From the NCBI RefSeq assembly GCF_000378205.1, contig NZ_KB899410.1:93195-157194 (forward strand): DNA of 64,000 bases, written 5' to 3'. The translations under genes and the position numbers were made by a program. Position 1 is the first letter of the stretch. The number at the start of each line of letters is the position of its first letter. The notes below the pieces were generated by a model, which had not been told where the DNA came from, searched no databases, and saw only the letters and a list, made by a program, of their open reading frames with translations. Source of the stretch: Sediminispirochaeta bajacaliforniensis DSM 16054 (lineage in GTDB: Bacteria > Spirochaetota > Spirochaetia > DSM-16054 > Sediminispirochaetaceae). Shown one piece after another: positions 1-64,000 of this stretch.

Positions 1-75
1 GTGATGCTCATGGTCGTGATGCTCATGGTCGTGATGCTCATGGTCGTGATGCTCATGGTCGTGATGCTCATGGCC
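1..75. repeat. 15-bp tandem repeat, five copies, coding for HDHEH units
   Basis: The unit GTGATGCTCATGGTC is repeated five times perfectly from base 1, and a degenerate unit follows to about 93. On the minus strand it encodes His-rich HDHEH pentapeptides of LarC. The unit is a multiple of three, so copy-number changes keep the frame. The array may continue beyond the window edge. Confidence 0.95.
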
Positions 76-288
76 ATGCTCGTGGTGATCATTCAGGTCT
101 TTCACCACGGCATGGGTGCCAGTGATGCCGCAGCGTTCGTCACGGTGAAAATCGAGACTCCAGTGATCCACACCGAGTTTCTCCAGCTCGCTTCGTATGC
201 GCCGGGGATCGACTCCCAGATCGACAAAGGCTCCCAAGGTCATATCACCGGAAATCCCGGCGAAACAGTCAAAATGTAGGGTTTTCAT
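1..288 (-). CDS. larC: LarC nickel insertion protein, N-terminal part (cut by window edge)
   Basis: Read leftwards, the first 96 codons of LarC are present. LarC inserts nickel into the pyridinium-bis-thiocarboxylate mononucleotide cofactor of lactate racemase-type enzymes, in the cytoplasm. The N-terminus contains FDCFAGISGDM, the conserved opening of this family (formerly DUF111). From about residue 67 the protein becomes a run of HDHEH units, a His-rich metal-binding loop typical of LarC, encoded by a 15-bp tandem repeat. The ATG at 288 follows a TAAGGAG Shine-Dalgarno in which TAA is the larE stop, so the two genes are tightly linked. The rest of the gene lies outside the window. Identity is clear from the N-terminus. 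Confidence 0.9.
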   Translation of the reverse strand, partial: MKTLHFDCFAGISGDMTLGAFVDLGVDPRRIRSELEKLGVDHWSLDFHRDERCGITGTHAVVKDLNDHHEHGHEHHDHEHHDHEHHDHEHHDHEHH

Positions 289-300
289 GTGTAACACTCC

Positions 301-1128
301 TTAGTACTTTATATTGTCATGTTCGTTATCGATGGTCCTATTCATGCTGCCGCTCCGATAGCCCGATAACTCGAAAGCGACGTAAAGAAACCCAATCCGC
401 TTCAAGGCTGTTGAAATCTCGTCCAGCCGCTCTTCATTGAAGAACTGTAGTCGCTCATCCGGGGCCACCTCGATACGTGCAATGTCGCCGTGAACCCGTA
501 CCCTATATTGGTGAAAGCCGATTTTCCGCAGGAACGCCTCCGCTTCCTCGATCTTTTTGAGTTTTTCCGTGTCGATTCGATCTCCATAGGGGATACGAGA
601 TGCCAGGCAGGCAAAGGATGGTTTGTCCCAAGTCGGGAGGTGCAGAATTTTCGAAAGTTCACGTATCTCGTTCTTGTCGAGCCCAATCTCCAAAAGCGGG
701 CTGTGGATTCCAAGTTCTGCCAGGGCTCGCATACCCGGACGATAGTCGTAGCGGTCGTCGGCATTTGAACCATCCAGGATAGTGTCGATGCCGTAGTCGG
801 CCGCTGTTTGGAGAAGCGCGGTAAAGACGATTGTTTTACAGTGGTAACAGCGATCCTTGGGATTGGCAGCGACCGTTTCTGAAAGCAGCTTGGCTTGGAT
901 GCAGACATGTTCGATACCGATTTTTTTTGCAAGATCCTTTGCCTCCTCCACCTCACGTTGGGGGATAAAGGGTGATATAAGGCTTATGGCAATGGGTCGC
1001 AGGCACGATGCTTCCATTGCCGCCCGGCACAGGAAGGTACTATCGACACCGCCGGAAAAGGCGATCGCGACCCTTCCATAGGCGGAAATATGTTCCAGCA
1101 GCTTGTTATATTTATCCTGTATTGTCAT
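301..1128 (-). CDS. larE: LarE ATP-dependent sacrificial sulfur transferase
   Basis: LarE adenylates pyridinium-3,5-biscarboxylic acid mononucleotide and transfers sulfur to it, making the thiocarboxylates that later bind nickel. The product is about 275 aa, normal for the family. It has the PP-loop ATP-binding motif SGGVDS near residue 25 and the DRCYHCK region, where LarE enzymes carry cysteines used for sulfur donation. The ATG at 1128 gives MTIQDKYNKL, which fits the usual LarE start. A TTG at 1182 would extend it by 18 residues, but that extension looks unlike LarE. The chosen ATG overlaps the stop of a 20-codon reading frame. larC follows 12 bases downstream. No larB or larA is visible here. 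Confidence 0.9.
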   Translation of the reverse strand: MTIQDKYNKLLEHISAYGRVAIAFSGGVDSTFLCRAAMEASCLRPIAISLISPFIPQREVEEAKDLAKKIGIEHVCIQAKLLSETVAANPKDRCYHCKTIVFTALLQTAADYGIDTILDGSNADDRYDYRPGMRALAELGIHSPLLEIGLDKNEIRELSKILHLPTWDKPSFACLASRIPYGDRIDTEKLKKIEEAEAFLRKIGFHQYRVRVHGDIARIEVAPDERLQFFNEERLDEISTALKRIGFLYVAFELSGYRSGSMNRTIDNEHDNIKY

Positions 1129-1187
1129 TCTTCCCGCTTCTCCCCCGGCGCAGTAGCCGGAGAGGCGGTGAAAATTTCCCAAGACAT
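1125..1187 (-). CDS. Possible 20-codon leader frame coupled to larE
   Basis: An ATG at 1187 has a strong Shine-Dalgarno (AAGGAG, 6 bases upstream) and opens a 20-codon frame. Its TGA overlaps the larE ATG as ATGA. The same frame is open further upstream, with no ATG earlier than an internal one near 1217, to a stop near 1282. It may therefore be a translational-coupling leader or the tail of a decayed small gene. No family is recognised. Confidence 0.3.
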   Translation of the reverse strand: MSWEIFTASPATAPGEKREE

Positions 1188-1370
1188 ACCTCTCTCCTTA
1201 AGCATAATCGTAAGGAGTTCATCTCCCGTGAGGTCCTTCTTGGTACCGTTGATAGAAAAAATTTTATGATGAGTGCCGTCCGTTCATCGGATGGGCCGAA
1301 GGCCGTGTGCCCTCTTTACGGATTCATTCCGTCCATGCAGGCTATCATTTTCGGTGAGATTCTGTCAATT
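1188..1370 (-). promoter_or_regulatory. Leader region of the larE-larC operon with a possible promoter and hairpins
   Basis: On the minus strand a good -35 box TTGACA lies at 1363-1368, with only a weak -10 (GATAGC, 1341-1346). Between it and larE are several short hairpin-forming stretches: CGGA/TCCG around ATGAA, GGCC-TTC-GGCC, and TCCG/CGGA around ATGAA. A run of six T follows at about 1257-1262. This could be a structured 5' leader or attenuator. No known riboswitch class was identified by eye. Confidence 0.25.
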
Positions 1371-1381
1371 AATCTTTTCTG

Positions 1382-1401
1382 CTGTTACGAATCCTGGTGA
1401 T
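1382..1401 (+). repeat. Orphan end of the TA-flanked inverted-repeat family
   Basis: CTGTTACGAATCCTGGTGAT matches the element end at 41165 in 18 of 20 bases. It lies about 10 bases beyond the stop of the convergent DUF3842 gene. No partner inverted end is visible nearby and the flanking TA is missing, so this is either a remnant or half of a lost element. Confidence 0.5.
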
Positions 1402-1410
1402 AGCCAAGGC

Positions 1411-1833
1411 CTAACTTGGGTCTTCCGACATCAAGGTGATGATCTGCTCCACGGCATCTTTTATATTGGTCTGTAAGGTCCGGGACGAGGCTCCGGGAAT
1501 GATAAGCCTGCATCGATCGATGGGAATCAAAACCTTTGTAGCCGAACTCTCCGCAACAGCACTTGCGATTTTCGGGCTGATTTCTCCGTACAATGCATTT
1601 GCAATGATGATACCGATGGGACCGGCGATAATGTCGACCCGTGGGGCGTTGTAGATGATTGCATTCTCTCCGGTTGCCCCTATCGAAGCTCCCGATTTCA
1701 GCATGGTAACGGTTGCCGTTGCATTGGTTCCAAGTGCAAGCAATTCGTCGATTTCAGCAAGATGTGGTTTTAGCGCCTGTACAATAGCCTTTCCCACGCC
1801 CCCGCCTTGTCCATCGATAACCGCTATTTTCAT
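1411..1833 (-). CDS. DUF3842 family protein
   Basis: This 140-aa protein begins MKIAVIDGQGGGVGKAIV, a Rossmann-like glycine-rich opening, and contains GATGENAIIYNAPRVD and GPIGIIIANALYGE, which are hallmarks of the DUF3842 family. The family has no established biochemical role. The start at 1833 has a strong AGGAGG Shine-Dalgarno. It lies upstream of larE-larC on the same strand, separated by about 280 bases that contain a possible promoter. A role near nickel-cofactor maturation is only a neighbourhood inference. Confidence 0.8.
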   Translation of the reverse strand: MKIAVIDGQGGGVGKAIVQALKPHLAEIDELLALGTNATATVTMLKSGASIGATGENAIIYNAPRVDIIAGPIGIIIANALYGEISPKIASAVAESSATKVLIPIDRCRLIIPGASSRTLQTNIKDAVEQIITLMSEDPS

Positions 1834-1931
1834 GGAACCTCCTCATGCTCAAAACACTTTGACTATAAATGGCTTACCGCCGGTGGTCAATCCGTGGCCT
1901 TTTTTGCCTTCGTGACGTATAGTTATCGCTG

Positions 1932-2735
1932 ATGAAAAACAGGACCATGCTCTTGCTTCTTTCGATTTCATATTTTGTGTTATACGCTCTTAATCTCATG
2001 CTCCCGTTGCAGGGGGCTAATCGTACCACGCGAATATGGGATGTAACGGAATTGCTGCTTGCCTTTGGGGCTTGTTTGGTACTTATCCGACTGGGACATG
2101 CTTTGAAAAAGGAATGGATTCTATCGGGGGCCCTCCTTGGGGGGCTAAGCGGCTTTTCCCATTATTGTCATGATCCCAGCATATTGGGGACTCTGTTGGA
2201 AGTCGCTGCCGTAGCGCTTACAATTTGCGCCTCACTGCTGGTTTTGTCTCGACCGAATACTCGAAAGATCACAATTCTTCCCCGTTCGTGGCATCATCTG
2301 CTTAGGGACCTCCTTCTTGGGGTGCTCTTGGCCTTGCCGTTTGCCCTGCTCAACAACCTGTTTTTCTACCTACAGCGGGGCGCCTCTATCTGGCAGCCCC
2401 CTCTTATGGCGGCCTTTTTTGCATTGAGCCCTGCAATTCACGAAGAGATTGTATTTCGGCTTTTTATTCTCTCTTTCTGTCTTTACCTACTCCGCTATTC
2501 TCGGCATCCCCGATCAGTTATCGCGATTTCTCTTGTGTTGGCGGTAGTTCCGCATAGCTTGAACCATTTGCCGGATCTTTTTCTGAAGCAGCCTCTGAGT
2601 GCACTTTTCCTTTTTGGGGGAACCAGCATCGTATTCGGCCTTCCCATGGCTCTGATTCAATTTAAATGGGGGCTGATGGCTGCGATAGCCTTTCACTGGT
2701 TCATCGATGCTTTTCGCTTTTCCTTTGGATATTAA
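1932..2735 (+). CDS. CPBP-family (CAAX protease-like) intramembrane metalloprotease
   Basis: A 267-aa polytopic membrane protein with seven or eight hydrophobic segments. The C-terminal half holds the CPBP/Abi motifs: HEEIVFR (the EExxxR glutamate pair and arginine) near residue 170, VPHSLNH near 205 and FHWFIDA near 255, which supply the likely metal ligands. Family members cleave prenylated proteins or peptides within the membrane; the bacterial substrates are often unknown. The gene stands alone between the minus-strand lar cluster and an AT-rich spacer with a small inverted-repeat element. The substrate cannot be predicted. Confidence 0.8.
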   Translation: MKNRTMLLLLSISYFVLYALNLMLPLQGANRTTRIWDVTELLLAFGACLVLIRLGHALKKEWILSGALLGGLSGFSHYCHDPSILGTLLEVAAVALTICASLLVLSRPNTRKITILPRSWHHLLRDLLLGVLLALPFALLNNLFFYLQRGASIWQPPLMAAFFALSPAIHEEIVFRLFILSFCLYLLRYSRHPRSVIAISLVLAVVPHSLNHLPDLFLKQPLSALFLFGGTSIVFGLPMALIQFKWGLMAAIAFHWFIDAFRFSFGY

Positions 2736-2863
2736 CGGCATGGGGTTGGCATTTAGTAAAGGTCGCCATTGGCCTTCTCCGCGTGATGTTGCTATGTAAT
2801 AAAATAATAGATTTTTTGTAGTAAAACTATGGCATTAATATTACTAAATTACTAATGTTTTAC

Positions 2864-3012
2864 TAGTGTCACGAATATTGGTGGTGATCTGTCGTTTCCC
2901 CTGGAAAAAACCTTACTTTTCCACCGCTTCCTGATATTTTGTATGCTTATATATGCAATGGACGATGAGAAAAGGAATTAAGATCCTTGTATCACCAATA
3001 TTCCTGACACTA
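2864..3012. mobile_element. 149-bp MITE-like element with TA-flanked inverted ends
   Basis: The left end at 2864-2888 (TAGTGTCACGAATATTGG, then TGGTGAT) is mirrored by the right end at 2991-3012, whose reverse complement begins TAGTGTCAGGAATATTGGTG. The two ends agree at nearly every position apart from one 3-base GTG length difference. Both ends are bounded by TA, as expected for an element that duplicates a TA target. The interior of about 100 bp has no open reading frame. The element sits directly upstream of a decayed alcohol dehydrogenase gene. The 128 bases between the CPBP stop and the element are AT-rich and hold nothing recognisable. Confidence 0.6.
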
Positions 3013-3236
3013 CATATCCAATACCGTGAATACGGAATTGGTACGATCGCTGGGGGCTGATAAGGTCGTTGATTACACCAAAGAAGACTTTGCTGATCGT
3101 GGTGAGCGTTATGATATCATTTTTGATACTGTCGGGAAAAATCAGGACGGTCATAGACAGTCGTTATTCCCTGGACAAGAAAGGCAATGTTGTCATAACG
3201 ATAGATCAAAACCTTAGAGAACAGGAGGAACTATAG
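3013..3236 (+). pseudogene. Remnant of a zinc-binding (quinone oxidoreductase-like) alcohol dehydrogenase
   Basis: From about 3026 the frame encodes NTELVRSLGADKVVDYTKED and then a YDIIFDTVGK stretch, the nucleotide-binding core of MDR-type NAD(P)-dependent dehydrogenases. The frame then shifts: another frame gives GKIRTVIDSRYSLDKKGNVV, the C-terminal signature of the same family, but with the intervening ~60 residues missing. The N-terminal two-thirds is also gone, replaced by the inverted-repeat element immediately upstream. The gene is thus truncated, internally deleted and frameshifted. Its original stop TAG overlaps the GTG of the DUF4386 gene, so the ancestral pair was an operon. Confidence 0.8.
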
Positions 3237-3967
3237 TGACAAGTTCGTATCCCCAGACTTCTCCCCGGAGATATGCCAGGATTACCGGTGTCTTATATCT
3301 GGTAATCTTTTTTCTTGGGCCCTTTGCCTTTTTTATGGGAAGAAGCGGTGTTGTTGTTCCCGGAGATCCTGCCGGAACAATCGGCAATTTGGTCTCCTCG
3401 CAGCCTTTATTTCGTCTTGGTATGGTAGCCGAAACCGCTATTGTATTGATCGAGATTGTGGTGAGTGCCCTGCTCTATGTTCTGCTTCGGCCGGTAAGCA
3501 GGCCGCTTGCCTTGGCTTCTTCTTTTGCCCGCTTCGCCCAATCCATTCTACAGGCCGTCACGCTTTTTACCGCTGTCCCTGCCTTGCTGTTGCTGAGCGG
3601 GCAGAGCTACCTTTCGGCCTTCGATCCCGGCCAGCAGAACGCCCTTGTCCTTCTTTTCATGGATATAAATGCTTTTGTGATTATGATCTGGGGGCTACTC
3701 TTCGGTTTCCATCTGCTGCTGCTTGGGTACCTTGTTTGCATGTCGGGATTTTGGCCGAAAATTCTGGGAATTCTGCTTCTTATTGCCGCCATAGGCTATC
3801 TCGCCCAAAGTTATGGGCATATTGTGGTGCCTCAGTATGATGACATGCTTGCCAGGATTGTGGTGATACTCTCCATTCCGGGAGAACTGGCATTTACCTT
3901 GTGGCTTCTCATCAAGGGGCTAAATGAGAAACAGTGGGAAGAGCGAAGCGGAGATAGCCTTCGATGA
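3236..3967 (+). CDS. DUF4386 family membrane protein
   Basis: A 243-aa protein with about six transmembrane segments, opening with RYARITGVLYLVIFFLGPFA, typical of DUF4386. No enzymatic motif is visible and the family function is unknown. The GTG start at 3236 follows a strong AGGAGGA and overlaps the stop of the decayed dehydrogenase. The upstream partner is lost, so whether this gene is still expressed from a proper promoter is unclear. It converges on the ABC ATPase gene that ends at 3975. Confidence 0.75.
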   Translation: MTSSYPQTSPRRYARITGVLYLVIFFLGPFAFFMGRSGVVVPGDPAGTIGNLVSSQPLFRLGMVAETAIVLIEIVVSALLYVLLRPVSRPLALASSFARFAQSILQAVTLFTAVPALLLLSGQSYLSAFDPGQQNALVLLFMDINAFVIMIWGLLFGFHLLLLGYLVCMSGFWPKILGILLLIAAIGYLAQSYGHIVVPQYDDMLARIVVILSIPGELAFTLWLLIKGLNEKQWEERSGDSLR

Positions 3968-3974
3968 ATTAATC

Positions 3975-4775
3975 CTAGGTTTCTCCATCTTGTCCCGGCA
4001 CGCAGAATCGTACCGGGATCTCACCTTCATGGCACTGCGAAGTCAGAATATGAACGTCGATGCCATAGGTTTTTCGCAGGTTGGATTCCGTAATAACGCT
4101 TTCGGCGGAACCGAAGGCAATAAAGTTCCCATTGTTCATCATGGCCACCTTACAGGCATGGAGGAGCGGATGGTTCGGGTGGTGGGTTGTCAAGATGATG
4201 GTCAATCCTGCACGGGCAAGCTTATCAATTACCTGTAGAACCAAGGTTTGATTTCGGAAATCAAGGGCCGATGTCGGCTCGTCCATCAGGATGATGTCCG
4301 GTCCTTGGGCTATTGTTCTGGCGATGGCGACGAGCTGTCGTTTCCCGCCGCTTATATGGGTGAATTCCCTATCCCGAAGGTGGGGAATCCCGACAGTCTC
4401 CAGGGCCTGTTCGGCTATTGCTGTATCGTGTGCACCGGGGGATGAAAACATCTTCAAATGCGGTGCCCTGCCCATTTTAACAACTTCAATAACGGGGTAG
4501 GGGAAAGGGGCCCCGTTATCTTGAAACACAAAGCCGATTTTCTGAGCCAGACTTGATGTTCCCATCGTCGAGATCTCCGTTCCGTCTATACGGCAAGATC
4601 CTGATTCTAGTGGTAGGAACCCCCTGAGACAGCGTAGTAGGGTCGTCTTTCCGCATCCATTTGCTCCGAGAAGACAGAGAATATCCCCTTTGTCGATTTC
4701 GAAATTAAGGTCTTCAAAAATGGTCCGATGCCCATAATCAAATCTGCCTTTGTATAAACCTAGTTTAGGGTTCAT
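3975..4775 (-). CDS. ABC transporter ATP-binding protein, FecE/BtuD type
   Basis: This 266-aa ATPase energises import of an iron-siderophore, haem, cobalamin or other metal chelate through the adjacent permease. It has Walker A GANGCGKTTL near residue 38, a Q-loop, the signature ISGGKRQ (with lysine after SGG rather than the more common Q or E), Walker B IILMDEPTSALD and a TTHHPNH switch region. It is the last gene of the five-gene minus-strand operon starting at 8928. The substrate is not readable from the sequence. Confidence 0.9.
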   Translation of the reverse strand: MNPKLGLYKGRFDYGHRTIFEDLNFEIDKGDILCLLGANGCGKTTLLRCLRGFLPLESGSCRIDGTEISTMGTSSLAQKIGFVFQDNGAPFPYPVIEVVKMGRAPHLKMFSSPGAHDTAIAEQALETVGIPHLRDREFTHISGGKRQLVAIARTIAQGPDIILMDEPTSALDFRNQTLVLQVIDKLARAGLTIILTTHHPNHPLLHACKVAMMNNGNFIAFGSAESVITESNLRKTYGIDVHILTSQCHEGEIPVRFCVPGQDGET

Positions 4776-4822
4776 GCCTTCTCCTTAGATCTTGTTGCTT
4801 TTGGCATGTACTGAAGCATGTG

Positions 4823-5854
4823 CTAAGACCAGCCACCTCTTGTCTTGCGAATCAGATAGCCGAAAAAGGGAGAACCGATGATGGCGGTGAGAATACCGAG
4901 TGGAATCTCGGCCGATGAAACGGTACGGGCAATATCATCCATCGCCAGCAAATAGCATGCGCCTATGATCAACGTTACCGGCAGCAGCACCTTGTGGTCG
5001 GGGCCGACCAGCATTCTTCCGATGTGCGGTATCACAAGGCCAACCCAGCCTATAATACCGCTGATGCATACGGAGGCGGCGGTCATTAGGGTAACCGAGA
5101 AGATCACGATTGCTTTCAATAGTTCCGTATTGATGCCCAGGGAACTTGCTTCTTCATCACCGAAGGAAAGAATATTGATTCTCCAACGGACAAGAAGCAA
5201 TAGTGTTATGCCCAGAACAAGAGGGGGAAGGGTCCACACTATATCGTGAGCACTAACGCTATTCAATCCTCCCATCAGCCAGAAAGTTATGGCAGGTAAT
5301 TTGGAATATGGGTCTGCAACATACTTTGCAACCGAAATCAAGGCACTGAAAAAAGCAGAGACGACAACGCCCGAAAGGACAAGCATGACGACAGGGGTCG
5401 TTTTATAGACTCTGCTTAAAAAGTAGGTGGTCATCACCCCCGTAAGCCCGAAACTAAAGGCAAGAAGGCGCACCAAGGCCGGATCTCCCGATATCAATAT
5501 GGCCAGGGCCGCTCCGAATCCCGCAGCTGCCGATACGCCGAGGATATCCGGGCTAACCAGCGGGTTCCTAAAGATTCCTTGAAAGGCTGCCCCACTGATG
5601 GAAAGAGCGCCGCCTACACACATGGCCAGAAATGTTCGGGGCAGCCGTATCTGAAGAACGACGGTGGCATCCGTTACCGACCAGCTTTTATGTATCGGGA
5701 AAATGGGTGAAGCAAGTATCTTGATGCAGGTCGTGAACGATATCGGATAGCGTCCCAGCGTCAGAGAAAAAAAGAAGAGTACGATGGGCAGGATGACAAG
5801 TAAAGCCCACACGATTTTCTTACGATTTATGGATGTCTGCATAATAGTTTTCAC
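4823..5854 (-). CDS. FecCD-family ABC transporter permease
   Basis: A 343-aa inner-membrane permease of the BtuC/FecCD family, with about ten hydrophobic segments. Typical stretches include RLPRTFLAMCVGGALSISGA and GWVGLVIPHIGRMLVGPDH. It forms the translocation path for a metal-chelate ABC importer. The GTG at 5854 and the nearby ATG at 5842 are both possible starts, with no clear Shine-Dalgarno for either. It sits between the binding-protein and ATPase genes. Confidence 0.9.
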   Translation of the reverse strand: MKTIMQTSINRKKIVWALLVILPIVLFFFSLTLGRYPISFTTCIKILASPIFPIHKSWSVTDATVVLQIRLPRTFLAMCVGGALSISGAAFQGIFRNPLVSPDILGVSAAAGFGAALAILISGDPALVRLLAFSFGLTGVMTTYFLSRVYKTTPVVMLVLSGVVVSAFFSALISVAKYVADPYSKLPAITFWLMGGLNSVSAHDIVWTLPPLVLGITLLLLVRWRINILSFGDEEASSLGINTELLKAIVIFSVTLMTAASVCISGIIGWVGLVIPHIGRMLVGPDHKVLLPVTLIIGACYLLAMDDIARTVSSAEIPLGILTAIIGSPFFGYLIRKTRGGWS

Positions 5855-5883
5855 GCGGTACGTGTCTCAATAATATCCTGTGG

Positions 5884-6945
5884 TCACTTCTGGGGAGTGA
5901 TGAACGATGCAAACTCGTCATGACTCAGCCTATAGCCATAAAATCGGTAATAGAAATCTTGGGAAAGTTTTTCTATGTCGACATCCCCGAAGCGTTCCGG
6001 ATAAAGGGTTTTGGCCAGCCAGGTAATACCGAGAATGGCCTCGGGGGCTGGTCTGTCCCACCAGAAGGTGCCGACGGGACAGAGATATACGGCGCCGTCG
6101 GTAACGGCCCTGACTCCCTGTAATTGACCGTTGTTCATGACCTCTTCTACAGGAACGAATTGGCCCTCATTGCTACTCAGGATCATTACATCCGGGTTCC
6201 AGCCGAGCAGCTGTTCAACGTTGATATCTCTAAGCTTCCCGATGTCATGTGCTACGTTGATGCCGCCGGCGCTGTTGATCAGCGTCTGGCCCCACCATGC
6301 ACTCCCGTTGGTATGCGTCAGGGAACCGAGAAGATAGTAAACTCGTTTTCGCATCCCCTGCGGTATATCCCCGGTCCTCTCTTGTATTATCTGTAGTTGC
6401 CGATCCCAGAATTCAACCAGTTCTTCAGCCTGCTGTTTGTTATTCACTAATTCTCCAATCATCAAGAATTCTCGTTTACTGTCCGATGGGTCATTGGCTC
6501 TGCCGGTATAAACCCTGATAACCGGAATTCCTGCCTCGACTATTTTTCGATTCCCCTGTTCTGCTGTGAGGCTTGCAATAACAACATCCGGTTTCAGGTT
6601 AAGGATCTCTTCGATGTTTACGTTATTAAACGAACCGGGATCGACGGTTTTTTTGAAACCGGGATACATACGGACAAGGGTCGGAAAACGTAACATTGAT
6701 GGTTGCCCTACTATTTTTTCAACTCCGCCGAGGGCTGCAATTTCATGGGTGGCACCCCCATAACAGGTGATGACAATTCTATTGACGTTCTTGGGCACGG
6801 TGACTTCATTTCCACCCATATCCACAACCGTTTTTGTAAGTGCCTGGGCCTCTGCTCCCTTTTGGGTACAAACGGCAAGTAAAAAAAATGTCAGAGACAG
6901 AATCAAGATTTTATATCGATTATCCCCCTGAACTTTCTCTTTCAT
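5884..6945 (-). CDS. FecB/BtuF-type periplasmic metal-chelate binding protein
   Basis: A 353-aa exported protein. An N-terminal hydrophobic segment ends LLAVCTQKG, a possible relaxed lipobox with lipid-anchored cysteine. The mature part has the helical-backbone (TroA-like) binding-protein pattern: VNRIVITCYGGATHEIAALG near residue 55, LKPDVVIAS near 120 and NPDVMILSS near 265. It captures the substrate and docks on the FecCD permease encoded 29 bases downstream. The DUF364 gene ends 13 bases upstream, so translation is probably coupled. Ligand unknown. Confidence 0.85.
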   Translation of the reverse strand: MKEKVQGDNRYKILILSLTFFLLAVCTQKGAEAQALTKTVVDMGGNEVTVPKNVNRIVITCYGGATHEIAALGGVEKIVGQPSMLRFPTLVRMYPGFKKTVDPGSFNNVNIEEILNLKPDVVIASLTAEQGNRKIVEAGIPVIRVYTGRANDPSDSKREFLMIGELVNNKQQAEELVEFWDRQLQIIQERTGDIPQGMRKRVYYLLGSLTHTNGSAWWGQTLINSAGGINVAHDIGKLRDINVEQLLGWNPDVMILSSNEGQFVPVEEVMNNGQLQGVRAVTDGAVYLCPVGTFWWDRPAPEAILGITWLAKTLYPERFGDVDIEKLSQDFYYRFYGYRLSHDEFASFITPQK

Positions 6946-6958
6946 AGGAAACTCCTTT

Positions 6959-7813
6959 TCATTGTATTGCGACTGTATAGCGTCTGATAACGAGGCGTTC
7001 GGCCGATTTCCCGTAGAAATGATATCCCGAACCTGCCTCTATCAATGTATCCAGAAGTTTATCGGGATCGGTGACGGTGATACCGCCGATACTATCGACT
7101 CCCCGACGGAAAAAGGCATCCGGTAGCATGCTTGCCGTCGGCCCTACGAGGGTGATGTTTGCATCGGAACGACAGTGATCGAGAATGTCCTCAAGGGTAT
7201 CGTTAATCAGGGTTGTACCGGTGATAATGAGCCAGTCAGCCTTTGAGATCTCCTCGTTTGCGTGTTCCGGGGGAACATAGTAGCGCATCTCGTCGGCCTT
7301 TAGCGTACGTGCATCTTTTTCCAGGATACAAAAAGGCTTTCCTCTTGCCTTCAACATCTTGATATAGGGTACAAGGGCTCCTATGACAACGACATGGGCC
7401 TCTTCCGGGATGGCGGCCCCTTCCAAAGGGTCTATACTAAGATCGAAGCCGTATTCTTTTGGTGTTTTCCTATGCCAGCAGCTTGTGGAAAGGGCATTGA
7501 GGACGGCAATCCCAAGGGCCTTTTTTAAAGGGGCGTTCTGATCCATTTCGTCAAGATAGTAGCTCACCGGCTGATGTGTTAGTTTACCGGCCCCCGGGAT
7601 TGCCCGAGCCGAGCTGGGGCAACAGACCGCCTCCGGAATCTCCTTAACCGGGGTAAAGCAAATGCCTCCGTCTCCGGTTGAAAGTCTTACGCCTGAAAAA
7701 AAGAGGCCTATTACCGCCCTTTCAACGGTAATCGAGTCCATCTCGCTCCCAAGTTGCGACCGTATCGTCTCTATCGTCTCCTCCAGAATCGTCTTTCTCT
7801 TTTTTGTTTCCAT
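6959..7813 (-). CDS. DUF4213/DUF364 family protein (putative heavy-metal chelation domain)
   Basis: A 284-aa cytoplasmic protein. The N-terminal part (VERAVIGLFFSGVRLSTGDGG, CCPSSARAIPGAG) fits DUF4213, and the C-terminal part (MLKARGKPFCILEKD, DWLIITGTTLINDTL, GPTASMLPDAFFRRG) fits DUF364, a Rossmann-like domain proposed to handle metals. The family often sits beside metal ABC importers, as here. I chose the ATG at 7813, preceded by GAGAGGA. An upstream ATG would overlap the methyltransferase and lacks a site. It may process or hold the imported chelate; that is inference. Confidence 0.8.
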   Translation of the reverse strand: METKKRKTILEETIETIRSQLGSEMDSITVERAVIGLFFSGVRLSTGDGGICFTPVKEIPEAVCCPSSARAIPGAGKLTHQPVSYYLDEMDQNAPLKKALGIAVLNALSTSCWHRKTPKEYGFDLSIDPLEGAAIPEEAHVVVIGALVPYIKMLKARGKPFCILEKDARTLKADEMRYYVPPEHANEEISKADWLIITGTTLINDTLEDILDHCRSDANITLVGPTASMLPDAFFRRGVDSIGGITVTDPDKLLDTLIEAGSGYHFYGKSAERLVIRRYTVAIQ

Positions 7814-7842
7814 CTGGTCCTCTCTGTGTTTTACGTCGTTCA

Positions 7843-8928
7843 CTATGATCGGCAACAGCACGCACGTTCTTCCGCCGTCCTCTTGCAGGGAAGGTCCTGG
7901 TCCTTTACCGCTAAATGAAGACGTGAATTCCCGTAAGGGGTCGGGACATCAGATGAAGCAATGACTCGAAATCCTTTTTCCTCGAACAAGGCATTGAATT
8001 CTTCGACATGACAAAGGGGATGTCCGAAGCTTTGAAGTGCCTTTGCCAGTTCTCCGACTCCATGGCTTCCCGGCTTGCATCCTGGGGCGCAGAACCAGTG
8101 GTTGGTAACTAATAGTCCTCCGGGTTTGAGTGCGTCATACACCTTATTGAAAATCGGTTCGAGATTTTTGCGAAATTTATAGAGAAGATGAGAGATGAGA
8201 ACAATATCATAGCCGGAACCAAAGGTATCGATACAGATGTCGCCACCTTCTGCCGTTATGCGGTTATCCATTTTGTATTGACTGATGTATCGTTGTGTCG
8301 TTTCAATGATATGCGGTTTGTCGAAAACAAGGCCATGCAAAGACAGGTTTTCCTGGCAAAGCGCTATGGTATGCAATCCATGACCGCCCCCAAGGTCCAG
8401 AACCTTCTTTGCATTGTGAAAACCGTCCCATTGTATAATTGTTCGAACAATAGTCTGGAGTTCTCCCTGAAGACTGCGTTGCGCAAGTGCGTTGATAAAA
8501 GCACCACTTGGGCCGGAGGAGAAACCGTTCATCTCCGGTTCTTTGCGCCTGATAGCTTTGGAGAGCTTGTTCCACTGGCCCTTACCTGTAGTTCTCAGTT
8601 GATCGCCTTGAAAAAAGGGGCTGCTGCTTACGAGAAACTCCGTTGCAGCCTTGGTATTAGCGTATATCTCATCTTCAACGGTAAGGATTCCTATATCAAC
8701 AAGGGTAGCGAGAAACGGCCTGATAAACATCCCGTTGATACCGGTTCCCTTTGCAATCTCTTCTTTATCGCTTTGCCCCCTTTTGTCGAGGTAGTCGCAT
8801 ATACCAGTATCAAGGGCGGCTACGAGTGTCTGGTAGTTTTGATATCCTTCCAGCAGGCAGTCGAAACCCTTGATTTCCGTCGGTGGGGTAAGCCTCATTA
8901 AGAAAGGAATTTCGTTACATCCATCCAT
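7843..8928 (-). CDS. SAM-dependent methyltransferase, O-methyltransferase-like with dimerisation domain
   Basis: A 361-aa protein. Residues 1-110 resemble the winged-helix dimerisation domain of plant/hydroxyindole-type O-methyltransferases. Residues ~165-300 form a class I SAM fold with motif I VLDLGGGHGLH and a later LKPGGLLVTNHWF. The C-terminus ends in a cysteine cluster, RACCCRS. The ATG at 8928 has AAGGAGA seven bases upstream. It is the first gene of the run methyltransferase, DUF364, FecB, FecC, FecE. This suggests it modifies a small metal-binding molecule or cofactor, although no such substrate is identified. Confidence 0.8.
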   Translation of the reverse strand: MDGCNEIPFLMRLTPPTEIKGFDCLLEGYQNYQTLVAALDTGICDYLDKRGQSDKEEIAKGTGINGMFIRPFLATLVDIGILTVEDEIYANTKAATEFLVSSSPFFQGDQLRTTGKGQWNKLSKAIRRKEPEMNGFSSGPSGAFINALAQRSLQGELQTIVRTIIQWDGFHNAKKVLDLGGGHGLHTIALCQENLSLHGLVFDKPHIIETTQRYISQYKMDNRITAEGGDICIDTFGSGYDIVLISHLLYKFRKNLEPIFNKVYDALKPGGLLVTNHWFCAPGCKPGSHGVGELAKALQSFGHPLCHVEEFNALFEEKGFRVIASSDVPTPYGNSRLHLAVKDQDLPCKRTAEERACCCRS

Positions 8929-8977
8929 TGCCTGTCTCCTTTTCCTTTCGCGTACATCTCTGTATTGGGTAGATGAA

Positions 8978-9003
8978 CCATTATATACGTATGTATATAA
9001 TGG
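8978..9003. promoter_or_regulatory. 26-bp near-perfect palindrome upstream of the metal-importer operon
   Basis: CCATTATATA and TATATAATGG flank a CGTATG centre. Only one symmetrical base pair is mismatched. It lies 50 bases upstream of the methyltransferase start and 62 bases upstream of mnmE on the other strand. Its size, symmetry and position fit an operator for a dimeric, perhaps metal-responsive, repressor. No regulator gene is adjacent. Confidence 0.55.
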
Positions 9004-9064
9004 CGTCAACAAGATCATCCTATCTCTTGGCGAATCGCATTCCTCCGGGATATACTCACTGGAG

Positions 9065-10435
9065 ATGAAAGACCTTTCCTATGATACCGATCGCCCCATT
9101 GCTGCTCTTGCGACCCCCTGGGGACGAAGCGCCATTGCTGTTGTGCGAACCTCGGGGGAGGGCTGTCTCGATCTCCTGGCCCGAACCTTTTCCCGTCCGG
9201 CGGCTCTTTCCGGGGCGAAAAGCTACTCTCTTATCTATGGCCACGTACTTGATGCCTCGGGCCTTCCCATAGAACAGGTGGTCCTTGGGGTGTTCCATGC
9301 TCCGAGGGGGTATACGGGAGAGGAGAGTGTTGAAATCTATACCCATGGTTCACCTTCGGGAATACAGCGCCTTCTTTCCCGCCTCTACGAGGTTGGCTTC
9401 AGTGAAGCGGCTCCCGGGGAATTTACCCTTCGGGCCTTTTTGAACGGAAAGATTGATTTGACCGAGGCCGAGGCGGTGGCGGAGATTATCGACGCAAAGT
9501 CTTCCGCAGCCCATGCCATGGCCATGGACCGCTTATCCGGATCGCTTTTTCGATCGATCGATGCCCTGAAAAAGAGGATTGTCGAAGTGCTTGCATCGGT
9601 GGAGGTCCTCCTCGATTACCCTGAAGAAGAGCTCCTTGATGCTCCTGAACCCGATTTTGCCCCTCTATCAGAGGTACTTCACTCTATTGAGGCTTTGTCC
9701 GCTACCTTTCAGGAGGGGCGTCTCTACCGAGAAGGGGCAAAGGTTGCCATTGCCGGTAGAACGAACGCCGGCAAGAGTTCACTCTTTAATCTTTTTCTCA
9801 AGGAGGACCGCTCCATCGTATCTGACATCCACGGTACGACCAGGGACTATATTGAGGCATGGACCACTATAGCGGGGATCCCGGTCTGCCTCTACGATAC
9901 CGCCGGCCTGCGCGATGCTGGTCATCCTGTTGAGGTCGAGGGAATAAGGAGAAGCGGAAAGGTAGTAGATGCCGCCGATCTTGTCCTTTATCTGATTGAC
10001 GGAACGACAGGCCCTTCTCCTGATGAACGCTCCCTGCTTGCCGATCAGACAAGTGCTGAGGGAGAGTGTCGCTACATCTTTGTGATGACGAGAAGCGATC
10101 TTGGCTGCCAGGTCTGGGGCGATGGAGTAATCGCTGTCAGTGCCGTAACTGGAGAGGGCCTCGACCGCTTGCAGAAGAAAATGGCGAAATGCCTGAGCGC
10201 CAAGGCTCCCCTGACTTCAGGGGAGCCTGTGGTTGATTCGATTCGGCAGAAACGGCTCCTCGACCGCTGTTCCTCTGCCTTACAGACTGTATTGGAAGGG
10301 GTTGGCAGCCGATCCTGGGATGAACTTGCCATGGATCTCAAAGATGCCGTGGATGCCCTGGGCGAAATTACCGGTGAGGTGACCTCTGCCGATATTCTTG
10401 AATCAATCTTTTCCGGCTTTTGCCTCGGAAAATGA
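9065..10435 (+). CDS. mnmE: tRNA modification GTPase MnmE
   Basis: MnmE works with MnmG to install the aminomethyl or carboxymethylaminomethyl group at C5 of wobble uridine-34. The 456-aa product has the N-terminal formyl-THF-binding domain (PIAALATPWGRSAIAVVRTSG; GYTGEESVEIYTHGS). The central G domain has AGRTNAGKSSLFN near residue 230 and DTAGLRD near 280, and the conserved C-terminus ends FSGFCLGK with the catalytic cysteine. The frame is open further upstream, but MnmE similarity begins at MKDLSYDTDRPIAA, so the ATG at 9065 is taken. Its Shine-Dalgarno is poor. mnmG follows 18 bases downstream. Confidence 0.95.
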   Translation: MKDLSYDTDRPIAALATPWGRSAIAVVRTSGEGCLDLLARTFSRPAALSGAKSYSLIYGHVLDASGLPIEQVVLGVFHAPRGYTGEESVEIYTHGSPSGIQRLLSRLYEVGFSEAAPGEFTLRAFLNGKIDLTEAEAVAEIIDAKSSAAHAMAMDRLSGSLFRSIDALKKRIVEVLASVEVLLDYPEEELLDAPEPDFAPLSEVLHSIEALSATFQEGRLYREGAKVAIAGRTNAGKSSLFNLFLKEDRSIVSDIHGTTRDYIEAWTTIAGIPVCLYDTAGLRDAGHPVEVEGIRRSGKVVDAADLVLYLIDGTTGPSPDERSLLADQTSAEGECRYIFVMTRSDLGCQVWGDGVIAVSAVTGEGLDRLQKKMAKCLSAKAPLTSGEPVVDSIRQKRLLDRCSSALQTVLEGVGSRSWDELAMDLKDAVDALGEITGEVTSADILESIFSGFCLGK

Positions 10436-10453
10436 GATAGGAGTCTTCATTAC

Positions 10454-12313
10454 ATGGTTCGTGACTACGATGCTGTCGTCATCGGCGGGGGACACGCCGG
10501 CATAGAGGCCGCCCTTGCCCTTGCCCGTCTTTCCCACCGTACTCTGCTCATCACCCAGAGCCTCGATGCCATAGGCCGATTGAGCTGTAACCCCGCGGTA
10601 GGCGGGCTTTCCAAGGGCAACATTGTTCGTGAGATTGATGCCCTGGGCGGTGAGATGGGGCATCTTATCGATGCAACGATGATCCAATTCCGTATTCTCA
10701 ACCAGCGCCGAGGCCCTGCTGTTCAGGCTCCCAGAGCCCAGGCGGATAAATTTGCCTACAACCTTCTTGCGAAAGAGACACTTGAAAAACAGCCCTGCCT
10801 CGATCTCTACCAGGATACGGTGACGGATTTGATCATCGAAGGGGATATTCCCTCAGGTGGGGCAAGGATCGCCGGGGTGAGGACCGATCGCGGACAAGAG
10901 ATTTCCGCTCGCTCGGTGGTCTTGACCACCGGGACCTTTATGGAGGGAAAAGTCTTTATCGGCAGCTGGGAAGCTCCCTCCGGGCGCCTTGGAGAGCCTG
11001 CCGCCATCGGACTGGGCAGCGCTCTGCGGGCAAAGGGCTTTCACCTTGGACGGATGAAAACGGGAACTCCCGCCAGGGTCTCTGCCTCCTCCCTCGATTA
11101 CGATAAAATGGAGGAACAGAAAGGGGATGAGCTGATGCTTCCTTTCAGCTTTTCCCATGATACGATAGATCGACCGGAACGTAGCTGCTGGATTACCTAT
11201 ACGAACGAGAAAACCCACTCGCTGATTTCTGAAAATTTGGGAACAAGCCCCCTTTATGGAGGAAAGATCGTCGGTAAAGGCCCTCGTTATTGCCCCTCCA
11301 TCGAAGACAAGGTGGTTCGCTTCCCAGATCGCCAGCGGCATCAGATATTTGTAGAACCTGAAGGGCTTCATACCGAGGAGATGTACCTCAACGGGATCTC
11401 TTCGAGCCTCCCCGAATGGGTCCAGGAACAGTTTATCCATTCCGTTCCGGGATTAGAGCGTGCGGTTATTATGCGGCCCGGCTATGCCGTTGAGTATGAT
11501 TATATCGATCCTCGCCAGCTTTTCCCCAGCCTCCAGACAAAGGCGGTGGCGGGCCTCTTTATTGCCGGTCAGACAAATGGCACCTCGGGCTACGAAGAGG
11601 CCGCCTGTCAGGGGCTCCTTGCCGGTATCAATGCCTCACTCTTGATGCGTGGAGAAGACCTTTTGGTACTTTCCCGGGCCGAGGCCTATGCCGGGGTTCT
11701 TATCGACGATCTCGTTACCCTTGGTACCGAGGAACCCTACAGGATGTTTACCAGTCGTGCCGAATATCGCCTCAATCTCCGCCATGATACCGCGGATCGT
11801 CGGCTTTTGCCGCTCGGCCATCGTATTGGATTACAGAACGATGACGCAATGGAGGCCCTTAATAAGCGGCTTGAAGGGGAAGCGGCGATAAAAGAGCTCC
11901 TTGCCTCAAGGCGTTTACGCTCTTCAGAAGCTGCGGATCTCGAACTTTCGGGGCAGGAGGGCAAGAAATTTCTTGATCTTTTGAAGGTTCCTGAGGTTTC
12001 TATCGATATGCTTGTGCCGCTGCAGCCCGAGTTGGAGGCGTTTCCCGACAAGTGGCTCCGTCGTGCCGCCCTTGATATTCGTTATGAAGGTTACATCAGG
12101 CGGCAGGACGAGCAGGTGGAGCGCTTTCAGCGTATGGAGGGGCTCAAGATCCCTGCGGATTTTAACTGGAATACCATCGAAGGTATCAGCAATGAGTCAC
12201 GGGAAAAACTGAAACAGATACGGCCCCTTTCGGTGGGACAGGCCTCGCGGATCTCCGGTGTCCGTTCCTCGGATATAGCCGTTCTCATGGTGATGCTCAG
12301 GAGAAGGCGGTGA
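10454..12313 (+). CDS. mnmG: tRNA uridine-5-carboxymethylaminomethyl modification enzyme MnmG (GidA)
   Basis: A 619-aa FAD-binding partner of MnmE, of normal family length. The N-terminal dinucleotide fold has VIGGGHAGIEAALALAR, followed by SCNPAVGGLSKGN and QFRILNQRRGPAVQAPRAQAD, both signatures of MnmG. FAD and NADH contacts and GLFIAGQTNGTSGYEEAA are also present. The C-terminal domain (YEGYIRRQ, LKIPADFNW, PLSVGQASRISGV) binds MnmE and tRNA. It overlaps rsmG by four bases, giving the classic mnmE-mnmG-rsmG order. Confidence 0.97.
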   Translation: MVRDYDAVVIGGGHAGIEAALALARLSHRTLLITQSLDAIGRLSCNPAVGGLSKGNIVREIDALGGEMGHLIDATMIQFRILNQRRGPAVQAPRAQADKFAYNLLAKETLEKQPCLDLYQDTVTDLIIEGDIPSGGARIAGVRTDRGQEISARSVVLTTGTFMEGKVFIGSWEAPSGRLGEPAAIGLGSALRAKGFHLGRMKTGTPARVSASSLDYDKMEEQKGDELMLPFSFSHDTIDRPERSCWITYTNEKTHSLISENLGTSPLYGGKIVGKGPRYCPSIEDKVVRFPDRQRHQIFVEPEGLHTEEMYLNGISSSLPEWVQEQFIHSVPGLERAVIMRPGYAVEYDYIDPRQLFPSLQTKAVAGLFIAGQTNGTSGYEEAACQGLLAGINASLLMRGEDLLVLSRAEAYAGVLIDDLVTLGTEEPYRMFTSRAEYRLNLRHDTADRRLLPLGHRIGLQNDDAMEALNKRLEGEAAIKELLASRRLRSSEAADLELSGQEGKKFLDLLKVPEVSIDMLVPLQPELEAFPDKWLRRAALDIRYEGYIRRQDEQVERFQRMEGLKIPADFNWNTIEGISNESREKLKQIRPLSVGQASRISGVRSSDIAVLMVMLRRRR

Positions 12314-12981
12314 GGGAGCTTATCAAACAGGCGCTTGATGCCGTGGCATGGTCCTTCGATGCTTCAATGGCGGAAAGGTGTGAGGTCTATCTGAAGGAGC
12401 TGTTGTTCTGGAATCGCAAGGTAGGACTGGTGAAGATGGAATCGGTCGATGAGCTTGTCTTCCGTCATCTCTACGATTCACTGGCTCCTTTGCCCCTGCT
12501 CGAAGCCTCCGGCCTGCTGCCGGAGGCAGGAAGCGGTGTTGTGGATATCGGCAGCGGCGGAGGGTTTCCCGGCATTCCCCTTGCCCTTGCGCTGCCCCGG
12601 TATCAATACACCCTTGTGGAACGTTCGGGGCGTAAGGCCGGATTCCTGCAGAATGCAGTCGCCCTGCTCGGGGTTGCCGATCGGGTCCGCATTCTCCAGG
12701 TAGATGCCGAAACCCTCGGGTCCCGATGGCAGCTTGCAACGTGCAGAGCCTTCCGCCCCGTCAACGAGGCCCTTCCCATCCTTGCAGGCCGGCTGGTTCC
12801 GGGAGGATCTGCCGTTATCTATGCCGGAACCCGAAAGCTGCTTCAGAACCAGCTTTCGGAACTAAAAAAACGACCGAAAGGAGAACTTCGCATTGTCGGA
12901 ATTCCCGATTCCGACAATCTGCTGAAAGGCGAGCGAAACCTTCTGGTATTTAACGATCGATCTCCTTCATCTTTCGCATAA
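12310..12981 (+). CDS. rsmG: 16S rRNA (guanine-527-N7)-methyltransferase RsmG (GidB)
   Basis: RsmG methylates N7 of G527 in 16S rRNA using SAM. The 223-aa product has the RsmG motif VVDIGSGGGFPGIPLAL near residue 78, a following LVERSGRKAGFL stretch, and CRAFRPVNEALPIL. The GTG start at 12310 overlaps the mnmG stop, implying translational coupling. The 3' end overlaps the convergent TPR gene by about 30 bases, leaving no room for a separate terminator. Confidence 0.92.
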   Translation: MRELIKQALDAVAWSFDASMAERCEVYLKELLFWNRKVGLVKMESVDELVFRHLYDSLAPLPLLEASGLLPEAGSGVVDIGSGGGFPGIPLALALPRYQYTLVERSGRKAGFLQNAVALLGVADRVRILQVDAETLGSRWQLATCRAFRPVNEALPILAGRLVPGGSAVIYAGTRKLLQNQLSELKKRPKGELRIVGIPDSDNLLKGERNLLVFNDRSPSSFA

Positions 12982-14311
12982 GCCCCTCCTTTTCCACAAG
13001 GTCGATGAGACGGGCTTCGACAAACTGCTTTGCGCCTTCGGTAAATTCTCCCGCCGAGAGGCAGAATCCTCTACCTGCTCTCAGTTCCTTGATGCGTGCA
13101 TAGAGATCCCGGAGGATCAGTTCTCCCACCTGGCTGTTTGTTCTTACATATCGAAACAGTACCACATCCTCCCACTTCCTGGTACTTATTTCCGCAAGGA
13201 TATCGGCATAGTCATTTCCCGTAACCGAGATATCGGTAATCTGGACCTTTGCTCCGGGAAAGATGGTGTTCGTTAATTTTCTGCAGAGGGTAACAAAATC
13301 ACTGGTCGGAGCGATAAGATAGGTTTGAAGATTTCGGTTTGAATTAAGCTCCGCGTACTTTTCCAGCAGGGCAGGAACATCACGGTAGCCCGGTGCCGTT
13401 TTCTGAATTTCCTGAAGGAGTTTCAAGGCCCTTCCCATATCCTGCTTTTTCGCATAGGAGGCGGCAAGTCGGTATTTCAACTCCAGGGCCGTCTCTTTCT
13501 TTATATTATTATGGCGTAGGCCAATTTCGAAATCGAGAACAGCCTTATCGAACTGCCCCGAAGCGACATGAATGGTTCCTGCGTAGAGGGCCGCATTGGG
13601 ACCGAGATTCGGATCCGGACGAAGATGGCTGAAGATTCGAAGGGCCTGATCGTTTTGGCCAAGGTTATGATAGACCTGGCCAAGGACAAAGAGGCTCTCC
13701 TTATCTTCCGGTTCAATTTCCAGTGCCTTGCGTAAGGCGCCTGCAGCATCCTTGTATTTTGTAATTTTAAAAAGGGAATGACCGAGATATTTGAGCATGG
13801 AACCGTGTTCCGGATCTTTTTGCCGCGCAGATTGAAGCAGCGCAACCGCCTTCTCGAAATTCCCTTTCCTAAACTCGAGATACCCGAGGTTGAAGTTTAC
13901 CTCGAAAACGTCCGGATTCATCGTCTTACAGATCAAAAAGCTTTTATATGCCTCTTCGAAATTTTGAAGTTTCATTGCGGAGATGGCATAACGAAGGTTG
14001 ATCTCGAATTCGTCCAATTCCTTGTTGGTTGCACAGAGATCGATCAGAATATTATAGGTGCGAAGCGCCTTGTCGAATCTTCCGTCGTTAAAGTGTGCCT
14101 CGGCAAGGGCGAGAAGTGCTTCCGCATCTTTTGGATTCTGGCTGAGGCGTTTGTTTGCCTCCCTAATGATTGCATTAGAATCTTTGCCTTTGAACTTTTT
14201 GTTCTTTTTGTCTCCGTTCCCCTTATTTTTGCCTGCGCTTATGACGAAAAGTATAACGATTGCTATTGCTACGACCGCAACGGGGAGCAGCAGAAACAGA
14301 TTGGTTTCCAT
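12950..14311 (-). CDS. Membrane-anchored TPR protein with a C-terminal Mrr-like domain
   Basis: The product is about 453 aa. A single N-terminal transmembrane segment (LFLLLPVAVVAIAIVILFVI) is followed by a basic stretch and six to eight TPR units from ~60 to 330, including NFNLGYLEFRKGNFEKAVAL and ESLFVLGQVYHNLGQNDQAL. The C-terminal ~110 residues (DYADILAEI, WEDVVLFRYVR, CLSAGEFTEGAKQFVEARLI) resemble the Mrr-type restriction-endonuclease fold, but the usual catalytic Glu-x-Lys is not evident. It is therefore probably a scaffold rather than a nuclease. The start is uncertain: the ATG at 14311 lacks a good Shine-Dalgarno and a TTG at 14368 is an alternative. It is divergent from the LysM gene. 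Confidence 0.75.
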   Translation of the reverse strand: METNLFLLLPVAVVAIAIVILFVISAGKNKGNGDKKNKKFKGKDSNAIIREANKRLSQNPKDAEALLALAEAHFNDGRFDKALRTYNILIDLCATNKELDEFEINLRYAISAMKLQNFEEAYKSFLICKTMNPDVFEVNFNLGYLEFRKGNFEKAVALLQSARQKDPEHGSMLKYLGHSLFKITKYKDAAGALRKALEIEPEDKESLFVLGQVYHNLGQNDQALRIFSHLRPDPNLGPNAALYAGTIHVASGQFDKAVLDFEIGLRHNNIKKETALELKYRLAASYAKKQDMGRALKLLQEIQKTAPGYRDVPALLEKYAELNSNRNLQTYLIAPTSDFVTLCRKLTNTIFPGAKVQITDISVTGNDYADILAEISTRKWEDVVLFRYVRTNSQVGELILRDLYARIKELRAGRGFCLSAGEFTEGAKQFVEARLIDLVEKEGLMRKMKEIDR

Positions 14312-14412
14312 GACCAGTATTATGGTTTGCAATTGGTCCTGCGTCAAGGAAGCCCTTTTTATTGACAAGCTTTCACGGCGGTTATAGGCTTGAAATGAAG
14401 AGGAGAAAAACA

Positions 14413-15330
14413 GTGGCAGATTCCAGGATTGGAATAAAGATCGCTGACGGTTCGTTTTATCCCATCATGAAAGAGGGGAAACGAGCTAAAAAGCGTTTGG
14501 TTTTGACGACGGTAAATGATCGACAAACCAATGTCCAGATCGATCTGTATCGTGGCAGGGAAGAGATCGAGAGTGCCAGTTATATAGGCAGCCTGTTGAT
14601 CGAAAATATTCCGGCCGCGGCAAAAGGGAATCCTGAAATCGAACTGGTCGTGGGAATCGACGATGATGGGAACCTTACGGCCGAGGCGAGTGAGGGGCAG
14701 TCCGGGGAAAAACGGACACTTTCGGTACGGATCGACGATAACGGGACTCCCTCGGCATACGACATTCCTGATTTCGATCTTTCACAGGAACCTTCCGAGG
14801 GATTTGAACCGGATTTTTCCTTTGACGAATTGGATGGTGATTCGGACGAGGATGTTCCTCCCTCCGAAGATTTTTTCTTCGAAGCATCCGATGATTATCC
14901 CACCGAAGAAGAAGCACCCCGGAGAAGCCGGATTCGCCCCCTGCTTATCACCCTGCTTGTGATCCTTTCCCTTGCCTTTATCGGGCTTCTCATCTATTGC
15001 CTGATGAACTACCTCCCGGGAGAAAAAGCCCTTCCTCTTCGGGCGTCGGGAAGCGAAGTGGAGCAGACAACCCCCGTTGCGGAATCTCCTCCCGCGTCTG
15101 TTCCCGTGCCGCAGGCGACGGTCGAGCAGGCGCCTGTTCCCGAGAGGGAAACGGTGAGGGTGGAGGTTGAAGGGGTCTGGTACAGAATCCGCTGGGGTGA
15201 TACACTCTGGGATATATCCTCTTCCTTTTATAGTACCCCGTGGCTTTATGGACAAATTGCGGAAGAAAACAACATCAAAAATCCAGATATTATCTTTGCC
15301 GAGCAAAAAATATTTATTCCGACGAAATAG
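14413..15330 (+). CDS. Membrane protein with an Hsp70-type substrate-binding domain and a LysM domain
   Basis: A ~305-aa protein of unusual design. Residues ~25-105 (RLVLTTVNDRQTNVQIDLYR, YIGSLLIENIPAAAKGNPEI, GIDDDGNLTAEASEG) closely follow the beta-sandwich substrate-binding domain of DnaK, but no ATPase domain precedes it. An acidic linker, one transmembrane helix (~178-200), a Pro/Val-rich stretch and a C-terminal LysM domain (~257-303, RIRWGDTLWDISSSFY) follow. The likely topology is cytoplasmic chaperone-like domain and periplasmic peptidoglycan-binding domain. I prefer the GTG at 14413, which has GAGGAG upstream, over the ATG at 14395. The transglycosylase gene overlaps its 3' end. Confidence 0.75.
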   Translation: MADSRIGIKIADGSFYPIMKEGKRAKKRLVLTTVNDRQTNVQIDLYRGREEIESASYIGSLLIENIPAAAKGNPEIELVVGIDDDGNLTAEASEGQSGEKRTLSVRIDDNGTPSAYDIPDFDLSQEPSEGFEPDFSFDELDGDSDEDVPPSEDFFFEASDDYPTEEEAPRRSRIRPLLITLLVILSLAFIGLLIYCLMNYLPGEKALPLRASGSEVEQTTPVAESPPASVPVPQATVEQAPVPERETVRVEVEGVWYRIRWGDTLWDISSSFYSTPWLYGQIAEENNIKNPDIIFAEQKIFIPTK

Positions 15331-17509
15331 TCTACTTTTTCTCCTTTTCCTTTTTCTTTTTTTTATACTGTGGACCTCCGCCCTTTATCCGTCGAGAGAT
15401 ATCGAAACGGCGTCTGTTCGGCTATCCGGCGAGGCGAAGGGAGACGCTCTTTTTTTTGTGGCGATGGACCAGCTGCGTTGTGGGGAACAGATCAATGCGG
15501 AAAATTTCTTCATAAAGGCTTCTAACCTCGCCTCTCCCGAATTCCGGCGGGAAGCACGGTATCGGCTTGGACTGCTGTATTTTGATCAAGCGCAAAAAGC
15601 CTCTGCGGCCGGGAAAAACGGCGAGCAGGCGCGTGCTCTTTTGCACAAGCTTGTGTCGCTTTCCGCCGGAGAGAAAATCGATCCCGATCTTCGGCTGCTC
15701 ACAATGATCAATGAGGCCAGATCCTCACTGGGCCTTTGGATGGATATTCTTGCTTCCATGGGGCAGACTCGTCCCCATGATGCTGACCCTGCATCGTGCC
15801 AAAGCCTCTCTCTCACCTGGGCTCTGGCGCAATATGAGACGGGACAGGAGGCTTCCTCCCTGCTTCAGTCCTTCGTTTCGAATGACGGGGAGCTGACAGG
15901 GGAACGGTTGACCGCGATTATCAATAGCGGCGGCCCTCTTCACCTCTCTCGGGATAGGGCGATACAAGCGATTGCCGATCTTTTGCTGGCTTTGAACGGA
16001 GACAGCAGAAAAGAGGTTCTTTCGACATTTCTTATAGCGATTCGCGATGCCGGTGCAACGATCGCCGGAACTCCCCTGTATCTATCGGCTGTCAGAAGTT
16101 GTGGTTACGGTAGCGACGCGGGGCTCCTGTTCGATCATACGCTTGAGCTTCTTCCTTTTGTAGAGCATGTTCCGGAGCGTAAAGCCGCGCTCCTGGAGGC
16201 CGCCGGCTTTCTGGCAAGAAGAGCCGGACAATACGATGACGCGTTTTCTCTGTTCGACGAGGCGGTGGATAGTGCGACCGAGGTGACCTCCTTCGATTCC
16301 CTGCATATGCAGCGTATGGTGTGGTACCGCTTCGATTCTCTGGTTCACGCTGATCCTCAGAGTGCCGCATCCGCCATTCCTCAACTCCTCGGCAATATGG
16401 TTGATCCCCGTTATTTCGATGATACGCTTGATTCGCTTCTCGATGAACTGCTCCGGCAAAGAGAGTGGCCCCTGATCGATACGATTGCCCGTTCCTTTGG
16501 CAGGGATCTTCCCGCTGCTTCGGCTTCACGGTACTACTATCTGGCCGCCAGAGGTCGCCAGCTTGCTCTTTTGCCCGAGGACGGAATGCAAGAAGCGCTT
16601 TTTCGGCGTATCCTCGATCTGCCTCCTTCCGGGACAACGGCGCGCTATTATCGTATTCTTGCTGCTTCGGCTTTGGAGCGTTTTCCCGATGAAGAGGGGA
16701 CGGATTACGCCTTTTTCTATCCGGCAGCCGAGGCTCGGGATGAGGCTGTACAGGGAGAACCCGCGTTCCCCTGTTGCATGCGAGTTGTGCGGGGACTGCT
16801 CGATCACGGTTTTTCTCTCGAAGCCGAAAAGGAACTGTCTCGCCTGGAGTCTTGCGGTTTTCTTCCTTCCCGGGGTCTCATCATCGACACGGTGAAGGGA
16901 CTTTCCCGTGAGGGGCATCATCTTGAAGCAATCCGCCGTTTCGATCGTTTTGCAAATGAGCGAGGGATAAGCGGCAATGAAGAGCTTCGTATCCTTTATC
17001 CCCGTCCCTTTCGGGCCTATGTGCATGAGGTGACGGAACGAGAAGGCCTTGAGGAGAATCTCTTTTATGCCCTGGTTCGGGAAGAAAGCCATTTTACTCC
17101 CGATATCTACAGTCATGTAGGAGCCGTCGGTTTGAGCCAGTTGATGCCCGCTACAGCGAGGGATGTTGCCGGCAGAATGGGGCTGAAGATTCCCTCGAAT
17201 GAGGATCTTCATGATCCCCGTCTGAATCTTTCCATTGGCGCTTGGTACCTTGCTCACCTTGCCGGGCGTACGGATAATATTTCCGAAGCGCTTTTTGCTT
17301 ATAATGGGGGATTAACACGACTCAGACGCTGGCGTAGTTCGAATAGTGATCTTCCCGATGATCTGTTTGCCGAGACCATCCCCTTTGCCGAAACCCAGTA
17401 TTACGGAAGAAAGCTCCTTGTCTCAACCACCATTTATCGCTATCTTTACCGGGCCGACTCTCCGGAGGGGCCTCTCTGGCCGGTCGATACCTTTTTCCCG
17501 AAACGCTGA
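15248..17509 (+). CDS. Lytic transglycosylase, Slt70-like
   Basis: The enzyme cleaves the glycan strand of peptidoglycan in the periplasm. The ~753-aa product starts with a basic segment and a strong hydrophobic anchor (LLFLLFLFLFFILWTSA), continues with a long helical TPR-like superhelix, and ends with a type 1 SLT domain. That domain has catalytic glutamate in REESHF, GAVGLSQLMPATA, GAWYLAHL and LFAYNGG. The start overlaps the LysM gene by about 80 bases in another frame. The ATG at 15248 has no clear Shine-Dalgarno, and an in-frame TTG near 15297 is possible. Co-expression with the LysM protein suggests joint wall remodelling. Confidence 0.88.
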   Translation: MDKLRKKTTSKIQILSLPSKKYLFRRNSLLFLLFLFLFFILWTSALYPSRDIETASVRLSGEAKGDALFFVAMDQLRCGEQINAENFFIKASNLASPEFRREARYRLGLLYFDQAQKASAAGKNGEQARALLHKLVSLSAGEKIDPDLRLLTMINEARSSLGLWMDILASMGQTRPHDADPASCQSLSLTWALAQYETGQEASSLLQSFVSNDGELTGERLTAIINSGGPLHLSRDRAIQAIADLLLALNGDSRKEVLSTFLIAIRDAGATIAGTPLYLSAVRSCGYGSDAGLLFDHTLELLPFVEHVPERKAALLEAAGFLARRAGQYDDAFSLFDEAVDSATEVTSFDSLHMQRMVWYRFDSLVHADPQSAASAIPQLLGNMVDPRYFDDTLDSLLDELLRQREWPLIDTIARSFGRDLPAASASRYYYLAARGRQLALLPEDGMQEALFRRILDLPPSGTTARYYRILAASALERFPDEEGTDYAFFYPAAEARDEAVQGEPAFPCCMRVVRGLLDHGFSLEAEKELSRLESCGFLPSRGLIIDTVKGLSREGHHLEAIRRFDRFANERGISGNEELRILYPRPFRAYVHEVTEREGLEENLFYALVREESHFTPDIYSHVGAVGLSQLMPATARDVAGRMGLKIPSNEDLHDPRLNLSIGAWYLAHLAGRTDNISEALFAYNGGLTRLRRWRSSNSDLPDDLFAETIPFAETQYYGRKLLVSTTIYRYLYRADSPEGPLWPVDTFFPKR

Positions 17510-17531
17510 CAATACAAGAAGGAGCTAGGAT

Positions 17532-18326
17532 ATGAGTATAGTACAGGCACTTTTTTTGGGTGCATTACAAGGGGTAACCGAATTCCTTCCTGTTTCAAGC
17601 TCAGGACATCTTGCTCTTATGAAATACTTCATGGACCTTGAAGATGTTCCGATACTGTTTGATGTTATTCTTCATGTTGCAACCCTCTTTGTTGTCATAT
17701 GGGTTTTCCGTGCAAGGGTAGGAAGGCTGTTCCTTGCTCTCGGCCATCTGATCACAGGCAAACGGAATGAAGAAGATAATCAGAATTTGCATTTGATTCT
17801 TATCATCCTTGCAGCCACACTGGTAACCGGAGTCCTCGGCCTTTTCCTCGAAGGCCTGGATGTCGGCCGGTTTCCAAGGGCCGTGGCTGCCCTTCTTGTC
17901 GTTACCGGTCTCATATTGCTTGGCGCGAAACGCTTTTCCGGAAATGTCGATTATGAAGGGATCAAGCTTCGGCACGGGCTTTTTACCGGTTTTGCCCAGG
18001 GGCTTGGAGTTCTTCCCGGTATCAGCCGTTCGGGGATTACCATCTCGGCAGCCCTGGCCTCCGGCATGAATCGGGAAAGCGCCGGGGAGTTTTCCTTTCT
18101 TATCAGCTTGCCAGCTATTGCCGGGGCTTTGCTACTCGAACTTCGCGACGTCGGATCTCTGCTGGCGACGGTCCCCCCCTCATCGCTCATTGCCGGTTTC
18201 CTCTCGGCCTTTATCGTCGGCATGGCGAGTCTTGTTTTGCTTTTGCGATTGATTCGGCGGGGAAAGCTTTACTACTTTTCCTTCTATCTCATTCCCGCCG
18301 GTATACTGGGGTTCATTCTTCTATAG
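17532..18326 (+). CDS. uppP: Undecaprenyl-diphosphatase UppP (BacA)
   Basis: This integral membrane enzyme dephosphorylates undecaprenyl diphosphate to recycle the lipid carrier of peptidoglycan and O-antigen synthesis. Overexpression in other bacteria gives bacitracin resistance. The 264-aa product has both signature motifs: GALQGVTEFLPVSSSGHL at the N-terminus and GVLPGISRSGITISAAL near residue 160, plus about eight hydrophobic segments. The ATG follows AAGGAGCTAGGAT. It lies directly downstream of the transglycosylase, keeping cell-wall genes together. Confidence 0.96.
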   Translation: MSIVQALFLGALQGVTEFLPVSSSGHLALMKYFMDLEDVPILFDVILHVATLFVVIWVFRARVGRLFLALGHLITGKRNEEDNQNLHLILIILAATLVTGVLGLFLEGLDVGRFPRAVAALLVVTGLILLGAKRFSGNVDYEGIKLRHGLFTGFAQGLGVLPGISRSGITISAALASGMNRESAGEFSFLISLPAIAGALLLELRDVGSLLATVPPSSLIAGFLSAFIVGMASLVLLLRLIRRGKLYYFSFYLIPAGILGFILL

Positions 18327-18397
18327 CGGACTCAGGCCCCGGCCGTTTCCGCCGATACTAGAAGCGCGAACTATTTGAACGGAAAGGAAGAATAATC

Positions 18398-20824
18398 TTG
18401 CGTTTTTCTAAGCCTACTATGGCAACAGCCATTGTCCTCATACTTGCGGCCGCTTATCTATCTGTTTCCATGGCCCTTTCCACATCAGGGGTCTCTGGTT
18501 GGTTTATCTTTTCCGGCGAGCTCCTTGTCGCCGGTTTCAGGATTGCGGCCTGGTATATCCCCGCTTATCTCTTTTTTTGTGCGGCCCTTTTACTTCGGAA
18601 GGGATTTGCGCCACTTCCCCTCTTCGTTGCAACCGCCGGCGTGGTGCCGATGGTTACCGCAGGATTTTGGCTGCAGCTCATCGAACCGGCACCCCGTTCC
18701 GCGGCTGCGGATGCTTTTCTTTCTCGTTTTGGCTCGGGGGGAAGTTCCTTTATCCTTTTTCTCCTTCTGCTTGCCGAACTCATCGTCATTTACCTTGTCG
18801 CCCAACAGTTATTCTCCGGCCGTACCACGGAAAATTCGGATCGGGAAAAAAAGGATCCCCGCAAGAAGGGTATGATTGCGCTTCCTCAGCCCTCTTCCGA
18901 TGAACCTGAAGCGGAGGCGGAAGACGACGATGCCTGGTGGGAGGAGTTTGAGCGAAGACGGCTTAAGGGGTTTGATACTTCCCCACTGCCTGAGATTTCC
19001 GAAACCCCGGTTCCCACAGATGAGCTTGTGTTGGAAGATGAAGGTGCCGAGGATCAGGAGTATGAGGAGGAGCCTCCTGCCGACTCGAACGATCCGCCGA
19101 ATGATTTGCCTGTTTCATCGGAACCTGAGGAAGATGCCGAGGAGGAAGCTCCCGTCGATCTCAACTTTGCTTCTCTCCGTTCCGACGAAGTATGTTTCGA
19201 AGATGACGAGGAGATAGATGATATCGACCTTGATGAAGAAGACGACGATGAGGACGAGGAGGTCCTTGGTCCCGAGGATGCGGAATATGAGGATGACGAG
19301 GAAGAAGAGGAACACGATGTGCAAGAGGAAATCCTCCCCGTTCCAGCCTCCCACCAGGCAGTGGCACGGAATATCATGCGATATGAGGTGCCCCGGGATG
19401 ATCTTCTCGATGAATATCCCGACAGCAAATATTGGGTGATCGACGAGGCTACCCGGGAGTCCGCCGAAATCCTTAAAGATACCTTGCGGGAGTTCAAGAT
19501 CCAGGCCGAGGTGACCGGTATCAGGAAAGGACCGGTTATCACCATGTTTGAGATTCTTCCTGCGCCTGGGGTCAAGCTTTCGAAGATCGTCAACCTTGCC
19601 GACAACATCGCCCTGCGTCTGGCAGCCAGCCGGGTCAGAATCGTTGCGCCCATACCGGGCAAACATGCGGTAGGAATCGAGGTTCCGAACCGGAAACGGG
19701 CCCTGGTCAGTTTCAAGGAAATGATCGAGGACGAGATCTTTGAAAACTCCGACAAAGAGGTTCCCATCATCCTCGGCAAGGATATCACCGGAGAAACCCA
19801 GATCGTCGATTTGGTACAGACTCCCCACCTTCTGATTGCGGGAGCCACCGGTTCGGGAAAATCGGTCTGCGTTAATTCAATTATCTGTTCGATTTTGTAC
19901 AAGCGGAGCCCCGATGAGGTCAACATGATCCTCATCGACCCGAAGATCGTCGAGTTGAAGCTCTACAACGACATTCCTCACCTCCTGACACCGGTCATCA
20001 CCGAGCCGAAGAAGGCCTTTCAGGCACTCCAGTATTGCCTGTATGAAATGGAGCGCCGTTATGCCCTGCTCGATTCCCTCGGTGTCCGGGATATTCGTTC
20101 CTACAATCGAAAGGTGAAAAAGAAGCGTCTGGCCACCAGACCGCTTCCCTATCTCGTGGTGATCATCGACGAGTTTGCCGACCTCATGGCCACGACGGGA
20201 AAGGAGCTTGAATCAACCCTTGCACGTCTTGCTGCCATGAGCCGGGCGGTGGGTATTCATCTTGTGCTGGCAACCCAGCGTCCCTCCATCGATGTCATCA
20301 CCGGATTGATCAAGGCCAACATTCCAAGTCGGATTGCCTTTATGGTGGCGGGCAAGTTCGATTCCCGAATCATCATAGACGCCGTGGGCGCCGAGAAGCT
20401 GCTGGGGCGCGGCGACATGCTTTTTACCAGCGCATGGGATCCTGTGCCTTCCCGAATTCAGGGTGCTTATCTAAGCGAAGAGGAGGTCGAGCGCATTGCA
20501 GCCTATGTACGGACCCTCGGCGAGCCCGAATATATCGACGACGAAATTTTTATCGACGACGAGGATTCGGATACCCTCTTCGACGGTGGTGGAATCGATG
20601 ATCCGCTCATGGACAAGGCCCTGGAGATCGTTACCACAGCAGGAAAGGCGAGCGCCAGTTACCTGCAGCGCAGACTGAAGATCGGCTACAATCGTGCCGC
20701 ACGACTCGTGGAAGAGATGGAAGAGCGGGGAATCGTCGGACCCCAGAACGGCTCCAAGCCCCGGGAGATTATCCACGTTCCCGATCGTTATCGAGAGGGC
20801 CGGGGTGATGACGAGGAGCAATAG
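18398..20824 (+). CDS. ftsK: DNA translocase FtsK/SpoIIIE
   Basis: FtsK pumps chromosomal DNA through the closing septum. The 808-aa protein has about four N-terminal transmembrane helices, then an extremely acidic linker at ~165-310 with long Asp/Glu runs. The motor domain follows, with Walker A AGATGSGKSVCVNS near residue 485, Walker B LVVIIDEFADLMA near 590 and ATQRPSIDVITG. The C-terminal gamma winged helix (YLQRRLKIGYNRAARLVEEM) reads KOPS-like sites. A TTG start at 18398 after AAAGGAAG is used. The EamA-like gene begins inside the last codons, so ftsK heads a seven-gene coupled run. Confidence 0.95.
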   Translation: MRFSKPTMATAIVLILAAAYLSVSMALSTSGVSGWFIFSGELLVAGFRIAAWYIPAYLFFCAALLLRKGFAPLPLFVATAGVVPMVTAGFWLQLIEPAPRSAAADAFLSRFGSGGSSFILFLLLLAELIVIYLVAQQLFSGRTTENSDREKKDPRKKGMIALPQPSSDEPEAEAEDDDAWWEEFERRRLKGFDTSPLPEISETPVPTDELVLEDEGAEDQEYEEEPPADSNDPPNDLPVSSEPEEDAEEEAPVDLNFASLRSDEVCFEDDEEIDDIDLDEEDDDEDEEVLGPEDAEYEDDEEEEEHDVQEEILPVPASHQAVARNIMRYEVPRDDLLDEYPDSKYWVIDEATRESAEILKDTLREFKIQAEVTGIRKGPVITMFEILPAPGVKLSKIVNLADNIALRLAASRVRIVAPIPGKHAVGIEVPNRKRALVSFKEMIEDEIFENSDKEVPIILGKDITGETQIVDLVQTPHLLIAGATGSGKSVCVNSIICSILYKRSPDEVNMILIDPKIVELKLYNDIPHLLTPVITEPKKAFQALQYCLYEMERRYALLDSLGVRDIRSYNRKVKKKRLATRPLPYLVVIIDEFADLMATTGKELESTLARLAAMSRAVGIHLVLATQRPSIDVITGLIKANIPSRIAFMVAGKFDSRIIIDAVGAEKLLGRGDMLFTSAWDPVPSRIQGAYLSEEEVERIAAYVRTLGEPEYIDDEIFIDDEDSDTLFDGGGIDDPLMDKALEIVTTAGKASASYLQRRLKIGYNRAARLVEEMEERGIVGPQNGSKPREIIHVPDRYREGRGDDEEQ

Positions 20825-21200
20825 AGGAGCGTCGTTAGCTCACTCCTCTCACCGGTCTCATGGAATTGCCTTGGCCGTTCCGCTTCTTCTGCTGACAGCC
20901 GGACAGCTCTCCGCCGCCCTTTCCGGGCGCGCTATTGCATCCGGTGCCTCGCCGTTCAACATCTATACCCTTGCCCTCTACTGTTTCCTCGGCGCACGAG
21001 GCGTCAGTTGGGTACTGATCGTGCGCTATCTTTCCCTTTCCTTTGCCTATCCGGTGATGAGTCTCGGCTACTGCCTGGTGCCCCTTGCCGCCGCACTTTT
21101 TCTCGGTGAAGACTTAAGCTGGGGAACGCTTGCGGGCATGATCCTGGTGACTGCCGGGGTTGCCCTGATCGGTACGGCTGGCAAGAAGGGGCAGGAATGA
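20808..21200 (+). CDS. EamA/SMR-like four-helix membrane protein, first of a pair
   Basis: About 130 aa with four hydrophobic helices after a short basic N-terminus. Stretches such as SFAYPVMSLGYCLVPLAAAL and LAGMILVTAGVALIGT fit the drug/metabolite transporter superfamily in half-length form, as in ArnE/ArnF or small multidrug resistance proteins. The ATG at 20808 lies within the end of ftsK, and its stop overlaps the next gene by four bases. The pair probably forms a heterodimeric flippase or exporter. With a glycosyltransferase next door, a lipid-linked sugar is a plausible cargo; this is inference. Confidence 0.65.
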   Translation: MTRSNRGASLAHSSHRSHGIALAVPLLLLTAGQLSAALSGRAIASGASPFNIYTLALYCFLGARGVSWVLIVRYLSLSFAYPVMSLGYCLVPLAAALFLGEDLSWGTLAGMILVTAGVALIGTAGKKGQE

Positions 21201-21574
21201 ATCTGCTTTTGGCGCTGACGGTTGTGCTATCGGCGGTCGGCCAGCTTTTGACGAAGGCTGGGGCGGATCGTACCCTGCCTGATTCCGATGCTTTGAAGAA
21301 TGTGTTACCTATTGCCGCTGTGAGACGTTTTTTGAGAAAAGCGGCGAACCCTTTCCTTATATGCGGACTTGTGGTGGTGGCTGCTGTTCCCTTTCTTTAT
21401 ACCAGGGCCCTTGCTTCCCTTTCCCTTACCAGGGCGTATGGGGCAACGGGGCTTACCTATCCTCTGGTTATATTCGGGAGTGCCATTATCCTTCGGGAGC
21501 GCATCGGTTTGCGTCACATCGCCGGAGGGCTCTTGATTTTTGCCGGCTTTTTGGTCTGGAATATGTTTCCATGA
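21197..21574 (+). CDS. EamA/SMR-like four-helix membrane protein, second of a pair
   Basis: A 125-aa partner of the preceding protein, also with four hydrophobic segments and the typical LTRAYGATGLTYPLVIFGSA and HIAGGLLIFAGFLVW pattern of the last helices of EamA/SMR proteins. It overlaps both neighbours by four bases (ATGA), so the two halves and the glycosyltransferase/ATP-grasp gene should be made together. The arrangement resembles arnE-arnF, which flip undecaprenyl-phosphate aminoarabinose, but no other arn gene is close except an ArnT-like protein on the opposite strand. Confidence 0.7.
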   Translation: MNLLLALTVVLSAVGQLLTKAGADRTLPDSDALKNVLPIAAVRRFLRKAANPFLICGLVVVAAVPFLYTRALASLSLTRAYGATGLTYPLVIFGSAIILRERIGLRHIAGGLLIFAGFLVWNMFP

Positions 21575-23637
21575 TTAGCGTTGTTATTCCTTCCTATAAT
21601 GGGGCCGCAACCCTTGTGCCCCTTTGCCTCAGCATCACAGACGTTCTGCAGCGCCTTGGCCTCGAGTGGGAGATAATCGTTGTTCTCGACGGCAGCAGCG
21701 ACGAAAGCCGGGATCTTCTTGCTTCCCTCATCGGGGAGGGAATCGTGGATGTGCTTTGCGAGCTTCCCATACGATCGGGACAGCAGCGGGCGACGCTGGA
21801 AGGGATCCTCCGTGGACGGGGATCGTGGTTTCTTACCCTAGACGACGACTTCGGCCACAGACCCGGGGATGTGGAGAAGCTTCTTGCCGTAAAAGAGGGC
21901 GGGGCCGATCTTGTTTTCGGTGTTCCCGAAACGGGAAGAAGGAGTTCCTTGCGGAACCTCGGCAGCAGCCTGCGCAGCACCCTCTTTCACCTTGCCTCCG
22001 GCAGAAAGAAGCTGATACCGTCGAGTTTTCGCCTCTTCTCCAGGAGCTGTGCCCTGTCGCTGTTTCTCGCACCGGTGGCCTGCCGTTATCTTTCGGTGGA
22101 GCTTGTACGCCACTCCCGTAAAGCCGAAAGTCTTCTTCTTACGGCTGGGGGGAATGCTGAGACAGAGACCGAAAGAAAGGCTGAAACGAAGAACGAAAAC
22201 GCCCACTCCTCAGCCCCGGGAACAAGCCGTCATCCTGCATCCTCCCTTGTCCGGGGAACCTTATCCCTGGCAAGCTATCTGTTGCCCTGGCGAAGGGACC
22301 CTCTTTGCTCTTCGAAGCGGGCTCTTCTTGTCGTAGGTGCCGGGGGAGGGCAGCTGGGGCTGATTCGCCGGGCCAAGGAGCGTTCCCTCATCGTTGCGGT
22401 AAGCGACAGGGACAGTTCGGCTCCCGGCGTTTCGGCTGCCGACTATTTTCTTTCCGCCGATACCTTCGACGGAGAACAAAGCATAGCGGCATGCCTCGAT
22501 GCTTTGTGGAAGGGTATCCCCATTCGGGGTGTGGCCACCGCAGGAACGGACCAGCCGGTGCTTACCGTCTCCCTTGTTGCCGACCACTTTTTGCTGCCGG
22601 GGGCCTTGATACCGGAAATCGCCCTTGCGGTTACCAACAAGCGGGTGATGAAGCAGCGCCTGGAGGCGTTGGGTCTGCCGACGCTTCCCTGGAGCCTTGT
22701 CGGCGACAAATCCGCTTCCGCTGCTGATACCGGCTCTGTCCCCACCGTTTTGCCAGGTTTTCCCGCAGTACTCAAACCGGTGGACAGTCAGGGCCAGCGA
22801 GGGGTTGTTCGGGTCGAAAGCAAAGAAGAACTTTATCAAAGGCTGCCGGCAACGCTTGCCTGCAGCAGGGAAGCAAAGGCCATGGTGGAGGCATTTTACC
22901 CTGCGGACGAGGTGACCTTCAGCGGCTGGGTGGAAGAGGGGCGCCTTGTTCCTCTTCTCCTCACGGATCGGGCCACACTCTCCTCCGGTCCCCATATCGG
23001 CATTTGTCCTGCACATCGTTACCCCTCCTGCCATGCAGCCCTCGGCCAGGAGGTGTTTGAGCTATGCGACCGCTTTGTCAGGGGCTTTCCTATTCCCTCC
23101 GGGCCCATCTATGTTCAGCTTCTGGTTGGTGATGAAGGGATAAAGATTAATGAGCTTGCATGCCGGATCGGGGGGGCCTATGAGGAGCTGCTGATCCCCG
23201 CCCTTACCGGGGTCGATATCCTTGATCTTCAGATTGATCTGGCCATGAAGGGAAGCCTGTCGCCGCAAAACCATGATGCTCTGGTGCGTGCCGGAGCTTC
23301 ATGGCCCCCGGAGGGCTTTGCTTCGGTGATCCTTGCCTTTGCGCGGAAAGGGGTGGTACGAAGCATCGGTGAGCTTTCGAAAATTTGTGCCGTGGAGGGG
23401 GTGATAGGCGGAGGGTATCTCCTGGCCCCCGGCCGAAGGATAGGTGAGCTTGAAAACTCCACGGGCCGGGCCGCCTGGGCCGTGGTCCGGGGAGAGAGTG
23501 CCGCCCAGGTAAACAGGAGCGTAGAGGGTGCATATGATGCGCTTGAAGTTATCGGCGATTCGGGGGAGAATCTCATGCAGGATTTACGCAGTTTCGCGCT
23601 CCATCCCGACCCTTTACCCGATTCGGAGGTCTCATGA
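21571..23637 (+). CDS. Fusion of a GT2 glycosyltransferase and an ATP-grasp ligase
   Basis: A 688-aa two-enzyme protein. Residues 1-190 are a family 2 glycosyltransferase of the ArnC/dolichyl-phosphate-mannose-synthase type (MISVVIPSYNGAATLVP, VVLDGSSDESRDLL, WFLTLDDDFGHRPGDVEKL), lacking the usual C-terminal membrane helices. A low-complexity linker (~200-230) leads to a CarB/PurT-like ATP-grasp enzyme at ~255-690, with a nucleotide-fold start LLVVGAGGGQLGLIRRAKE, VTNKRVMKQRLEALGLPT, FPAVLKPVDSQGQRGVV and INELACRIGG near the metal site. ATP-grasp ligases join carboxylates to amines via acyl-phosphates. The protein may therefore build and acylate, for example aminoacylate, a sugar carrier. 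ATGA overlaps couple it to both neighbours. Confidence 0.75.
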   Translation: MISVVIPSYNGAATLVPLCLSITDVLQRLGLEWEIIVVLDGSSDESRDLLASLIGEGIVDVLCELPIRSGQQRATLEGILRGRGSWFLTLDDDFGHRPGDVEKLLAVKEGGADLVFGVPETGRRSSLRNLGSSLRSTLFHLASGRKKLIPSSFRLFSRSCALSLFLAPVACRYLSVELVRHSRKAESLLLTAGGNAETETERKAETKNENAHSSAPGTSRHPASSLVRGTLSLASYLLPWRRDPLCSSKRALLVVGAGGGQLGLIRRAKERSLIVAVSDRDSSAPGVSAADYFLSADTFDGEQSIAACLDALWKGIPIRGVATAGTDQPVLTVSLVADHFLLPGALIPEIALAVTNKRVMKQRLEALGLPTLPWSLVGDKSASAADTGSVPTVLPGFPAVLKPVDSQGQRGVVRVESKEELYQRLPATLACSREAKAMVEAFYPADEVTFSGWVEEGRLVPLLLTDRATLSSGPHIGICPAHRYPSCHAALGQEVFELCDRFVRGFPIPSGPIYVQLLVGDEGIKINELACRIGGAYEELLIPALTGVDILDLQIDLAMKGSLSPQNHDALVRAGASWPPEGFASVILAFARKGVVRSIGELSKICAVEGVIGGGYLLAPGRRIGELENSTGRAAWAVVRGESAAQVNRSVEGAYDALEVIGDSGENLMQDLRSFALHPDPLPDSEVS

Positions 23638-24626
23638 GGTGTGCCCGGCTTTGCATGTTTCTTTTGCCCCTTGCCCTATCCCTCTCTTCCTGCAGCCATG
23701 ATGAACAGCCCCTGCGGGTTGCCGAACAGTACGGCTTAGCCTATGCACCGGTCACCATCGCCAGGGAGCTCGGATTTGTGGAAGAAGCCCTTGCGGAGCT
23801 CGATCATCCCGTGGACCTCCAGTGGCTGCGCCTCGGCAATACCGCAACGATCCGCGAGGCAGCCGTCGCCGGTAGGGTGGACGCCGCCTTTATCGGCATC
23901 CCCCCCTTCCTTATCAGCCGGGCAGGGGGCATGGATTGGAAGATCGCCGGAGGTTTAAATCAGTCGCCTTTGGGCCTTGTCACCTGGCGGGAAGATCTTA
24001 ATAATATCTCCGATTTTGACTCCTCTGACAGGATTGCTCTGCCGCAGCCGGGAAGCATCCAGCACATCCTTCTTGCCATGGCTTCCCGGCGTCTGACCGG
24101 CGATGCCGCCCATTTCGATCGTCAGCTGGTCACCATGAACCATCCCGACGGCATGCAGGCCCTCCTGGCCCGCAGGGAGATCGCAGCACATTTTACCTCC
24201 CCGCCCTACCTCTTTCTGGAGCTCGAAGAGCCGGGGATGAAACAGGTTGTATCGGGCAGAGAATGCTTCGGCGGTCCCTTTACCTTCATCGTCACCGTTG
24301 CCACCAAAGAGCTTGCCGAAGAGCGGCCGAAGGTGTTGGCAGCCTTCATGGATGCAGTTGATCGGGGAATGGCGTACCTGCACAGCAATCCGGAAAAGAG
24401 TGCTGCTCTCCTTGCTCCTATCTATCAGATGGACAGCGACGATGTCCTGGATATGCTCGGTTCCAAGGATCTGGATTATTCACGTGATGTGGTGGGCATC
24501 GAGGAATTTGTCTCTTTTATGAAGGATACCGGTTATCTTCCCGCCGATTTCAACTCAGGCGGGGAGCTTTTTTGGACCACGGCGGTTCTGGATAGCGGTA
24601 CCGGGGCGGGCGGAGGCGATCGGTGA
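23634..24626 (+). CDS. NMT1/SsuA-type ABC substrate-binding lipoprotein
   Basis: A 330-aa lipoprotein with signal peptide and lipobox LSLSSC near residue 20. The mature part follows the ThiY/SsuA/TauA binding-protein pattern: YAPVTIARELGFVEEALAEL, DAAFIGIPPFLISRAGG and ALPQPGSIQHILLAMA. It should bind a small anion or ring compound (sulfonate, nitrate, bicarbonate or pyrimidine-like classes) in the periplasm. It overlaps the fusion gene upstream and the permease gene downstream by four bases each. Its presence in the glycosyltransferase operon is unexplained. Confidence 0.82.
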   Translation: MRCARLCMFLLPLALSLSSCSHDEQPLRVAEQYGLAYAPVTIARELGFVEEALAELDHPVDLQWLRLGNTATIREAAVAGRVDAAFIGIPPFLISRAGGMDWKIAGGLNQSPLGLVTWREDLNNISDFDSSDRIALPQPGSIQHILLAMASRRLTGDAAHFDRQLVTMNHPDGMQALLARREIAAHFTSPPYLFLELEEPGMKQVVSGRECFGGPFTFIVTVATKELAEERPKVLAAFMDAVDRGMAYLHSNPEKSAALLAPIYQMDSDDVLDMLGSKDLDYSRDVVGIEEFVSFMKDTGYLPADFNSGGELFWTTAVLDSGTGAGGGDR

Positions 24627-25378
24627 TCTTCTTTGTGATTGCGGCTGTCCTTATCCTGTGGCAGTTGCTTTCCGTCAGTGGGCTGGTCTCTCCGATTTTG
24701 GTTCCTTCCCTGTTTTCCATTGGGAAGGCCCTGGTTCGGGATACCTTTTCTGGTCTCCTTCCCGCCCAACTGCTTTTTTCCCTTCTCCTTGTTGCCCTTG
24801 GGGCGCTCATAGGGACCGCAGGAGCGGCGCTTTTGGCATTTCTTGCCTCCCTGGGGAAACGGGCACGGCAGGGAGTCGGGCTTCTGAATGCGCTTCTGCA
24901 TCCCCTTCCCGGCATCGCCCTCCTTCCTCTGGTCGTTCTCTGGGCGGGGACCGGTACCCCGGCGGTGCTCCTGGTGATGGTTCACAGTGCCCTCTGGCCG
25001 GTATATCTGAATCTGCAGTCCGGCATCGATGAAATTTCCCCGCGCTATCGCGAGATGGCCGCCAATTGGGAAATGACCATGGCCCAGAGGCTGTTCCATC
25101 TCGTACTTCCCGCCATTTTCCCTTCGCTTCTTTCCGGCCTGAAAACTGCCTGGGCGCGCTGCTGGCGGGCCCTTATTGCCGCCGAAATGGTTTTCGGAGC
25201 CGCCGGTTTCCTCGGCGGTCTCGGCTGGTACATATTTGAGCGTCGAGTCTATATGGATACGGCCGGACTCTACGCCGGTTTATTGCTGGTCATGTTGTCG
25301 GGGGCCGCCGTAGACCGTTTCCTTTTCGGTAGCCTTCGTCGTTTTACCGACTGCCGCTGGGGGAAGGTGGAGGGATGA
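24623..25378 (+). CDS. SsuC/ThiX-type ABC transporter permease
   Basis: A 251-aa inner-membrane permease with about six hydrophobic segments. The EAA-like loop (YREMAANWEMTMAQRLFHLV, then LPAIFPSLLSGLKTAWARCW) is where the ATPase docks. The family imports sulfonates, taurine, nitrate or thiamine precursors. The GTG start at 24623 overlaps the binding-protein stop, and its own TGA overlaps the ATPase start. Substrate not predictable. Confidence 0.85.
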   Translation: MIFFVIAAVLILWQLLSVSGLVSPILVPSLFSIGKALVRDTFSGLLPAQLLFSLLLVALGALIGTAGAALLAFLASLGKRARQGVGLLNALLHPLPGIALLPLVVLWAGTGTPAVLLVMVHSALWPVYLNLQSGIDEISPRYREMAANWEMTMAQRLFHLVLPAIFPSLLSGLKTAWARCWRALIAAEMVFGAAGFLGGLGWYIFERRVYMDTAGLYAGLLLVMLSGAAVDRFLFGSLRRFTDCRWGKVEG

Positions 25379-26130
25379 TGGAACAAGGCCTCGAATTTCG
25401 GGATGTCTCTTTTTCCTTCGGCATACCGATACTCGACTCCTGCAGGTTTTCCTTGGAGCTGGGGAGCCTTGCGGTGCTGCTCGGCCCCAGCGGTTGCGGA
25501 AAAAGTACCCTCCTGCGGCTTGCCTCCGGCCTTCTTCGTCCTGCTTCAGGGACGGTTCTGTTCGGGGGCCTTCCCGTATTGTCCCCCGGACGCAGTCGTT
25601 TCCTCATCCACCAGGATGCCGATCAGCTTTTTCCCTGGAAAAGCGTCCTTGCAAATACCGCTCTGCCTCTTATGGTCGGGCCGAATCCTCTATTAAGGGA
25701 AGAGGCCTTCTCTCGTGCTGCAACGGCCCTTGGAATGGTCGGTCTTGCAGAACGAAAAGATGATTTTCCTCGTCAGCTTTCCGGCGGTATGAAACAGCGG
25801 GCGCTTCTTGCCAGAGCCCTTGCCTCCGATGCGGATCTATTGCTCTTTGATGAGCCTTTCGTCAGCCTCGATGCCTTCAGTCGCGAAACGCTCCAGGAAC
25901 TACTTGTCGAACTTTGGCACAAGAGCGGAAAAAGTATCCTCTTCGTTACCCATGATATCAGGGAAGCAGCCCGCATTGCAAAAATAATCATTTTCATGCA
26001 CCCTAATCCGGATGGTGCCCGGATAGAGCCTCTTGCTCCAACCGGGCAGCCCTTACGTGAACTGGAGACGGCAGAAGCATCGACTCTGATGAGAGAACTG
26101 AGGCGTCGTTTTCAACCCGATAGAGGGTAA
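25375..26130 (+). CDS. SsuB/TauB-type ABC transporter ATP-binding protein
   Basis: A 251-aa ATPase with Walker A GPSGCGKSTLLRLA near residue 39, Q-loop HQDADQLFPW, signature LSGGMKQRALLARAL, Walker B LLLFDEPFVSLD and the H-loop VTHDIREAARIA. It powers the importer formed with the two preceding genes and ends the seven-gene coupled run from ftsK. Its last 128 bases overlap, tail to tail, the coding sequence of the convergent membrane glycosyltransferase, leaving no intergenic terminator. Confidence 0.9.
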   Translation: MMEQGLEFRDVSFSFGIPILDSCRFSLELGSLAVLLGPSGCGKSTLLRLASGLLRPASGTVLFGGLPVLSPGRSRFLIHQDADQLFPWKSVLANTALPLMVGPNPLLREEAFSRAATALGMVGLAERKDDFPRQLSGGMKQRALLARALASDADLLLFDEPFVSLDAFSRETLQELLVELWHKSGKSILFVTHDIREAARIAKIIIFMHPNPDGARIEPLAPTGQPLRELETAEASTLMRELRRRFQPDRG

Positions 26131-27742
26131 TCTTCCACGGCCTTTTTCCCCGCTGTGAGACGATGCGCATGCCGTAGCCGGGGGAGGTGAAGGAGCCGAC
26201 CGGGGCGCAGTGTGCAGCGATAAAGCCCTTCATGTCCCCATAGTAGGCCGCCACATTCCCGTAGAGGATATTCCATACCGGTCGTTTTTCGTAGATGAAA
26301 TCAAGCTCCTGGGAATAGAGGATATGGGTGATGCCCCTGCTTCGTATGTACTCCGAAAAGTCGAGTCCGGTTTCACGGAGATGGATGATGTTCCGATAAT
26401 CGAGAAAGCTTGCCTCCGGCAGAGCGTATTCGGCGTTCAAATTCGCAAGCAGCCGGATCTTCCTTCCGTCTGAACTCCTTCTTGCCTCTTCCTTCTTGAC
26501 GAGGGTTTCGATATTGCGGCGGTAAAGAGCATAGCTTTCTCCCGTTCGATACTCCTGAAGGATGTTTGTAAGGGAGAGCCCGGCCGACAGTCCGATCAGG
26601 CTCAGCATGGCGATAAGACCGGCACGGCGAAATACTTTGGATCGTGCGCTATTACACCTGTGAAAGAGTGGGGTATGGCGAGCGGCAGCGACCCAGGCAA
26701 GATAGAACAGGGGCAACTCTATAGCAAAGAGGGGAGGGCCGTATTTCCCGATAAAAAGGAGGGCCGTATTGAAGCCGAGAAGTGAGAGAATGGCCAAAAG
26801 CGCCTGCCGCGAACCGGTAGAAGCCTTCACTGCACAGATCGCAAAAGCTAAGGTGTGAAGTAGTAGCAGTGGTTTCATCATAGGGATGAAATAGGTACCC
26901 GAATAGCTATGCCATAGCTTTTCGTAGTAATGGGGAAACCTGATGACTTTTATATACCAGGGTACCATGACCCCGACACTTGTGCCGAAACTCTGATAAT
27001 CATGGATGAAGCCGGGATTCATAATAAGACTGATTCCCATAAACAGCACTTCCCCAACCGTACAGCCTGTTACAAAGCCTATGGCCTTCGATAGCGGCCG
27101 ATTACGGGAAAGAATCGCTCCGAAAAGTGCCGCCGCAACCAGAAATGCGGCGGGATGAAAGCCTATTGCCAGGGTAACGACGGCCCCCATGTTCAGCCCT
27201 GTACGGAAGCCGTCTCGTCTTCTATTCCCATTCTCCTGTGAAAGAATAAGTTTGAGGCCGAGAAGGAGGAAGAACAGCAAGGCGATTTCCTGTCTGGCAA
27301 AGTGGGATGAGGCTATGAATTGCGGGTCAAGGGAGAGGAGCACCATAAAAAGAAAGGCAATGGTGTCGTTTTCTTTTTGCCCTGCATCCGAACCGAGAAA
27401 TCTTTTGATCACTTGCTGAAACAGAAGCAACGAGGCTGCCCCAAAAGAGAGGGATATCATTCGTGCCTGGTAGATGCCGTAGCCGAAGATGCTGAAAACG
27501 CTTGCCTGCAAAAGGTGAAAAAGCAGTTTTATGGCATGGGGAGACCTTGGAACGAGATCAAAAAATGGTTCGGTAACGGTGATCGAGTGCGAAATGAGCC
27601 AATTCCTGCTGAGGCCGCTTAGCCACGCTTCGTCACTATGAACAAAGGGATAGTGCGTTAACAGGAATAGATTCACAAAAAAATAGGAAAATATGTATAT
27701 AAAAGACTTGCAAGGTACTATTTTTCGAGGTAAATTCAGCAT
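26003..27742 (-). CDS. Polytopic membrane glycosyltransferase, GT39/ArnT-like
   Basis: A 579-aa protein with about nine to eleven transmembrane segments in the first ~420 residues and a soluble C-terminal domain. HYPFVHSDEAWLSGLSRNW near residue 30 matches the conserved acidic first periplasmic loop of GT39/GT83 (PMT/ArnT) enzymes, which transfer sugars from a polyprenyl-phosphate donor on the outer face of the inner membrane. LFIGKYGPPLFAIELPLFY also fits. The acceptor is unknown. The converging operon makes an ArnC-like glycosyltransferase and a putative flippase, so these could supply its lipid-linked donor; this is inference from proximity. Confidence 0.65.
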   Translation of the reverse strand: MLNLPRKIVPCKSFIYIFSYFFVNLFLLTHYPFVHSDEAWLSGLSRNWLISHSITVTEPFFDLVPRSPHAIKLLFHLLQASVFSIFGYGIYQARMISLSFGAASLLLFQQVIKRFLGSDAGQKENDTIAFLFMVLLSLDPQFIASSHFARQEIALLFFLLLGLKLILSQENGNRRRDGFRTGLNMGAVVTLAIGFHPAAFLVAAALFGAILSRNRPLSKAIGFVTGCTVGEVLFMGISLIMNPGFIHDYQSFGTSVGVMVPWYIKVIRFPHYYEKLWHSYSGTYFIPMMKPLLLLHTLAFAICAVKASTGSRQALLAILSLLGFNTALLFIGKYGPPLFAIELPLFYLAWVAAARHTPLFHRCNSARSKVFRRAGLIAMLSLIGLSAGLSLTNILQEYRTGESYALYRRNIETLVKKEEARRSSDGRKIRLLANLNAEYALPEASFLDYRNIIHLRETGLDFSEYIRSRGITHILYSQELDFIYEKRPVWNILYGNVAAYYGDMKGFIAAHCAPVGSFTSPGYGMRIVSQRGKRPWKITLYRVENDASVLSSESMLLPSPVHVRAARLEQEALSGHHPD

Positions 27743-27811
27743 ACTTGTACTATATCATAGTAATTAAAAAATATAGCCGGTTTGTAATAGAAGGCCGGAG
27801 AGGGAGGATTA

Positions 27812-28735
27812 ATGAAGTTTCGTCGGAAGATGCCGATAGCCGTTCTTGCGATCGTTGCGGCCGTTGGGTTCATTTCCTGTGGCGGACCCCATTTCGCAAA
27901 AAGCGGTTCCCAGATTATTGATGCGAAGGATGCTCTCGCCATGGTGCAGAAGGGCGGTGTTGTTCTTGTGGACGCTCAGACAGGAGTCAAATATAACAAA
28001 GAACATGCAGATGGGGCGGTCAATATTGGCAGAGCCGATATCGTCGTAAACACGCCCTATCCTAATCTTGTTGCCGACAAGGCACAGTTCGAGAAGGTGA
28101 TGCAGAGTCGTGGAATAAGCAATGATTCCACCGTCGTTGTCTACGACGACAGCAAGAATATGGATGCTGCCAGGCTGTGGTGGACCATGGTTGCCTATGG
28201 CCATGATCCTGAAAAGGTAAAAGTGATTAGCGGGGGGCTTGCCGCGATGAAGGCTGCCGGTTCGGCAATGAGTTCCGGGAGAACTACGCCGGCTTCGAGT
28301 TCCTATACCGCGAAGGACCTCGATACTTCCATGATTGCCAGCCTGGCCGATGTGAAGGCGCAGGTAAACAATCCCGATCCCAATACCGTGATTCTCGATA
28401 CCCGGACCACCGAAGAGGTAGAAGCGGGTACCATTCCCGGTTCCGTCCATATCGATTACGAGAATAACAACTTTTCCGACAATACCTATCGTCCGGTCCA
28501 GCAAATCAGAATCGATTATCTGGAAAAAGAGATCGATCCCTCCAAGACGGTGATCATGTTCTGTAAGACCTCCATCCGTGGGGCCCAGAGCTATGTTGCC
28601 CTCTACAATGCAGGGTATCGCAATCTGAAACTTTACGACGGGGCCTGGGTTGAATGGTATAGTAAACCGTCGCTTCCCGTGCAAATGCCGGAAAAATCGG
28701 AACTTCCCGCCCTGAATAGTCAGGACGGTTCATAG
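27812..28735 (+). CDS. Two-domain rhodanese lipoprotein (TST-like sulfurtransferase)
   Basis: A 307-aa exported protein with a lipobox (VGFISCGG, Cys ~23). Domain 1 (~38-155) has the tandem-rhodanese pattern VVVYDDSKNMDAARLWW, with Asp where a catalytic cysteine would be. Domain 2 (~170-290) has VILDTRTTEEVEAGTIPGSV and the active loop MFCKTSIRGAQ with the persulfide cysteine. This is the usual inactive-plus-active layout of thiosulfate or mercaptopyruvate sulfurtransferases, here lipid-anchored outside the cytoplasm. It is followed by a second rhodanese gene 29 bases on. Together they suggest periplasmic thiosulfate or polysulfide handling. Confidence 0.88.
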   Translation: MKFRRKMPIAVLAIVAAVGFISCGGPHFAKSGSQIIDAKDALAMVQKGGVVLVDAQTGVKYNKEHADGAVNIGRADIVVNTPYPNLVADKAQFEKVMQSRGISNDSTVVVYDDSKNMDAARLWWTMVAYGHDPEKVKVISGGLAAMKAAGSAMSSGRTTPASSSYTAKDLDTSMIASLADVKAQVNNPDPNTVILDTRTTEEVEAGTIPGSVHIDYENNNFSDNTYRPVQQIRIDYLEKEIDPSKTVIMFCKTSIRGAQSYVALYNAGYRNLKLYDGAWVEWYSKPSLPVQMPEKSELPALNSQDGS

Positions 28736-28764
28736 TAAAACAACTATTCTTGAGGAGAGTGTGT

Positions 28765-29694
28765 ATGAAAGCCATGAAAAAGGTGCTTACGGTTGCATTG
28801 ATGATTTGTCTTGCAACTGCAGTCTTTGCCGAAGGGCAACAAGAAAAAGCCGCTCCTGCGGCCGCTGCAAGTAGCGTCGATATCGACCAGCTTGTCTATG
28901 ACTATTTTGCCAATATGCCGGATCATATCTACAAGATCGGCCAGGCCGATTTTATCAATATGGTAAAAGCCGGTGACGACATGCTTGTTCTCGACATTCG
29001 TCAGGCCGCCGATTATGCCAAGGGGCATGTAAAGGGCGCTATCAACGCTCCCTGGGGACCCGAACTGGGAAAGGTTTTGGGAAACCTCCCCACCGACAAG
29101 CCTGTAATGGTCTACTGCTATACCGGCCAGACCGCCGGTCAGACCGTTGCCGTACTTAACTTCGCCGGTGTGAAGGCCCGGTCGGTTAATCTCGGTTTTA
29201 ATCTCGGCATCTCCAAGGTGGAAGGGGTTGATGCATACCTTGAAACCACTGCAAACGACTTTTCCGGCAAAAGCGGCGCCAGCTACGATCCTGCCGTCAA
29301 AACGATGGTCGAAAACTACTTTGCCGATCTTGCAAACACCAAGGGTACCATGTATACCAACAACATCATCAGTGAAGAGAATGCCAAAAAGTTTCTCGAT
29401 TCCGGTGATGATCAGGTGCAGTTCGTTTCCGTCAGAAGTGCCGCCGATTACGCCAAAGGGCATATCGACACCGCCATCAACATTCCATGGGGAAAGGGCA
29501 TGCAGGAGAGTTTTGCCAGCCTCCCCGCCGATAAGAAGTTGATTGTCTATTGCTACACAGGTCAGACCGCCGGTCAGACCGTTGCCGCTCTCAGAGTGCT
29601 CGGCTACGATGCCGTCAGCCTGAAAGGCGGTATGGGAATGGGGTCGAACGCCCCCTCCGGCTGGGCGAACCAGGGATATCCTGTCGTTCAGTAA
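28765..29694 (+). CDS. Exported rhodanese with two active-site cysteines
   Basis: A 309-aa protein with a cleavable signal peptide (LTVALMICLATAVFA, then EGQQ). It contains two rhodanese domains, each with DIRQAADYAKGHVKGAINAP- or VRSAADYAKGHIDTAINIP-like strands and nearly identical active loops VYCYTGQTAGQT (near residues 120 and 265). Unlike the preceding protein, both domains keep the cysteine, so both could carry persulfide. The near-identity of the loops points to internal duplication. The ATG at 28765 has GAGGAG upstream. It ends just before a strong terminator. Confidence 0.88.
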   Translation: MKAMKKVLTVALMICLATAVFAEGQQEKAAPAAAASSVDIDQLVYDYFANMPDHIYKIGQADFINMVKAGDDMLVLDIRQAADYAKGHVKGAINAPWGPELGKVLGNLPTDKPVMVYCYTGQTAGQTVAVLNFAGVKARSVNLGFNLGISKVEGVDAYLETTANDFSGKSGASYDPAVKTMVENYFADLANTKGTMYTNNIISEENAKKFLDSGDDQVQFVSVRSAADYAKGHIDTAINIPWGKGMQESFASLPADKKLIVYCYTGQTAGQTVAALRVLGYDAVSLKGGMGMGSNAPSGWANQGYPVVQ

Positions 29695-29712
29695 GTGAAG
29701 CCTGTTCGGTAG

Positions 29713-29751
29713 AAAAAGGGCTGTCCGGGGAAATTCCGGGCAGCCCTTTTT
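29713..29751. terminator. Rho-independent terminator between rhodanese and TolC genes
   Basis: A long stem pairs AAAAGGGCTGTCCGG with CCGGGCAGCCCTTTT around a short AAATT-centred loop, apart from one unpaired T. T-rich and A-rich sides make it usable from both strands. It sits exactly between the convergent ends of the rhodanese and TolC-like genes. Confidence 0.9.
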
Positions 29752-29772
29752 GTGGTCTTGAACCTTGGCCGG

Positions 29773-31134
29773 TCAATAATTTTTGCCGGTAGCCAGCTCC
29801 CAGTCATAATATGCCGCCCGATATTCAAAGAGGGCATGATATACCCCGAGACGAGCCTGCTGGTATTGATCGAGGGCGTCGTTGACGGCATATTGTGTGC
29901 CTAGTCCATTTGCGTAGGAAGTTTGCGCCATCGCTAATGCCCTTTGGGCAACACTTTCAGACGCCCCGGCTGATTCAATACGCTGGTAGGCCTCTTCCAG
30001 CGTCAGCCGCAAACTGAGTAACTCCTGCTCTATATCGTTGTATTTCTGGGCTATAGCAATATTTGCCTCATTCTGTGCAAGTTTTGCCGATTTTGTCATA
30101 GATAAACGATAACCACCGGTAGACAGAGGAACGGTGACGGTCACTCCAAGTTGAAATGAATCGTAATCAGAACTATCGCTGCTGGAGGTATAGCCTCGAT
30201 ATAAGCCTTTCGCATAGGTAAGGCTGGCATCAACGGATGGGAGAAAGGAAGCCATTGCTGCCTTTTGGGCTATGTCCGCGACTTCTTTTGATAACAAAGT
30301 CGCCTCATAATCGGGTCGCTTTGCAAGGACATCACGTAAATCGTATTGTTCGGGAAGAGTCGGGATTTCGTCATTATTTTCCGTCAGCACGACCTCCTCA
30401 TCATTGGGAATCCCCGCCAGTGTCTTAAAAGAGATAAGCGCAATTTGTGCATTACGGCGGGCCTCGGCAGTTTCCGGAATACTGGACTTCCAGGTACTTT
30501 CAGCCATAAGCAGATCAAGCTCTGCCGAAAGTCCGGCTTCAAAACGGCGCTCGGCATTCTGGTAATTTTCTTTTGCCGTTTGTTCCGCCGCTTCCATGAC
30601 CTCCAGGACCTGGTTTGCCAATTGCGTCTGTGCATACAATTTTTTTGCCGAATTCAGAATGTTTCGCCGGGTTGCCTCATATGTCGTGCGGCTGATTTCT
30701 TCACCTTTTTTCGCCTGCATAAGCGAGGCAATGGCATCGGGGGCAAAAATTTTCTGAGTGACGGACAGTGCCATAAGATATTCGTTGTCGTAATTGGAAT
30801 CCTGGTCTTCATAAATCAGGGGCGCAGTTCCCCCTGTCGTATTAGTACCCGGGGGAACGTCGGCAGCCACGGCCGTGGATTGATCGATGTCAGCAAGATT
30901 ACGGGTATAACCGCCTTGTGCCGCAATGGAGGGGAGCAAAGCCGAACGCGCCTGGGCCGTGGTCTCATGTGCCGTATCGAGATCATTGCGGGAAAGTCTT
31001 AGATTGAGATTTTCCCTTTCCACCCTCGCAAGATAGGCGGCAAGGTCATACTCGCCGGCATGTGCCATGGCTATGGAACATGACATGAATAGCAACACTG
31101 CCATGCTTAATTTAGATCGAAGCCGATAAAACAT
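29773..31134 (-). CDS. TolC-family outer-membrane efflux protein
   Basis: A 453-aa protein with a signal peptide (VLLFMSCSIAMAHA) and two TolC repeat halves of long helices with AARAY-like heptads. Typical pieces are RNDLDTAHETTAQARSALLP, AERRFEAGLSAELDLLMAES and YANGLGTQYAVNDALDQYQQ. It forms the outer-membrane exit duct for the RND pump encoded immediately upstream (2-base gap). The ATG at 31134 has AAAGGAG at good spacing. It is the last gene of the operon Omp85-adaptor-RND-TolC. Confidence 0.88.
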   Translation of the reverse strand: MFYRLRSKLSMAVLLFMSCSIAMAHAGEYDLAAYLARVERENLNLRLSRNDLDTAHETTAQARSALLPSIAAQGGYTRNLADIDQSTAVAADVPPGTNTTGGTAPLIYEDQDSNYDNEYLMALSVTQKIFAPDAIASLMQAKKGEEISRTTYEATRRNILNSAKKLYAQTQLANQVLEVMEAAEQTAKENYQNAERRFEAGLSAELDLLMAESTWKSSIPETAEARRNAQIALISFKTLAGIPNDEEVVLTENNDEIPTLPEQYDLRDVLAKRPDYEATLLSKEVADIAQKAAMASFLPSVDASLTYAKGLYRGYTSSSDSSDYDSFQLGVTVTVPLSTGGYRLSMTKSAKLAQNEANIAIAQKYNDIEQELLSLRLTLEEAYQRIESAGASESVAQRALAMAQTSYANGLGTQYAVNDALDQYQQARLGVYHALFEYRAAYYDWELATGKNY

Positions 31135-31136
31135 CT

Positions 31137-34100
31137 TCACTCCTTTACCCTCTTTGATTTCAGATGATGACGACTGAGCAACAATTCCAGGGAGGGGATA
31201 ACCCAAAGGGTCATCAGCGTAGAGGAAATGATACCGCCGATAATGACGATACCCATGGGCTGACGCATCTCTGCACCAGATGCTCCGATACCGAGTGCCA
31301 TGGGAAGCATTCCGAGAATGATAGCTATGTTACTCATCAGGATAGGCTTGAGCTTCGTCGGACAGGCCTCGATTAGGGCATCATGGGAACTTTTGCCACT
31401 CCGTTTAAGCTGGTTGTAATAATCGAGAATAAGGATGGCATTATTAACCACGATACCGATCAGCATGATAACGCCGAGCATGGCGACAAAGTTTAGCACC
31501 GCACCAGTCGCGAGACTTGCACCGATGATTCCGATAATAGAAAGGGGAACCGTTGCAAGAATAAACAATGGCTGTACAAAACTTTCAAGAATGGCGGAAA
31601 GAAGCATATAGGTCAGAATGATTGCGATAAAAAAGACGGTAACAAGATCGGTGACCGTATCGTTGAGGCTTTCGGATGTTCCAGCTGCCCTGACCGAATA
31701 TCCGGCAGGAAGGTCGATTGCTCCAACAGCGGCCATAACTTGATTCAGAACAGCTCCCTGAGAATATCCAGGCAGAAGCCCGGCGGAAATCTCTATCGTG
31801 CGGACCTTGTCGGTTCTCATGATTTGGTTGTATCCGTTTGAAAAATAAATGTCCGCATAGCGTGAAAGGGGTTTTACCCCGCCTGCGCTTACAACCGGAA
31901 TGTTTTTCAGATCTTCGATATCGAGGAGCTCCGAGTCTTTGAGCATGACACGCACATCGTATTCTTCCCCGCCTGTTTTGTAGGTAGTGGCAACATAGCC
32001 ATCTACTGCCATACGGAGGGACATGGCAACGGACTGTACCGTAAGTCCGTCGGCGGCGATACGCTTGCGGTCGGGCTCAAAGATGATTTCCGTCTTTCCT
32101 TGTTTCGAACTCAGCATGGTATTCATCGTTCCTGGTACCTGGGTGATTGCCTCTCTCATTCTTTCTGCAAGATCAAGCAGCGTATCGGTATCGCTACCGC
32201 GAAGATAGAGATCTATGGGGGAACCGGCGGCATCTACGGAAATTTCGGATATCGGGGAGACCCGGATTTCCGCCCCGGGAATGTCTGCAAGATCCCGTAT
32301 AGCACGGGCCGCAATTGCCGAGTTACTTGCACTCCGTTCTGATTTCGGGTTAAGGAATACTTCCATCCTTGCCAGGTTTACGTCCTGATCAAGCGATCCC
32401 GTACTCCCCAGTGTTGTCAGAAGGGTTTCAACTTCAGGATATTCGGCGAGCCGGTCTTCTATAGCTTTCAACGTTGTCGCGGTGCTCTCCAACTCGCTTC
32501 CCTGGGGTAATTCAACGTTGATACCGATTTTACCTCCGTCGGTTGTCGGCATAAGCTCGAAATTAACCCCTGAGCCCTTGGATAGGGCAAACATGAAAAG
32601 AGCGATGGTTGCTGCAACGACAAGTGCACTACGAAAACGATTTTTTAGGATCACCCTCAAGGTTGCGGCGTAAAAACGTTCCCAACTCGTAAAAAAGTTT
32701 TCCAGGAAGCTACCGATGCGCCCCTCTTTCTTTACCTTTTCCGGCAGCATTCGAGAGGCCATGAGAGGGGTCAGCGTAAAAGAAACGAAGATTGAAAATA
32801 ATGTGGCAATGACAATGGTGTATGCGAAATTGGACAAGGTTGCTCCCATGGTCCCGGACATATTGGCCAGCGGAACAAATACTGCAATGTTTGTCAGGGT
32901 GGAAGCAAAGACCGCCATCATCACTTCCTTGGTCCCACGAGATGCAGACTCAAGGCGATTATGTCCTAGTTCTTTATAGCGAAAAATATTCTCCAGAACC
33001 ACAACCGAATTGGCAACCAAGGTACCGGTAGCACTGGATAAGCCCATGAGAGAGAGAATATTAAGACTGATTCCCATTGCATTCATGATGAGAAACGTCG
33101 ATATGATCGAAAAAGGCATGGAAATGGCGACAATTAGCATCGATCGCAGATCGTGGAGAAAGATGAGTAGAACCAAACCGGTGAAGAGTATGCCGAGGTA
33201 TACATTGCTCAGTGTATCGTTTACCGTATCGCGGACGAAGCTTGCGTCTTCCTTGACGACCTTGAAAGAAACCCTGCCGCTTGATTCAGCCTCCAGGCTC
33301 TTGATCCGTTTCATAACTCCGTCAACGACATCGATCGTGTTTGCCGTCGGGTTTTTTATGATCTGGATGAGTAGCGCATTATCGTTTCGAATATTGTCCT
33401 TTTTATCAAAAAGAACGGTTCGCTCCTTCACTTCGGCATGAGAATCGACAACGTCTGCAAGCTGGCGAAGCTTAAATGTTCCTACTCCGGATTCGACATC
33501 AAGATCACGGATAGCGTCAAGTTCGTTGAACTCTCCCTTGAAGCGGACAGGGAAATCTTCCTTGTTCATCTTCAAGCTGCCACCGGGGAGTTCCACATTT
33601 GCAGCAGCAAGCATCGATACAATTTGCGTCAGGGGTATCGAACGGGAAAAGGTCGCTGTCCGATCAAGCTCGACGTGTATTTCACGTTCTTGTCCACCGG
33701 ATACTTCTACACTACCAACCCCGCTTACCTGTGCCAAACCGGAAGAACCCGTGGTGCTGGCGTAGGTATAGAGCTCTGTCGGCGTCATATCTCCTTCAAG
33801 AACGATATTCATAACCGGCATCGAAGACGCAATATCGACCTTTGAGATAGCCGGACGTTCTGCATCGTCGGGAAGCTCAGAAATAATGACTTCCACCTTG
33901 TCTTTTACTTCCTGGAGAGCAAGATTTTCGTCCTTGCCATAGGTAAATTCAACGGTCACAAGGGACACGCTGTCCATCGAATAGGAGGTAATCGATTCCA
34001 GATTGGCAATAGCAGAAATCTGGTCTTCGATACGTTCGGTAATCTGAGACTCAATAACCTGGGGGCTGGCCCCTGGGTACACCGTCTGGATCGTGACATA

Positions 34101-34229
34101 CGGAGCCTTGATATCGGGAAAAAGGCTAACGGAAATACGCAGGTATGCAAGGATCCCAAATACTATGAAGGCCGCAATTAACGTAATGGTAAGAACCGGC
34201 CGTTTTATGGAAATATCAACAATATGCAT
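31137..34229 (-). CDS. RND-type efflux pump permease with altered proton-relay residues
   Basis: A 1030-aa inner-membrane pump of the AcrB/HAE1 group with two repeats of six helices and two large periplasmic porter domains. It starts MHIVDISIKRPVLT. In helix 4, AcrB has LVDDAIVVVEN with the essential Asp407-Asp408; here the stretch is LVANSVVVLEN (codons near 33010-33020), so both acids are missing. In helix 10, the AcrB lysine region is IVVNNAILILD here, without Lys. Energy coupling must be different or lost. The rest of the sequence is intact. Lipids, drugs or envelope components are possible cargo. Confidence 0.9.
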   Translation of the reverse strand: MHIVDISIKRPVLTITLIAAFIVFGILAYLRISVSLFPDIKAPYVTIQTVYPGASPQVIESQITERIEDQISAIANLESITSYSMDSVSLVTVEFTYGKDENLALQEVKDKVEVIISELPDDAERPAISKVDIASSMPVMNIVLEGDMTPTELYTYASTTGSSGLAQVSGVGSVEVSGGQEREIHVELDRTATFSRSIPLTQIVSMLAAANVELPGGSLKMNKEDFPVRFKGEFNELDAIRDLDVESGVGTFKLRQLADVVDSHAEVKERTVLFDKKDNIRNDNALLIQIIKNPTANTIDVVDGVMKRIKSLEAESSGRVSFKVVKEDASFVRDTVNDTLSNVYLGILFTGLVLLIFLHDLRSMLIVAISMPFSIISTFLIMNAMGISLNILSLMGLSSATGTLVANSVVVLENIFRYKELGHNRLESASRGTKEVMMAVFASTLTNIAVFVPLANMSGTMGATLSNFAYTIVIATLFSIFVSFTLTPLMASRMLPEKVKKEGRIGSFLENFFTSWERFYAATLRVILKNRFRSALVVAATIALFMFALSKGSGVNFELMPTTDGGKIGINVELPQGSELESTATTLKAIEDRLAEYPEVETLLTTLGSTGSLDQDVNLARMEVFLNPKSERSASNSAIAARAIRDLADIPGAEIRVSPISEISVDAAGSPIDLYLRGSDTDTLLDLAERMREAITQVPGTMNTMLSSKQGKTEIIFEPDRKRIAADGLTVQSVAMSLRMAVDGYVATTYKTGGEEYDVRVMLKDSELLDIEDLKNIPVVSAGGVKPLSRYADIYFSNGYNQIMRTDKVRTIEISAGLLPGYSQGAVLNQVMAAVGAIDLPAGYSVRAAGTSESLNDTVTDLVTVFFIAIILTYMLLSAILESFVQPLFILATVPLSIIGIIGASLATGAVLNFVAMLGVIMLIGIVVNNAILILDYYNQLKRSGKSSHDALIEACPTKLKPILMSNIAIILGMLPMALGIGASGAEMRQPMGIVIIGGIISSTLMTLWVIPSLELLLSRHHLKSKRVKE

Positions 34230-34238
34230 GTGTTTCCC

Positions 34239-35288
34239 CTAATCAGAAAGGCTCGGAACAACTAAAACCTTGTCACCCGAGCTCAGGCCGTCTCTTACTT
34301 CCGAAATCATGGCATCACCCGGTAAGAGTCCTGAAACGACTTCGATTTCCAGTCCGTTCTCCTTACCTGTCTCTACCGGCTGGAGTTCGGCCTGACCATC
34401 CTGTACAATAAAGACTCCCCATCCGCCATTGATTCTTACCAGATCGGTTCGTGAGACGACGACAGCTTCTTCATTGCGGTAGGTCTCTAAAGCGACATCA
34501 CTGCTCATCCCGCTTACCAGGCCTGTCACGACACCGGGGAAATTCACCACAACGGGGAAAGCCTGCCTGCTGCTATCCATGATGAGGGGAACCTGGGTCA
34601 CACTGCCTTCTATGGTCGATGCTCCCTCTTGGATACGAGCCCGGGTGCCTACATGAATATCAGACACTTCGTCTCTAGTGGCGTAAAGCCGAGCCTCAAA
34701 GCCGTCGGAAGCTGTAACGGTAAAAAGTGCCGTCCCCTGGCTAACGTTTTCTGTTTCCCGGACATCAATGCTCGATATATAGCCGCTTATCGGAGCCTTT
34801 ACATCCACCATATCGGCTGCGGATTTGTATGCGGCACGTGCAACCTCGTATTGGGTTCGTACGTTATCGAATTCCTGTTTTGACAGTCCTGCGTTTTCAA
34901 AGAGAGCGGAACTTCGCTTATACGTTGTCTCGGCATTCTTAAAATTGGCCTCGGCCTGCAAAAACGAAGCATTATCCCGGGAAAAAGAAAGGACGATCTG
35001 ATCACGGCTAACATGATCTCCGACTTCAAACTTGATCTCTCTTACGACATCGTTCAGCAGAGAGTAGGCCGTTGACTCGGACAGCGCCCGAAGGGTCGTC
35101 GGATATTTGCGATATACCGAAAACACCTCAGGTTCGATCGTTCGTATTATGACGGGAATCCCGTTCTGCTTCTGTATACTTTCCATGCTTTCCTGAGTTT
35201 CGGTTGCATCATCTTTTCCCGTGCACGAGCTAAAGAAAACAACGAGTGAAAGCAAAAGTGCTGTTATTTTTAATGTAGAAATGTTCAT
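34239..35288 (-). CDS. Periplasmic adaptor (membrane fusion) lipoprotein of the RND pump
   Basis: A 349-aa HlyD/AcrA-type adaptor with lipobox VVFFSSCTGKDD. It has a lipoyl half-motif (EIKFEVGDHVSRDQIVLSFS), a coiled-coil hairpin (ANFKNAETTYKRSSALFENA), the return half-motif VKAPISGYISSIDVRETENV, and beta-barrel and membrane-proximal parts. It bridges the RND pump and the TolC channel. The ATG follows AAGGAG and the RND gene begins 10 bases beyond its stop. Confidence 0.9.
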   Translation of the reverse strand: MNISTLKITALLLSLVVFFSSCTGKDDATETQESMESIQKQNGIPVIIRTIEPEVFSVYRKYPTTLRALSESTAYSLLNDVVREIKFEVGDHVSRDQIVLSFSRDNASFLQAEANFKNAETTYKRSSALFENAGLSKQEFDNVRTQYEVARAAYKSAADMVDVKAPISGYISSIDVRETENVSQGTALFTVTASDGFEARLYATRDEVSDIHVGTRARIQEGASTIEGSVTQVPLIMDSSRQAFPVVVNFPGVVTGLVSGMSSDVALETYRNEEAVVVSRTDLVRINGGWGVFIVQDGQAELQPVETGKENGLEIEVVSGLLPGDAMISEVRDGLSSGDKVLVVPSLSD

Positions 35289-35318
35289 AGGCTTCTCCTT
35301 ATCTAATGTCTTTGCACG

Positions 35319-36635
35319 TTACATCGAAAATCCGAGCGAAAAACTCATTACAGGGGTTTCCGTCCTGATGTTGTATGCGAAACACATACCTATAGCTGGA
35401 ATAGCAACCTTGTTCAAATGAAGATTAAATGAATAGCCGGGGCCGTGATAATATTCTGATTGAGAGCTTCCTTTCAGGCCTGCCTCAAGAAAACCAAACT
35501 CATAAAGGAAATCCGTTTCAAGGGTACCCCACGCAGCCTTTATAACAGGTATACTGTATGCACCATAACCGGCTGCATATTTCGAAGCATACACATCCTT
35601 CGGCAGTATTTGATACCCTCTCCCTTTTTCCGATAAATTATCCATCACTTGCAACGAACGATCACTATATTCACCAGATAAACCTAATTGGAATTTATTA
35701 TCGTCTAAGAGAGTGGTTGACCAGTTCGTATGCATTGTTATCGAATCATATTCTTCGGAACCGACAATGGAAAAACCGTGATGGTAGGCAATAGAAACAG
35801 AGATTCCTGTGGGGCTACTGCCGCCATGCTTCATGTTGTGAAAGGTAATACTTACCCCTGGAGCTATCATGAAAAGTTCGTCTTCCACTCCAGGAATATC
35901 ATCAAAATTAGCGGCATGGTAGTATGCTGTTGTCACATCAATAGTCGGTATAAACCATTGGTTCCTTCTGTAAGAGAGCGAGATGCCGCCGCTTGCTTCT
36001 ATGCTGTCGTAGTCTGCAAACGAGTCGTCATCCACATAGGTAAACTCTTTATTATCGTTGGTTGAAACAAAACCTGATAAAGCTACAAGAAGAGTTCTGT
36101 TAAAATAATGTGGATCGATGAAATTAGCAAATGCCGTTTTCTCTGTTTCAGAAAATAAGCCGCCTGCCACAAAATTCTTCGCTTTGCCAAAGAGATTTGA
36201 ATCAAAAAGCATCCCTCCCACGACCATTGAAGAGTCGGAAAAGTAAAGGAAAGGTATAGGCACAAGTGTCAATTTTTCCGAAACTATGATGACTAATTCA
36301 TATTCGGTATTGGTTATGTGGTTAATTGAAACTGAAACTTCACTGAATAAACCGCTCCCCATGAGTTTTTGCTCTATTCCTTTGGTATTGATCGTATCGA
36401 TTGTTTGTCCGATGCCGATTCCGGTAATATCCTTTATCGTTTCTTCTTTTGTTCTCTTCAGCCCTTTATACGTTACCTTTACAATGGTATCCGATTCTGT
36501 TGCTGCCTGAATTTCATTGACATTTTCGAGTGGCCAGAGGCTGCCGGAAGAAAAAAAACCGAGGAGAAGAATGAGGCATAGTCTCCTGGTTTGTATAGTT
36601 TTATGTAATGCTTTAGGCTCATAGAGCGGTTTCAT
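35319..36635 (-). CDS. Short Omp85-family outer-membrane protein with one POTRA domain
   Basis: A 438-aa protein: signal peptide, a single POTRA-like domain (VKVTYKGLKRTKEETIKD to VSVSINHITNTEYELVIIVS, ~50-125), then a ~310-residue beta-barrel ending MSFSLGFSM. It resembles a minimal BamA/TamA/FhaC-like transporter, or the barrel half of patatin-like type Vd proteins, and is much shorter than BamA. It is the first gene of the RND operon, so it may export or insert something alongside the pump. Its DNA looks more AT-rich than that of distant neighbours. ATG at 36635 with GGGGAG upstream. Confidence 0.75.
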   Translation of the reverse strand: MKPLYEPKALHKTIQTRRLCLILLLGFFSSGSLWPLENVNEIQAATESDTIVKVTYKGLKRTKEETIKDITGIGIGQTIDTINTKGIEQKLMGSGLFSEVSVSINHITNTEYELVIIVSEKLTLVPIPFLYFSDSSMVVGGMLFDSNLFGKAKNFVAGGLFSETEKTAFANFIDPHYFNRTLLVALSGFVSTNDNKEFTYVDDDSFADYDSIEASGGISLSYRRNQWFIPTIDVTTAYYHAANFDDIPGVEDELFMIAPGVSITFHNMKHGGSSPTGISVSIAYHHGFSIVGSEEYDSITMHTNWSTTLLDDNKFQLGLSGEYSDRSLQVMDNLSEKGRGYQILPKDVYASKYAAGYGAYSIPVIKAAWGTLETDFLYEFGFLEAGLKGSSQSEYYHGPGYSFNLHLNKVAIPAIGMCFAYNIRTETPVMSFSLGFSM

Positions 36636-36733
36636 AATGACTCCCCAATAAAATCTTCCTTAATATAAGGGGAGGAGAAAATGCTTTCCCATATAAATCG
36701 TTTAAATCTCTTATGAACATTTGTTATATTTTG

Positions 36734-36763
36734 TTGTTATTGTATTTTATTAGCGATTATACT
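36734..36763 (+). promoter_or_regulatory. Putative promoter giving a leaderless response-regulator mRNA
   Basis: TTGTTA (36734-36739) and TATACT (36758-36763) are separated by 18 bases. The start codon of the response regulator is at 36771, only seven bases after the -10, and there is no Shine-Dalgarno. Transcription from this promoter would start at or next to the ATG. Two TGTTAT copies 13 bases apart overlap the region and could be regulator sites. Confidence 0.45.
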
Positions 36764-36770
36764 TTTCTGC

Positions 36771-37469
36771 ATGAAGCAGACTGTTATGACAATAGAAGAT
36801 AACAATGAGATGGCGGCTCTCATTAGCATCTTTTTAAGAAATGAAGGCTTTCATACTCTTGACTTCGGAACAGCTGAAGAGGGATTGGATTATCTTAAAA
36901 AAAATAGCGTTGATATAATCCTCGTAGATATAAACTTACCGGGAATGGATGGTTTCATGTTCATCAGCCATGCAAGAAAATTGACAAGTGTCCCGATACT
37001 GATTATCACGGCAAGGAGAAGCGACACCGATGCTGTTGCAGGCTTGGGCTTTGGAGCGGATGATTTCATCACAAAACCATTTTCCTCCGAAGTTTTGGTT
37101 GCCAGAATTCGGGCATTCTTGCGACGTGCCAAAGGGCTGGAAACTAACAACGAAACGATAATTGCGTTTGGCCCTTTTGAATTTTTTCCTGACGATTTTG
37201 TTCTCAAAAAGGACGGCAATCCTATCCCTTTGTCAAATCTGGAATGTAGACTTCTTGCTTATCTTATAAACAGGGCTGGTAAATACGCAAAGCCTGAAGT
37301 TATTCATAAGGATGTATGGAAAAACGAATTTGGAGACTTGACGGTCGTGGCCGTATACATTCAAAGACTCAGAAGGAAGATAGAAGAAGATCCATCTTCA
37401 CCCATCTATCTAAAAACCTCCTTTGGGAGAGGATATGGCTTTTGTTTTCCTGACGCTGAAACGAGTTAA
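36771..37469 (+). CDS. OmpR/PhoB-family response regulator
   Basis: A 232-aa regulator. The receiver domain (1-120) has an acidic pocket at Glu9/Asp10, the phospho-acceptor Asp53 in LVDINLPGMDG, and KPFSS for the conserved lysine. The C-terminal winged helix (~130-230) ends YLKTSFGRGYGF, the OmpR signature. It pairs with the kinase three bases downstream. It probably controls the divergent Omp85-RND operon and the patatin gene, judging from position. There is no Shine-Dalgarno before the ATG. Confidence 0.93.
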   Translation: MKQTVMTIEDNNEMAALISIFLRNEGFHTLDFGTAEEGLDYLKKNSVDIILVDINLPGMDGFMFISHARKLTSVPILIITARRSDTDAVAGLGFGADDFITKPFSSEVLVARIRAFLRRAKGLETNNETIIAFGPFEFFPDDFVLKKDGNPIPLSNLECRLLAYLINRAGKYAKPEVIHKDVWKNEFGDLTVVAVYIQRLRRKIEEDPSSPIYLKTSFGRGYGFCFPDAETS

Positions 37470-37472
37470 AAG

Positions 37473-38816
37473 ATGACAATTAAAACCCAATATCAGATTA
37501 TGTTGTCAAGCACAGTTCTTATAACCATTCTCATCACATTAATGTTTATTCTTATGAAAGGATATTCAGAAAAACAATTTGAAAACAGAAGTGAAGAGAC
37601 TTTGCGCGAATATCAGAAAGCCATGAACGAAGGTCGGCTGGATCAGTTTAAAGTCGATGAAACCTTTATGGAAGATATTGGGATTAATACTGTGGTGATC
37701 AATGATGCAGGCACGATTATTTTTTCGACGATTCCATCGCTTGTTCAGGATGATGATTTCTTTACAAGTATTAAACCCTTTCTCTTAAAAGATAGCCCGG
37801 GGTTTCGCTATTCAATTGGAATAATATCACACTATATGAGAGACTTTGATGACGACTTTTTATTTTTTATCCGGCAACGAGAAAAACAAGACATACTATC
37901 TTTCCTCGGGAGCGCTAAATATTATGTTCTATCCGCCTTCTTTGTATTATTACTTTTCATCATTATTATTTATTCCTCCATCATTCGTTCCATCGTAATG
38001 TCCATCGTCAAACTTGACAATGAGACAAGGAATATCTCTCCTTTCCGTCTGGACAAGAAAATCACTGTTACAGGAAGTGAGGAGATTCAGTCGCTTGCCC
38101 ATTCCTTTAATCTTATGCGTTCCTCGATAAGAACCGCAAATGTTCGGCGTTCGCAATTTATAATGGGCCTGTCGCATGATTTTAAAACTCCTTTAGCTCT
38201 CATAAAAGGCTATGCGGAAGTTATGAAAAGCGGTCAACACGGTATTACTACCGGAGAAAAAGATTATATCGAAATAATTACTTCGAAGGTTGATCAGTTA
38301 GAAGGAATGATGGACGATTTATTGGACTTTATCTCCATTGATACCGATGCACGGAATTTCAGTTTCAGCAAAGTGAATTTGACGAAGTGGTTATCCGATT
38401 TTATCAGCCGATCGAAATCCGATGCACAATTATTGGGGAAGACAATAACGGAGGATATACATATCGAAGAAAAGAGAGTGCTGTCTATGAATGAGAAACT
38501 TGTGGAACGGGCATTAGACAATATTGTGCACAATGCTTTGCGATATACGGGAAAAAATGGCGTAGTAAAAATTATTGCCTATGAAGCGTCGAAGGATATC
38601 TGTATTGCCATAGCCGACAACGGCCCCGGGATATCAGAGGAAGATATTCCTTTCATTTTTGATTCTTTTTATCGTGGCTCACCATCAAGGCGGACACAAG
38701 GTATGGGCTTGGGGCTTGCTGTAGTTAAAAGCATTATTGATTTACATGGCTGGTCTATAAGCATCGATTCGAAAGTTGGGCATGGTACGACTTTTCAAAT
38801 CACGATCCCACATTGA
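37473..38816 (+). CDS. Membrane sensor histidine kinase
   Basis: A 447-aa kinase with transmembrane helices at ~9-29 and ~150-172 enclosing a ~120-residue periplasmic sensor region. A HAMP-like segment, the H-box MGLSHDFKTPLALI (His235), N-box LDNIVHNALRYT, G1 DNGPG and G2 GMGLGL follow. It should autophosphorylate His235 and pass phosphate to Asp53 of the partner regulator. The sensor region matches no family I recognise. The genes share AT-rich codon use. The patatin open frame starts across its stop. Confidence 0.92.
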   Translation: MTIKTQYQIMLSSTVLITILITLMFILMKGYSEKQFENRSEETLREYQKAMNEGRLDQFKVDETFMEDIGINTVVINDAGTIIFSTIPSLVQDDDFFTSIKPFLLKDSPGFRYSIGIISHYMRDFDDDFLFFIRQREKQDILSFLGSAKYYVLSAFFVLLLFIIIIYSSIIRSIVMSIVKLDNETRNISPFRLDKKITVTGSEEIQSLAHSFNLMRSSIRTANVRRSQFIMGLSHDFKTPLALIKGYAEVMKSGQHGITTGEKDYIEIITSKVDQLEGMMDDLLDFISIDTDARNFSFSKVNLTKWLSDFISRSKSDAQLLGKTITEDIHIEEKRVLSMNEKLVERALDNIVHNALRYTGKNGVVKIIAYEASKDICIAIADNGPGISEEDIPFIFDSFYRGSPSRRTQGMGLGLAVVKSIIDLHGWSISIDSKVGHGTTFQITIPH

Positions 38817-38896
38817 TTATGAAGCATTGTAATAACTGCCGGGAAATAGGTAAACAGGCTCTCGGGTATTGTATATGGATGGAAAAGGATACAGGT

Positions 38897-41155
38897 ATGT
38901 ACTTTTGCTCACTTTTTTCTGTCCTTGGACGTATCGTCCTCTTGGTTTTTCTACTCTTAGCTCCCCATGCAAAGATCAACGCTGAAGAAGCAAGGACAGA
39001 CGATGAACCGCGCATAGCATTAGTGCTCCAAGGCGGCGGAGCTCTTGGAATCGCTCACATCGGTGTCATCAAGATTATAGAAGAACTGGGAATTCCCATC
39101 GATATTGTGGTTGGGACAAGTATGGGATCCATAATCGGCGGGCTCTATTCTATAGGATATACCTCAGCAGATCTTGAGTCCCTTGTCCATGATACAAATT
39201 GGTTGAATCTCTTTTTTGACAATGCATATGCTTTCAACGAACCTATATGGGAACGAATGGATAAATCCAGATACTTTTCTTCTTTTATTTTTGACCGAAA
39301 CGGAATAAAACTTCCCAACAGCCTGTTATCCGATCATAAAATTCTGTCATATTTCGACATCCTGACACTTTCAGAACCGACGCCAAGTAATTTTGATTCC
39401 CTTCCCCGGCAATTCAGGGCCGTCGCCGCAGATGTTGCGACCGGAGAACGGGTCGTTTTGAGTAGTGGTTCCCTTCCCGATGCAATGCGAGCGAGTATGG
39501 GAATTCCAGGTATCTTTGCTCCCTATTATGTGGATGGGCGTTATCTGATCGATGGCGGTATCGTTGATAATCTGCCGATCGATGTTGCCAAGGAACTGGG
39601 CGCCGATTTTATTATTGCAATCCAATTATCAGGAACCTCTCAATTCTCTGCTGAAGATATCAATCGTTCTCCCTTTACCGCTGTATCAAGTTCCATCGAT
39701 ATTCTGATCTACCAGAATATTCGACATCAGCTTGATGCAGCGGATTATGTTCTCAATATCGATCTCGATGGCTATCAGGCCGGGGACTTTCTTAAGAGTG
39801 AAGAAATTCTCACCATCGGGGAAGAAACCGCGAGATCTCATCTATCGGATTTCTTAGGTGTTAAACAGAGAATACTTGAGATAGGCAAGAAAGAAGAGAA
39901 AGGCATAGTAGAAAAACCATCTCTTCCACCTGTGGATTTGATAACCGTTAAGGGAGGCGACGAAGGTACTCGTGTGAAAGTACATGACCAACTTCGCGAT
40001 TTGGTGGACCAAAACCTTGAAACTCGATCATTACTGAATTTTCTTTCCGATCTCAATAATAGGGGAAATTATCAGTCGCTTCGCCTGTCCCGTTTCATTC
40101 AGGAGGATGGGAGATCTGCCCTGAACCTTGCACTGGGGGAACAGGAAAAAAAAGAAAATCAAATCATGATAGGCTACTCCTCCGCATCAACCTACAGCGA
40201 TTCAATAAACAGCAAAGACATAATTTCAGCCGCCTTTGTATTCAGGGGGCTCTTTACATCAAATTCAAAATTTACCGTTGGTTTCGACATGAATGCCCAG
40301 CCAGGACTTGCCGTATCGTTTTTGCAGCCCCTTGGCAAGGATTTCTATTTGAACCTTGCATATTCGGCAAGTACGGAAAACAATATATATCTCTTGAATA
40401 GCCTGGACCAATACTCTTTTCAGTTTAGGAGATCCAGCTCTCGGTTAGAGATTGGTTTTGCCCCTTCGCCGTATTATGACTTCATTGTCGGTTACCGGCA
40501 TGACACAACCGATATCGAAGAAGACTCCGAGATGACGACGGTGCCTATGCTGACTGGTGAGTTTAGCATTCTAACCTTGGATTCTTTTATCTTCCCACAA
40601 AGCGGGATATATTTTAACTCAATATTCAACTACGTGATCCCCAACATTGAAGAATCGCGCGAAATTAAAATTTTCGAAACCTCCGGAGCTGTGGTTATTC
40701 CATGTTTCATTGATCCCGTATCATTTGAGCTGGAATGGCAAGGCGGAACTGATTTTTCTATAGATGTCGATGATACGGCAGCCGCACCGTCAGGGTTCAA
40801 GCCAAGTCTCCGCAACCGAAGGATGTTTCCGGGGGAGATGTATACAGCCGAGCGTACTGGAAGTTATGTAGCGGGCATCAGCCTGATGGGAAAATATCAT
40901 ATTAATTGGAGAAGCAAGGATTTGGGTGTACCGATTTTTGCCTTGCTTCATGGGGCAATGGGTTACACATTCCAAAAGCGTGATGATATTCGCCATGCCG
41001 AGGAGTATCGGTACTGGAATGCAGATTGGGGAATGGGAATACGTTTGAACGATGCATTCGGCATCATGTTGAGAGTTGGTATGTCGGGAGGATTTGTGGA
41101 TGACGCAACCAAGGGTTTTGTTGCTGTGGATATAGGCTCTTTTGGGGTACGATAG
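38897..41155 (+). CDS. Patatin-like phospholipase fused to POTRA and Omp85 barrel (PlpD-like, type Vd)
   Basis: A ~752-aa protein. A signal segment (VLGRIVLLVFLLLAPHAKI) precedes a patatin domain (~40-290) with oxyanion loop GGGALG, nucleophile motif GTSMG and the DGGIVDNLP catalytic aspartate. A single POTRA-like segment (~350-425) and a ~330-residue beta-barrel ending VAVDIGSFGVR follow. PlpD-type proteins carry a lipase to or through the outer membrane with their own barrel. The ATG at 38897 has AAAAGGAT upstream; earlier ATGs overlap the kinase. Its place in the two-component/RND block suggests a role in outer-membrane lipid homeostasis. Confidence 0.85.
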   Translation: MYFCSLFSVLGRIVLLVFLLLAPHAKINAEEARTDDEPRIALVLQGGGALGIAHIGVIKIIEELGIPIDIVVGTSMGSIIGGLYSIGYTSADLESLVHDTNWLNLFFDNAYAFNEPIWERMDKSRYFSSFIFDRNGIKLPNSLLSDHKILSYFDILTLSEPTPSNFDSLPRQFRAVAADVATGERVVLSSGSLPDAMRASMGIPGIFAPYYVDGRYLIDGGIVDNLPIDVAKELGADFIIAIQLSGTSQFSAEDINRSPFTAVSSSIDILIYQNIRHQLDAADYVLNIDLDGYQAGDFLKSEEILTIGEETARSHLSDFLGVKQRILEIGKKEEKGIVEKPSLPPVDLITVKGGDEGTRVKVHDQLRDLVDQNLETRSLLNFLSDLNNRGNYQSLRLSRFIQEDGRSALNLALGEQEKKENQIMIGYSSASTYSDSINSKDIISAAFVFRGLFTSNSKFTVGFDMNAQPGLAVSFLQPLGKDFYLNLAYSASTENNIYLLNSLDQYSFQFRRSSSRLEIGFAPSPYYDFIVGYRHDTTDIEEDSEMTTVPMLTGEFSILTLDSFIFPQSGIYFNSIFNYVIPNIEESREIKIFETSGAVVIPCFIDPVSFELEWQGGTDFSIDVDDTAAAPSGFKPSLRNRRMFPGEMYTAERTGSYVAGISLMGKYHINWRSKDLGVPIFALLHGAMGYTFQKRDDIRHAEEYRYWNADWGMGIRLNDAFGIMLRVGMSGGFVDDATKGFVAVDIGSFGVR

Positions 41156-41162
41156 GCGTGAA

Positions 41163-41224
41163 TAGTGTTCCGAATCCTGGTGATATATGCAATTCCTTGT
41201 TCCTTACGATAATTCGGAACACTA
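41163..41224. mobile_element. 62-bp TA-flanked palindromic element of the same repeat family
   Basis: A perfect 13-bp inverted repeat, TAGTGTTCCGAAT at 41163-41175 and ATTCGGAACACTA at 41212-41224, encloses 36 bases. The left end continues CCTGGTGAT as in the copies at 1382 and 55298. Both sides end in TA. It starts eight bases after the patatin-gene stop. As RNA it would form a hairpin and might also act as a weak terminator. Confidence 0.6.
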
Positions 41225-41281
41225 TATATATTCATACCAAAAGGGTATTGATGTTGCCCCAAAAAACGGGCAGCTCTTCCG

Positions 41282-41836
41282 CTAAAAACTGATACCGCCT
41301 ACAAGCCTTGTCCCGGTGTTGATCCAGTCGTCACCGCCGAACAGGAGGACCTGCTGCACCTCTGCGAAGAGGCTGAGAACCGGGTGAACGGCAATCTGGG
41401 CCCGTGCTCCTGCATAGGGGCCAAGATAAAAGGAAGAGTCTCCATCGTAGAAGTGAAAAACCGGCATGAGCCCTGTTATCAGCGAAAACGATACCTTTTT
41501 CTTGTCCGGGAAGGGGAAGACAAGTGCCACTCTTATTGGTAAGAGGAAGGCTGGTGTGGTTTTACTATCGTCGTTACTTGTATGAATACCAAAATCGACC
41601 CCAAAGGAGCCGTAGAGGGCCTGTTGAATCGGGAACCTGATATCTCCGCCGGTTACGAGAAATGGATCGTCCCAGAGGAAAAAATCGGTACCTATATGGG
41701 CGGAAAAGACGGGAAGTCTGTAGTCTCCTTCACTGCTTCCCTTTTGTGTTTGACCGAAAAGTAGTTGTGTGTGTACGCATAATCCCGCCAGAATAATGCA
41801 CAGGATTGTCCTCTTTATTTTCTTTTTGCTGTCCAT
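41282..41836 (-). CDS. Small outer-membrane beta-barrel protein, function unknown
   Basis: A 184-aa protein with a signal peptide (ILCIILAGLCVHTQLLFGQ) and alternating hydrophobic strands consistent with an eight-strand barrel, ending in Phe (RLVGGISF), the usual BAM recognition residue. Segments such as PIQQALYGSFGVDFGI and FYLGPYAGARAQIAV look like strand-turn-strand units. It is last in the phospholipid operon. No specific family is recognised. Confidence 0.65.
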   Translation of the reverse strand: MDSKKKIKRTILCIILAGLCVHTQLLFGQTQKGSSEGDYRLPVFSAHIGTDFFLWDDPFLVTGGDIRFPIQQALYGSFGVDFGIHTSNDDSKTTPAFLLPIRVALVFPFPDKKKVSFSLITGLMPVFHFYDGDSSFYLGPYAGARAQIAVHPVLSLFAEVQQVLLFGGDDWINTGTRLVGGISF

Positions 41837-41863
41837 GATGTAAACGTAGCACTATGAGCGGTT

Positions 41864-42598
41864 TCAGACAAGCGTCGTTCCTGCATCGATAATGGTACGT
41901 CTCAGCCGCTCAGCCAGGCCCCTGCTCTCCTCCTGCGAAAGGCTCTTCGTATCAATTGGAGGGTTAATGGTGATGGTTACTCGTGAGGGGGTGATCCACC
42001 CCTTAGCCTCGAACATATCGGCGGTTCCTTCGATGGTGAGGGGAACGATAATGGCACCCGACCTGGTTGCCAGCTTGAGACTGCCTGCCTTGAAGGGGCC
42101 GACCTTTTCGCTTTTGCTGCGGGTACCTTCGGGAAAGATCATGACCGCTTTGCCCTTTTTTATGGAGTCGATGCCCTTCTCTATCGCTCTGACCGAGGAG
42201 CGGGGGCTGGAACGATCGAGCTTGATACAACCGAGGGCAAGCATCCAGAGATTGATGAAAGGGACGTTGAAGACCTCTTTTTTTGCGATGAAACCGGTGA
42301 TGCCGGGAAGAAAACCTATAACCAGGGGAATGTCGAAATAGCTCTGGTGGTTTGCAACAAGGCACAGACTGCCTCTCTGCCGGAGTGCAGGAAAATTCTC
42401 CATCCCCTTGACCGTCACCCTTGCACCTGTGGCGAAGATCACAAGCCTGTGGATAAAGGAACCTATCGAAGAAAGCCAAGCAGTCGATGCCCGATGCATG
42501 CCCAGAATCCGCAGCAGCAGGGCCGGGAATACCACGAAAATGGCACTGAGTATCAAAATGAGAGTCAGGAAGAGCACATATATAACGGTCCGAATCAT
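41864..42598 (-). CDS. 1-acyl-glycerol-3-phosphate acyltransferase (PlsC family)
   Basis: This membrane-associated enzyme adds the second acyl chain to lysophosphatidate. The 244-aa protein has two N-terminal hydrophobic helices, the catalytic motif NHQSYFD (HX4D) near residue 83 and FPEGTRS near residue 155. Its position, nine bases after a glycerol-kinase-like gene and with a second acyltransferase, lipid kinase and phosphatase upstream, supports a phospholipid-synthesis module. Of the two PlsC-type proteins here, this has the canonical motif. Confidence 0.88.
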   Translation of the reverse strand: MIRTVIYVLFLTLILILSAIFVVFPALLLRILGMHRASTAWLSSIGSFIHRLVIFATGARVTVKGMENFPALRQRGSLCLVANHQSYFDIPLVIGFLPGITGFIAKKEVFNVPFINLWMLALGCIKLDRSSPRSSVRAIEKGIDSIKKGKAVMIFPEGTRSKSEKVGPFKAGSLKLATRSGAIIVPLTIEGTADMFEAKGWITPSRVTITINPPIDTKSLSQEESRGLAERLRRTIIDAGTTLV

Positions 42599-42606
42599 GT
42601 TATCTC

Positions 42607-44154
42607 CTAATGATAAAGCTTAACAAGGGTCTTGAGAGCCTCGTTCCAGCGTCTTCGTTTTTCCCTCCGCTGGTTATGGTCGAAATGAGGATGAAAGTGA
42701 TCATAACTCATCCTCATGCTTCCCAGTTCTTCCTCGCTTTTCCACACCCCCGCCCCCAACCCCGCAAGGGCAGCGGTTCCCCGGGCTGTCATATCGGTCT
42801 CATCGGGGCGTTCGACTTCATGACCGGAGAGATCGGCGATTGCCTGGAGAAGGACGTTGCTCCTGCTCACTCCGCCGTCTACCTTGATCCGGCGAATCGA
42901 CATACCGGTATCCTTTTCGATTCCTTCGAGAATATCGACAACCCTGTGTGCGATTCCCTCTAGTACGGCCCTTGCAACATGACGGCGGTGTGTCGACAAG
43001 GAGAGCCCGAAGATGGTCCCCCGTGCCTTCGGATTAAAGTAGGGAAACCGAATGCCTGCAGCGGTGGGCACAAAGATAACCCCTTCGGTATCATCACACT
43101 GGGAGGCATAATCGTTGAGCACCGCGGGTGTGTCGGAGAGCCCTATCCCGTTTCCCAGCCAGTCGATCAACCTTCCCGCCGTCGCTACCGATCCTTCGAG
43201 CATATATACCGGTTTTCCCCTTAGGGTCCAGGCGATCAGGGGAAAAAGCCCTCTGCGGGATACCTTGCCCTGCCTGCCTACGTTGATATCCACGAAGCTG
43301 CCGCTTCCCTGGCTGATTTTTACATCGCCGGGGGTGAAGCACCCGTGACCGAAAAGGGCCGCCATTTGATCGCCTATAAGCGCGGTTATGGGAATGGACG
43401 CACCGAAGCAGGATGGATCGGTAAGGCCGAATTGGTCCGCCGAGTTTTTGACTTCAGGCAGCATCCTCATAGGAATGGAAAAAAGCTTACAGAAAATGGC
43501 GTTCCATTTCATCTCAAAGGGGTTGTAGAGACTGGTCGCCGCAGCGTTGCTGGTATCGGTGGCATGCACCCTGTTTCCGGTAAGACGATAGAGAAACCAG
43601 GTTTCGATGGTCCCGAAAAGCAGGTCACCTCGTTTTGCCGCCTGCCTCAGTTCCGGACGCTGTTCAAAAAGCCAGCAGAGCCTCACCAGAACATGGTCGG
43701 TAACGAAAGAGAGCATGCCGGTTGCCGTAAGCATTGGGCTTCTGGTAATGAACCCGCCAACGGCAGCGGCAATTTTCATGCCGCTCCAGATGCATGATCG
43801 GTTCATTTTGAAGGCCTTATCTCCGGCGCGGACATCCGACCAGCTGATAAAGTTACATTGCGGCTTTCCGCTTTTTTTATCCCAGAGGCAAAAGGTGGCC
43901 CGTTGAACGGTAATACCTGCCCCCGCTATCTTTTCGGGAGGGATCGCAGCCTTGCTAAGGGCCTCCCGCCCGGCAGCCAGCAGGGCCTGGAAAAGTTCCT
44001 CGGGATCGTGCTCGACAGCACCTTGCTCACTCCGTATCTCGCTGGTTGTTCGGAAGGCTCTGGCAAGCTCATCCCCATTTTCTTTATAGATAATTGCCCG
44101 TATCGTCGTTCCTCCTGCGTCGAAAGCAAGAAGAAATCGTTGTTCGCTATCCAT
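42607..44154 (-). CDS. FGGY carbohydrate kinase, closest to glycerol kinase by motif
   Basis: A 515-aa cytoplasmic kinase. It has the phosphate-1 motif AFDAGGTTIRAI, the substrate region FISWSDVRAGD, GTIETWFLYRLTGNRVHATD (close to the glycerol-kinase GTIDTWLIWKLT pattern), GDQMAALFGHGCF and the C-terminal VDGGVSRSNVLLQ with GTAALAGLGAGVW. The active-site pattern suggests a polyol such as glycerol. An ADP-forming reaction making glycerol-3-phosphate would fit the flanking acyltransferases. It is longer and more divergent than standard GlpK around residues 120-160, so another polyol or a sugar is possible. No symbol is assigned. Confidence 0.75.
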   Translation of the reverse strand: MDSEQRFLLAFDAGGTTIRAIIYKENGDELARAFRTTSEIRSEQGAVEHDPEELFQALLAAGREALSKAAIPPEKIAGAGITVQRATFCLWDKKSGKPQCNFISWSDVRAGDKAFKMNRSCIWSGMKIAAAVGGFITRSPMLTATGMLSFVTDHVLVRLCWLFEQRPELRQAAKRGDLLFGTIETWFLYRLTGNRVHATDTSNAAATSLYNPFEMKWNAIFCKLFSIPMRMLPEVKNSADQFGLTDPSCFGASIPITALIGDQMAALFGHGCFTPGDVKISQGSGSFVDINVGRQGKVSRRGLFPLIAWTLRGKPVYMLEGSVATAGRLIDWLGNGIGLSDTPAVLNDYASQCDDTEGVIFVPTAAGIRFPYFNPKARGTIFGLSLSTHRRHVARAVLEGIAHRVVDILEGIEKDTGMSIRRIKVDGGVSRSNVLLQAIADLSGHEVERPDETDMTARGTAALAGLGAGVWKSEEELGSMRMSYDHFHPHFDHNQRREKRRRWNEALKTLVKLYH

Positions 44155-44161
44155 CTTCGTA

Positions 44162-44830
44162 TTATACCCGAAAACGATGGATTCGCCAGGAGCGCTTTCG
44201 GGCGATCCTTCTGAGGGCCCTGTCCGGATTGACGACCTGGGGGTCCTTTACCTTGTCCAGTAAAGGGAGATCGTACATGCTGTCGCTGTAGAAGGAGCAG
44301 ATACCGACCGGTATCTCAAGTTCCCGGAGCAAGCGGTCCACCTTGTGAAGTTTTCCTTTGCCGAAGGCCGGTCCTTCGATAAAATCACCGGTGCAGAGAC
44401 CGGATTCATCGGCCTGGAGCCTTGTCGCCACGAAATGATCGGCCTTCGTGGCCTCGACGATGGGAGCAATCAGTATGTCGAGGCTGCTGGATGCAAGGAT
44501 AATAATCCTACCCTTATTGCGTTCTTCCTCGATTCTTTGAAGTGCCTGTGAGAAGATCCGGGCCTGTATGAGTTGCCGATAACGTCCTCGAGCTATATGT
44601 TCAAGTTTTTCGATAGCCATACCGCGAATCGGAAGCATTTTTTTCCCAATATCCTGAAAGGAAAAGATCCCGAAACGATATTTCACTATTTCAATTGGGA
44701 CCCGGAATACAAGCGAAAGGGGAATGATTCCTGCCTTGAATGCCTCAAGGAGGAATGCGGCACCGGTGGAGCCGCGAAGAAGGGTATGGTCGACATCAAA
44801 GATAGCCGCTTCCTTTTGCCGCTCACTCAC
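44162..44830 (-). CDS. HAD-IB family phosphatase
   Basis: A 222-aa HAD hydrolase. Motif I is FDVDHTLL (nucleophile Asp and acid-base Asp near residue 11), motif II ASSSLDI, and the C-terminal metal motif is YSDSMYDLPLL. It belongs with SerB-like HAD-IB enzymes, which in many bacteria are fused or adjacent to PlsC acyltransferases and act on phospho-lipids or phosphoserine. Its start overlaps the acyltransferase stop by eight bases, giving translational coupling. The substrate is inferred only from context. Confidence 0.82.
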   Translation of the reverse strand: MSERQKEAAIFDVDHTLLRGSTGAAFLLEAFKAGIIPLSLVFRVPIEIVKYRFGIFSFQDIGKKMLPIRGMAIEKLEHIARGRYRQLIQARIFSQALQRIEEERNKGRIIILASSSLDILIAPIVEATKADHFVATRLQADESGLCTGDFIEGPAFGKGKLHKVDRLLRELEIPVGICSFYSDSMYDLPLLDKVKDPQVVNPDRALRRIARKRSWRIHRFRV

Positions 44831-45518
44831 TGGCGGGAACCTCCCTGAGCCAATGAAAGCCGTCGCGGCGGCATTGCGTAACCGCTTCGGCGTAATAGCC
44901 GTGGTAGTGCTCCGGCATCATCATAGCGAGGCTGGCCATGAGTTCGTTAAGTGCTGCCTTCCGTTTGCTTCCCGTCACGGTCTGTCCGTGAAAATCGACC
45001 TTGATCGGTACACCGACCTTGAAGGTCACATCCGTTCTTCGAAGATGTTTCCAGTTATCCCAAAAGGCTTCGCCTCCAAAATGGGCCACAGGAAGAATCG
45101 GACTTTTGTTCCTGACCGCCAGAGAGATAACTCCCGCATGGGCCTCTTGAAGCACTCCGTCGCTGCTTCTGGTTCCCTCCGGGGCAAGCATGATGATTCC
45201 TCCGTTTTTAAGGTGCTCGCTTGCCTGTTTTAATGCCGACAGATCCACTCCCGATCGATCGATTGGAATTGCCTCCCATATTCGCGCAAGAAATCCTAAG
45301 AAAGGGGTATCCCAGGTCTCTTTTTTGACGAGCCCAAGGGCCGGGCGGGGAGTGGTATAGAGATGCATGAGCGGAACTTCAAGAAAATTAATATGGTTTA
45401 CCATGATGATAAGGGGACCGGCCGAGGGCACCATATCCAGCTGGCTTGCATCGATCCTGCATAATCCTCGAAGAATCGTCTTAAGAACAGGGTCTACAAT
45501 TCGAGCCGCTTTTGTCAC
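44823..45518 (-). CDS. PlsC-like acyltransferase with an HX4E catalytic motif
   Basis: A 231-aa member of the lysophospholipid acyltransferase family. The usual HX4D motif reads NHINFLE here, with glutamate replacing the catalytic aspartate. The phosphate-binding block is APEGTRSSDG, close to FPEGTRS. No strong transmembrane helix is present. It overlaps both neighbours (lipid kinase upstream, HAD downstream) by four to eight bases. Glutamate could still polarise the histidine, so an active enzyme with altered acceptor preference is likely. Confidence 0.8.
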   Translation of the reverse strand: MTKAARIVDPVLKTILRGLCRIDASQLDMVPSAGPLIIMVNHINFLEVPLMHLYTTPRPALGLVKKETWDTPFLGFLARIWEAIPIDRSGVDLSALKQASEHLKNGGIIMLAPEGTRSSDGVLQEAHAGVISLAVRNKSPILPVAHFGGEAFWDNWKHLRRTDVTFKVGVPIKVDFHGQTVTGSKRKAALNELMASLAMMMPEHYHGYYAEAVTQCRRDGFHWLREVPASE

Positions 45519-46459
45519 CGATGCTCTCCTAAGCAGGAAGGGGGAGCAAAGATGGAAAGGGCCCCGGGAAAGAGCTTAATTTCCAAATGACGGCCGTCGG
45601 TGCAGATCGTTTCGCCGTCGGCATGACATACAAGTCCTCCCTCCTGTGCCGTGATGGAAAATGCCGCTGAACGTTCGGTCGTGATCGCCCTGTGGCCGGC
45701 TTGCGTCCCTTTGATGTATCTGATAATCAAACCTGCCATTTCGAGTCGTGTCAGCGCTTTGCTGGTCATGCAAAGATCCAGAAGCCCATCATCGCTCATG
45801 CCGTCCGGCGCCATAAAAAAGGTCCCGCCCATTCGTTTCCCATTGAGAATACTTATCTGGTTCGCCTGCGTCTGGATTTCTTGATCGTTAAAAAGGAGGC
45901 GAATCTTCGGAGGAGGGGGGAATCGAAGAAAGGTCTTTACGGCGCCGATTACATACGCGGCAAATCCGTGGACATGCTTTAGCTTGGCCGCTTCCAGTCC
46001 GACCATGGTGTCGAACCCAATCCCGATACCGTTTCCGAAGTAGCGCCCCTCGGGATAGAACCCGCCTTCTATGCATCCCACATCGAGGGGGCGGGGGGGA
46101 AGCGTCGCAATCATTGTACAGGCCTCGTGAAAATCGGCGGGTACACCGGCACCATAGGAAAAATCGTTTCCCCGTCCGACAGGGAGGACCCCGAAGGCCG
46201 GAGGCGTTTCTCCTCGGTCGACGATCCTCATCAGACCGTTTATCACCTCGTTACAGGTCCCATCGCCTCCCGCCGCTATCACGACATCGAAGCCTTCCTC
46301 ATAGGCGCATTCGGCAAGATATGCCGCGTCCATAACTCCCGCTGTCAGGGAGACGGAAAAGTCAAACCCAAGCCGCTTCAAGGCCTTTTCCACCTCCGGC
46401 TCAAGAGTAAGGGCCCGGCCCTTGCCTGCAACCGGATTCAGTATGACCTTGTAGCGCAT
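45515..46459 (-). CDS. Diacylglycerol kinase-like lipid kinase (DAGK_cat, YegS/DgkB type)
   Basis: A 314-aa soluble lipid kinase. It has NPVAGKGRA at the N-terminus, the nucleotide-binding motif AAGGDGTCNEVINGLM near residue 63, LPVGRGNDFSYGAG, and the C-terminal FMAPDGMSDDGLLDLCM. It would phosphorylate diacylglycerol or a sphingoid/isoprenoid lipid at the membrane surface, returning it to phosphatidate. Overlap of four bases with the second acyltransferase supports joint production. No signal peptide. Confidence 0.87.
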   Translation of the reverse strand: MRYKVILNPVAGKGRALTLEPEVEKALKRLGFDFSVSLTAGVMDAAYLAECAYEEGFDVVIAAGGDGTCNEVINGLMRIVDRGETPPAFGVLPVGRGNDFSYGAGVPADFHEACTMIATLPPRPLDVGCIEGGFYPEGRYFGNGIGIGFDTMVGLEAAKLKHVHGFAAYVIGAVKTFLRFPPPPKIRLLFNDQEIQTQANQISILNGKRMGGTFFMAPDGMSDDGLLDLCMTSKALTRLEMAGLIIRYIKGTQAGHRAITTERSAAFSITAQEGGLVCHADGETICTDGRHLEIKLFPGALSIFAPPSCLGEHR

Positions 46460-46472
46460 CCACCACCCCCGG

Positions 46473-48098
46473 CTATTTTTTGAAGAGCTTCCGCTTAATG
46501 CGGGAGATGATGCTCTTTTTTTGCTTCTTTTTACCAGCCTCTTTGCTGTTCGACGTCGAAGAAACTACCTTGAAATCCTCTCCGTACTTCTGACGGTACA
46601 TTTCCAACCGCTTTTCGACCGGGGCCTTTCTGTCCGGATTCTTGTACTGCGGCTTTCTCTCTTTTCTCTCCGACGGGGCTGATGAGGGGCGGCCTGCCGT
46701 GGCCGGTTTTCGAGTGTTCGGTCTGCTTTTGGACCCACTATTTTTCTTCGGCTGATTGCTTCGCCGTCCGGCCTCGTTACTGCGTTGCGGAGAGGCTGAA
46801 TTTCGGCGGGGAGCCGAGGGTTCCTGACCTCGATGGGCATCGCGGCCTCCTGATTCCTTTCTCCTTCCCTTTGTACCCTGCTGGAACGTGCGTCCCTTGC
46901 TCCTTGCCCCTGAAGAAGATGCTCTTCTGTATTCGGATCGGAAATCAGTCCCCGCACTTTTGTCCTCGAGAAAGAGTGTATCGTCGGCCCATTCGACAGG
47001 GATCTTTTGTTCGAGCAGCTGTTCTATGGGCTCGAGACCATAGACGTAGCGTTCGCAAGCCAGGGTTATGGCCCTTCCGCTTTTTCCCGCCCGTGCGGTC
47101 CTTCCAATTCGATGTACATAGCTTTCGGGGTCTTCGGGGATATCGTAGTTGATCACCATTGCAAGGTCGTCCACATGCAGGCCCCTTGCCGCAACGTCCG
47201 TTGCCACCAGAAAACGGATTTCACCATGTTTGACACGGTCTATGGTGGAAAGCCGTTTTTTCTGCGGCAGATCACCCATGAGAAATTTGGCGGCATAACC
47301 ATTTCGCGAGAGACGCTTTGCCACCTCAACGGCAGTCACCTTCATGTTGGTAAAAATGATGGCGTTGGGCGGGTCGTACTTTTTCAGCAACCCCAACATA
47401 AGAGAGAATTTCTTTCCCCCTTCCACATGGTAGAGTTCCTGAGTGATCTCCCGAACCGTAATATGCTCGGGTTCGATGGAAACTTCTACCGGCATATTCA
47501 TATGCTCCCAGGCAACATTAAGCACCTTGGTTCCGAGGGTAGCACTGAAAAGCAGGGTCATCCTCTTCTCCCGGGGGCCCATCATCTTCAGCATACGGCG
47601 AATATCGGGGTAGAATCCCATATCAAACAGCCGATCGGCTTCATCGATCACGACGGTTCCGATGGTGGTAAAATCAATCTTCCTGTTTTGCCCGAAATCG
47701 ATAAGCCGTCCGGGGGTCCCGATATAAAGATCGACCCCCTTTTGCAGGGCCTCTTCCTGTTGTTTATAACCGACACCGCCGTAGAAACAGCCGATATTCA
47801 TACCCATATGGGCTCCGAGAAGTTTTGCCTCATCCTCAATCTGGACGGCAAGTTCCCTGGTGGGGGAGATGATCATCGTACTCCGCCGTTCTTCCGGTTT
47901 TGTGGTGCACCACCGCTGAAAAATGGTAACGAGAAAGGCTGCGGTTTTTCCCGATCCTGTTTGCGACTGGACCGTAACGTCTTTTCCCTGAAGTGTCTCT
48001 TTCAGGGTTGCTTCCTGTACGGGCATACATGCTTCAAAGCCCGCGTCTTTGATGCCCGCAAGGACATCTTCGTGTAAGTTAAACTCTTCGAATTTCAT
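46473..48098 (-). CDS. DEAD-box RNA helicase, RhlE/RhlB-like
   Basis: A 541-aa ATP-dependent RNA helicase. It has the Q motif region (FEACMPVQEATL), motif I SQTGSGKT, motif II DEAD, SAT, motif V ATDVAARGLH and motif VI HRIGRTARAG. After ~380 the protein has a long, basic, Arg/Ser/Gly/Lys-rich tail ending IKRKLFKK, likely an unstructured RNA-binding extension. Such enzymes remodel ribosome assembly intermediates or mRNA. It sits between the uracil glycosylase and the lipid genes with short gaps, and may simply be co-transcribed. Confidence 0.92.
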   Translation of the reverse strand: MKFEEFNLHEDVLAGIKDAGFEACMPVQEATLKETLQGKDVTVQSQTGSGKTAAFLVTIFQRWCTTKPEERRSTMIISPTRELAVQIEDEAKLLGAHMGMNIGCFYGGVGYKQQEEALQKGVDLYIGTPGRLIDFGQNRKIDFTTIGTVVIDEADRLFDMGFYPDIRRMLKMMGPREKRMTLLFSATLGTKVLNVAWEHMNMPVEVSIEPEHITVREITQELYHVEGGKKFSLMLGLLKKYDPPNAIIFTNMKVTAVEVAKRLSRNGYAAKFLMGDLPQKKRLSTIDRVKHGEIRFLVATDVAARGLHVDDLAMVINYDIPEDPESYVHRIGRTARAGKSGRAITLACERYVYGLEPIEQLLEQKIPVEWADDTLFLEDKSAGTDFRSEYRRASSSGARSKGRTFQQGTKGRRKESGGRDAHRGQEPSAPRRNSASPQRSNEAGRRSNQPKKNSGSKSRPNTRKPATAGRPSSAPSERKERKPQYKNPDRKAPVEKRLEMYRQKYGEDFKVVSSTSNSKEAGKKKQKKSIISRIKRKLFKK

Positions 48099-48126
48099 TG
48101 TGCATCACTATACGCTATTTCCTTAC

Positions 48127-48873
48127 TTATTCACAGACCCAGACCCCTATGGCCTCCAAGTGTTTGCTAGCCTGACCGGCCCAGCCACGATTTGCCGCGG
48201 GACTTGCCGGGCTTGGATGAAGGACCGAGGCTATCGTTTTACCCATTGCACCTGCTACTCGTATGAAAGCCTTTTCCGCGTATTTACCGATGCCGATCAG
48301 ATATTCGGCACCGGTAATCTCGATAACCCGCTTCAGGTGAATATCGCACGCCTCCTGCAGCCGATTCCGTTCCTCTTTCGGCAGTTTGTCCGGGGTCTTA
48401 TTTCTTCCTGAGGGCTCCAAAAAGATAAGCGGGCAGTAGTTTACAATAAGATGATCCCGAAAGAAGTCGTCGGGACCGTTAAATCGTTCTTTCATAAGAC
48501 CCCAGAGCCTGAGGCCGCTTACCTCACTTCGCCTGCAGTCGAATCCCTCAATCGGCCGTTTGGGATGTTGCTCCCTCGGTTTCTTTATCCTGCCGTCGAT
48601 GCCGAGCCAGTTTTTAACGGTTTCAACCTCTCCAAAGGGTACTCCGGTCTGGGCCATTCCCCATGGACCCGGATTCATTCCGAGAAAGAGTGTCTTTTTT
48701 TTCCCGCCTCCGTAGCGGTCGATATAGGCGGCAAAGGGCTCCCATGCATAGTCGAGGGGATTGTAGATCACCGCCCCAGGGGGACGGCTGAATGCCATAC
48801 TGTCCACCTGGCGACTAAGCAGTTTAGCCGCCTCCTGTAATGCCTTACTTTCCTGCTTCACAATAATGCTCAC
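48127..48873 (-). CDS. SMUG1-like uracil-DNA glycosylase
   Basis: A 248-aa DNA-repair enzyme that removes uracil and oxidised pyrimidines. The catalytic motif LGMNPGPWGMAQTGVPFGEV near residue 85 is the SMUG1 pattern, and the C-terminal LHPSPASPAANRGW matches the HPSP minor-groove loop. SMUG1 enzymes are common in animals but patchy in bacteria, so this is a notable family choice. The GTG at 48873 directly abuts the cyclase stop. A 28-base gap leads to the helicase. Confidence 0.9.
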   Translation of the reverse strand: MSIIVKQESKALQEAAKLLSRQVDSMAFSRPPGAVIYNPLDYAWEPFAAYIDRYGGGKKKTLFLGMNPGPWGMAQTGVPFGEVETVKNWLGIDGRIKKPREQHPKRPIEGFDCRRSEVSGLRLWGLMKERFNGPDDFFRDHLIVNYCPLIFLEPSGRNKTPDKLPKEERNRLQEACDIHLKRVIEITGAEYLIGIGKYAEKAFIRVAGAMGKTIASVLHPSPASPAANRGWAGQASKHLEAIGVWVCE

Positions 48874-51597
48874 TTATTTCAGGGTAAGATTAAAGACCCC
48901 GTCCCACTCCTTCGGAGGTGGTGTCTTCATGAATTTCTCCGCACGATCGATAAAAAAGAGGGAAGGACCGTCGCCTGGAATCATCTTTAAAACCCGGGAA
49001 AACATGTTTTTAGCCCCTTCCCAGTCCCAGGCCTCGAAAAGGTTCATCCCCCTGTCGAATAGTTCAAGCCCTTCTCCTATGTTGTCGTCGATATGGCTTG
49101 TTTCTTCAACCAATTCGTAGAGACGTACCGGGGTGTTGATTCCGACCACCCGTACCCTGTCGAGTTTACGGACGACAAATTCCTCTCTGAATCCCTTTCT
49201 CGTTTCTTCGCTGATAAGAATCCATGTACCGTATCTTTTGTTTACCCCTTCGAGTCGCGCGGCAAGGTTTACGGCATTTCCCATGATGGTGTAGTCCATT
49301 TTCTGGAGAGTCCCCATATTACCCACAACCATCTCTCCGGTGTTGATGCCGATCCTCGTCATAAGGGGGCCTGGAGCCATCTTCTCATCAAGAAAACGTT
49401 TATTCAACTCCTTTTCCACCCGCTTCATCCGTATCGCCGAGTGACAGGCCCTCCACGCATGGTCCTGATAATCAACAGGCGCTCCGAAAAAGGCGATGAT
49501 GGCGTCTCCTTCGTATTTGTCAATGGTTCCGAACTGTTCCAAAATAATATCGCTCATACCGGTCAGATAGTTGTTGAGCAGGGTTACCAGTTCGGTCGGA
49601 TCAAGCTGTTCGCTGATCGTGGAAAATCCTCTGATATCGGTGAACATGGCAGTGAGCCGTTTCTTTTCTCCTCCGAGGTTGAGCCGTTCCGGTTCATCAA
49701 TCAGCTGATTGATTACTTCGTTCGACAGGTAATGACCGAAGGCCGTTCGCAAGAAGCTCTTTTCGCCCTCGGTTTTCAAAAACTTGATAAGGGAAATGGA
49801 GAGGAAGGTGATGGAAATCATCAACAAGGGCGTTAGGAGCGGAAGATACCAGCCGAGGCTAAGAAAGAGGATGAGTCCCGCACCGAAGGTTCCGAGTATG
49901 AAGGCGATCCCCACGAGAATGGAAGGCAGCGGCGAGAGACGCCTGATGAGAAGGGAAAGCAGCAGGGTGAAAAGCAGTGCTATGGCCACCCCTGCGGACA
50001 GAGGCAGCTCCCGAAGGAAATCCTTCTGAAGAATCGTATTGACGACGGCCGCGTGGGTTCCGACGTTCATATATTCCTTCGCAAAGGGATTTACGCCGAT
50101 ATCGGTGGTTGATATTCCGGTGTGACCGATGATGACGAAGGCCCCGGAAAGCTCTTTCGAAAGGCTCTCCCGTATCGCCGATAGCTTTGAAATATCGGTT
50201 GCTATTGCGGCAAAGGAGTCCGTAACTTCCGCCTTGATCGCCTCGTATTCCTTTTTCTGCTCTTCGTTCAGCTGGCCGGAGGAAAGGAGCCGATCGATTT
50301 CACCTATGATGGCACGCTCTGTGTCTCCGGCTATGAGGGCCGTACATTCCTCAAAGAACTGCTTGCGAACTTCACGATATTCGTCGACCTTTGAGCGGTC
50401 TTGTATACCCTCCTTGCCCGCTTCGGCGAGCAGATCTTCCTTCAGCTGTTCCGCATAGCGATAAAGATCCATGGGGGGCGCCTGGCCCTTGTAGAAATCG
50501 AGATATCCCGCCTCTTCCATAATCTTCAGATTCGCAACAATCTGCTCTTCCAGCCGGCCGTGTACCACCAGGTTGTTATAGGAGAGATGTCGAAAACTGT
50601 CGTCGAAAATTTTCGGCGGCCAATTAATAAGCATCCTTCCCTTGCCATCAAGGGGGATCGTGACACTTTCTTTCTCCCCCTTGAGGGTGATGCTTCCCGG
50701 CTTCGCGATGATCTGCGGATTTCCAAGCCGCTTCAGCAGGGGGACAAAGGCGAGCTGACCGAAATACTTCCCATCGTATTCCGCCAGGAGATCGATTCTC
50801 CGCCGTACACCATCATTGTCGACCACAACATTGGGAAAACCGGCCCCTGCCGCTTTCGATAGAAGTTTCATAATCGCCGGCTGGACTGAAGGGCCCTGCA
50901 AAGAGGGGGTATAGGCTCCTTCTATACGGATGTTTTTCAGGCTCACATGCTCTTTTACATAGTTTTTCAGGTCGTCGCTGACCTTTGCCAGCTCAACCTC
51001 GTTGGGCAGCATATTTACCGTTATCCAGCCGTTCCCAAAAAAGTTGAGGGCCTGGCCGAGGTATGCGTCGTTGTCCCGGGAGATGGAACGAACCGCATCC
51101 AGCAGCAGTTTCATGACCTGTTGGTTGATGCCCTTCAGATCGGAGATATAGCTCTCGGCCCCATTGAGGGGAATATCGCCGTTGACCAGGGCCGTAAAAA
51201 AGGCAGTGACGTTTTCTCCGAGAACCGAGAAGTTTTCCTGAAACAGGGCGGGAATCTTCTGCTCGAGATAGCGGGAGTCGATTCCCAGGGGGCTTTTGTC
51301 CACATACTCGATATCGAAAACCGCCGCTTCGGCATCGAATTCGCTGAGAAGGATCAGCCCGTCTGCTACCACACTTCTGCTCCATGGCCAGGTTCCCACC
51401 TGGGCAATGGCGAGATCATCGATATCGAGGAGCAAAATCGAATTATCCTCTTTCACAGCTGGTTTGAGATGCATGAAAAGATCGAAAATGCGCCTGTCGC
51501 CGTTCTGCATCTGCGGCAGTAACATCACAGATGTTACCAGAGCGGCAACGATAAGCGGAATAAGATAGTAAAGTCGAAAGACGCTATTCTTTCGCAT
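48874..51597 (-). CDS. CHASE2-domain membrane adenylate/guanylate cyclase
   Basis: A 907-aa class III cyclase. An N-terminal transmembrane helix, a large periplasmic CHASE2 domain (~30-535, with ILLLDIDDLAIAQVGTWPWS and FVIIGHTGISTTDIG), three transmembrane helices (~535-625) and the catalytic domain (~665-850) follow in order. The metal aspartates are in FTDIRGF and EGDAIIAFFG, and NAVNLAARLEG is conserved. It makes cyclic nucleotide in response to a periplasmic signal. An unusual helical insert occurs in CHASE2 near 380-490. It is divergent from a FecR-domain gene cluster, an association seen for CHASE2 proteins elsewhere. Confidence 0.92.
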   Translation of the reverse strand: MRKNSVFRLYYLIPLIVAALVTSVMLLPQMQNGDRRIFDLFMHLKPAVKEDNSILLLDIDDLAIAQVGTWPWSRSVVADGLILLSEFDAEAAVFDIEYVDKSPLGIDSRYLEQKIPALFQENFSVLGENVTAFFTALVNGDIPLNGAESYISDLKGINQQVMKLLLDAVRSISRDNDAYLGQALNFFGNGWITVNMLPNEVELAKVSDDLKNYVKEHVSLKNIRIEGAYTPSLQGPSVQPAIMKLLSKAAGAGFPNVVVDNDGVRRRIDLLAEYDGKYFGQLAFVPLLKRLGNPQIIAKPGSITLKGEKESVTIPLDGKGRMLINWPPKIFDDSFRHLSYNNLVVHGRLEEQIVANLKIMEEAGYLDFYKGQAPPMDLYRYAEQLKEDLLAEAGKEGIQDRSKVDEYREVRKQFFEECTALIAGDTERAIIGEIDRLLSSGQLNEEQKKEYEAIKAEVTDSFAAIATDISKLSAIRESLSKELSGAFVIIGHTGISTTDIGVNPFAKEYMNVGTHAAVVNTILQKDFLRELPLSAGVAIALLFTLLLSLLIRRLSPLPSILVGIAFILGTFGAGLILFLSLGWYLPLLTPLLMISITFLSISLIKFLKTEGEKSFLRTAFGHYLSNEVINQLIDEPERLNLGGEKKRLTAMFTDIRGFSTISEQLDPTELVTLLNNYLTGMSDIILEQFGTIDKYEGDAIIAFFGAPVDYQDHAWRACHSAIRMKRVEKELNKRFLDEKMAPGPLMTRIGINTGEMVVGNMGTLQKMDYTIMGNAVNLAARLEGVNKRYGTWILISEETRKGFREEFVVRKLDRVRVVGINTPVRLYELVEETSHIDDNIGEGLELFDRGMNLFEAWDWEGAKNMFSRVLKMIPGDGPSLFFIDRAEKFMKTPPPKEWDGVFNLTLK

Positions 51598-51658
51598 GAA
51601 TGGACCTCCGAGACAGGGATAATCGGCTCTAAGTATAGACTGATTTTGCTCATTTTGC

Positions 51659-51688
51659 TTGGAATCAATGCAATAAATGTACTATACT
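51659..51688 (+). promoter_or_regulatory. Putative sigma-70 promoter of the FecR cluster
   Basis: TTGGAA (51659-51664) and TATACT (51683-51688) are separated by 18 bases, placing the RNA start near 51695, about 85 bases before the first gene. A second TATACT lies at about 51713-51718. The 183-base intergenic region must also hold the divergent cyclase promoter. Confidence 0.45.
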
Positions 51689-51779
51689 AAGCAGGGTAAT
51701 AGTATACTTGGTAACGAGTTACTGTTCTTTTATCTCTTGAATATCCATAATATCCAGAATTGTCATCTTAGGAGGAGCT

Positions 51780-52211
51780 ATGAAGCATTTTCTTGCCGTT
51801 GTGTTTTTTTTCGCTGCGGCAGCGCTTTTCGGCCAGTCGAATGAAATTATCGACGAAATTCTTGCCGAACCGCAACTTAGCCCGGCCGCTGCCGCCTATC
51901 TTCTTGCAAGCCTTTCCGACGGGAATCAGGCCCCTGCTACTATGGAAGAGGCTCTGGCATCGCTATCGGGTCAATTCGTCGATGTGGGAGAGAGTATCAG
52001 TGTAGGGGAGTTCGCCCTTCTCCTGCAGGAGAATCTTGACCTTCCAAGAGGTCTTGGCTCTTTGGTCTATCCGTCTCCCAGATATGCCCTACGGGATCTT
52101 CGGTTCCTCGGCATCATTCAAATGAAGGCACATCCCGCAACCCCGCTTTCCGGTGAAGGAGCTCTGCGGATTCTCGGCCGCGCCCTTGAAAAGCTGGAGG
52201 TGCGTTCATGA
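51780..52211 (+). CDS. Exported small protein with an SLH-like region, function unknown
   Basis: A 143-aa protein with a signal peptide (FLAVVFFFAAAALFGQ). The C-terminal half (ISVGEFALLLQENLDLPRGL, YALRDLRFLGIIQMKAHP, SGEGALRILGRAL) has the spacing of S-layer-homology-like repeats, which often anchor envelope proteins. The ATG follows AGGAGGAG. Its stop overlaps the barrel gene start (ATGA), so the two are translated together. Not assigned to a named family. Confidence 0.6.
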   Translation: MKHFLAVVFFFAAAALFGQSNEIIDEILAEPQLSPAAAAYLLASLSDGNQAPATMEEALASLSGQFVDVGESISVGEFALLLQENLDLPRGLGSLVYPSPRYALRDLRFLGIIQMKAHPATPLSGEGALRILGRALEKLEVRS

Positions 52212-53386
52212 AGCGTTTTGTCCGTTGTACATTCTTTGCTATGCTATTTCTGTTGCCCTTTACCACTTCACTTTTCGCTTTCGACTGGGGAGTCACCTCT
52301 TATAGCCGCCTAGGATACGAATTCGGCGGGGACGAAGATAACCAGTGGCAGAAACGGGAGAAGCTTTCTTTTTGGATGGAGGAATTCTGGTCCGGGGAGG
52401 ACAATAGCCGTTATTCGTTTCTTTTCAACGGTTACTATCTCTACAGTGATGAAGAGAGCAGCGATGATGTCGATTATCTCTTTGAAAGCGATCTTCTTGT
52501 GTTCAAGATGAAACGGCCTCAGCTGTTCGGCGGGAACGAGGTCCTTGATCTCTCGGCCGGCAGATTCCCCTTTTCCGATTCGACGAGTCTTGTGCTTTCG
52601 CATGTAGCCGACGGCTTTTCCGCAGGCCTCGACCTTTCAAAGTATATCGTAAAAACAGGGATGGGCTACACAGGATTTCGTCTGAAGCCCGTCTCAAGTG
52701 TAAATATGAGCAGTGCCGATGTCTCCGACGACGATGACGACGATATCCACTTCGCCCCGAAGCGTTTGTTCGAGATCGTCACTGCCTCGCTTCCTTCTTA
52801 CCTGCCTCGCCAGAACCTAACCGTTGAAGGGCTTTTTCAGCAGGATGTGCGTAGTGACGATGAAGATAAACTCAACAGCATCCACGCTACGGCGAAAGCC
52901 GACGGTGCGATCGTGGGCAACCTCTACTATACCCTTTCCGCCACTGAAGCCTGGAATACCTCCGACGATCTCGATGGTATGATGGTTCTTGCCGATCTGA
53001 ACTACTATGCACGGCAGCTTCTTAATTCAAGGATATCGGCTGGTATGATGTACACCGGTGAGGATTTTTTTACCGTTTCCGAGCCGACCCTCGGCCTGAT
53101 CTATTCGCCGGATGAGGCGGATCTATTGAGGCTTGATATCGGCTATTCCATACGTCCCTGGCAGGATGTATTCTCGCCGGCCTTAAAGAATCTTCAGTTC
53201 CTTGCAGCGGGGCGATTCTACCTTGTTCCCAGCGACGACTACAGCTACACAGGAACCGAGTTGGAGGGTGGTCTCACCATTCGCCCCACTTCGGATTTCG
53301 GCATGTCGTTTACCGGCGGACTCTGGGTTCCCGATGAAGGGGATACCCGGGCCCTTCTTCGCGTCGAATGTTCACTCGGCCTGTAA
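52208..53386 (+). CDS. Outer-membrane beta-barrel protein, function unknown
   Basis: A 392-aa protein with a signal peptide (FAMLFLLPFTTSLFA) and many amphipathic strands rich in aromatic residues, for example YSFLFNGYYLYSDEESSD and NLYYTLSATEAWNT. Acidic turns, including a DDDDDD run near residue 173, suggest exposed cation-binding loops. The size fits a 14-18-strand barrel. It lies between the SLH-like and FecR genes in one operon. The CHASE2/FecR setting suggests a surface assembly, but its role cannot be read. Confidence 0.65.
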   Translation: MKRFVRCTFFAMLFLLPFTTSLFAFDWGVTSYSRLGYEFGGDEDNQWQKREKLSFWMEEFWSGEDNSRYSFLFNGYYLYSDEESSDDVDYLFESDLLVFKMKRPQLFGGNEVLDLSAGRFPFSDSTSLVLSHVADGFSAGLDLSKYIVKTGMGYTGFRLKPVSSVNMSSADVSDDDDDDIHFAPKRLFEIVTASLPSYLPRQNLTVEGLFQQDVRSDDEDKLNSIHATAKADGAIVGNLYYTLSATEAWNTSDDLDGMMVLADLNYYARQLLNSRISAGMMYTGEDFFTVSEPTLGLIYSPDEADLLRLDIGYSIRPWQDVFSPALKNLQFLAAGRFYLVPSDDYSYTGTELEGGLTIRPTSDFGMSFTGGLWVPDEGDTRALLRVECSLGL

Positions 53387-53400
53387 CAAAGGAGGTATCG

Positions 53401-54075
53401 ATGAAATCCATCGTTCGTATTATTCTACTTTCGCTCTCTATGTTGCTTTTTACGGTAACGGCCTTCTCCGCGGAGAACGCTGTCGTCGAAAAGGTTTCCG
53501 GAAAGGTCGAACTGCAAAAGAATGGAGGAAGCTGGGAGGCTGTTTCCGCCGGAGATGAGATTCCCCTGGGGGCGACCATCTCTACCGGCTTTCGTTCCGA
53601 AGCACTTTTACAGGTTGGCACGGCGACCCTCGAGGTAAAGCAGCTTACCCGTATGCGTCTCGACGAGCTCATTGAAAAAGAGGGTGTAGTCAAAACCGAT
53701 CTTTTCCTTCGGGTCGGTCGGGTCAGAACCGAGGTAAAACACACCGAGGGGCTCCAGCAGGATTTCCGTCTGAGAAGCCCCGTCTCCACCGCTGCGGTAA
53801 GAGGCACGAGCTTCTCCTTCGACGGTTCAAACCTTCAAGTTTTTACCGGTCTTGTGGCCCTCACCAACAGCCTCAATCAGGTTGCCCGTGTGGCAGCCGG
53901 TGAAAATTCCTCCACCGACGGTTTCACCCTTCCTCCCGAAGGTGTCGAAGCCCTGGAGCAGATGTTCAATGTTTCCATCAACACATCGCAGATCGAAGAT
54001 TTGGTGAACCTCCTGCCCGCGGCAGACACGACAGGAAGCGTTACGATTAACTGGACCTATAGTAGTCCTCAATAA
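53401..54075 (+). CDS. Exported FecR-domain protein
   Basis: A 224-aa protein with a signal peptide (LSMLLFTVTAFSAEN) followed by a FecR domain: VVEKVSGKVELQKNGGSWEA, GATISTGFRSEALLQVGT, RTEVKHTEGLQQDFRLRSPV and STAAVRGTSFSF. This domain occurs in periplasmic sensors and in stand-alone exported proteins linked to CHASE2 cyclases. The start at 53401 has AAAGGAGG. It is 14 bases after the barrel gene and 21 bases before the first lipoprotein gene. No sigma factor or TonB receptor is nearby, so classical Fec signalling is unlikely. Confidence 0.85.
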   Translation: MKSIVRIILLSLSMLLFTVTAFSAENAVVEKVSGKVELQKNGGSWEAVSAGDEIPLGATISTGFRSEALLQVGTATLEVKQLTRMRLDELIEKEGVVKTDLFLRVGRVRTEVKHTEGLQQDFRLRSPVSTAAVRGTSFSFDGSNLQVFTGLVALTNSLNQVARVAAGENSSTDGFTLPPEGVEALEQMFNVSINTSQIEDLVNLLPAADTTGSVTINWTYSSPQ

Positions 54076-54096
54076 GCAACTGAAAAAGGAGCGAAT

Positions 54097-54579
54097 ATGA
54101 AACGCTATAGATATCTGATACCGCTTCTGGCCTCTCTGCTTATCCTTTTTCTTAGCGGATGCTATTCGGAAGCGACAACAAGCGACGGCTCGGTGAGCCT
54201 GACGGTCTCGAGTAAAGGTGATATCGGTGATTCGGGAGACGGCTATTATCTGGTGGCAAAATTCTACGATGCCGATGTGATGGACGAGCTTATTACCAAT
54301 GAAACCATCTCTGACGATGGATATGGATATTATATAAAATATAATTCCTCCTTACCGAATCCTTCGATGATCTATGCCGATTATCTTGCAGTCGAGGCAA
54401 GTTCCGGTTCTTTTACGGTGCCTTTTCTTGCGCCTAAAAAGTATCGATTACTTCTTGAATACTATATTTACTATGAAGGCGAGTCTCCTTCCATAGATGC
54501 TGCCGGTGTTTCGGATGCTTTCACGGTCAATGCTGGGGAAACATCATCAGTTTCTGTTGAGCTATTATTTTATTCCTAA
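54097..54579 (+). CDS. Lipoprotein of unknown function, paralogue 1
   Basis: A 160-aa lipoprotein. MKRYRYLIPLLASLLILFLS leads to the lipobox cysteine (LSGC, Cys ~22). The mature part is rich in Ser, Tyr, Asp and Gly, contains ISDDGYGYYIKYNSS, and ends with strand-like VNAGETSSVSVELLFYS. The second lipoprotein gene downstream is a clear paralogue (shared GDIGDSG or GDVGDSG, YYL/YYF, APKKYRLLLE/APKRYRLLLE, FTVNAGETSSVSVEL/FIVNSGETTPVSVAL). It probably continues the FecR operon. Confidence 0.7.
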   Translation: MKRYRYLIPLLASLLILFLSGCYSEATTSDGSVSLTVSSKGDIGDSGDGYYLVAKFYDADVMDELITNETISDDGYGYYIKYNSSLPNPSMIYADYLAVEASSGSFTVPFLAPKKYRLLLEYYIYYEGESPSIDAAGVSDAFTVNAGETSSVSVELLFYS

Positions 54580-54769
54580 TAATTGTGTATTTTCCGTCTG
54601 TTTTGCGGGTGCTCCGGCTTTTTATCAGGGTACCCGCGTTTATATAAAAAAGATGTGAGGTCCCTATTCGGACCGACTGTTGCCTTAGGCTGTAGCAAGA
54701 GTGCACCGATTTTATGAACTACCGGAGTTACGGTCGGGGATGTGAAAAAAGGAGCAATAATGAAAGCTG

Positions 54770-55285
54770 ATGAAAATAAATAGATATCTAATACCGCTTC
54801 TGGTCCCGTTGCTTATCCTTATCTTCAGCGGATGCTATTCGGAGACGGTAACAAGTGATGGCTCGGTGACCCTGATAATCAGCAGCAAGGGGGATGTTGG
54901 TGATTCGGGAGCGGGGTATTATTTTAGGGCGGAATTTTATGATGAGAACGTGATGGATGGGCTACTTTACAATGGAACTATCACTACTGATGATGCGAAT
55001 GGCGGCTCTATCTACTATGACTCCTCCCTTTTACCAAGCCCTTTAGTGCGCTATACCAATTTTATTGGGGGTACTAATGATCCAGTTCCATCTGAGGGGT
55101 CCTTTACCGTGTCTTCCCTTGCCCCCAAACGCTACCGGCTTCTGCTTGAGCAATGTCGCTACTCTGAAACAGGAGAGGCTGAGCCCCTCGTCATTGAAAG
55201 GGCTGGAATTTCCGATGCCTTTATAGTGAATTCCGGTGAAACCACACCTGTTTCTGTTGCATTATTAACGGCTTCGGTTCAATAG
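54770..55285 (+). CDS. Lipoprotein of unknown function, paralogue 2
   Basis: A 171-aa paralogue of the preceding lipoprotein, with lipobox IFSGC and the same central and C-terminal motifs. The loop regions are longer (TITTDDANGGSIYYD, GTNDPVPSEGS). A good Shine-Dalgarno AAAGGAG lies 17-18 bases upstream, but it best serves an earlier ATG that opens a seven-codon frame overlapping this start. Compared with paralogue 1, about nine bases seem inserted at the start. The 190 bases between the copies contain only a weak GCGGGT/ACCCGC hairpin. Confidence 0.7.
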   Translation: MKINRYLIPLLVPLLILIFSGCYSETVTSDGSVTLIISSKGDVGDSGAGYYFRAEFYDENVMDGLLYNGTITTDDANGGSIYYDSSLLPSPLVRYTNFIGGTNDPVPSEGSFTVSSLAPKRYRLLLEQCRYSETGEAEPLVIERAGISDAFIVNSGETTPVSVALLTASVQ

Positions 55286-55297
55286 CATGCTTTCCCA

Positions 55298-55322
55298 TAG
55301 TGTTTTGAATCCTGGTGGTGAT
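55298..55322 (+). repeat. Orphan end of the TA-flanked inverted-repeat family
   Basis: TAGTGTTTTGAATCCTGG followed by TGGTGAT matches the left end at 2864 in 20 of 25 positions and shares the GTG length variant with it. It lies 13 bases after the lipoprotein stop and immediately before the truncated nucleotidyltransferase. No opposite end was found nearby. Confidence 0.6.
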
Positions 55323-55529
55323 CTGGTTATATCGATTGCTTCAGGGCGCTATACAGAAGAATCTGACTTGGATATAGCGATAATTGGTCTTGAGAAGAAA
55401 AAGTTTTTTCAGGTGTACGGTGAACTCCTCAGCTGCGTGAAACGACCAGTGGATATGGTTGGATTGGATTATCATACGGATTTCTCAAGCCAAATAAAAA
55501 AAGAAGGTGCACTTATTCGGGTGGTGTAA
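55323..55529 (+). pseudogene. 5'-truncated MNT-type nucleotidyltransferase
   Basis: The remaining codons give ASGRYTEESDLDIAIIGL, matching the active-site GSxxxGxxxxxSDxDl region of minimal nucleotidyltransferases (MNT, the HEPN-partner antitoxin family). It continues to a normal-looking C-terminus, KRPVDMVGL...KKEGALIRVV. The glycine-serine start of the motif and about 30 N-terminal residues are missing, replaced by repeat-family sequence. An ATG at 55287 keeps the frame open through the repeat, so an 80-aa protein could still be made, but it lacks the catalytic GS. No HEPN partner is adjacent. Confidence 0.7.
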
Positions 55530-55666
55530 TTGAGTGAGAAAAAGATAAATAGATAATGCTACAACGCTAATCGAAGAATTGAAGAAACAGCTTATCTAAA
55601 CTTTAATAGAAGGGATAACTATTTTCCCCTTGACTTCCCCTACCATTCTCCGTGTTAATAAGAGCA

Positions 55667-57079
55667 ATGGGATCTTCGTCACATAGCCATCAGAGCCTTG
55701 CCATGCTAACCTGCGGGCGTCCCGAGGTTTTACGCGGGGCACTCGACTCTCTATCGGCGGAGACGGAAGGTGTTCCTATAGGCCCAATCACCGTCTACGA
55801 CGATAGCCGGGAGGCTTCTATCCGGAGTGTCAACGAATCGATTGTTCACTCCTTTGCCGCCCAAAGCGGTCTTGTGCTTTCCTATGAGACGACTCAAAAT
55901 CTCTCCCCGGAAGGGTCGGTACAGAAGCAATCAGCCTTTGCCCTCGGCCTTCGCCCCTTTCATCATGCTCCTGCAATGCCTGGGGCCGCCCGTAATGCGA
56001 TTCTCCTTTCCTCTGTCGGAAAAAAAGTCCTCTCTTTCGACGATGATATTCGATTTTTACTGCGAGAGCCTCGTTTTACTATGGAAGAAACATCACCGCT
56101 TCCCTTTGCCTTTGCCGCTTCGGGAACAGAGTCGTTTCCCGATGCTGTCTCGAGGCCGCTTGTTTCCGGAGCGGCCCGCTGTTTCGAACTGTTCGACCAC
56201 GTCTTGGGACGGACGCCTCAATGGGGTGATGGTATGGCGGAAGGGGATGGCGAGTCAGCAGCGGACCTGAAGGGCCCGGTTCGTGCGGCCATGGCCGGCA
56301 TTTGCGGGGACAGGTGGTTTTCATCTCCCCTTGCGATCTTCGATACCCAGCCATTTCTTCGAAAACGGGCATGGCCCAACAGGCGCAGTTATCGGAGGGC
56401 GGCTATCGATCCCGTCGCCCTTCTTCTTGCTCCGGAGCTTTCCTACACCTCCCATCCCTTTTTTATTGCCTCGTGTTACGGTTTCGATGCCTCGGATATC
56501 CTGCCTCCCTTTTTCCCTCATATCCGAAATGAGGATGGGGTATGGGCTTTCCTTCTTCGCGCCTCTTATCCCGATGCTCCCATTGCCCATCTCCCCTTCG
56601 CTTTCGAACATAAGAGGGGAATCCATCCCTCCTTTCGGATGGAACACCGAGCTTCCGGTATTGGAGCGGGAACGGTCTTGCAGCGTTTGCTTTCTTTTTT
56701 TGCCGATGAACTAAAGGCTCCCGAGGCTGGCGAGCGGCTTGTGGCCCTGGGCTCTCGGCTTTCCGGGGCGGCGTCCCTTTCGTTGCGACAATGGAAACGT
56801 CTCCTTTTGGAGCTTCACCTGAAACATGAGGGGGCCATGGTCGCAAGACTTGAGGCCGACCTCGATCGTTCCGGTGGAAGCCCCGGGTTCTGGGCGAAGG
56901 ATCTTCGATCCTTCCTTGACCGCTATCTCGACGAGCTTCCCGCCTCTGCACCCAGCCTTCCCCGTGAATTCCAGCACCTGGGAGATGAAGGCGAATCAGC
57001 CTTTCAACGATTTGCAGGCTCCTGTGGCGAACTGCTTAGTGCCTGGCCTGAGATCTGGAAAGGACGGGCCTGCTTATGA
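55667..57079 (+). CDS. Glycosyltransferase-like protein of unknown function, operon gene 1
   Basis: A ~470-aa protein with a GT-A-like N-terminal half: LAMLTCGRPEVLRGALDSL, ITVYDDSREASIRSVNES, GAARNAILL, and a DxD-type motif LSFDDDIRFLL near residue 125. It is paralogous to the next gene, with shared order of motifs and a shared C-terminus (SPGFWAKDLRSFLDRYLDEL, PREFQHL, AWPEIWKG). No signal peptide or membrane helix is present. A nucleotide-sugar-dependent transfer is likely, but donor and acceptor are unknown. ATG at 55667 with a weak AAGAG. Its TGA overlaps the next ATG. Confidence 0.6.
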   Translation: MGSSSHSHQSLAMLTCGRPEVLRGALDSLSAETEGVPIGPITVYDDSREASIRSVNESIVHSFAAQSGLVLSYETTQNLSPEGSVQKQSAFALGLRPFHHAPAMPGAARNAILLSSVGKKVLSFDDDIRFLLREPRFTMEETSPLPFAFAASGTESFPDAVSRPLVSGAARCFELFDHVLGRTPQWGDGMAEGDGESAADLKGPVRAAMAGICGDRWFSSPLAIFDTQPFLRKRAWPNRRSYRRAAIDPVALLLAPELSYTSHPFFIASCYGFDASDILPPFFPHIRNEDGVWAFLLRASYPDAPIAHLPFAFEHKRGIHPSFRMEHRASGIGAGTVLQRLLSFFADELKAPEAGERLVALGSRLSGAASLSLRQWKRLLLELHLKHEGAMVARLEADLDRSGGSPGFWAKDLRSFLDRYLDELPASAPSLPREFQHLGDEGESAFQRFAGSCGELLSAWPEIWKGRACL

Positions 57080-58806
57080 GCGATCGCTATTTCCCTGCGC
57101 ACTGTAAGGCATTTCCTGCCTCCTCTTCGACGGTGATGCTTCTCAATCTCAATGATAATTCCGTGTATCGGGCCTCGCCCTTCGAATCGAGGCTCTTCTT
57201 TGCCTTGCGGGGCTGCCGGAGTGTGGAGGAGCATATTGGTTTTCTGGTTCGAAGCACCGGGGAACGCTTTCCCGTTTCTGCCGTGGCCGATCGGTTTAGG
57301 TGCTGGATTGCCGCAGGGCTTCTGCGCCCCGAGAAGCTTTTGCACTATCCTTCTGCAGCGGCTTCTGCAAAACCGGGAGAGGCAGCGCTGACGGCGGCGG
57401 TGGTGACTGCACGGGGGCCTGAGACGCTACGGCCGTGGCTCGAGAGTCGAATCACTTCGTCGGCCTTTGCCGACCGAAAAATTCCTTTTCTTATATGCGA
57501 TGATAATCAAGATGCCTCTGCCTCTGAACAGAATCGGCACCTTGCCGAGGCTTTGGGGGCGGTTTATCCGGGAACAATTCGTTATATTGGAAGGGATGAA
57601 CGTCGGCGTTTTGCCGAGCGGCTTTCGGCATCGGCTGATAAGGCGGGGATCGATCGACAGGTGGTGGAATTCCTTGTGTACGGCCCTTCCGAAAGGGCGG
57701 CCTTATCGACTGTTGGGGCAAATCGAAACCTTGCCATGCTCCTTGCTGCGGGAGACCATCTGCTGATAAGTGACGACGATCTGTCCTACCGCTGTTATAC
57801 CTCTGCACATGCAGAGGCCCTTTTCCCCTCTTTTGTTTCCGATTTTCGACCAAGCATGAATTTCTTCCCCACGATCGAGGCCCTGCAGGAAGGGCTGGTT
57901 CATCTTGCCGACTATGACCTTCCCGCAGTGGCCATGCGCTTGTTTTCTTCTCCCCAGGAGGTAGGCGCCTGGTCTTTCGAAGCACTTTCTTCTTCTTTTG
58001 CTGCGATTTTGGAACGAGGAAGCGCCCGCATCGGTGCGATAAGTGCGGGATACGCAGGGGCCCGCTGGTTTTCTTTTCCCTGTTTTCCTGCTCTCCAGAG
58101 GTTTTTTTGCAATGATAATTATTTTCTTGAAAAGAAGGATTATGAGGCAATAGCGGAAAACGGCCTCAATCTCACGCTTGCCGACGGCATGGTTGCAAGT
58201 GATTCCTCATTTCTTCAGGGAGGAACCCTTGCCTTGGCTGCAGACAGCGGCGCTCCACCCTTTTTCCCTCTCGATCGCCACGAGGATCAATCCTTTGCCC
58301 ACCTGTTCAGGGCCCTTGAACGGGATCTTCTTTTTTGTCATCTTCCCGTCGCCCTTTACCATGATCCCTCGAAGAAACTTCCCTTTGGCCGGGCGCTTTT
58401 GGATTCCGACCTTGGCCTGGGACGAATGTTTCTCCTGATTGTCGACGACCTCGGAAGCTGCTTGCTTGCAGAATCTGCTGCCGGACGAAGAGGCGAGCTC
58501 GTCAGGGCGCTGAGAGAGATTGCAGGATTGCCGGATTCCGCTTTTCGACTTTATCTGCGCCATCTTGCCGAGGCCTATATCGATGCGAGGCTTAGGAGCG
58601 TTGATTTGTTGCTCGATCGCTATCATGGTGAACCTGCTTGGTGGGCCGACGATCTTAGGGCCTATCGTGAATCGATGCTTCGTGAGAAGCAGGAGCCCGT
58701 CGCTGCCCTTCCTCCTGGTTTTGCCGATTGGCTGGGGCGTTATGCTGCATCCCTTGACGTCTGGCCTGGCTTGCAGAGGCTTGCACAGGAGATAAGCGTG
58801 CTATGA
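57076..58806 (+). CDS. Glycosyltransferase-like protein with a PqqD-like N-terminus, operon gene 2
   Basis: A 576-aa protein. Residues ~12-80 (SSTVMLLNLNDNSVYRASPF, RLFFALRGCRSVEEHIGFLV, then a helix ending WIAAGLLRP) follow the strand-strand-helix-winged pattern of PqqD-type peptide-recognition domains. Residues ~100-270 are GT-A-like (AAVVTARGPETLRPWLESR, FLICDDNQDASASEQNRH, TVGANRNLAMLLAAGDH, ISDDDLSYR with the DxD motif). The C-terminus repeats the gene 1 pattern (EPAWWADDLRAYRESML, PPGFADWL). The architecture suggests a glycosyltransferase that recognises a peptide or protein. Overlaps of four bases with both neighbours show a single operon. Confidence 0.6.
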   Translation: MSDRYFPAHCKAFPASSSTVMLLNLNDNSVYRASPFESRLFFALRGCRSVEEHIGFLVRSTGERFPVSAVADRFRCWIAAGLLRPEKLLHYPSAAASAKPGEAALTAAVVTARGPETLRPWLESRITSSAFADRKIPFLICDDNQDASASEQNRHLAEALGAVYPGTIRYIGRDERRRFAERLSASADKAGIDRQVVEFLVYGPSERAALSTVGANRNLAMLLAAGDHLLISDDDLSYRCYTSAHAEALFPSFVSDFRPSMNFFPTIEALQEGLVHLADYDLPAVAMRLFSSPQEVGAWSFEALSSSFAAILERGSARIGAISAGYAGARWFSFPCFPALQRFFCNDNYFLEKKDYEAIAENGLNLTLADGMVASDSSFLQGGTLALAADSGAPPFFPLDRHEDQSFAHLFRALERDLLFCHLPVALYHDPSKKLPFGRALLDSDLGLGRMFLLIVDDLGSCLLAESAAGRRGELVRALREIAGLPDSAFRLYLRHLAEAYIDARLRSVDLLLDRYHGEPAWWADDLRAYRESMLREKQEPVAALPPGFADWLGRYAASLDVWPGLQRLAQEISVL

Positions 58807-59645
58807 TGAAGCGCGGATGTACGACTGCCTTGCTTGTGTGCCTGCTGCTCCTCTCTTCCTGTGCCAGCTTTTCAGGACGGTCGAAAGAGGTCGGACTGCC
58901 CCGGGATCTGCCCCCCCTGTCCTCTGCGCGATCTCTCGGAACGGGGGTTTCGTACCTTTCCTACCAAGGGGAAAAGGACTTTCCGCCATTCCATCTTTTG
59001 ATTATAGTCCCCTCGCAAGGGGCCCAGGTCCTTCCTCTTGCTCCCTTTCCCCATGGAACGGATGTTGCGAAGGCCTTTCGTTCGGCTCTTTCTCAGCATC
59101 CCGAAGCCGTTGCCGCCTTTACCGGTGCTCCTTTCGTGAGCGTGGGAGGGGCCGGATCGAAGAGACTTGAGGCCATTGGTTCTTGGCTGGTGGATGGCCG
59201 GGAGTATGGGGCAAGGCAGCGGCAGTGGGGCGTGCTTTTTCGTGATGAAACAGGCTATGGGATAGTCTCTGCCGACGGGGATGTTCCTGATCATCCCCTC
59301 TGGCTTGTCGGAACCTATTTGCCCATATTGAAATCCGGGGATACCATCGGCATCCATGGCCGGCGGCACGCCCGTACCGCCTTCGGTATCGGCGGCAGCA
59401 AGGCTTCCGCTTCTCTTTTTGTCCTTGTTGTTGAAGGCGATTCACTCTTTCAGCCGGGGCTTACAAGCCGGGAAACTGCCGGAATCTTGAGCCATTACGG
59501 GGCCAGAGAGGGGATAAATCTGGACGGTGGTGATGCCGCCGCCATCGCCTTTATAGACAATGGCGGGAAAAAGCCTATCCGCTTTTACAGGGGAAAGCGG
59601 CGTCACCTTCCCTGTTATTTCATCGTCCTTTCGGGGCAGGGGTAA
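58803..59645 (+). CDS. Phosphodiester glycosidase-like (NAGPA domain) lipoprotein
   Basis: A 280-aa lipoprotein with lipobox LLLSSCASF (Cys ~19-21). The C-terminal half has the NAGPA fold signatures: RTAFGIGGSKASASLFVLVV, LTSRETAGILSHYGAREGIN, the LDGGDAAAIAF motif near residue 238 (LDGGGSS-like), and a terminal RHLPCYFIVLS. The founding enzyme removes GlcNAc from a phosphodiester; bacterial relatives act on sugar-phosphate polymers. It is translated from inside the stop of gene 2, so the operon couples a cytoplasmic transfer with an outer-envelope glycosidase-like step. Confidence 0.75.
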   Translation: MMKRGCTTALLVCLLLLSSCASFSGRSKEVGLPRDLPPLSSARSLGTGVSYLSYQGEKDFPPFHLLIIVPSQGAQVLPLAPFPHGTDVAKAFRSALSQHPEAVAAFTGAPFVSVGGAGSKRLEAIGSWLVDGREYGARQRQWGVLFRDETGYGIVSADGDVPDHPLWLVGTYLPILKSGDTIGIHGRRHARTAFGIGGSKASASLFVLVVEGDSLFQPGLTSRETAGILSHYGAREGINLDGGDAAAIAFIDNGGKKPIRFYRGKRRHLPCYFIVLSGQG

Positions 59646-60485
59646 TCACTGCTGAACTCTGAAGGCCTCTATCTGTGCCTTGTTGTCATGCAGAAATTCT
59701 AAAGTGCGTTGTTGACTGTCGCCGAAAAAATCCCGCTGGAGTGCCATGGTATCGGGACCTATATATCGAAAGTGCCACGGCTCCCACATGTAACCGGTAA
59801 CGGCTTCTTCCCCTTCGGGGAATGAAAGGGAGAACCCGTACTTCCAGGCGTTCTCTTTCATCCATTTTCCCGCCTTTGTATCGGCAAAGGCCTCGGTAAT
59901 GCTTCCGAAGTCGATCACGGTACCAAGCTGGTGTTGGCTATGGCCGGGTCGTGCCGAGTAGCGGTCGGCGGCTTCCTGTCCATCGGCTTTTACATAACGT
60001 TGATACAGGCCCTGCTGGTAGGTCCAGGAACGAAAGGTCGAGGAAAAAAGCAGGGTGACACCATCCGCCTTTGCGGCATCATTCAGGGCCAAAACATGGG
60101 GCATGACGGCCTTGCTGAGGGAAAGGTCCTTTCGACTTACCGCCAGGGGGTAATCGTTCAGCGAAACCCTATCTTCCGGTTCCCACTCCTCGGGAAGGGC
60201 ATGGTTTTTATCCACAAGGATTGTCAGGATTTCCGGTTCCTCACTAACCTTAAGAACCAGCTCGAGAAAATCCTGCGGTTTGGCAAGGATTGCCTGACGA
60301 GTTGCCTCCGGCAGGGATGTCGTCATCTCTTTGAGATCTTCTATTGTCATGGTGAACTCCGGATGGAGATATACAATTTCCGGGGATTTTTCTTCTTCCG
60401 CTGTTGCATCTTCACAGGAACTCAGGAGAATGAAGGCGGCAAGAAGCGGCAACAGGATACTAATTTTTTGATGCATTGTGCTCAT
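59646..60485 (-). CDS. VanY-type D-alanyl-D-alanine carboxypeptidase lipoprotein (peptidase M15B)
   Basis: A ~279-aa lipoprotein with lipobox FILLSSCED. The C-terminal peptidase M15 domain has the zinc motifs ARPGHSQHQLGTVIDFG (SxHxxGxAxD-like, near residue 195) and EPWHFRYIG (near 250). It trims the terminal D-Ala of peptidoglycan stems in the periplasm. The ATG at 60485 gives MSTMHQK before the hydrophobic segment. A TTG at 60539 would overlap the cyclase stop but spoils the signal peptide. It converges with the glycosidase gene with no gap. Confidence 0.85.
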   Translation of the reverse strand: MSTMHQKISILLPLLAAFILLSSCEDATAEEEKSPEIVYLHPEFTMTIEDLKEMTTSLPEATRQAILAKPQDFLELVLKVSEEPEILTILVDKNHALPEEWEPEDRVSLNDYPLAVSRKDLSLSKAVMPHVLALNDAAKADGVTLLFSSTFRSWTYQQGLYQRYVKADGQEAADRYSARPGHSQHQLGTVIDFGSITEAFADTKAGKWMKENAWKYGFSLSFPEGEEAVTGYMWEPWHFRYIGPDTMALQRDFFGDSQQRTLEFLHDNKAQIEAFRVQQ

Positions 60486-60535
60486 GTCAGCCACTATACC
60501 GAAGCTTCGCCGTTTGGACAATGAGAGGGAGTTTA

Positions 60536-61534
60536 TCAAAGTACACGACGCATTCTGAAGATTTTCTTTCCTTCAAACTCTCCCTCTTCGAGAAAGAGCT
60601 CTTTAAGCCCAGGATGGGTCGTTTCATATACCTGCCTGGTGATATAGAGGTTTCCGGGAACGGCGTATTTTGTGCCAAGGTGAAAAATGAAGTTGATCGC
60701 ATCCGAAACAATGGTTCCGGTATTGCCTCGCTCTTTGTAAACGGTTTCTCCGATGTGGATTCCAAGGCGGTAGGAGATCGGTGTTCCGAAGGGGAAATCC
60801 TCGCAACTGGCAATGGCTCTATTCATCATAAGCTTGCAGGCGGCGAGGACCATGGGAAACGAGCTTCCGTTATAGGGAAAAAGTACAAGACCGCCGAATT
60901 CGTTCCACATCCAAATGCGGCCGTTTATCTGCTCGAAATTCTTGCGTATAAACCCCTGAAACTTATCTTTTACCGCCTTGAGGTGATCTTGCCCCGAACT
61001 TCGTTTCCATTCGCTTGTTGAATCGAGTTCAGCAAACAGCATACAAAAAAGATAGTTTTTTCCCTGCTCGACGTGCTTCCATTCTCCCCCGGGAATGATG
61101 CATTCCTGCGGAAAGGAAAGGGGATCCGGACAGGTCCCGGGCTTGGTTGCTGCCGCGCTGTCTATTGATGTACCAAGAAAATCTTCAATCTCTTTCAATC
61201 GTTTTGTCTGAAAGCCACGTTGAAAGAGCTTTTTCCCAAGATAATCGACCCCTCCCTGACGAAAAAAAAGTGCGGGGTCTTCCATAGCATCCTTGCTGTC
61301 TATGACCGCAGCACATACATGGGGCATTTTTAGGAGAAAACGTAGTTCTTTGCCGTAGGCTTTTTCTTCCTGCTGACTGATATCGTAATAGACAAGGCAG
61401 GTTTCAGTTTCGTCTTTCAACCGGGAACGGTATTCCTTTCTGGGAAGTAGCTCTATGCTGTTTTTGCGACTTCGCTTGATGGCCGAGAAATGGTCCGTAA
61501 TCTTTTTTTGATCGCTGATTACAAAGAGTTTCAC
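60536..61534 (-). CDS. Degenerate class III cyclase-like protein (second of a pair)
   Basis: A 332-aa soluble protein. The first ~100 residues look receiver-like (MKLFVISDQKK, CAAVIDSKDAM), and the remainder aligns with a nucleotide cyclase domain: FAELDSTSEW where FxDIxGFT is expected, WNEFGGLVLFPY where GDGxxAxF is expected, and YRLGIHIGETVY. The two metal-binding aspartates are not both in place: the second is replaced in NEFGG. It is likely a pseudo-enzyme that regulates its partner. The GTG start overlaps the stop of the upstream cyclase-like gene. Confidence 0.65.
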   Translation of the reverse strand: MKLFVISDQKKITDHFSAIKRSRKNSIELLPRKEYRSRLKDETETCLVYYDISQQEEKAYGKELRFLLKMPHVCAAVIDSKDAMEDPALFFRQGGVDYLGKKLFQRGFQTKRLKEIEDFLGTSIDSAAATKPGTCPDPLSFPQECIIPGGEWKHVEQGKNYLFCMLFAELDSTSEWKRSSGQDHLKAVKDKFQGFIRKNFEQINGRIWMWNEFGGLVLFPYNGSSFPMVLAACKLMMNRAIASCEDFPFGTPISYRLGIHIGETVYKERGNTGTIVSDAINFIFHLGTKYAVPGNLYITRQVYETTHPGLKELFLEEGEFEGKKIFRMRRVL

Positions 61535-62460
61535 GGCTTCTCCAGTTTGAGGGTGTAACGGTAGTATTCAAGCTGATCTTTTCCCGTAAAGGGTTCGAGG
61601 TCGGTGGAAGAGATCGCATCAAGCATGAGCTTTACCACCGAGCTGATGGTCATGGTGTCAGGTAATGTCATACGGGATTCAATGTCCATGATCCGCTTTA
61701 TGGTTTCGCAGGATTTTAGTTCTTCTTCGTCCGGTGTGTAATCGAAGGGTCCGCTATGAATGGCGACTCTGATGTTGAGAGGCGATTTCAGTGGACAGGA
61801 TATTTTGTTGTAAAAAAAGAGTTCATGAAGGATTTCCCGGCCTGCCATGACGGCACTCTGGTTTTTGTTATTGAAAAAGAAGGTGGCCAGGCCTCCGTCT
61901 CCCTCCCAGCTCCATATCCTGCCGTTGCGTTTAAGGACGGCATTTTGACAGATTTCCCGGAGGGCTTCATAGGCTGCACCGACCTGTTCTTCCTGATTTT
62001 TTCTTACAATAACCGAATTGCCGACGATGTCGATCCTGAGAAAGGTGAGGGTATATTCCTTCGCCGTTTTTAGCGCGCCCCAGTTTCTTGTAATACTATA
62101 TTGAGGGTTCTCGACAAAGAGCTGGTTTGTTGTATCGTAGAGATAGCCGAGCTCAAAGACTCCGGAAATGATATCGCGCATGTAGGGAACGGTGTATCTT
62201 CGCCCCATGAGCCCTTTGTCTCCGATCTCTACCAGAAGTAAGACGAAATCGAGAAAGCGATCGGCCTTGACCATGTCGTGGACGATTTGTCGTGCGGCTT
62301 CTTTATTTGGAATTGGCATACTCGAGGGGAATCCCGTTCTTGCATAAAGGTCGTAATTGGGAAAGACCTTTTTGGCAAGGACCACCATCGTCTTCGTTGT
62401 CATGGATTGAGCGAGGGCCTTTGAACTCGTGTTGATTAATGCGCTTCCTATTCGTTTCAC
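61531..62460 (-). CDS. Class III cyclase-like protein with retained metal aspartates (first of a pair)
   Basis: A 309-aa protein. An N-terminal helical region (~1-135) is followed by a cyclase-like domain: LTFLRIDIVGNSVIV (first metal Asp retained), WSWEGDGGLATFFF (second metal Asp retained) and IRVAIHSGPFDYTP. Later catalytic residues are not clearly recognisable, so activity is uncertain. With its degenerate partner it could form a heterodimer with one active site, as class III cyclases work as dimers. GTG start at 62460. There is no transmembrane helix. Confidence 0.65.
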   Translation of the reverse strand: MKRIGSALINTSSKALAQSMTTKTMVVLAKKVFPNYDLYARTGFPSSMPIPNKEAARQIVHDMVKADRFLDFVLLLVEIGDKGLMGRRYTVPYMRDIISGVFELGYLYDTTNQLFVENPQYSITRNWGALKTAKEYTLTFLRIDIVGNSVIVRKNQEEQVGAAYEALREICQNAVLKRNGRIWSWEGDGGLATFFFNNKNQSAVMAGREILHELFFYNKISCPLKSPLNIRVAIHSGPFDYTPDEEELKSCETIKRIMDIESRMTLPDTMTISSVVKLMLDAISSTDLEPFTGKDQLEYYRYTLKLEKP

Positions 62461-62532
62461 AAACCTACCACAGTATACTTATTAATCGACAATTTTTATG
62501 CTTAATCAAGTTGTTTTGTGGCGATACGGAAG

Positions 62533-62568
62533 ATAAAAAGGCCGTGGGACCTGACAGGCCCCACGGCC
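62533..62568 (-). terminator. Rho-independent terminator after xylA
   Basis: On the minus strand GGCCGTGGG and CCCACGGCC form a perfect nine-base stem around an 11-base loop, followed by TTTTTATC. It starts 22 bases after the xylA stop and insulates the cyclase pair downstream. Confidence 0.9.
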
Positions 62569-62590
62569 GAAGCTCTCCCGGAGGAGAGGG

Positions 62591-63931
62591 TCAGCGTACG
62601 AACATGTAGCGGTTCAGGATGTTTTCCAGAAGCTCCTGGTTTCCGCTGATGGTTTCCGGCTCCCTGGCGTCAAGAGCGATGTTGCGCAATTCTTCAAGGG
62701 AGAGTTTTCCCGCCTCGAATTCCGCTCCCTTCCCCGAATCGAAGGAAGCATAGCGTTTGCTTTTACGCTTGGGCAATTCACTTTTGGTATTAATGTTGTA
62801 GGCGATTTCCAGACCAAGAGCAAAGGCGTCCATTCCGCCAATATGGGCATAGAAGAGATCTGCTGGATCGGTGGAGTTTCGCCGGCGCTTGGCGTCGAAA
62901 TTGAGGCCTCCGTAGGTAAATCCTCCGTTTTCAAGGATCACCATCATTGCCCTTGCCGTCTCATAGACATTCGAGGGAAATTGGTCGGTGTCCCAGCCAT
63001 TCTGATAGTCTCCCTGGTTCGCGTCGACACTGCCGAGTAGGCCGTTGTCTGCAGCTACCTGGAGGTCATGCCAGAACGTGTGGCCGGCGAGGGTCGCGTG
63101 GTTGTTTTCGATGTTGATGGCAAAATCCTTTTCCAGGCCGTTTGTTTTGATGAAGGCGGCCACGGTTTCCGCATCGTAGTCGTATTGGTGCTTTGTCGGC
63201 TCCATGGGCTTGGGCTCTATCATGAAGGTTCCCTTGAAACCAGCCTTGCGGCCATAATCCCTGGCAGCGGTGAGGAAACGGAGCAGGTGCTCTTTTTCCC
63301 GCTTCATGTCGGTGTTCAGAAGGCTCATGTAGCCCTCTCGTCCGCCCCAGAATACATATCCTCCTCCGCCAAGGAGAATCGTTGCATCGATGGCTGCCTT
63401 TACCTGGGCCGCGGCAAAGGGAATGACGTCGAAATTGGGATTGGTAGCCGCTCCATTCATGAATCGGGGATGATTGAAAAGATTCGCCGTACCCCACAAA
63501 AGTTTGACACCGGTGGCCTCCTGGCGCTCCTTTGCCATGCCTGCCAGCTCCATCAGGTTCTTTTCGCTTTCTGTAACGCTTTTCCCTTCGGGAGCAAGAT
63601 CCCGGTCGTGAAAACAGTAAAAGGGGGCGTCAATCTTTGTGATAAATTCAAATGCCGCATCTACCTTGTCCTTTGCCGCCTCCATGGGGTCCGCCTTGAC
63701 TGCCCAGGGAAAAAAGTGGGTATCCGCTCCAAAGGGATCGAGGCCTCCTGCGCAGAAGCTGTGCCAATAGGCGATGGAAAATCTGAGGTGTTCCCTCATG
63801 GTCTTGTTTCCGATTTTTTTGTCGGGATCGTAAAAACGAAAAGCGAGAGGGTTGTCGGTTCCCGCTCCTTCATACGCTATTTTTCCGATTCCCGGAAAAT
63901 ACTCTTTATTGCCGATAAAATAGTCTTTCAT
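62591..63931 (-). CDS. xylA: Xylose isomerase
   Basis: XylA interconverts D-xylose and D-xylulose in the cytoplasm using two divalent metals. The 446-aa protein is of the longer class II type. Active-site segments are [13 protein letters not shown] (His/Asp pair near residue 103), [17 protein letters not shown] (near 195), [16 protein letters not shown] (metal Glu and Lys near 240), [26 protein letters not shown] and [11 protein letters not shown]. The ATG has AGGAGGAA upstream, buried in a short inverted repeat. No xylB or transporter is visible before the window ends. It is followed by its own terminator, so it is the last gene of its transcript. Confidence 0.97.
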
Positions 63932-63938
63932 GTGGTTC

Positions 63939-63960
63939 CTCCTATATCCAAATATAGGAG
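63939..63960. promoter_or_regulatory. Inverted repeat over the xylA Shine-Dalgarno
   Basis: CTCCTATAT (63939-63947) and ATATAGGAG (63952-63960) form a nine-base stem with a four-base loop. On the minus strand the arm nearer the gene holds the TAGGAGG ribosome-binding site of xylA. The hairpin could limit translation, or the repeat could be an operator for a dimeric repressor. Confidence 0.45.
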
Positions 63961-64000
63961 CTGTTTTTCGACTCTGCTATGGAGAAGATTGACAAAAGAT

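Follow-up and report, generated by a model that had tools for sequence, protein, structure and literature searches.

The operon analysed here lies in a 64,000-nucleotide stretch of DNA (the window) and encodes two paralogous proteins, GT1 and GT2, with a GT-A fold and conserved active-site residues; GT2 begins with an RRE-like domain. Across the family, such genes are linked to an upstream lipoprotein gene, and the last residue of the encoded lipoprotein is enriched in Cys and Ser. Glycosylation of a peptide or protein, which was the central guess of a preliminary description of this DNA, is now the leading hypothesis. In its more specific form, that GT1 and GT2 glycosylate a co-encoded lipoprotein, most likely at its C-terminal residue, we give the proposal an even chance of being correct.

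Organization of the operon

The three genes of the operon are on the plus strand (Table 1), and the GT1/GT2 and GT2/NAGPA junctions are each a 4-bp ATGA overlap, in agreement with the three-gene arrangement described earlier. GT1 was read from its GTG codon; the preliminary description had used an in-frame ATG at 55667. GT1 and GT2 are indeed paralogues, with 28% identity (E = 1.5e-16), and no third paralogue was detected in the genome at the same threshold as the GT1-GT2 match. Pfam, NCBIfam and PDB sequence searches with GT1 and GT2 gave no useful assignment, and only the third protein of the operon has a Pfam family.

Table 1 Features of the operon and the genes upstream of it
Feature	Position	Strand	Basis or remark
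143-aa exported protein	51780..52211	+	Part of the conserved gene string
Exported protein of ~390 aa, possibly an outer-membrane barrel	52208..53386	+	
FecR-domain exported protein	53368..54075	+	PF04773; homologues at 11 other loci
LP1, small exported lipoprotein of 160 aa, candidate substrate	54097..54579	+	Lipobox FLSGC; terminal Ser codon 54574-54576
LP2, paralogue of LP1, nearest lipoprotein 5' of GT1	54770..55285	+	61% identical to LP1
GT1, GT-A-fold protein without RRE domain	55652..57079	+	GTG start; paralogy to GT2, motifs
GT2, RRE-fused GT-A-fold protein of 576 aa	57076..58806	+	AlphaFold model
RRE/PqqD-like domain, GT2 residues 1-88	57076..57339	+	Profile and structure comparison
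GT2 catalytic domain, residues 101-571	57376..58788	+	VIA Z, column counts
GT2 active-site codons	DDD 57772-57780; R401 58276-58278; D404 58285-58287; H429 58360-58362	+	
NAGPA-family phosphodiester glycosidase-like lipoprotein, accessory	58803..59645	+	PF09992, lipobox LSSC

The third protein matches the NAGPA family with an E-value of 7.9e-9 and 36.4 bits (gathering cut-off, 25 bits); this match and the lipobox bear out its description as a phosphodiester-glycosidase-like lipoprotein. Its proposed place in the machinery as an exported glycosidase was not supported. Among the loci searched, a NAGPA gene adjoins the GT genes only in this genus, namely in the window and in locus L012 of genome G001, and NAGPA was therefore rejected as a core part of the GT system.

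An 80-aa ORF between LP2 and GT1 (55287-55529) matches a Polbeta nucleotidyltransferase family (PF18765, E = 4e-8). Because G001 has just 66 bp at this position, the ORF appears to be an insertion or a remnant.

The RRE-type domain and the GT75-like catalytic domain

Single-sequence Pfam scans of GT2 and its homologues gave no match to PF05402 (PqqD) over the cut-off. We compared a profile of 14 homologous N-termini with a profile of 15 PqqD sequences recovered by PF05402, the kind of check proposed in the preliminary description. The comparison gave a PqqD match with an HH probability of 94.9 and a score of 42.9, whereas 60 column-shuffled PqqD profiles scored 15.3 or lower. AlphaFold modelled the domain with a pLDDT of 89 as a three-stranded sheet followed by three helices, which is the winged-helix RRE fold. 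Foldseek matches to this model had weak E-values (0.09 and up), and the leading rows were mostly RRE proteins. The highest VIA Z scores, which are on a DALI-like scale and are not decisive below about 8, were obtained with TigE (10.0), MibB (8.8), MccB (8.7), TbtB (8.1), and TbiB1 (7.7), all of which are RiPP enzymes. The lower rows included the ribosomal oxygenases MINA53 and NO66, which have winged domains of the same fold. Similarity to PqqD was thus found in both profile and structure searches, as expected from the PqqD-type winged domain that had been attributed to GT2, and the N-terminus of this protein is a predicted PqqD/RRE-type domain.

The fold closest to GT2 residues 101-571 is that of GT75, the family of NDP-pyranose mutases and reversibly glycosylated polypeptides. 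MtdL gave a VIA Z of 22.7 over 312 residues (3.6 Å, 16% identity), and rice UAM2 was the next GT75 match with a Z of 21.7; matches outside GT75 were lower (chondroitin polymerase, 16.0; polypeptide GalNAc-transferases, ~15). The full GT2 model, predicted with 21 homologues as input, had a pLDDT of 86.7 and shows a GT-A fold with a DxD metal motif and a predicted C-terminal metal-binding His. In a 21-member alignment, DDD and H429 were conserved in all members and R401 and D404 in 20 of 21. The corresponding motifs of GT1, numbered from the GTG start, are DDD (130-132), RNED (292-295), and H320, and both proteins retain the full active-site set. The predicted active site is intact in both, and the fold match of GT2 and the conserved DDD, R..D, and H uphold the earlier assignment of GT1 and GT2 as GT-A-like proteins.

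In MtdL, the metal is handled by Asp109-Asp110-Asp111 together with His287 and the phosphate by Arg257, and Asp260 has been proposed as the base (PMC9937993). The DDD, R401, D404, and H429 of the present family match these residues in order and spacing, which is an argument from motifs, and the likeness in fold extends over ~310 residues. However, the family is 11-18% identical to GT75 proteins and has an added RRE, and Pfam gave no match to PF03214 (GT75) in GT1, GT2, or their homologues. We also sought GT75 proper (PF03214) in 60 related genomes and found none. A further difference concerns Arg159 of MtdL, which is self-glycosylated: no Arg column is invariant between DDD and R401, as judged by the 21-member alignment. 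This residue seems to be absent from the family at large, which makes an outside acceptor plausible.

The GT family was detected in 14 of 393 Spirochaetota genomes with our first profile and in 30 of the 395 Spirochaetia genomes sampled with a better one. Outside Spirochaetota it occurs in two Ktedonobacter genomes and a few Acidobacteriota; a search for related loci with a single GT protein of the window found nothing, and the Ktedonobacter and Acidobacteriota loci were recovered with a sub-alignment as the query. In the GT tree, in which several deep branches are weak and some proteins labelled as RRE-less are truncated at contig edges, the GT1-type proteins fall into one well-supported, mostly RRE-less clade. 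Since this clade includes the RRE-bearing L104_1411, GT1 probably lost its RRE domain following duplication.

Upstream lipoproteins and their C-terminal residue

The recurrent partner across the family is the gene directly 5' of the GT gene, and its product is usually exported. A lipobox was present in this gene at 18 of 31 loci, as opposed to 13 of 305 background ORFs drawn from random stretches of two genomes (p = 9e-14), with signal peptides and lipoboxes called by a crude pattern and ORFs called by length. The last residue of the partner was Cys or Ser at 22 of 32 loci (11 Cys, 11 Ser), compared with 34 of the 305 background ORFs (11%; p = 3e-12) and 16 of 120 exported-like ORFs (p = 2e-9). 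The partner in L102 (...TMFDS), which was overlooked by the ORF picker, was added by hand after inspection.

The pattern of Cys or Ser after aromatic residues was first seen in 14 genomes and was noted before testing. At held-out loci, which were fetched after the pattern had been noticed, 12 of 16 partners ended in Cys or Ser (p = 4e-9), and a Cys end alone occurred in 6 of 16 against a background of 1% (p = 7e-9). When the partners, whose families share ancestry, were clustered by similarity, the number with a Cys or Ser end was 6 of 11 clusters (p = 6e-4). The GT tree shows repeated swaps between Cys and Ser, with 16 changes among Cys, Ser, and other residues. The tails are also rich in aromatic residues (1.8 vs. 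0.8 in the eight residues preceding the last). About one third of the partners have a different last residue (Y, G, M, Q, W, and others).

By eye, the partners are diverse and include small Ig-like lipoproteins, DUF1573-like repeats, and propeller-like proteins. RRE-less homologues also adjoin such lipoproteins (L016, L041, L102, L107, and L119); because RRE-less singletons keep these partners, the RRE is not required everywhere for the pairing. The earlier suggestion of a protein target, possibly one of the adjacent lipoproteins, fits well with a lipoprotein directly upstream and with the Cys/Ser C-termini.

This and some related genera share a longer string of genes, in which a 143-aa exported protein, the ~390-aa exported protein, a FecR-domain protein, and a small lipoprotein precede the GTs. 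Homologues of the ~390-aa protein were found in L012, L013, L014, L101, L102, L103, L104, L110, and L117. A divergent gene that often accompanies this string is, we take it, of the CHASE2/cyclase type. In L101 (1677-7534; G724), the 152-aa/OMP-like/FecR/lipoprotein string occurs as a tandem duplicate just 5' of the GT pair, and only the GT-adjacent copy contains a Cys-ending lipoprotein (...TPTFIC vs. ...HLSNT).

In the window, LP1 ends in ...VELLFYS and its orthologue in G001 (L012, 12842-13336) in ...VELLYIC; this pair (FYS vs. YIC) is the strongest single case of a swap between Cys and Ser. Lipoproteins homologous to LP1 lie immediately 5' of the GTs in G008, G033, and G724. LP2 ends in ...LLTASVQ, and its counterpart in G001 ends in AEG. 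LP1 is for this reason the better substrate candidate, and it is a counterpoint to our preferred reading that the nearest lipoprotein in the window has no Cys/Ser tail and that only LP1 has one.

Exported proteins other than the direct partner lie near the GT in L036 (4175-10297; G126); they terminate in ...FLSYS, ...FVYVS, and ...FFDNC, as though several substrates shared a single GT. In L061 (10172-11238; G548, Acidobacteriota), the RRE-GT is preceded by two exported proteins, one of them Cys-rich (...GSHCW) and the other thioredoxin-like in appearance, as judged by eye.

Based on these features, we propose that GT1 and GT2 act in the cytoplasm as metal-dependent nucleotide-sugar transferases with a GT75-like fold, and that the N-terminal RRE of the main branch of the family would grip a polypeptide substrate. 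The substrate would be the exported lipoprotein encoded with them, in the window most likely LP1, and it would be modified prior to Sec export, probably on the thiol or hydroxyl group of its C-terminal Cys or Ser. Binding and priming of the substrate may fall to GT2, and GT1, having no RRE of its own, may add to it or share the docking. NAGPA may be a genus-specific extra with the exported glycan, or something else, as its target. What we infer from the sequences and models is that the lipoprotein is the acceptor and its terminal residue the modified site, together with the order of events and the sugar. Cys and Ser are located at the extreme C-terminus and are interchangeable, which suggests that they are the acceptor; glycocin F, in which Cys43 at the C-terminus bears an S-GlcNAc (PMC5890784), is a precedent.

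A lipoprotein acceptor could also be modified elsewhere. The linkage to lipoproteins is as strong as the tail signal, and ~10 of the 32 partners are without a Cys/Ser tail, both of which would suit glycosylation of the adjacent lipoprotein at an internal Ser, Thr, Asn, or Tyr. The Cys/Ser C-terminus would then be a recognition tag, with the aromatic-rich tail as a possible docking strand for the RRE, or would have an unrelated role, for example in disulfide bonding or as a terminal strand cap. However, a docking tag has no obvious need for Cys or Ser as its final residue, and the interchange of the two points to a nucleophile. We consider modification at internal residues rather unlikely.

Sugar-related and RiPP-like neighbourhoods, and comparison with known systems

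The proteins closest in fold, MtdL and UAM2, are pyranose/furanose mutases, and the family may instead consist of mutases or other GT75-like sugar-nucleotide enzymes. These would supply a surface glycan, the lipoprotein would be a structural component of the envelope, and the RRE-like domain would have been co-opted for regulation or assembly. In L016, L044, and L117, the GT is adjoined by a gene of the NAD-dependent sugar-nucleotide dehydratase/epimerase family, whose NCBIfam matches are not specific to one activity. Distant RRE-less homologues in G714 and G528 (Acidobacteriota) adjoin other carbohydrate enzymes. However, the RRE-bearing members have few polysaccharide genes at their flanks, the alignment shows no invariant counterpart of the self-glycosylated Arg of GT75, and fusion of an RRE to a sugar-nucleotide mutase would serve no obvious use. 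We therefore regard a purely sugar-nucleotide role as improbable. The preliminary description had named confinement of the homologues to polysaccharide loci lacking any peptide as contrary to its idea; the RRE-bearing members are not mainly found there.

Several loci contain RiPP-type genes. In Ktedonobacter, the RRE-GT is located near a peptidase-containing C39-type export ABC protein and an accessory protein, and the best NCBIfam match of the ABC protein is TIGR03796 (NHLP bacteriocin export), with an E-value of 2e-202 and a score below the equivalog cut-off. Peptides encoded at this locus include several with Gly-rich cores behind double-glycine-like leaders. In L047 (343-2939) and L048 (51-4043), both from Ktedonobacter, tandem paralogous peptides with the leader ...ELSEAELEQITG and Cys-containing cores lie near the C39-type exporter, ~3-8 kb from the RRE-GT, and the peptides and exporter possibly constitute a RiPP cluster. 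In L015 (888-3737; G037), a radical SAM gene starts 15 bp 3' of the RRE-GT, and the upstream lipoprotein ends in ...GYAVC; the radical SAM protein is related to several maturase families with modest scores. Within the section of the window that surrounds the operon, neither a small leader-bearing precursor nor a peptidase-containing exporter was seen. The resemblance of the Ktedonobacter locus to a RiPP cluster and the radical SAM gene of L015 would suit an operon that makes a small secreted glycopeptide, a true RiPP, from a precursor encoded elsewhere in the genome with the lipoproteins as bystanders, but the neighbourhood survey saw no recurrent small ORF in the Spirochaete loci examined, so that a classical precursor peptide was not borne out there, while lipoproteins recur, and we judge this very improbable.

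Glycosylation of the upstream lipoprotein is the reading we carry forward. In its general form, which we hold tentatively and at a little short of an even chance, Spirochaetota and scattered relatives would have a dedicated system in which RRE-fused GT75-fold transferases S- or O-glycosylate the C-terminal Cys or Ser of surface lipoproteins and recognize them in the manner of RiPP enzymes. The known task of RREs is to hand small peptides to tailoring enzymes. Here the domain seems to serve surface lipoproteins that are exported, and these partners bear a simple, testable mark in their final Cys or Ser. If correct, this would add a route of bacterial protein glycosylation in spirochaetes, possibly including S-glycosylation, explain lipoproteins with an unpaired cysteine at their end, and provide a compact enzyme for modifying protein C-termini. 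We found no matching report of a link between RRE/PqqD, GT, and lipoprotein, or of the partner tail, in open-access papers, and the pairing of RRE-GTs with an upstream lipoprotein appears to be new.

Among known systems, the third gene of the operon is a member of the NAGPA/phosphodiester glycosidase family (PF09992), yet it is not conserved in the GT system. Mycofactocin MftF (TIGR03965) is likewise a glycosyltransferase in a RiPP pathway, and one homologue showed a weak 58-residue match to it (E = 0.052); identity with MftF was dropped, as this match scored 12.4 bits against a cut-off of 280 bits and the window protein was unmatched. Glycocins such as glycocin F and sublancin share the transfer of sugar to Cys or Ser of a ribosomal peptide, but their substrates are small bacteriocins and not lipoproteins. 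Glycocin transferases belong to a different transferase family, and we know of none that carries an RRE. Closest in architecture are the RRE-glycosyltransferase fusions noted via RRE-Finder (PMC7470986) and the RRE fusions with PF00535 (PMC12710340), to which the passages describing them assign no function. Because such fusions have been noted before, the architecture itself is not new. As these passages present them, they share with our family the combination of an RRE and a GT-A-type transferase in one protein; in contrast, most members here have no Pfam GT match and a fold nearest to GT75, and their partner is a surface lipoprotein instead of a small precursor peptide.
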